Part shown: positions 1 to 12,398 of the stretch, piece after piece
Numbering within the stretch: the stretch's first letter is position 1
Layout of the letters: the number at the start of each line of letters is the position of its first letter
From: an uncultured Angelakisella sp.
GTDB lineage: Bacteria > Bacillota > Clostridia > Oscillospirales > Ruminococcaceae
Assembly (NCBI GenBank): GCA_904420255.1
Contig: CAJFUT010000061.1
Coordinates: forward strand, 1 to 12,398
Reading direction: 5' to 3'
Length of the DNA: 12,398 nt
Program-made: the position numbers and the translations under genes
Notes under the pieces: generated by a model
What the model saw: the letters and a program-made list of their open reading frames with translations, nothing else
Databases searched by the model: none
What the model was told of the DNA's origin: nothing

Positions 1-1440
1 CCAGGTGGAATAATCGCTTACGTTGAGGCCGAGGCTCTCCGCCAGGGCCCGCCGCTCGGCGGCCAGGCTTTCCAGGGCGGAGGCGGTGGTGTAGCTGGCC
101 TTATCGGCGGCGGTGAGGAGGTTGGGATATTTCTGGATGATGGCGTCCAGCGCCGCGGAACCCCGCTGGGCGATGAGCTCCTGGATGGTTTCCCAATCCC
201 CGGCCTCCCGGATTTCGGAGCTGGTAAGCCCGGCGTCCTCCGCCAGCTGGCGCCGTTCCTCCGAGAGGCTGATGCGGCGGCTCAGGGAGTAGCCCTGCTC
301 CTCGCTGTCCAGGAAGATGGCAAAGTCCTCCTGGCGGCGCTCGATGTAGTAGATCATGGTATCCAGGTCCAGCTCCTCCCGCTCGTCGTAGGTGAGGTAG
401 AGCTGGGCCAGCTCCTCCCGGCGCTGGGCCAGGGCCTGCTGCTCCTCGGCGGAGAGGGTGGCCTTCTCGTCCTCGGTGAGCCACTTGTTGGCGGCCAGGG
501 CGGCGGCCTCCTCCTGCTGCTTCTTCAGCTCGGCTTCCTGCTGCTTCTTCAGGTAGTCGTACCACTCCTGAGGCATGACGGGGTTGGTGTTGAGGGTGGC
601 CCCGGCGGTATCCACCTCGGTGGATTCCCCATCCCGGACCTTCCGGGCAAACACCACGAACCGGGCGATCCGCTCGCCGGTGTCGCTCTTGAAGGAATAG
701 TCGCAGGTGGAGAGGGTCAGGAGCTTGTCGTCGGTGCGCACATCCACCTTGGTGTTGATGATGGACCGCTCCCGGATCTTGTTGACATATTCCACCATAT
801 CCTCATCGCTGTACTTCTCGATGAAGTTGTGGTAGGGGAATTCCGGGTCGTCCTTTTTGCAGATGACCACGCCGAAAATCTTGTACATCCCCTCGTAATA
901 AACGCTGTCGTAGCTTATGAGGGGGTGCTGGCGGTAGTACTCGATGGATTTATAGTTGAGCAGCTCCCCGAACATCTGCCCGTCGTTCATATTGTGGGCG
1001 TAGATGATGGTGTTGGTGCTGGGCTCCTTCTGGGCCACCCGGTAGTCCACAAAGGCCACGCCGTGGTTGTTGTCGGCCCGGGTGAAGTCCCGGCGCTCGT
1101 AGTAGTCGTTATCGCTGGTCTGGACCACCACCATGTCCAGGTACTGGGTGCCGTCGATCTTGATCCAGCCCGCCACATCGGGGTTCTGGGCGTAGAGGGC
1201 GGCGAACTTGGCCAGGTAATCGTCGGGGTAGCCGTCCACGTCCTCGGGGCGGATGTTGCTGTTGCTGTAGGCGGACTGCTGGTCCGCCACCAGGCCCTTG
1301 TTCCGGTAGGATTCCAGGTAGACACTGGCAATATAGATCATGCAGCCGATGAACACCAGCAGGGAGATCCCCAGGATCACCAGCCTTGTGATGTCGGATT
1401 TTGTCAGCTTCTTGTAGCGTATCTTCTGGATCAGGTTCAT
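1..1440 (-). other. Class B sortase module with possible independent start at 1440
   Basis: This is the sortase part of the fused ORF, written as if started at the internal ATG at 1440 (480 codons visible, no stop). It would begin MNLIQKIRYKKLTKSD, a normal sortase N-terminus: basic residues, then a helix at residues 20-42 as signal anchor. The sortase domain spans about 75-270. His148, Cys246 and Arg260 fit the His-Cys-Arg triad of the family, which joins sorting-signal proteins to cell-wall peptide or to each other on the outer face of the membrane. Class B sortases are usually about 230-260 residues, so more than 200 residues after the domain are extra. This tail is Glu/Gln/Arg/Ala-rich and predicted helical. 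Units of the pattern ERR.LAE..GL recur at 395-405 and 462-472. No substrate with a sorting signal is visible in the window. Confidence 0.75.
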
Positions 1441-2865
1441 TCTCTTTGGTTCCTTTTCTTGGTTTTCCTGGGAGGCGGAGCCGGACCGGCTTCCCCCTCC
1501 CTTTTTCCCGCCGGCCTTTTTCCCCTTGGGCAGCAGCCCGGACAGGGCGGCCGAAGCCCCGGCCAGGGGGCCGCCGTATCCCGGGATGGCGTGGGCCATC
1601 CCCACGCCCCCCGGAAGGGGCTCGGGGTACTGCTGGGCGTAGAGCCGCAGCATATTCAGGGCCTGGGTGCAGGCGGCGGAGCGCAGGTCGTCGGGGCCGG
1701 ACCCCTCGGGCAGCAGGACCTTTTTGGCCCAGACCTCCCGGCCGTCGGTGATGGCCACATAAAGGAGCCCGGCTTCCTTCCCCTCCTGGGCCTGGGGCCG
1801 GCAGGAGATGGCGGCGCCCAGGTCCGCCTTGCCCTTGCGCCGCACGGCGTCGGCCATGGCCGCCGTCACCCGGCGGCTCACGCCTCCCGCCTCGGAGATG
1901 AGCTTTTTGGAAACCCCCAGCCGTTCCGCCTTCTGGGCGTCGCTGGCAAGGTTCATCCCGCCCACCATCACCTTGGCGCCGCCCAGGGCGGCCTGTCCCT
2001 CCTTGATGGCTTCCGCCAGCAGCCCGGCGGTGCCCGCCTCCGCCACCGCCAGGGTGAGGCCGTGGCTCTGGAACAGCCGGGCCACCTGCTGCCCCAGGGG
2101 CTCCCCCTGGGCGCTGGTGAGGTAGGCCCCCAGGCGGCTCTCCACCTGGCGGGCCATGGCGTCGCAGGCCGCCTGGGCCTCCGCCCGGGTGGCCCCGGTG
2201 GCGGAAATATGGATCTCGCACTCATTCCCCCGGCTGTGGAGGGTGAGCTTCGGATTTTCAGAACGCATCAGGGACCCCAGCTGCTCCCGGACCGGCGCCT
2301 CCCCCAGCTCCACCGCCCGGAGGGTCCGCTGGGCGGAAGCGCCGCCGCCCAGGCCCTCCAGCAGCCGCCGCACCGAGGCGGAAAAGCACCCGGCCAGCTC
2401 GCTGGGGGTGCCGGGAAGCACCAGCATCAGCTGCTTCTGGGCCCGGATGGCATAGCCCTGGACCAGCCCCGAGGGGTTGGGAATCCGCAGGCTGCCCTTG
2501 GGGATGGCGGCAAAGCTCCCCAGCTCTTCGGAGGAATAATCCCTGCCCATGCGGGAGGCCCGCTGGGCCAGCTGCTCCTCCAGGGCGGGGTCTCTCTGAA
2601 GCTCCAGCCCCAGCCCCGCCGAGATGGCCTGGGCCGCCGCCAGGGCGGCCTCCGGCTCCGCCGAGGGGAGCACCGCCACCAGGTCCCCCTGGCGGGACGC
2701 CTCCCGGAGGCGGTCGAACACCTCCTGGGACTGGGCCGGCACCATCCGGCGGCTGCCCATCCCGATGCCCACCGCGGCAAGCTCCCTCTGGAGGTATTCG
2801 CAGCTGGCCTCAAAAAAATTCTGATACAGGTTCTGGTTTCCGATTCCGATGATTTCAGCTTTCAT
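1..2865 (-). CDS. CinA-like pseudoenzyme fused to class B sortase (3' end outside window)
   Basis: One uninterrupted frame of 955 codons starts at ATG 2865 and has no stop before the window edge. Residues 1-165 resemble the MoaB/MogA-like CinA domain (MKAEIIGIG start, LPGTPSE at 150-156) but lack its GTELL-type motif. Residues 255-415 resemble the CinA/PncC NMN-deamidase domain, yet the usual ESCTGG reads EAGTAG (276-281), so the catalytic Ser is Ala277. The Tyr of TYSN..K is Ala307; Lys312 remains. Residues 416-475 are a Gly/Lys/Ser/Glu linker. Basic residues precede a membrane helix (about 495-517), then a class B sortase domain with His623 (YAHNMNDG), Cys721 (TLSTC) and Arg735 (RFVVFA). 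A charged helical extension follows from about 765. The topology is consistent: CinA part inside, sortase outside. It is the last visible gene of the desulfurase-thiI operon, 49 nt after thiI. An AGGAGG lies 13 nt upstream of the start. The ORF is certain; a fused product is inferred from the absence of any stop. Confidence 0.85.
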   Translation of the reverse strand, partial: MKAEIIGIGNQNLYQNFFEASCEYLQRELAAVGIGMGSRRMVPAQSQEVFDRLREASRQGDLVAVLPSAEPEAALAAAQAISAGLGLELQRDPALEEQLAQRASRMGRDYSSEELGSFAAIPKGSLRIPNPSGLVQGYAIRAQKQLMLVLPGTPSELAGCFSASVRRLLEGLGGGASAQRTLRAVELGEAPVREQLGSLMRSENPKLTLHSRGNECEIHISATGATRAEAQAACDAMARQVESRLGAYLTSAQGEPLGQQVARLFQSHGLTLAVAEAGTAGLLAEAIKEGQAALGGAKVMVGGMNLASDAQKAERLGVSKKLISEAGGVSRRVTAAMADAVRRKGKADLGAAISCRPQAQEGKEAGLLYVAITDGREVWAKKVLLPEGSGPDDLRSAACTQALNMLRLYAQQYPEPLPGGVGMAHAIPGYGGPLAGASAALSGLLPKGKKAGGKKGGGSRSGSASQENQEKEPKRMNLIQKIRYKKLTKSDITRLVILGISLLVFIGCMIYIASVYLESYRNKGLVADQQSAYSNSNIRPEDVDGYPDDYLAKFAALYAQNPDVAGWIKIDGTQYLDMVVVQTSDNDYYERRDFTRADNNHGVAFVDYRVAQKEPSTNTIIYAHNMNDGQMFGELLNYKSIEYYRQHPLISYDSVYYEGMYKIFGVVICKKDDPEFPYHNFIEKYSDEDMVEYVNKIRERSIINTKVDVRTDDKLLTLSTCDYSFKSDTGERIARFVVFARKVRDGESTEVDTAGATLNTNPVMPQEWYDYLKKQQEAELKKQQEEAAALAANKWLTEDEKATLSAEEQQALAQRREELAQLYLTYDEREELDLDTMIYYIERRQEDFAIFLDSEEQGYSLSRRISLSEERRQLAEDAGLTSSEIREAGDWETIQELIAQRGSAALDAIIQKYPNLLTAADKASYTTASALESLAAERRALAESLGLNVSDYSTW
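1451..1456 (-). promoter_or_regulatory. Internal ribosome-binding site before the sortase module
   Basis: On the minus strand AAAGGA ends 10 nt before the in-frame ATG at 1440. The preceding eleven codons are A-rich and include AGA and CAA, unlike the strongly GC-ending codons around them. That is what a retained intergenic ribosome-binding region would look like. It could allow a separate, shorter sortase to be made from the fused reading frame. Spacing is at the long end of the usual range. Confidence 0.4.
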
Positions 2866-2914
2866 GGAACAGTTGGGTCCTCCTGTCGGTCAATGGGTTT
2901 GGCGCCCTGCCGGG

Positions 2915-4102
2915 TCAGCCCCGGTAGCGGCTGGAAAGAACGATAAGCTCCGCTTCCTCCGCGGCCCGGTCCAGGAGGGCGGGGTCCAGCCCCGCTTCCT
3001 CCTCCACCCGGGCCACCTCCTCTGCCCGGGGGCGGGTCTTGGGGTGCCGGGGGGTAAAGACGGTGCAGCAGTCCTCATAGGGGAGGATGGAGGTTTCAAA
3101 GGTGCCGATCTTCCGGGCGATGGCCACAATCTCGCTTTTGTCCAGCCCCACCGCCGGCCGCAGCACCGGCAGGCTGGTGACGCAGTCGGTGACGCCGATG
3201 GCCTGGAGGGTCTGGCTGGCCACCTGGCCCACGCTCTCCCCGGTAATGAGGCCGCCGCAGCCTTCCCGGAGGGCGATCCGCTCCGCCACCCGCATCATGG
3301 CCCGGCGCATCAGGAGGGTGAAGTATTCCTCCGGGCCCCGGTCCTTGAGCTGCTCCTGGATTTCGGTGAAGGGGACGATGAAAAGCCGGATCCGCCCGGT
3401 GTAGGGGAGGAGCTTCTCCCCCAGGGTGATGACCTTCTGCCGGGCCCGGTCGCTGGTGTAGGGGGGGCTGGCGAAGTGGACGGCGATGAGCTCCAGCCCC
3501 CGCTTGGCCATCATGTAGCCGGCCACCGGGCTGTCGATGCCCCCGGAAAGGAGGAGGGCCGCCTTGCCCCCGGTGCCCACCGGGATTCCCCCGGCGCCGG
3601 GGATCTGGTTTTTGTGGATGTAGGCGTCCTTTTCCCGGATTTCCACCGTCACGGTGACCTCCGGGTTTTCCACGTCCACCCGCAGGTGGTGGAACCGGGA
3701 CAGGAGCAGCCCCCCCAGCTCCCGGCAGATCTCCGGGGACTTCATGGGGAAGCTCTTATCGCTGCGCTTGGCGCCTACCTTGAAGGTCCTGGCCGCCAAA
3801 AGGTCCTCCCGGAGGTACTCCGGGGCGGCGGCGCAGATGGCCTCCCAGTCCTTGGGCACCACCAGGGCGGGGCAGAGGGCCGCGGCCCCGAACACCGTCT
3901 GGAGCCGGGCGATGACCCGGTCCATCTCCACATCCTCCGAAAGGGGCTCCACATAGATGGTGGACTGGCTCTTCCAGATGTGGAATTTCCCCAGGTCCTC
4001 CAGCCGCCGCCTGGCGTTTTTAATCATGGTATCCTCGAAGCTCCCGCGGTTCAGGCCCTTGAGGACCATTTCCCCGCATTTGAGCAGGACGATCTCCTTC
4101 AT
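2915..4102 (-). CDS. thiI: tRNA 4-thiouridine synthase ThiI
   Basis: This 395-residue protein matches ThiI, the ATP-dependent sulfurtransferase that makes 4-thiouridine at position 8 of tRNA and in some bacteria also supplies sulfur for the thiamine thiazole. An N-terminal ferredoxin-like/THUMP region (about 1-165) precedes an adenylating PP-loop domain with LLLSGGIDSPVAGY around 183-196; SGGIDS is at 186-191. The conserved Cys pair PYEDCC is at 341-346. The protein ends soon after, so it is the short form without the C-terminal rhodanese domain of the E. coli enzyme. Its sulfur must therefore come from a partner, which fits the cysteine desulfurase gene ending 44 nt upstream. The start ATG at 4102 has an AGGAG about 6 nt upstream. 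Family assignment is firm; whether it also serves thiamine synthesis cannot be seen. Confidence 0.95.
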   Translation of the reverse strand: MKEIVLLKCGEMVLKGLNRGSFEDTMIKNARRRLEDLGKFHIWKSQSTIYVEPLSEDVEMDRVIARLQTVFGAAALCPALVVPKDWEAICAAAPEYLREDLLAARTFKVGAKRSDKSFPMKSPEICRELGGLLLSRFHHLRVDVENPEVTVTVEIREKDAYIHKNQIPGAGGIPVGTGGKAALLLSGGIDSPVAGYMMAKRGLELIAVHFASPPYTSDRARQKVITLGEKLLPYTGRIRLFIVPFTEIQEQLKDRGPEEYFTLLMRRAMMRVAERIALREGCGGLITGESVGQVASQTLQAIGVTDCVTSLPVLRPAVGLDKSEIVAIARKIGTFETSILPYEDCCTVFTPRHPKTRPRAEEVARVEEEAGLDPALLDRAAEEAELIVLSSRYRG

Positions 4103-4146
4103 GGGTTCTCCTCACTCCTCGGCGCCGGCCCGGGGGCCGCCGCGTG

Positions 4147-5280
4147 TTATTTCCTGGCCAGCTCCTCCAGCCCCAGGGCCAGCCAGCGGCAGAACTCGTC
4201 CACCTCTTCGGGGGTGTTCTCCCGGCAGAAGCTGACCCGCAGGGCCCCGTCCACCCGGTCCACAGACAGGCCCATGGCGGTGAGGACATGGCTCCTGGCC
4301 CCCTTGGCGCAGGCGGAGCCTCCGGACACGTAGATCTCCCGGCGCTCCAGGTAATGGATCATCACCTCGGAGGGGATCCCCGGGAGAGAGAGGTTCACTA
4401 TATAAGGTGCGCCGTCCGGGGGGGAATTGATGCACACCCCGGGCATTTCCCGCAATTTTTCCGTCAGCCGCTCCCGGAGCTGCCGGAACCGGGCCATGTT
4501 CTCCTCCCGGGCCTCCCACATCTGCCGGGCCGCCAGGCCGAAGGCGCAGGCGCCGGGGGTGTTCTCGGTGCCGGGGTGGAACCCCCGCTCCTGGCCGGAG
4601 CCGTAACAGAGGGGGAGGAGCCGGCTGCCCTTTGCGGCATAGATGGCCCCGATCCCCTTGGGGGCGTGGATCTTGTGGCCGCTGAGGGTGACAAAGTCCA
4701 CCCCCCAGCTTTTGGGGGAAACCGGGAGCTTACCGAAGCTCTGAACGCAGTCGGCGTGGATCAGCAGCCGGGGGTTGTTCCGCCGGGCCGCCCGGGCGAT
4801 GGCCCGCAGGTCGTTGACGGCGCCGGTTTCGCTGTTGACGTGCATCACCGAAAGGAGCACCGTCTTTTCGTCCACCGCCGCGGCGGCCTCCTCCGGGTCC
4901 ACGGCGCCCCCCGCCCGGGGCGGGAGGTACACCGCCTCAAAGCCGTTTTCCGAAAGGTGCCGCACCGGGGCCAGCACCGATTCGTGCTCCACCGCCGTGG
5001 TGACAACCTTGTTCCCCCGGCGGCGGGCGGCCATGGCCCCCCCGATCACCGCCAGGTTGTTCCCCTCGCTGCCGCAGGAGGTGAAGGCCACCTCCTCCGG
5101 CTCCGCCCCCAGGATCCGGGCGATCTCCCCCCGGGCCTGGGCCAGGGCCTGCTCCGCCAGGAAGCCCCGGCGGTGGAGGGAGGAGGGGTTGCCGTATTCT
5201 TCGGTCATCAGCTCCAGGGCCCGCCGGGCCGCCTCGGGGCTCACCCGGGTGGTGGCGCTGTTGTCAAAGTAAATCTCCAA
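4147..5280 (-). CDS. Cysteine desulfurase (NifS/IscS family)
   Basis: This 377-residue PLP enzyme removes sulfur from cysteine and passes it on as a persulfide. It opens with MEIYFDNSATTRVSP, typical of the family. His99 lies in VEHES, Asp177 and Gln180 in HADCVQ, the PLP-binding lysine is Lys203 in LSGHKIHAPKG, and the active-site cysteine is Cys324 in SGGSACAKGARS. The start is a TTG at 5280, chosen because it gives the family N-terminus and has AAGGAGG about 7 nt upstream. It is the first gene after a near-consensus promoter and lies directly before thiI, so its main role is probably feeding ThiI for tRNA thiolation, as the dedicated NifZ-ThiI pair does in Bacillus subtilis. No iscU, sufU or iscR-like gene is next to it, which argues against a general Fe-S assembly role. 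The exact subgroup is not certain, so no symbol is given. Confidence 0.93.
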   Translation of the reverse strand: MEIYFDNSATTRVSPEAARRALELMTEEYGNPSSLHRRGFLAEQALAQARGEIARILGAEPEEVAFTSCGSEGNNLAVIGGAMAARRRGNKVVTTAVEHESVLAPVRHLSENGFEAVYLPPRAGGAVDPEEAAAAVDEKTVLLSVMHVNSETGAVNDLRAIARAARRNNPRLLIHADCVQSFGKLPVSPKSWGVDFVTLSGHKIHAPKGIGAIYAAKGSRLLPLCYGSGQERGFHPGTENTPGACAFGLAARQMWEAREENMARFRQLRERLTEKLREMPGVCINSPPDGAPYIVNLSLPGIPSEVMIHYLERREIYVSGGSACAKGARSHVLTAMGLSVDRVDGALRVSFCRENTPEEVDEFCRWLALGLEELARK

Positions 5281-5331
5281 GGGGCGGCCTCCTTATCCCC
5301 CTGCCGGGGGGTTCATTTCATACACGGGATA

Positions 5332-5360
5332 AGTATACCGCAAATCGGCCCCGAGTTCAA
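5332..5360 (-). promoter_or_regulatory. Sigma-A-type promoter of the desulfurase-thiI-cinA/sortase operon
   Basis: Read on the minus strand, TTGAAC (5360-5355) and TATACT (5337-5332) are separated by exactly 17 nt. Transcription would start near 5325, giving a leader of about 45 nt that contains the AAGGAGG of the desulfurase. No other promoter is evident in the 44-nt and 49-nt gaps further down, so the genes are probably co-transcribed. Confidence 0.75.
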
Positions 5361-5470
5361 TCTTTTTGCGCGACTCCCCCATGGCGCCGGGATTTGGGGC
5401 GGATACCGATTATAAAACGGCGGAAAAGAGAAAAATATTTCCATCCCAGGAAAAAAATCGGGACAGCCCC

Positions 5471-5499
5471 TTTTAAAAACGGCGGTTTTTGGTTAAAAT
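5471..5499 (+). promoter_or_regulatory. Possible promoter of the peptide-binding lipoprotein gene
   Basis: TAAAAT at 5494-5499 is a fair -10 element in an AT-rich stretch. The hexamer 17 nt upstream, TTTTAA at 5471-5476, matches the -35 consensus weakly. Position and composition fit a promoter for the gene at 5578, divergent from the desulfurase promoter. A TATAAA at 5411-5416 is an alternative but has no -35 partner. Confidence 0.35.
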
Positions 5500-5519
5500 A
5501 GGAAACTAGGAACCCCCGC

Positions 5520-5542
5520 AAAGCCGCTTCCCCTGCGGCTTT
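5520..5542 (+). repeat. Perfect 8-bp inverted repeat in the leader of the lipoprotein gene
   Basis: AAAGCCGC (5520-5527) and GCGGCTTT (5535-5542) form a perfect stem with a 7-nt loop, between the possible promoter and the ribosome-binding site. No U-tract follows, so it is not a convincing terminator. It could stabilise the mRNA 5' end, affect initiation or be a protein-binding site. Confidence 0.5.
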
Positions 5543-5577
5543 CTCACACAATGCCCATATGCGAAGGAGTGTCCCCC

Positions 5578-7416
5578 TTGAAGAAACGAATTTTTTCCGT
5601 CCTCACCGCCCTGGCCCTGGTGCTGGCCGCCGGCTGCTCCGCCCCGGAGGAGGAACCGGCGCCCCAGGGCACCGGCGCCGCCGAAAGCGGCGCCCTGACC
5701 CTGAACATCCACCTGGGCGGCGAGCCCTCCTCCATCGACCCGGCCTTCGTCACCGCCGACGACGGCGGCAGCTACGCCCTCCACCTCTTTGAGGGGCTGG
5801 TGGCCATGGGCCCGGGCCTGGAGCCCGCCCCCGCCGCCGCCGAAAGCTGGACGGTGGAGGAGGACGAGGACGGCCTGCCGGTCTATACCTTCACCCTCCG
5901 GGAGGGGGCGGTCTGGTCCGACGGCACCCCGGTGACCGCCCAGGATTTCGTCTACGCCTGGCGGCGGGTGCTGGACCCGGACAGCCCCTCCCCCAGCGCC
6001 TACCAGCTCTACCCCATCCACAACGCCCAGGCCTACCACGAGGGGGTGGCCACCCAGGGGGAGGACGGCGCCACCACCATCCAGCACACGGTGGAGCCGG
6101 ATGAGCTGGGCATCGAGGCGGTGGACGACGCCACTCTCCGGGTGACCCTGGAGGGGCCCTGCCCCGATTTCCTCTCCCTGCTGACCCTCCCCGCCTACTG
6201 CCCCGTCCGCCAGGATGTGGTGGAGGCCAACCCCGACACCTGGACCCAGGCCCCGGAAACCTGCATCGGCAACGGCCGGTATATGCTGAAGGAGTGGAAC
6301 CACGACCGGAACCTCTCCCTGGTCTGGAACGACCAGCACTGGGACCCCCAGGAGCCCGCCTCCACCTTCCTCAACTTCATCCTCTCGGACGACACCCAGG
6401 CGGTTTTCGCGGATTTCTCCGCCGGGCTCATCCAGTACGCCAGCGCCGTCCCCTCCCTGGAGCGGGCCGCCCAGGAGGAGGCCGGCACCCTGACCCAGCT
6501 TCCCAGAGCGGGGGTATACTATTATTATTTCAACTGCGGCTCCGAGCCCTTTGACGACCCCCTGGTGCGCCGGGCCATCTCCCTGGCCATCGACCGGGAG
6601 GCACTGGCCCAGGCCATGGGGGAGGACCTGGCTCCCGCCTTCGGCCTGGTCCCCGACGGCATCCCGGACACCCTGGCGGGGGAGGATTTCTCCCGGGTGG
6701 AGCCCCCCATCTCCCAGGACGCCGCCGCCAACCTGGCCGAGGCCCAGGAGCTGCTGGCTGAGGCGGGCTATCCCGGCGGCGCCGGCTTCCCCCAGCTCAC
6801 CTTCCTCACCAACCGGTCCGAGGCCCACGAGGAGGCCGCCCGGCAGGTCCAGCAGATGCTGGCCGAGGGCCTGGGCATCGATATGCAGATTCTCGCCCTG
6901 TCCACCCAGGAATACCAGGAGGCCCTGGCCGGGGGAGACTGGGATATGACCCGGGGCGGGTTGATGGGCTACCGCCTGGACCCCGCCCCCTACCTGGACG
7001 GCTGGAGCGCCGACGCCTCAGCCAACTACGGCGGCTTCTCCAGCGAGAACTACGAGGCCCTTCTGGAGGCCTCCTGGTCCGCCCCCGAGGAGCCGGAGGA
7101 GGAGGCCGGGGACGGGGAAGCCTCCTCCCAGGCCGCTGAGGAACCCCAGGAGGACGCCTCCGGGGAAGGGGAGGCCCAGGAGGGGGACCAGCAGCCCCTC
7201 GTCATCCCCGAAACCCGCATGGAAATCCTCCACGATATGGAGCGGCTGCTGGTGGCGGAGGAGGCCGCCGCCGTCCCCCTGTGGCAGTACCGGCAGGCGG
7301 CGCTGGAGGCCCCCGGCCTTTCCGGGGCGGTGTCCTCCCCCCTGGGGTACCGCTATTTCCAGTACGCGGCCTATGAGGCCCCCGCCGGGGACGCCGATTC
7401 CCAAACCGCCCAGTAA
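5578..7416 (+). CDS. Oligopeptide ABC transporter substrate-binding lipoprotein (OppA/DppA family)
   Basis: This protein of about 612 residues is a family 5 extracellular solute-binding protein, the ligand-capturing part of a peptide importer. TTG 5578 is chosen as start because AAGGAG lies 8 nt upstream and it gives a clean lipoprotein signal: MKKR, a hydrophobic stretch and LAAGC with lipidated Cys20. An ATG at 5551 has no such site and would put extra residues before the signal. Family hallmarks include EPSSIDPAF, FTLREGAVWSDGTPVTAQDF and DPLVRRAISLAIDRE. About 40 residues (500-540) near the C-terminus are an unusual Glu/Ala/Gly-rich acidic insert between YEALLEASW and PETRMEILHDMERLL. No permease or ATPase gene is adjacent, so it is an orphan or shares a transporter encoded elsewhere. 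The ligand is unknown; peptides are inferred from family. Confidence 0.9.
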   Translation: MKKRIFSVLTALALVLAAGCSAPEEEPAPQGTGAAESGALTLNIHLGGEPSSIDPAFVTADDGGSYALHLFEGLVAMGPGLEPAPAAAESWTVEEDEDGLPVYTFTLREGAVWSDGTPVTAQDFVYAWRRVLDPDSPSPSAYQLYPIHNAQAYHEGVATQGEDGATTIQHTVEPDELGIEAVDDATLRVTLEGPCPDFLSLLTLPAYCPVRQDVVEANPDTWTQAPETCIGNGRYMLKEWNHDRNLSLVWNDQHWDPQEPASTFLNFILSDDTQAVFADFSAGLIQYASAVPSLERAAQEEAGTLTQLPRAGVYYYYFNCGSEPFDDPLVRRAISLAIDREALAQAMGEDLAPAFGLVPDGIPDTLAGEDFSRVEPPISQDAAANLAEAQELLAEAGYPGGAGFPQLTFLTNRSEAHEEAARQVQQMLAEGLGIDMQILALSTQEYQEALAGGDWDMTRGGLMGYRLDPAPYLDGWSADASANYGGFSSENYEALLEASWSAPEEPEEEAGDGEASSQAAEEPQEDASGEGEAQEGDQQPLVIPETRMEILHDMERLLVAEEAAAVPLWQYRQAALEAPGLSGAVSSPLGYRYFQYAAYEAPAGDADSQTAQ

Positions 7417-7451
7417 AAAGGAACCCGGCCTCTTGACAACTTTGTGCCGCC

Positions 7452-7472
7452 GCCCGGGGGGCTGCCCCGGGC
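7452..7472 (+). repeat. GC-rich hairpin between lipoprotein and rubredoxin genes
   Basis: GCCCGGGG (7452-7459) and CCCCGGGC (7465-7472) form an 8-bp all-GC stem with a 5-nt loop. No T-run follows, so it is a poor intrinsic terminator. It may reduce read-through or protect the upstream mRNA end, and leaves open whether the rubredoxin gene is co-transcribed with the lipoprotein gene. Confidence 0.5.
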
Positions 7473-7498
7473 TGAAAACCGAAAGGAGGAAAGTAAAA

Positions 7499-8128
7499 AT
7501 GGACCTGAAAGCGTTTTTCAAGATGAACTACGGCCTTTACATCATCAGCTCCAAGGACGGGGAGGGGGCCGCCGGCTGCGTGGTGAACACCCTCACCCAG
7601 GTGACGGCGGAGCCCCCCAAGGTGATGCTGGCCATCCACAAGGACAACCGCACCACCCAGGCCATCCTGAATTCCGGGGTGTTCGCCGCCACGGTGCTGA
7701 CCCAGGACACCCCCATGGAGCTCATCGGCCGGTTCGGCTTCCAGTCCAGCCGGGAGGTGGATAAGTTCCAGGGCTATGAGGTGAAGGAGGACAAAAACGG
7801 CCTCCCCTGGCTCACCCGGCAGATGGCGGCCCGGTTCTCCTGCCGGGTGCTGGACCGGATGGACGCCGGCACCCATTACCTTTTCCTGGCCCAGGTGGAG
7901 GAGGCGGAAACCCTCTCCCAGGACGAGCCCATGACCTATTCCTACTACCACGCGGTGAAAAACGGCCGCACCCCGCCCAAGGCCTCCAGCTACCAGCCGG
8001 AGGAGTCCCCCAAAGCCCGGGGCTGGCGGTGCAAGATCTGCGGCTACGTCCTGGACGCCGAGGAGCTGCCGCCGGATTTTGTCTGCCCCATCTGCAAAAA
8101 GGGCGCGGAATTCTTCGAAAAGCTGTAA
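7499..8128 (+). CDS. hrb: High-molecular-weight rubredoxin (flavin reductase-rubredoxin fusion)
   Basis: This 209-residue protein has an N-terminal flavin reductase-like, FMN-binding split-barrel domain (about 1-160; MDLKAFFKMNYGLYIISS at the start) fused to a small C-terminal rubredoxin domain with Cys178-x2-Cys181 (CKICGYV) and Cys196-x2-Cys199 (CPIC). The four cysteines would hold one iron. Known fusions of this kind (Hrb of Moorella thermoacetica) carry electrons from NAD(P)H to the flavodiiron protein FprA, which reduces oxygen or nitric oxide in anaerobes. That role is inferred here, since no FprA gene is in view. The start at 7499 is set by AAAGGAGG just upstream; an earlier in-frame ATG at 7373 lies inside the preceding gene. 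It is a cytoplasmic protein, with no signal peptide. It lies 82 nt after the lipoprotein gene and ends at a strong terminator. Confidence 0.9.
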   Translation: MDLKAFFKMNYGLYIISSKDGEGAAGCVVNTLTQVTAEPPKVMLAIHKDNRTTQAILNSGVFAATVLTQDTPMELIGRFGFQSSREVDKFQGYEVKEDKNGLPWLTRQMAARFSCRVLDRMDAGTHYLFLAQVEEAETLSQDEPMTYSYYHAVKNGRTPPKASSYQPEESPKARGWRCKICGYVLDAEELPPDFVCPICKKGAEFFEKL

Positions 8129-8148
8129 AGGGCCGGCGGCCCCACGGA

Positions 8149-8190
8149 AAAGCCGGAGCAATCTCGGGAAGATTGCTTCGGCTTTCTTTC
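8149..8190. terminator. Bidirectional intrinsic terminator between convergent operons
   Basis: Arms at 8149-8164 and 8170-8185 pair over 16 bp with one G-U wobble and a 5-nt loop (CGGGA). CTTTC follows on the plus strand. On the minus strand the same stem is followed by TTTTCC. It sits 20 nt after the rubredoxin stop and 20 nt beyond the stop of the convergent glutamate synthase gene, so it serves both. Confidence 0.9.
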
Positions 8191-8204
8191 GCGGCGGCTG
8201 CCGG

Positions 8205-8927
8205 TTATTGATTGGTGTAGAGCTGGCGGTAGGGGCTGCTGGTATTGGGGGTCAGCAGGTAGAACCGCCCCCGGAACAGCTCCTCCAGAGGGACGCCGAA
8301 GGTCTCGGCGTAGGCCTCCCCATAGGGGCGGAATTCCGCCAGGTCCTCCGGCCCCGCCTCCCGGGCGGACACCTGCTCCGGCAGGTCGAAGGGGAGGCTG
8401 TCGGCCCGCAGGAGGATTTTCCCACCGTGCATCCCGGTGCCGCAGAACCGCCCCACCGGGGGCTTCCCCTCCCGGCCCCGGCCCAGCACCAGGATCAGCC
8501 CCCCGGCCTGGTATTCCCCCAGGAAGCTGCCGGCGCCGCCGCCGACAACCACCGCCGGCACCCGGTCCCCGTAGGATTTCATGTGGATCCCCGCCCGGTA
8601 GCCCACGTCGTCCCGGACCAGGATGAGGCCGCCCCGCATCCCGTAGCCCAGGCCGTCGCCGCAGCTGCCGTGGACCACGATGCGCCCGGCGTTCATGGTG
8701 TCCCCCGCCGCCTCCTGGGCGTTGCCCCGGACCAGGATCTCCCCGCCGTCCAGGTAGGCCCCCAGGGCGTTGCCCGGGGTGCCCCGGATCTCCAGCCGGC
8801 CCCGGGCCAGGCCGGCCCCCAGGTACCGCTGGCCGTTGCAGCCCTCCACCAGGATGTCCTCCCCGGCGGCGGCCCGGATTTTTTCGTTCAGCTCCCGGTA
8901 GGGGAGCCCTCTGGCGTCGATGGTCAT
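8205..8927 (-). CDS. Glutamate synthase GXGXG-domain subunit (GltB C-terminal part as a separate protein)
   Basis: The 240-residue protein matches the GXGXG (alpha-subunit C-terminal) domain of glutamate synthase. This right-handed beta-helix acts as a structural spacer between the amidotransferase and FMN domains in the full-length enzyme. Repeated Gly-rich turns are visible: GNALGAYLDGG, GDTMNAGRIVVHG, GDGLGYGMRGG, GGGAGSFLGEYQAGG and GTGMHGGKI, with the typical strand spacing of about 20 residues. The start is ATG 8927 (MTIDARGLPY). Its AGGAGG is about 13 nt upstream and no alternative start lies between. It begins 53 nt after the FMN-domain gene and is the last gene before the shared terminator, so the three GltB parts occur in the same N-to-C order as in the single-chain enzyme. 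The last 40 residues, which are rich in aromatic residues, follow the helix and are not recognised. Confidence 0.9.
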   Translation of the reverse strand: MTIDARGLPYRELNEKIRAAAGEDILVEGCNGQRYLGAGLARGRLEIRGTPGNALGAYLDGGEILVRGNAQEAAGDTMNAGRIVVHGSCGDGLGYGMRGGLILVRDDVGYRAGIHMKSYGDRVPAVVVGGGAGSFLGEYQAGGLILVLGRGREGKPPVGRFCGTGMHGGKILLRADSLPFDLPEQVSAREAGPEDLAEFRPYGEAYAETFGVPLEELFRGRFYLLTPNTSSPYRQLYTNQ

Positions 8928-8980
8928 GGCTTTGGAAAAACCTCCTCCGCGGCCGGGGGCGCCCCCGCCGCTGTCTGTAT

Positions 8981-10483
8981 TCAGTCCCCGGCGTGCTTGA
9001 TGCCCAGGATTTCCAGCTCCTTCCGGGTCATCCCCACCCCCCGGAGCATCAGCCGGTTGCCCCGGAGGGCCTCGATGGAATTGATCCCCATGCCCCCCAT
9101 CATCTCCTCCATCTCCCGCCGCCAGGCGGTGATGAGGTTCACCAGCCGCCGGGCCCCCTCCTGGGGGTCCAGCCGGGCGGTGAGGTCGGGGCGCTGGGTG
9201 GCGATGCCCCAGGCGCAGCGGCCGCTGTGGCAGCTGCGGCAGAGGTGGCACCCCAGGGCCATGAGGGCGGCGGTGCCGATATAGACGGCGTCTGCCCCCA
9301 GGGCCACCGCCTTCACCACGTCGGCGGAGCAGCGGATGCTCCCCCCCGCCACCAGGGAAACCTCCCCCCGGATTCCCTCCTGGCGGAGCCGGGTGTCCAC
9401 GCTGGCCAGGGCCAGCTCGATGGGGATGCCCACGTTGTCCCGGATCATGGTGGGGGCCGCGCCGGTGCCGCCCCGGAAGCCGTCGATGGCGATGATATCG
9501 GCGCCGCTGCGGGCGATGCCGCTGGCGATGGCCGCCACGTTGTGGACCGCCGCCACCTTCACCAGCACCGGCTTTTCGTAGCCGGTGGCCTCCTTCAGGG
9601 AGCAGACCAGCTGGCGCAGGTCCTCGATGGAATAGATGTCGTGGTGGGGGGCGGGGCTGATGGCGTCGGTGCCCTCGGGGATCATCCGGGTCCGGGAGAT
9701 GTCCCCCACGATCTTGCTGCCGGGCAGGTGGCCGCCGATGCCGGGCTTGGCCCCCTGGCCCATTTTGATCTCGATGGCCGCCCCGGCCTTGAGGTAGCCG
9801 GGGTGGACCCCGAACCGCCCCGAGGCCACCTGGACGATGGTATTTGGTCCGTATTCATAGAGGTCCCGGTGGAGGCCGCCCTCCCCGGTGTTCCAGCAGA
9901 TGCCCAGCTCCCGGGCGGCCCGGGCCAGGCTGGCGTGGGCGTTGTAGCTCACCGAGCCGTAGGACATGGCGGCGAACATCACCGGCACCTGCAGCTCCAG
10001 CCGGGGGGGCAGGTCGGGGATGAGCCGCCCGCCGGCCCCCCGGCGGGGGCGCCCGCCCCTGGCCCCCAGGAAGGTGCGGGTTTCCATGGGCTCCCGGAGG
10101 GGGTCGATGGAGGGGTTGGTCACCTGGCTGGCGTTGAGGAGGATCCGGTCCCAGTAGACCGGGATTTTCCCCGGGCTCCCCATGGAGGAGAGGAGCACCC
10201 CGCCGGTTTCCGCCTGGCGGTAGATGTCGGCGATGGCCCCGGCGCTCCAGTTGGGGCTGCCGTTCCAGCAGTTGCGGCTGGGGAATACCTTCAGGGCCCC
10301 CACAGGGCAGCAGGCCACGCACCGCTGGCAGTTGACGCAGCCCCTCTCGTCGATGGTGAGGTTCCCGGCAGCGTCCCTGCCGTGGACGCCGTTGGGGCAC
10401 TGCTGGACGCAGATGCCGCATCCGGTGCAGCGGGCATTGTCCCGGGCCACCTCAAAGGAGGGGGCGATGTATTGGATTTTCAT
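8981..10483 (-). CDS. Glutamate synthase FMN domain with N-terminal 2x[4Fe-4S] ferredoxin module
   Basis: This 500-residue protein makes glutamate from 2-oxoglutarate and ammonia channelled from the amidotransferase subunit. A ferredoxin module comes first: Cys19-22-25-29 (CTGCGICVQQCP) and Cys49-52-55-59 (CVNCQRCVACCP), enough for two [4Fe-4S] clusters. The FMN-binding barrel follows from about 110, with AAMSYGSVSYNAHASLARAA, IEIKMGQGAKPGIGGHLPG, AIDGFRGGTGAAP and LVAGGSIRCSADVV. Cys412, 415, 418 and 423 in CHLCRSCHSGRCAWGIATQ lie where GltB carries its Fe-S cluster. The start at 10483 is fixed by AAGGAGG 9 nt upstream and a 4-nt ATGA overlap with the amidotransferase gene, which implies translational coupling. 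The reading frame stays open upstream to 11668, but that part is the out-of-frame shadow of the amidotransferase gene. No NAD(P)H-oxidising GltD gene is adjacent; the ferredoxin module may accept electrons directly from ferredoxin or from an unlinked reductase (inference). Confidence 0.93.
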   Translation of the reverse strand: MKIQYIAPSFEVARDNARCTGCGICVQQCPNGVHGRDAAGNLTIDERGCVNCQRCVACCPVGALKVFPSRNCWNGSPNWSAGAIADIYRQAETGGVLLSSMGSPGKIPVYWDRILLNASQVTNPSIDPLREPMETRTFLGARGGRPRRGAGGRLIPDLPPRLELQVPVMFAAMSYGSVSYNAHASLARAARELGICWNTGEGGLHRDLYEYGPNTIVQVASGRFGVHPGYLKAGAAIEIKMGQGAKPGIGGHLPGSKIVGDISRTRMIPEGTDAISPAPHHDIYSIEDLRQLVCSLKEATGYEKPVLVKVAAVHNVAAIASGIARSGADIIAIDGFRGGTGAAPTMIRDNVGIPIELALASVDTRLRQEGIRGEVSLVAGGSIRCSADVVKAVALGADAVYIGTAALMALGCHLCRSCHSGRCAWGIATQRPDLTARLDPQEGARRLVNLITAWRREMEEMMGGMGINSIEALRGNRLMLRGVGMTRKELEILGIKHAGD

Positions 10484-11616
10484 TGGGCGTTTCCTCCTTT
10501 GGCGGCTTTCCGGGGCAGCCGGTCCAGGGTATAGATGACCGCTTCCCCGCCCCGGGGGGCCCAGAGGCGGTCCAGCTCCGGCGCCACCTCCCGGATGGCG
10601 CACTCCTCGCTGGCGATGTAGACCCGGTCCCCCCGTTCCCCCACCACCATGCTCCGGAGCTTCAGCCGGTCGTTGAGGGCCAGGATTCCCCCGGTGAAGC
10701 CCAGGAGGATGGAAAAGGGCCCGGTGACCAGCAGGCTGGCGTACCGCTCCCGGAGGTAGGTGGAAATCGCCCGCTCCTCCGGGGGCAGGCGGCGGATGGT
10801 GGACCAGAAGGGGGCCGCCGCCACCCTGGCCGCTTCCTCCAGGGTCAGGCCCTCCCGGCGCTGGAGGTAGTCGAAAAGGTAGGTGAGCACCTCGGTGTCG
10901 GTCTGGAGGCTGCAGTGGTAGCCGTACATCTCCAGGTAGCGGCGGTTGGCGTCGTAGGAGGAGATTTCCCCGTTGTGGACCACCGTGCGGTCCAGCAGGG
11001 CGAAGGGGTGGGCCCCGCCCCACCAGCCGGGGGTGTTGGTGGGGTAGCGGCCGTGGGCGGTCCAGCAGTAGCCGGCGTATTCCTCCAGGCGGTAGAACTC
11101 CCCGATGTCCTCGGGGAAGCCCACCCCCTTGAAGACCCCCATGTTCTTGCCGCTGGAAAAGACATAGGCCCCGTCGATGCGGGTGTTGATGTAAAAGACG
11201 CAGCGGACGGTGAACTCCTCCTCGTCCAGGTGGCTGTCCGCCAGCCGGGTGGGGAGGGGGGTGACGAAGTACCGCCAGATGAGGGGTTCCCCGGTGACCC
11301 GGGGGGTTTTCCGCACCGGGATTTTGGAGAGGTTCACCACGTCGAACCGCCTCTCCAGAAATTTCTCGCACTCCTCCTTGGCGGCGCAGGTGTCGAAAAA
11401 GATGTGGAAGGCGTAGAGGTCGGCGTACTGGGGGTAGATGCCGTAGCCGGCAAAGCCGCCCCCCAGGCCGTTGCTCCTGTCGTGCATCACGGCGATGGAG
11501 CGGACCATCTCCCCGCCGCCGATGGCCTCCCCCGACCGGGAAAAGACGCCGGAGATGGCGCACCCCGAGGGGATGCGCACCTCCCCCTCCCGGGGGGGCC
11601 GGTTCCCCATGTCCAT
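10480..11616 (-). CDS. Glutamate synthase class II glutamine amidotransferase subunit (GltB N-terminal part)
   Basis: The 378-residue protein is the glutaminase part of a split glutamate synthase. It hydrolyses glutamine and passes ammonia to the FMN subunit. The probable nucleophile is Cys19 in RIPSGCAISGVFSRSG. Class II amidotransferases act through an N-terminal Cys, so residues 1-18 would need removal as a short propeptide. This is inferred from single-chain GltB, which also matures this way. Other family motifs are HGRYPTNTPG (188-197), HNGE (214-217) and SLQTDTEV (236-243), and FAGYGIYPQYADLYAFHIFF lies in the middle of a family-typical N-terminal region. ATG 11616 has AAGGAG 8 nt upstream; ATG 11610 is a second possible start. 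It is the first gene of the operon, preceded by a leader terminator and promoter, and overlaps the FMN-domain gene by 4 nt. Confidence 0.9.
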   Translation of the reverse strand: MDMGNRPPREGEVRIPSGCAISGVFSRSGEAIGGGEMVRSIAVMHDRSNGLGGGFAGYGIYPQYADLYAFHIFFDTCAAKEECEKFLERRFDVVNLSKIPVRKTPRVTGEPLIWRYFVTPLPTRLADSHLDEEEFTVRCVFYINTRIDGAYVFSSGKNMGVFKGVGFPEDIGEFYRLEEYAGYCWTAHGRYPTNTPGWWGGAHPFALLDRTVVHNGEISSYDANRRYLEMYGYHCSLQTDTEVLTYLFDYLQRREGLTLEEAARVAAAPFWSTIRRLPPEERAISTYLRERYASLLVTGPFSILLGFTGGILALNDRLKLRSMVVGERGDRVYIASEECAIREVAPELDRLWAPRGGEAVIYTLDRLPRKAAKGGNAQ

Positions 11617-11647
11617 AGATCATTCTCCTTCCGCTGTCCGGTGATTT

Positions 11648-11710
11648 GGGAAAAAGAAAAAAGCCCACCCCCGGGCGTACCCCGCCCAGGGATGAACTCC
11701 TTTGTTCCTT
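11648..11710 (-). terminator. Leader terminator (attenuator) of the glutamate synthase operon, with U-tract sequestered by the RNA 5' end
   Basis: On the minus strand CCCTGGGCG (11691-11683) pairs with CGCCCGGGG (11677-11669) around a GGGTA loop. The stem extends outward and is followed by six T, one C and five T (11662-11651). This is a good intrinsic terminator lying between the promoter and the amidotransferase gene, so it should act as an attenuator. The region just 5' (11710-11692, about where the RNA begins) can pair base by base with the lower stem and the whole T-run, using several G-U wobbles and only one internal mismatch (C-C). A matching element precedes glnN. Confidence 0.75.
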
Positions 11711-11717
11711 ACGCCAT

Positions 11718-11747
11718 ATTATAAGCCCCCCTTTCCCCTCCTGTCAA
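11718..11747 (-). promoter_or_regulatory. Consensus promoter of the glutamate synthase operon
   Basis: Read on the minus strand, TTGACA (11747-11742) and TATAAT (11723-11718) are both perfect sigma-A hexamers with an 18-nt spacer. The expected start is about 11710, only some 20 nt before the leader hairpin. The spacer contains an unusually G-rich run (11725-11741) made of G blocks of 2, 4 and 6. Confidence 0.85.
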
Positions 11748-11852
11748 GAGGCCGGAGCGGCTTTCCCAGACAGGGGCCCAGGGCGGCAAGGCAAAAAATT
11801 CCTTCTGATTATTGAAAAAATTGTGCAAAAAGGAAAAAACAGCTTCCCCCCG
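11748..11852. other. Gene-free spacer between two divergent nitrogen promoters
   Basis: No gene or clear operator is seen here. The half next to glnN (11792-11840) is rich in A-runs and could act as an UP-element or bent DNA upstream of the glnN -35 box. A weak inverted pair TTCCTT (11799-11804) and AAGGAA (11830-11835) is noted but is too short to call a binding site. The rest is GC-rich and featureless. Confidence 0.4.
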
Positions 11853-11882
11853 TTGACATCCCGCCCCGGCAGGGCTTATACT
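11853..11882 (+). promoter_or_regulatory. Promoter of the glutamine synthetase gene
   Basis: TTGACA at 11853-11858 is a perfect -35 box. TATACT at 11877-11882 is the -10 with an 18-nt spacer (TTATAC with 17 is the alternative). Transcription should begin at about 11888-11890, immediately before the leader terminator. Confidence 0.8.
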
Positions 11883-11891
11883 GGGCCACAT

Positions 11892-11949
11892 GGAAAACGG
11901 CAAAGGCGCTGTGGGCCCTCGGGGCCCGCGGCGCTTTTTTTGTTTTTCC
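11892..11949 (+). terminator. Leader terminator (attenuator) of glnN, with U-tract sequestered by the RNA 5' end
   Basis: GCGCTGTGGGCCC (11906-11918) pairs with GGGCCCGCGGCGC (11922-11934) around a TCG loop. This makes a 13-bp stem with two G-U pairs, followed by seven T, one G and five T (11935-11947). It lies between the promoter and the start codon, so full-length mRNA requires read-through. The 14 bases before the stem (11892-11905) can pair with the whole T-run and the following C (11935-11948), with only one mismatch and several G-U pairs. The same design precedes the divergent glutamate synthase operon. Confidence 0.8.
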
Positions 11950-12006
11950 GGGGCCTGCCGCCCCCACCCGGCAAACGCGGAATTTTTCTTGAGGAGGTCT
12001 GCCAGC

Positions 12007-12398
12007 ATGAGCAAGGTACCCGAACTGTTTGGAAGCATGGTCTTTTCCGACGTGGTGATGAAGGAGCGCCTTCCCCACGACACCTACCGGGCCATGAAGA
12101 AGGCCATGGCCGGCGGCGTCAGCCTGGACCGGGCCATCGCCGACGTGGTGGCCAGCGCCATGAAGGACTGGGCCATCGAAAAGGGGGCCACCCATTTCAC
12201 CCACTGGTTCCAGCCCATGACCGGCATCACCGCCGAAAAGCACGACAGCTTCATCCGCCCCGACGGGGAGGGCCGGGTCATTATGGAATTTTCCGGCAAG
12301 GAGCTGGTGAAGGGGGAGCCGGACGCCTCCTCCTTCCCCTCCGGGGGGCTGCGGGCCACCTTCGAGGCCCGGGGCTACACCGCCTGGGACCCCACCAG
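12007..12398 (+). CDS. glnN: Glutamine synthetase type III, N-terminal part (cut by window edge)
   Basis: The first 130 residues are visible and the frame is open to the edge. The start [15 protein letters not shown] and the stretch [20 protein letters not shown] (60-79) are characteristic of the GSIII (GlnN) family. These are large homomeric enzymes of roughly 700 residues that make glutamine from glutamate, ammonia and ATP. The ATP- and glutamate-binding parts lie beyond the window. ATG 12007 has GAGGAGG 9 nt upstream. It is transcribed divergently from the glutamate synthase operon, which together gives a GS-GOGAT ammonia-assimilation unit. The leader terminator at 11892-11949 indicates control by termination/antitermination. 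The frame is also open upstream to an ATG at 11890, which lacks a ribosome-binding site and is not preferred. Confidence 0.93.

Follow-up and report, generated by a model that had tools for sequence, protein, structure and literature searches.

The protein encoded at one end of the window, as we call the whole 12,398-nucleotide stretch of gut-bacterial DNA analysed here, combines a class B sortase with a CinA module that is decayed but still folded. We regard this conclusion as sound, and it is more general than a preliminary description of the same DNA could see. In our judgment it is probable that the fusion was born within an operon, that the sortase is a working one, and that the CinA part is a pseudoenzyme that serves as a scaffold or rides as a passenger and is not a ligand sensor. 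The fusion is probably old, and the role of the CinA part may be one of tethering, scaffolding or mere carriage.

The fusion gene occupies positions 1..2865 of the minus strand. Translation of that strand confirmed the stop-free frame of 955 codons from position 2865 to position 1 that had been described before; the frame exits both the window and the contig start, its 3' end lies beyond the contig, and the same frame is found across the genus. Searches with Pfam and NCBIfam placed CinA and class B sortase in one chain, as the preliminary description had it; its two-domain CinA module had to be corrected to one of three domains (MoCF-like, KH and PncC). The MoCF-like (COG1058) domain (residues 1-170, 2356..2865) carries PSAEPEAAL in place of GGLGPTxDD, and its MoCF_biosynth match over residues 5-169 scored 21.3 bits, below the Pfam cut-off of 26.6. 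It is followed by the CinA KH domain (CinA_KH, residues 179-249, 2119..2331; 52.9 bits in Pfam, cut-off 27) and by the NMN deamidase-like PncC domain (Pfam CinA, residues 256-407, 1645..2100; 76.4 bits, cut-off 23.5). A linker (residues 409-488, 1402..1641), disordered at residues 441-475 (pLDDT under 50), leads to a membrane helix of about residues 489-515 (1321..1401), which stands behind the basic stretch KIRYKKLTK and spans residues 489-534 in the structure model. The class B sortase domain (residues 553-745, 631..1209) contains His624, Cys721 and Arg735. Behind it the model shows a helical-hairpin extension of about 190 residues (766-955, 1..570), which is cut by the contig end and continues in relatives; regions outside CinA and sortase were barely tested in the fold search of the model.

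The arrangement is compatible with CinA in the cytosol, a single signal-anchor helix and the sortase outside the cell, a predicted topology for which the basic stretch before the helix is the guide. Upstream on the same strand lie thiI (2915..4102; PF02568, 223.7 bits) and a cysteine desulfurase gene (4147..5280; PF00266, 244 bits) that we take to be of the nifS/iscS type, a finer name than the Pfam label of class-V aminotransferase. Both are the upstream neighbours at a locus that recurs in relatives. A frame of 981 aa on the opposite strand is presumably a high-GC shadow of the fusion gene, and an Rfam search of the window at gathering thresholds gave no match.

The gene sits at a contig end of a draft genome of 331 contigs, a position at which an assembly or sequencing artefact might have joined two genes, and the preliminary description had named a stop between the two parts in relatives, or an indel or missed stop in raw reads, as the sign to look for. 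The fusion frame was uninterrupted in all nine genus genomes with a contig over the CinA part (the own genome and eight others), so the join is not an indel; the contig of a tenth, G299, has its start within the sortase. The same frame was also found in tens of genera, named isolates included. Surveys of the genus and the family showed no stop or frame break at the join, and an artefact, whose probability we consider vanishingly small, was rejected. Relatives with CinA and class B sortase in one chain, which the preliminary description had led one to look for, were found in the genus, in other genera and in other families. A protein search that scored the 7,992 candidates sharing most words gave at least 60 relatives; coverage or Pfam codes mark about 41 of these as fusions, and the 38 fusion relatives that were aligned measure 841 to 1403 aa, with identities of 27-86 percent. 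Named carriers include an Angelakisella MAG and the isolates Marasmitruncus massiliensis, Negativibacillus massiliensis, Marseille-P2935 and Merdimmobilis hominis, in the last of which only the N-terminal CinA part was recognised. Since cultured isolates carry the fusion, it can be tested. Beyond the family, fusions occur in families f4, f9, f15, f23 and f24, and the genes are adjacent in f9, f16 and f24.

The preliminary description knew of no link between the two protein families. This stands for the open-licence papers listed, in whose titles and abstract starts we found no CinA-sortase link, but it does not hold for the genomes, where cinA or pncC lies directly upstream of srtB and the neighbours are fused; the two families are therefore operon neighbours that fused. 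Across the family the order nifS-thiI-cinA(or pncC)-srtB-spoIID recurs. In 97 fetched loci with thiI, the genes present kept to the order nifS, thiI, cinA/pncC, one to four srtB and a SpoIID-like gene, as read from an unfiltered listing and from one that covered the genes downstream of thiI on its own strand; 17 of the loci are without one partner. Among the 80 fetched loci with both cinA/pncC and srtB, the two were fused in 48 and separate in 32, a ratio that is not a population frequency because the loci were fetched for their matches; five of the 48 (L061, L063, L064, L066 and L097) have a degenerate CinA-sortase downstream of an intact separate cinA.

The fusions seen (CinA-SrtB, PncC-SrtB, SrtB-SpoIID, CinA-SpoIID and the three-part CinA-SrtB-SpoIID) all join neighbours in the existing gene order. 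The best ThiI+NifS tree requires at least six changes between the fused and the separate state, its starred branches force at least three for the 'separate' group, and the cinA-srtB fusion probably arose several times. The SpoIID/LytB-like protein is a downstream neighbour or a third fusion part in many relatives, a label based on a profile built here, on the Pfam codes of fused relatives and on Pfam scores above cut-off in two of three neighbours tested. A SpoIID-like gene was absent from the 18-kb loci of genus mates G029 and G140; in the own genome one sub-threshold match was found (20.7 bits, cut-off 23), and the window ends inside the fusion. Given the recurring gene order and the fusions, the link between the families is one of gene neighbourhood and then fusion. 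Two families for which we found no link in the papers listed are thus joined by a recurring locus and repeated fusions. For the study of sortases in gut Oscillospiraceae and related families this is a guilt-by-association lead.

As judged from the alignment and the structure model, both catalytic sites of the window CinA have lost residues and the fold is kept. The predicted structure retains the three-domain CinA fold, with its MoCF-like part, and the PncC domain matches AtCinA (2a9s) to 1.6 A over 154 residues. Its PncC fold and its Pfam CinA score above cut-off are those of an NMN deamidase; the Ser/Lys dyad with Tyr58 is lacking, and the NCBIfam NMN deamidase family TIGR00199 gave 50.5 bits against a cut-off of 68.9. 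PRK00549 scored 197.7 bits, with a cut-off of 379. In AtCinA numbering, the window protein has Ala at Ser31 (Ala277, 2035..2037) and Ala at Tyr58, and it retains Lys63 and Arg145. It is also without the Asp pair of the pyrophosphatase motif GGLGPTxDD, and the AGP block is gone except for one aligned Pro. We take Asp76 of TtCinA to lie in the corresponding GGxGPTxDD motif. PMC4246079 gives this residue a metal-binding role, and PMC5384747 gives the activity of the AtCinA mutants S31A, Y58A, K63A and R145A as undetectable, Ser31 being the catalytic serine. We infer that the CinA part of the window protein is a pseudoenzyme.

The decay is uneven among relatives. Ser31 was lost in 11 of 18 window-like proteins and kept in seven; Lys63 was kept in 16, Glu30 in 15, and Met88 and Glu156 in 17 each, so some window-like relatives may not be fully dead. 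Mean pair identity in these 18 proteins was 0.45 at PncC site columns vs 0.43 elsewhere, and 0.38 at MoCF/KH site columns vs 0.42 elsewhere. The corresponding values were 1.00 vs 0.46 (PncC) and 0.98 vs 0.50 (MoCF/KH) in 10 intact fused proteins, and 1.00 vs 0.50 and 0.98 vs 0.53 in 35 stand-alone CinAs. The pocket has therefore been freed from constraint and the rest of the module not visibly so. For the window protein and its relatives L003 and L032, dN/dS was estimated part by part: CinA domains 0.28-0.66, linker 0.43-0.74, sortase 0.17-0.27, C-terminal extension 0.54-1.19. These values are a rough guide only, dS being high and distant pairs being near saturation and scattering up to above 1. 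Given the apparent constraint on the CinA domains in the closest relatives, the module may be more than a passenger.

The preliminary description had proposed that a cytosolic ligand signal is coupled to the sortase through CinA, and in that case the module would bind a nucleotide or pyridine ligand without turnover and signal through the helix. The predicted fold, the retained pocket residues Lys63, Glu30, Glu156 and partly Glu187, and the apparent constraint on the module in close relatives speak for such coupling. However, residues of both sites are lost, and conservation at the pocket columns does not exceed that of the remaining module, which disfavours sensing through the old pocket. The 35 disordered residues between module and helix would be a poor conformational conductor, and in L086, L118, L122 and L128 the CinA module is shrunken or absent and the sortase retained. 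We consider ligand coupling very unlikely.

The preferred reading, a pseudoenzyme carried by a working sortase, is in keeping with the distribution of other CinA copies, scored at E <= 1e-12. Where the CinA at the locus is dead, a second CinA was present in 27 of 30 genomes (26 of 28 on the tree); where the fused CinA is intact, another CinA was present in none of 20 (0 of 18 on the tree). Fisher's test on the tree loci gave p = 7e-11 ignoring shared descent, which leaves one independent pair on the starred branches and six on the best tree. The comparison left out the five loci with a separate intact cinA named above. It counted the CinA-SpoIID loci L087 and L130 among the 18 intact and L044 among the 28 dead, and took L033, whose PncC motif is intact and MoCF motif is not, as intact. 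L151 was not counted; this PncC-SrtB-SpoIID locus, whose motif is intact and whose genome showed no second copy, is without thiI. Fused genomes such as G163, G129, G225 and G145 also fell outside it, as did G091, whose locus lacks a CinA. In G022 and G061 the second copy is either partial or consists of PncC only, and none was found in G210, G032 and G026 (92, 91 and 87 percent complete) despite a degenerate fused CinA.

The motif GGLGPTYDD is present in 30 full-length stand-alone CinAs, which form one group with support 99; one partial copy, L289, falls inside this group. Twenty-five of the 30 are second copies or the own genome's copy on contig C176; for each of the other five (L067, L090, L091, L092 and L131) no further CinA was found in the genome. 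The separate, intact CinA is presumably active, which would leave the fused copy free to decay. On the simplest account, the enzymatic activity of the fused CinA can be dispensed with once a separate CinA is present, and the order of the two events may also have been the reverse. The order pgsA-cinA-recA is a known one for cinA; such a context for the second copy was rejected, as no common context was seen within about 3 kb. Some neighbours of the second CinA do recur, namely clusters c4 in four loci, c6 in three, c3 in four and c5 in three; c4 and c6 all come from the window genus and look gyrase/topoisomerase-like by eye.

Sortases are membrane enzymes that fix proteins to the cell wall. In the window protein, Pfam Sortase matched residues 568-743 with 39.5 bits (cut-off 26.6), the NCBIfam class B sortase family TIGR03064 scored 156.5 bits, above its curated cut-off of 153.75, and the model has the class B sortase fold. 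The catalytic residues His624, Cys721 and Arg735 are invariant across 39 aligned fusions. Fused loci in which the CinA is dead number 27; 21 of them keep the sortase motif, five have lost it, and in one the contig end cuts it. The fusion sortase is the only PF04203 match in its own genome, an assembly 81 percent complete; genus mate G029 has six further sortase-like matches, so the fused sortase need not be the main one. A candidate substrate with an NPxTG-type sorting signal is encoded in the same genome (contig C98, L306), a protein whose C-terminus consists of NPSTG followed by a hydrophobic stretch and a basic tail, and similar proteins occur in G029 (NPSTG) and G210 (NPATG). Since TIGR01167 matched 14 of 14 control genomes, nine of them above cut-off, only sorting signals read by eye were used; a matching frame was found at eight of the 13 loci so read. 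The window sortase is likely to act on the C98 protein and, on the evidence of its sequence and model, to be a working class B sortase that anchors NPxTG proteins outside the cell.

The fusion would have come about through loss of the gene boundary that separated cinA from its neighbour srtB at the locus nifS-thiI-cinA-srtB(-spoIID). A cytosolic enzyme would thereby have become the N-terminal part of a membrane-anchored sortase, with a seemingly compatible topology. The sortase part would anchor NPxTG proteins outside, and the second, separate CinA would presumably do the chemistry. The fused CinA may have been retained as a dimer-forming scaffold, or because a membrane protein needs an N-terminal part that can still fold.

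The recurring order, with every kind of neighbour fusion, and the fusions and adjacent genes in the further families listed above could also mean that across the order CinA/PncC, class B sortase and the SpoIID-like protein have a joint function at the envelope, the fusions reporting a physical complex. The enzymes NifS and ThiI take part in tRNA thiolation. No envelope role is known for these two, whose genes lie at the same locus, so the order alone may reflect a housekeeping operon, and each member is degenerate or missing in some lineage; we regard a common envelope function as unlikely. An extended form is less likely still. In it, an NAD-recycling CinA/PncC, class B sortase and the SpoIID-like protein would form an order-wide envelope module, the window CinA would be a pseudoenzyme organising the sortase from the cytosolic side, and an internal start would tune tethered against free sortase.

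Compared with class B sortases SrtB of known structure (B. anthracis 2oqw, S. aureus 1qwz and C. difficile 4ux7), the window protein has about 480 extra CinA-type cytosolic residues before the anchor and the helical extension behind the sortase. Unlike bifunctional CinA (COG1058-KH-PncC; TtCinA 4ct8/4uux and S. mutans 6mr3), it is membrane-bound and without the residues of both active sites. CinA-SrtB proteins of the same order with an intact CinA, such as L111, L124 and P0044, share the fusion, L111 and L124 at the same locus, and keep the motifs GGLGPTxDD and AESCTGG that the window protein does not. With these motifs kept, and the fused CinA the only one found in L111 and L124, they may be true bifunctional enzymes. 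Separate genes, an intact fused enzyme, a folded dead enzyme and a lost domain thus form a natural series, in which one can ask why bacteria retain a dead domain.

The linker may hold a second start. AAGGA at 1455-1451, 10 bases and ATG at 1440-1438 (Met476; together 1438..1455, minus strand) form a possible internal ribosome-binding site and start just ahead of the membrane helix, at the head of the sortase's own N-terminus. The site suggests a predicted sortase-only product, and the frame would then yield two proteins, the fusion and the sortase from Met476; the site may descend from the ribosome-binding site that srtB had in the intergenic region before the fusion. Such a site (five or more bases, spacing 4-11) occurs in the linker of seven of nine genus species, duplicate loci (L153 = L235, L154 = L006) being excluded, and is lacking in L234 and L236. 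In the nine species it stands at 7 of 24 linker ATGs vs 4 of 157 other in-frame ATGs, and in a wider set at 39 of 1,220 other in-frame ATGs; the p value of 7e-5 is not a probability because the species share ancestry. The L235 site, AGGAG at spacing 6, is made up of codons for other amino acids. At the protein level K[ED]xxxM was found in the linker of 15 of 39 fusions vs 8 of 701 other Met; against this, the linkers are Lys/Glu-rich, the pattern is in none of 10 more distant aligned fusions, and among the intact CinA-SrtB fusions examined only L075 has a 5-base site. We think two products possible but somewhat doubtful; if true, the internal start would be a simple route to two products after a gene fusion.

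Mirror-image fusions were found in six loci of relatives (L042, L043, L045, L080, L085 and L096), where CinA is intact in the fused protein and the sortase-like domain has neither the His nor the Cys of the catalytic residues. Judged from its sequence, this domain is a predicted pseudo-sortase, and it is followed by a SpoIID domain in four of the six proteins. These fusions are the mirror case of the window-type fusion, in which CinA is the apparently dead part. At five other loci (L061, L063, L064, L066 and L097), an intact cinA is followed by a second gene that combines KH/PncC remnants with a degenerate sortase. This second gene also contains a SpoIID domain in L063 and L097, while in L061, L064 and L066 it runs beyond the contig or the fetched stretch.

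The window's own genome also carries an intact CinA as a separate gene with the motif GGLGPTYDD (L002/L292, contig C176). Separate CinA proteins of this type form a single family-wide clade, and their genes have few neighbours in common.

Tandem arrays of three to four srtB genes lie upstream of a SpoIID-like gene in L140, L135, L138 and L146, the first srtB of the L135 array being cut. In another fusion, P0034, the C-terminal tail is a Cys/His-rich repeat of approximately CDTNGCTLPKGHxGLHSNEK.

On contig C98 of the window's genome, a 164-codon frame (L306) ends in an NPSTG sorting signal and has counterparts in the genus mate G029 and in G210; its product is likely a sortase substrate.

Elsewhere in the window, positions 7493-8125 encode a protein that joins a flavin reductase domain to a rubredoxin-like one. 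Glutamate synthase-like parts are spread over three minus-strand genes (GATase, ferredoxin-Glu_synthase and GXGXG; 8205-11616), and the first part of a gene for type III glutamine synthetase lies on the opposite, plus strand (12004-12396).
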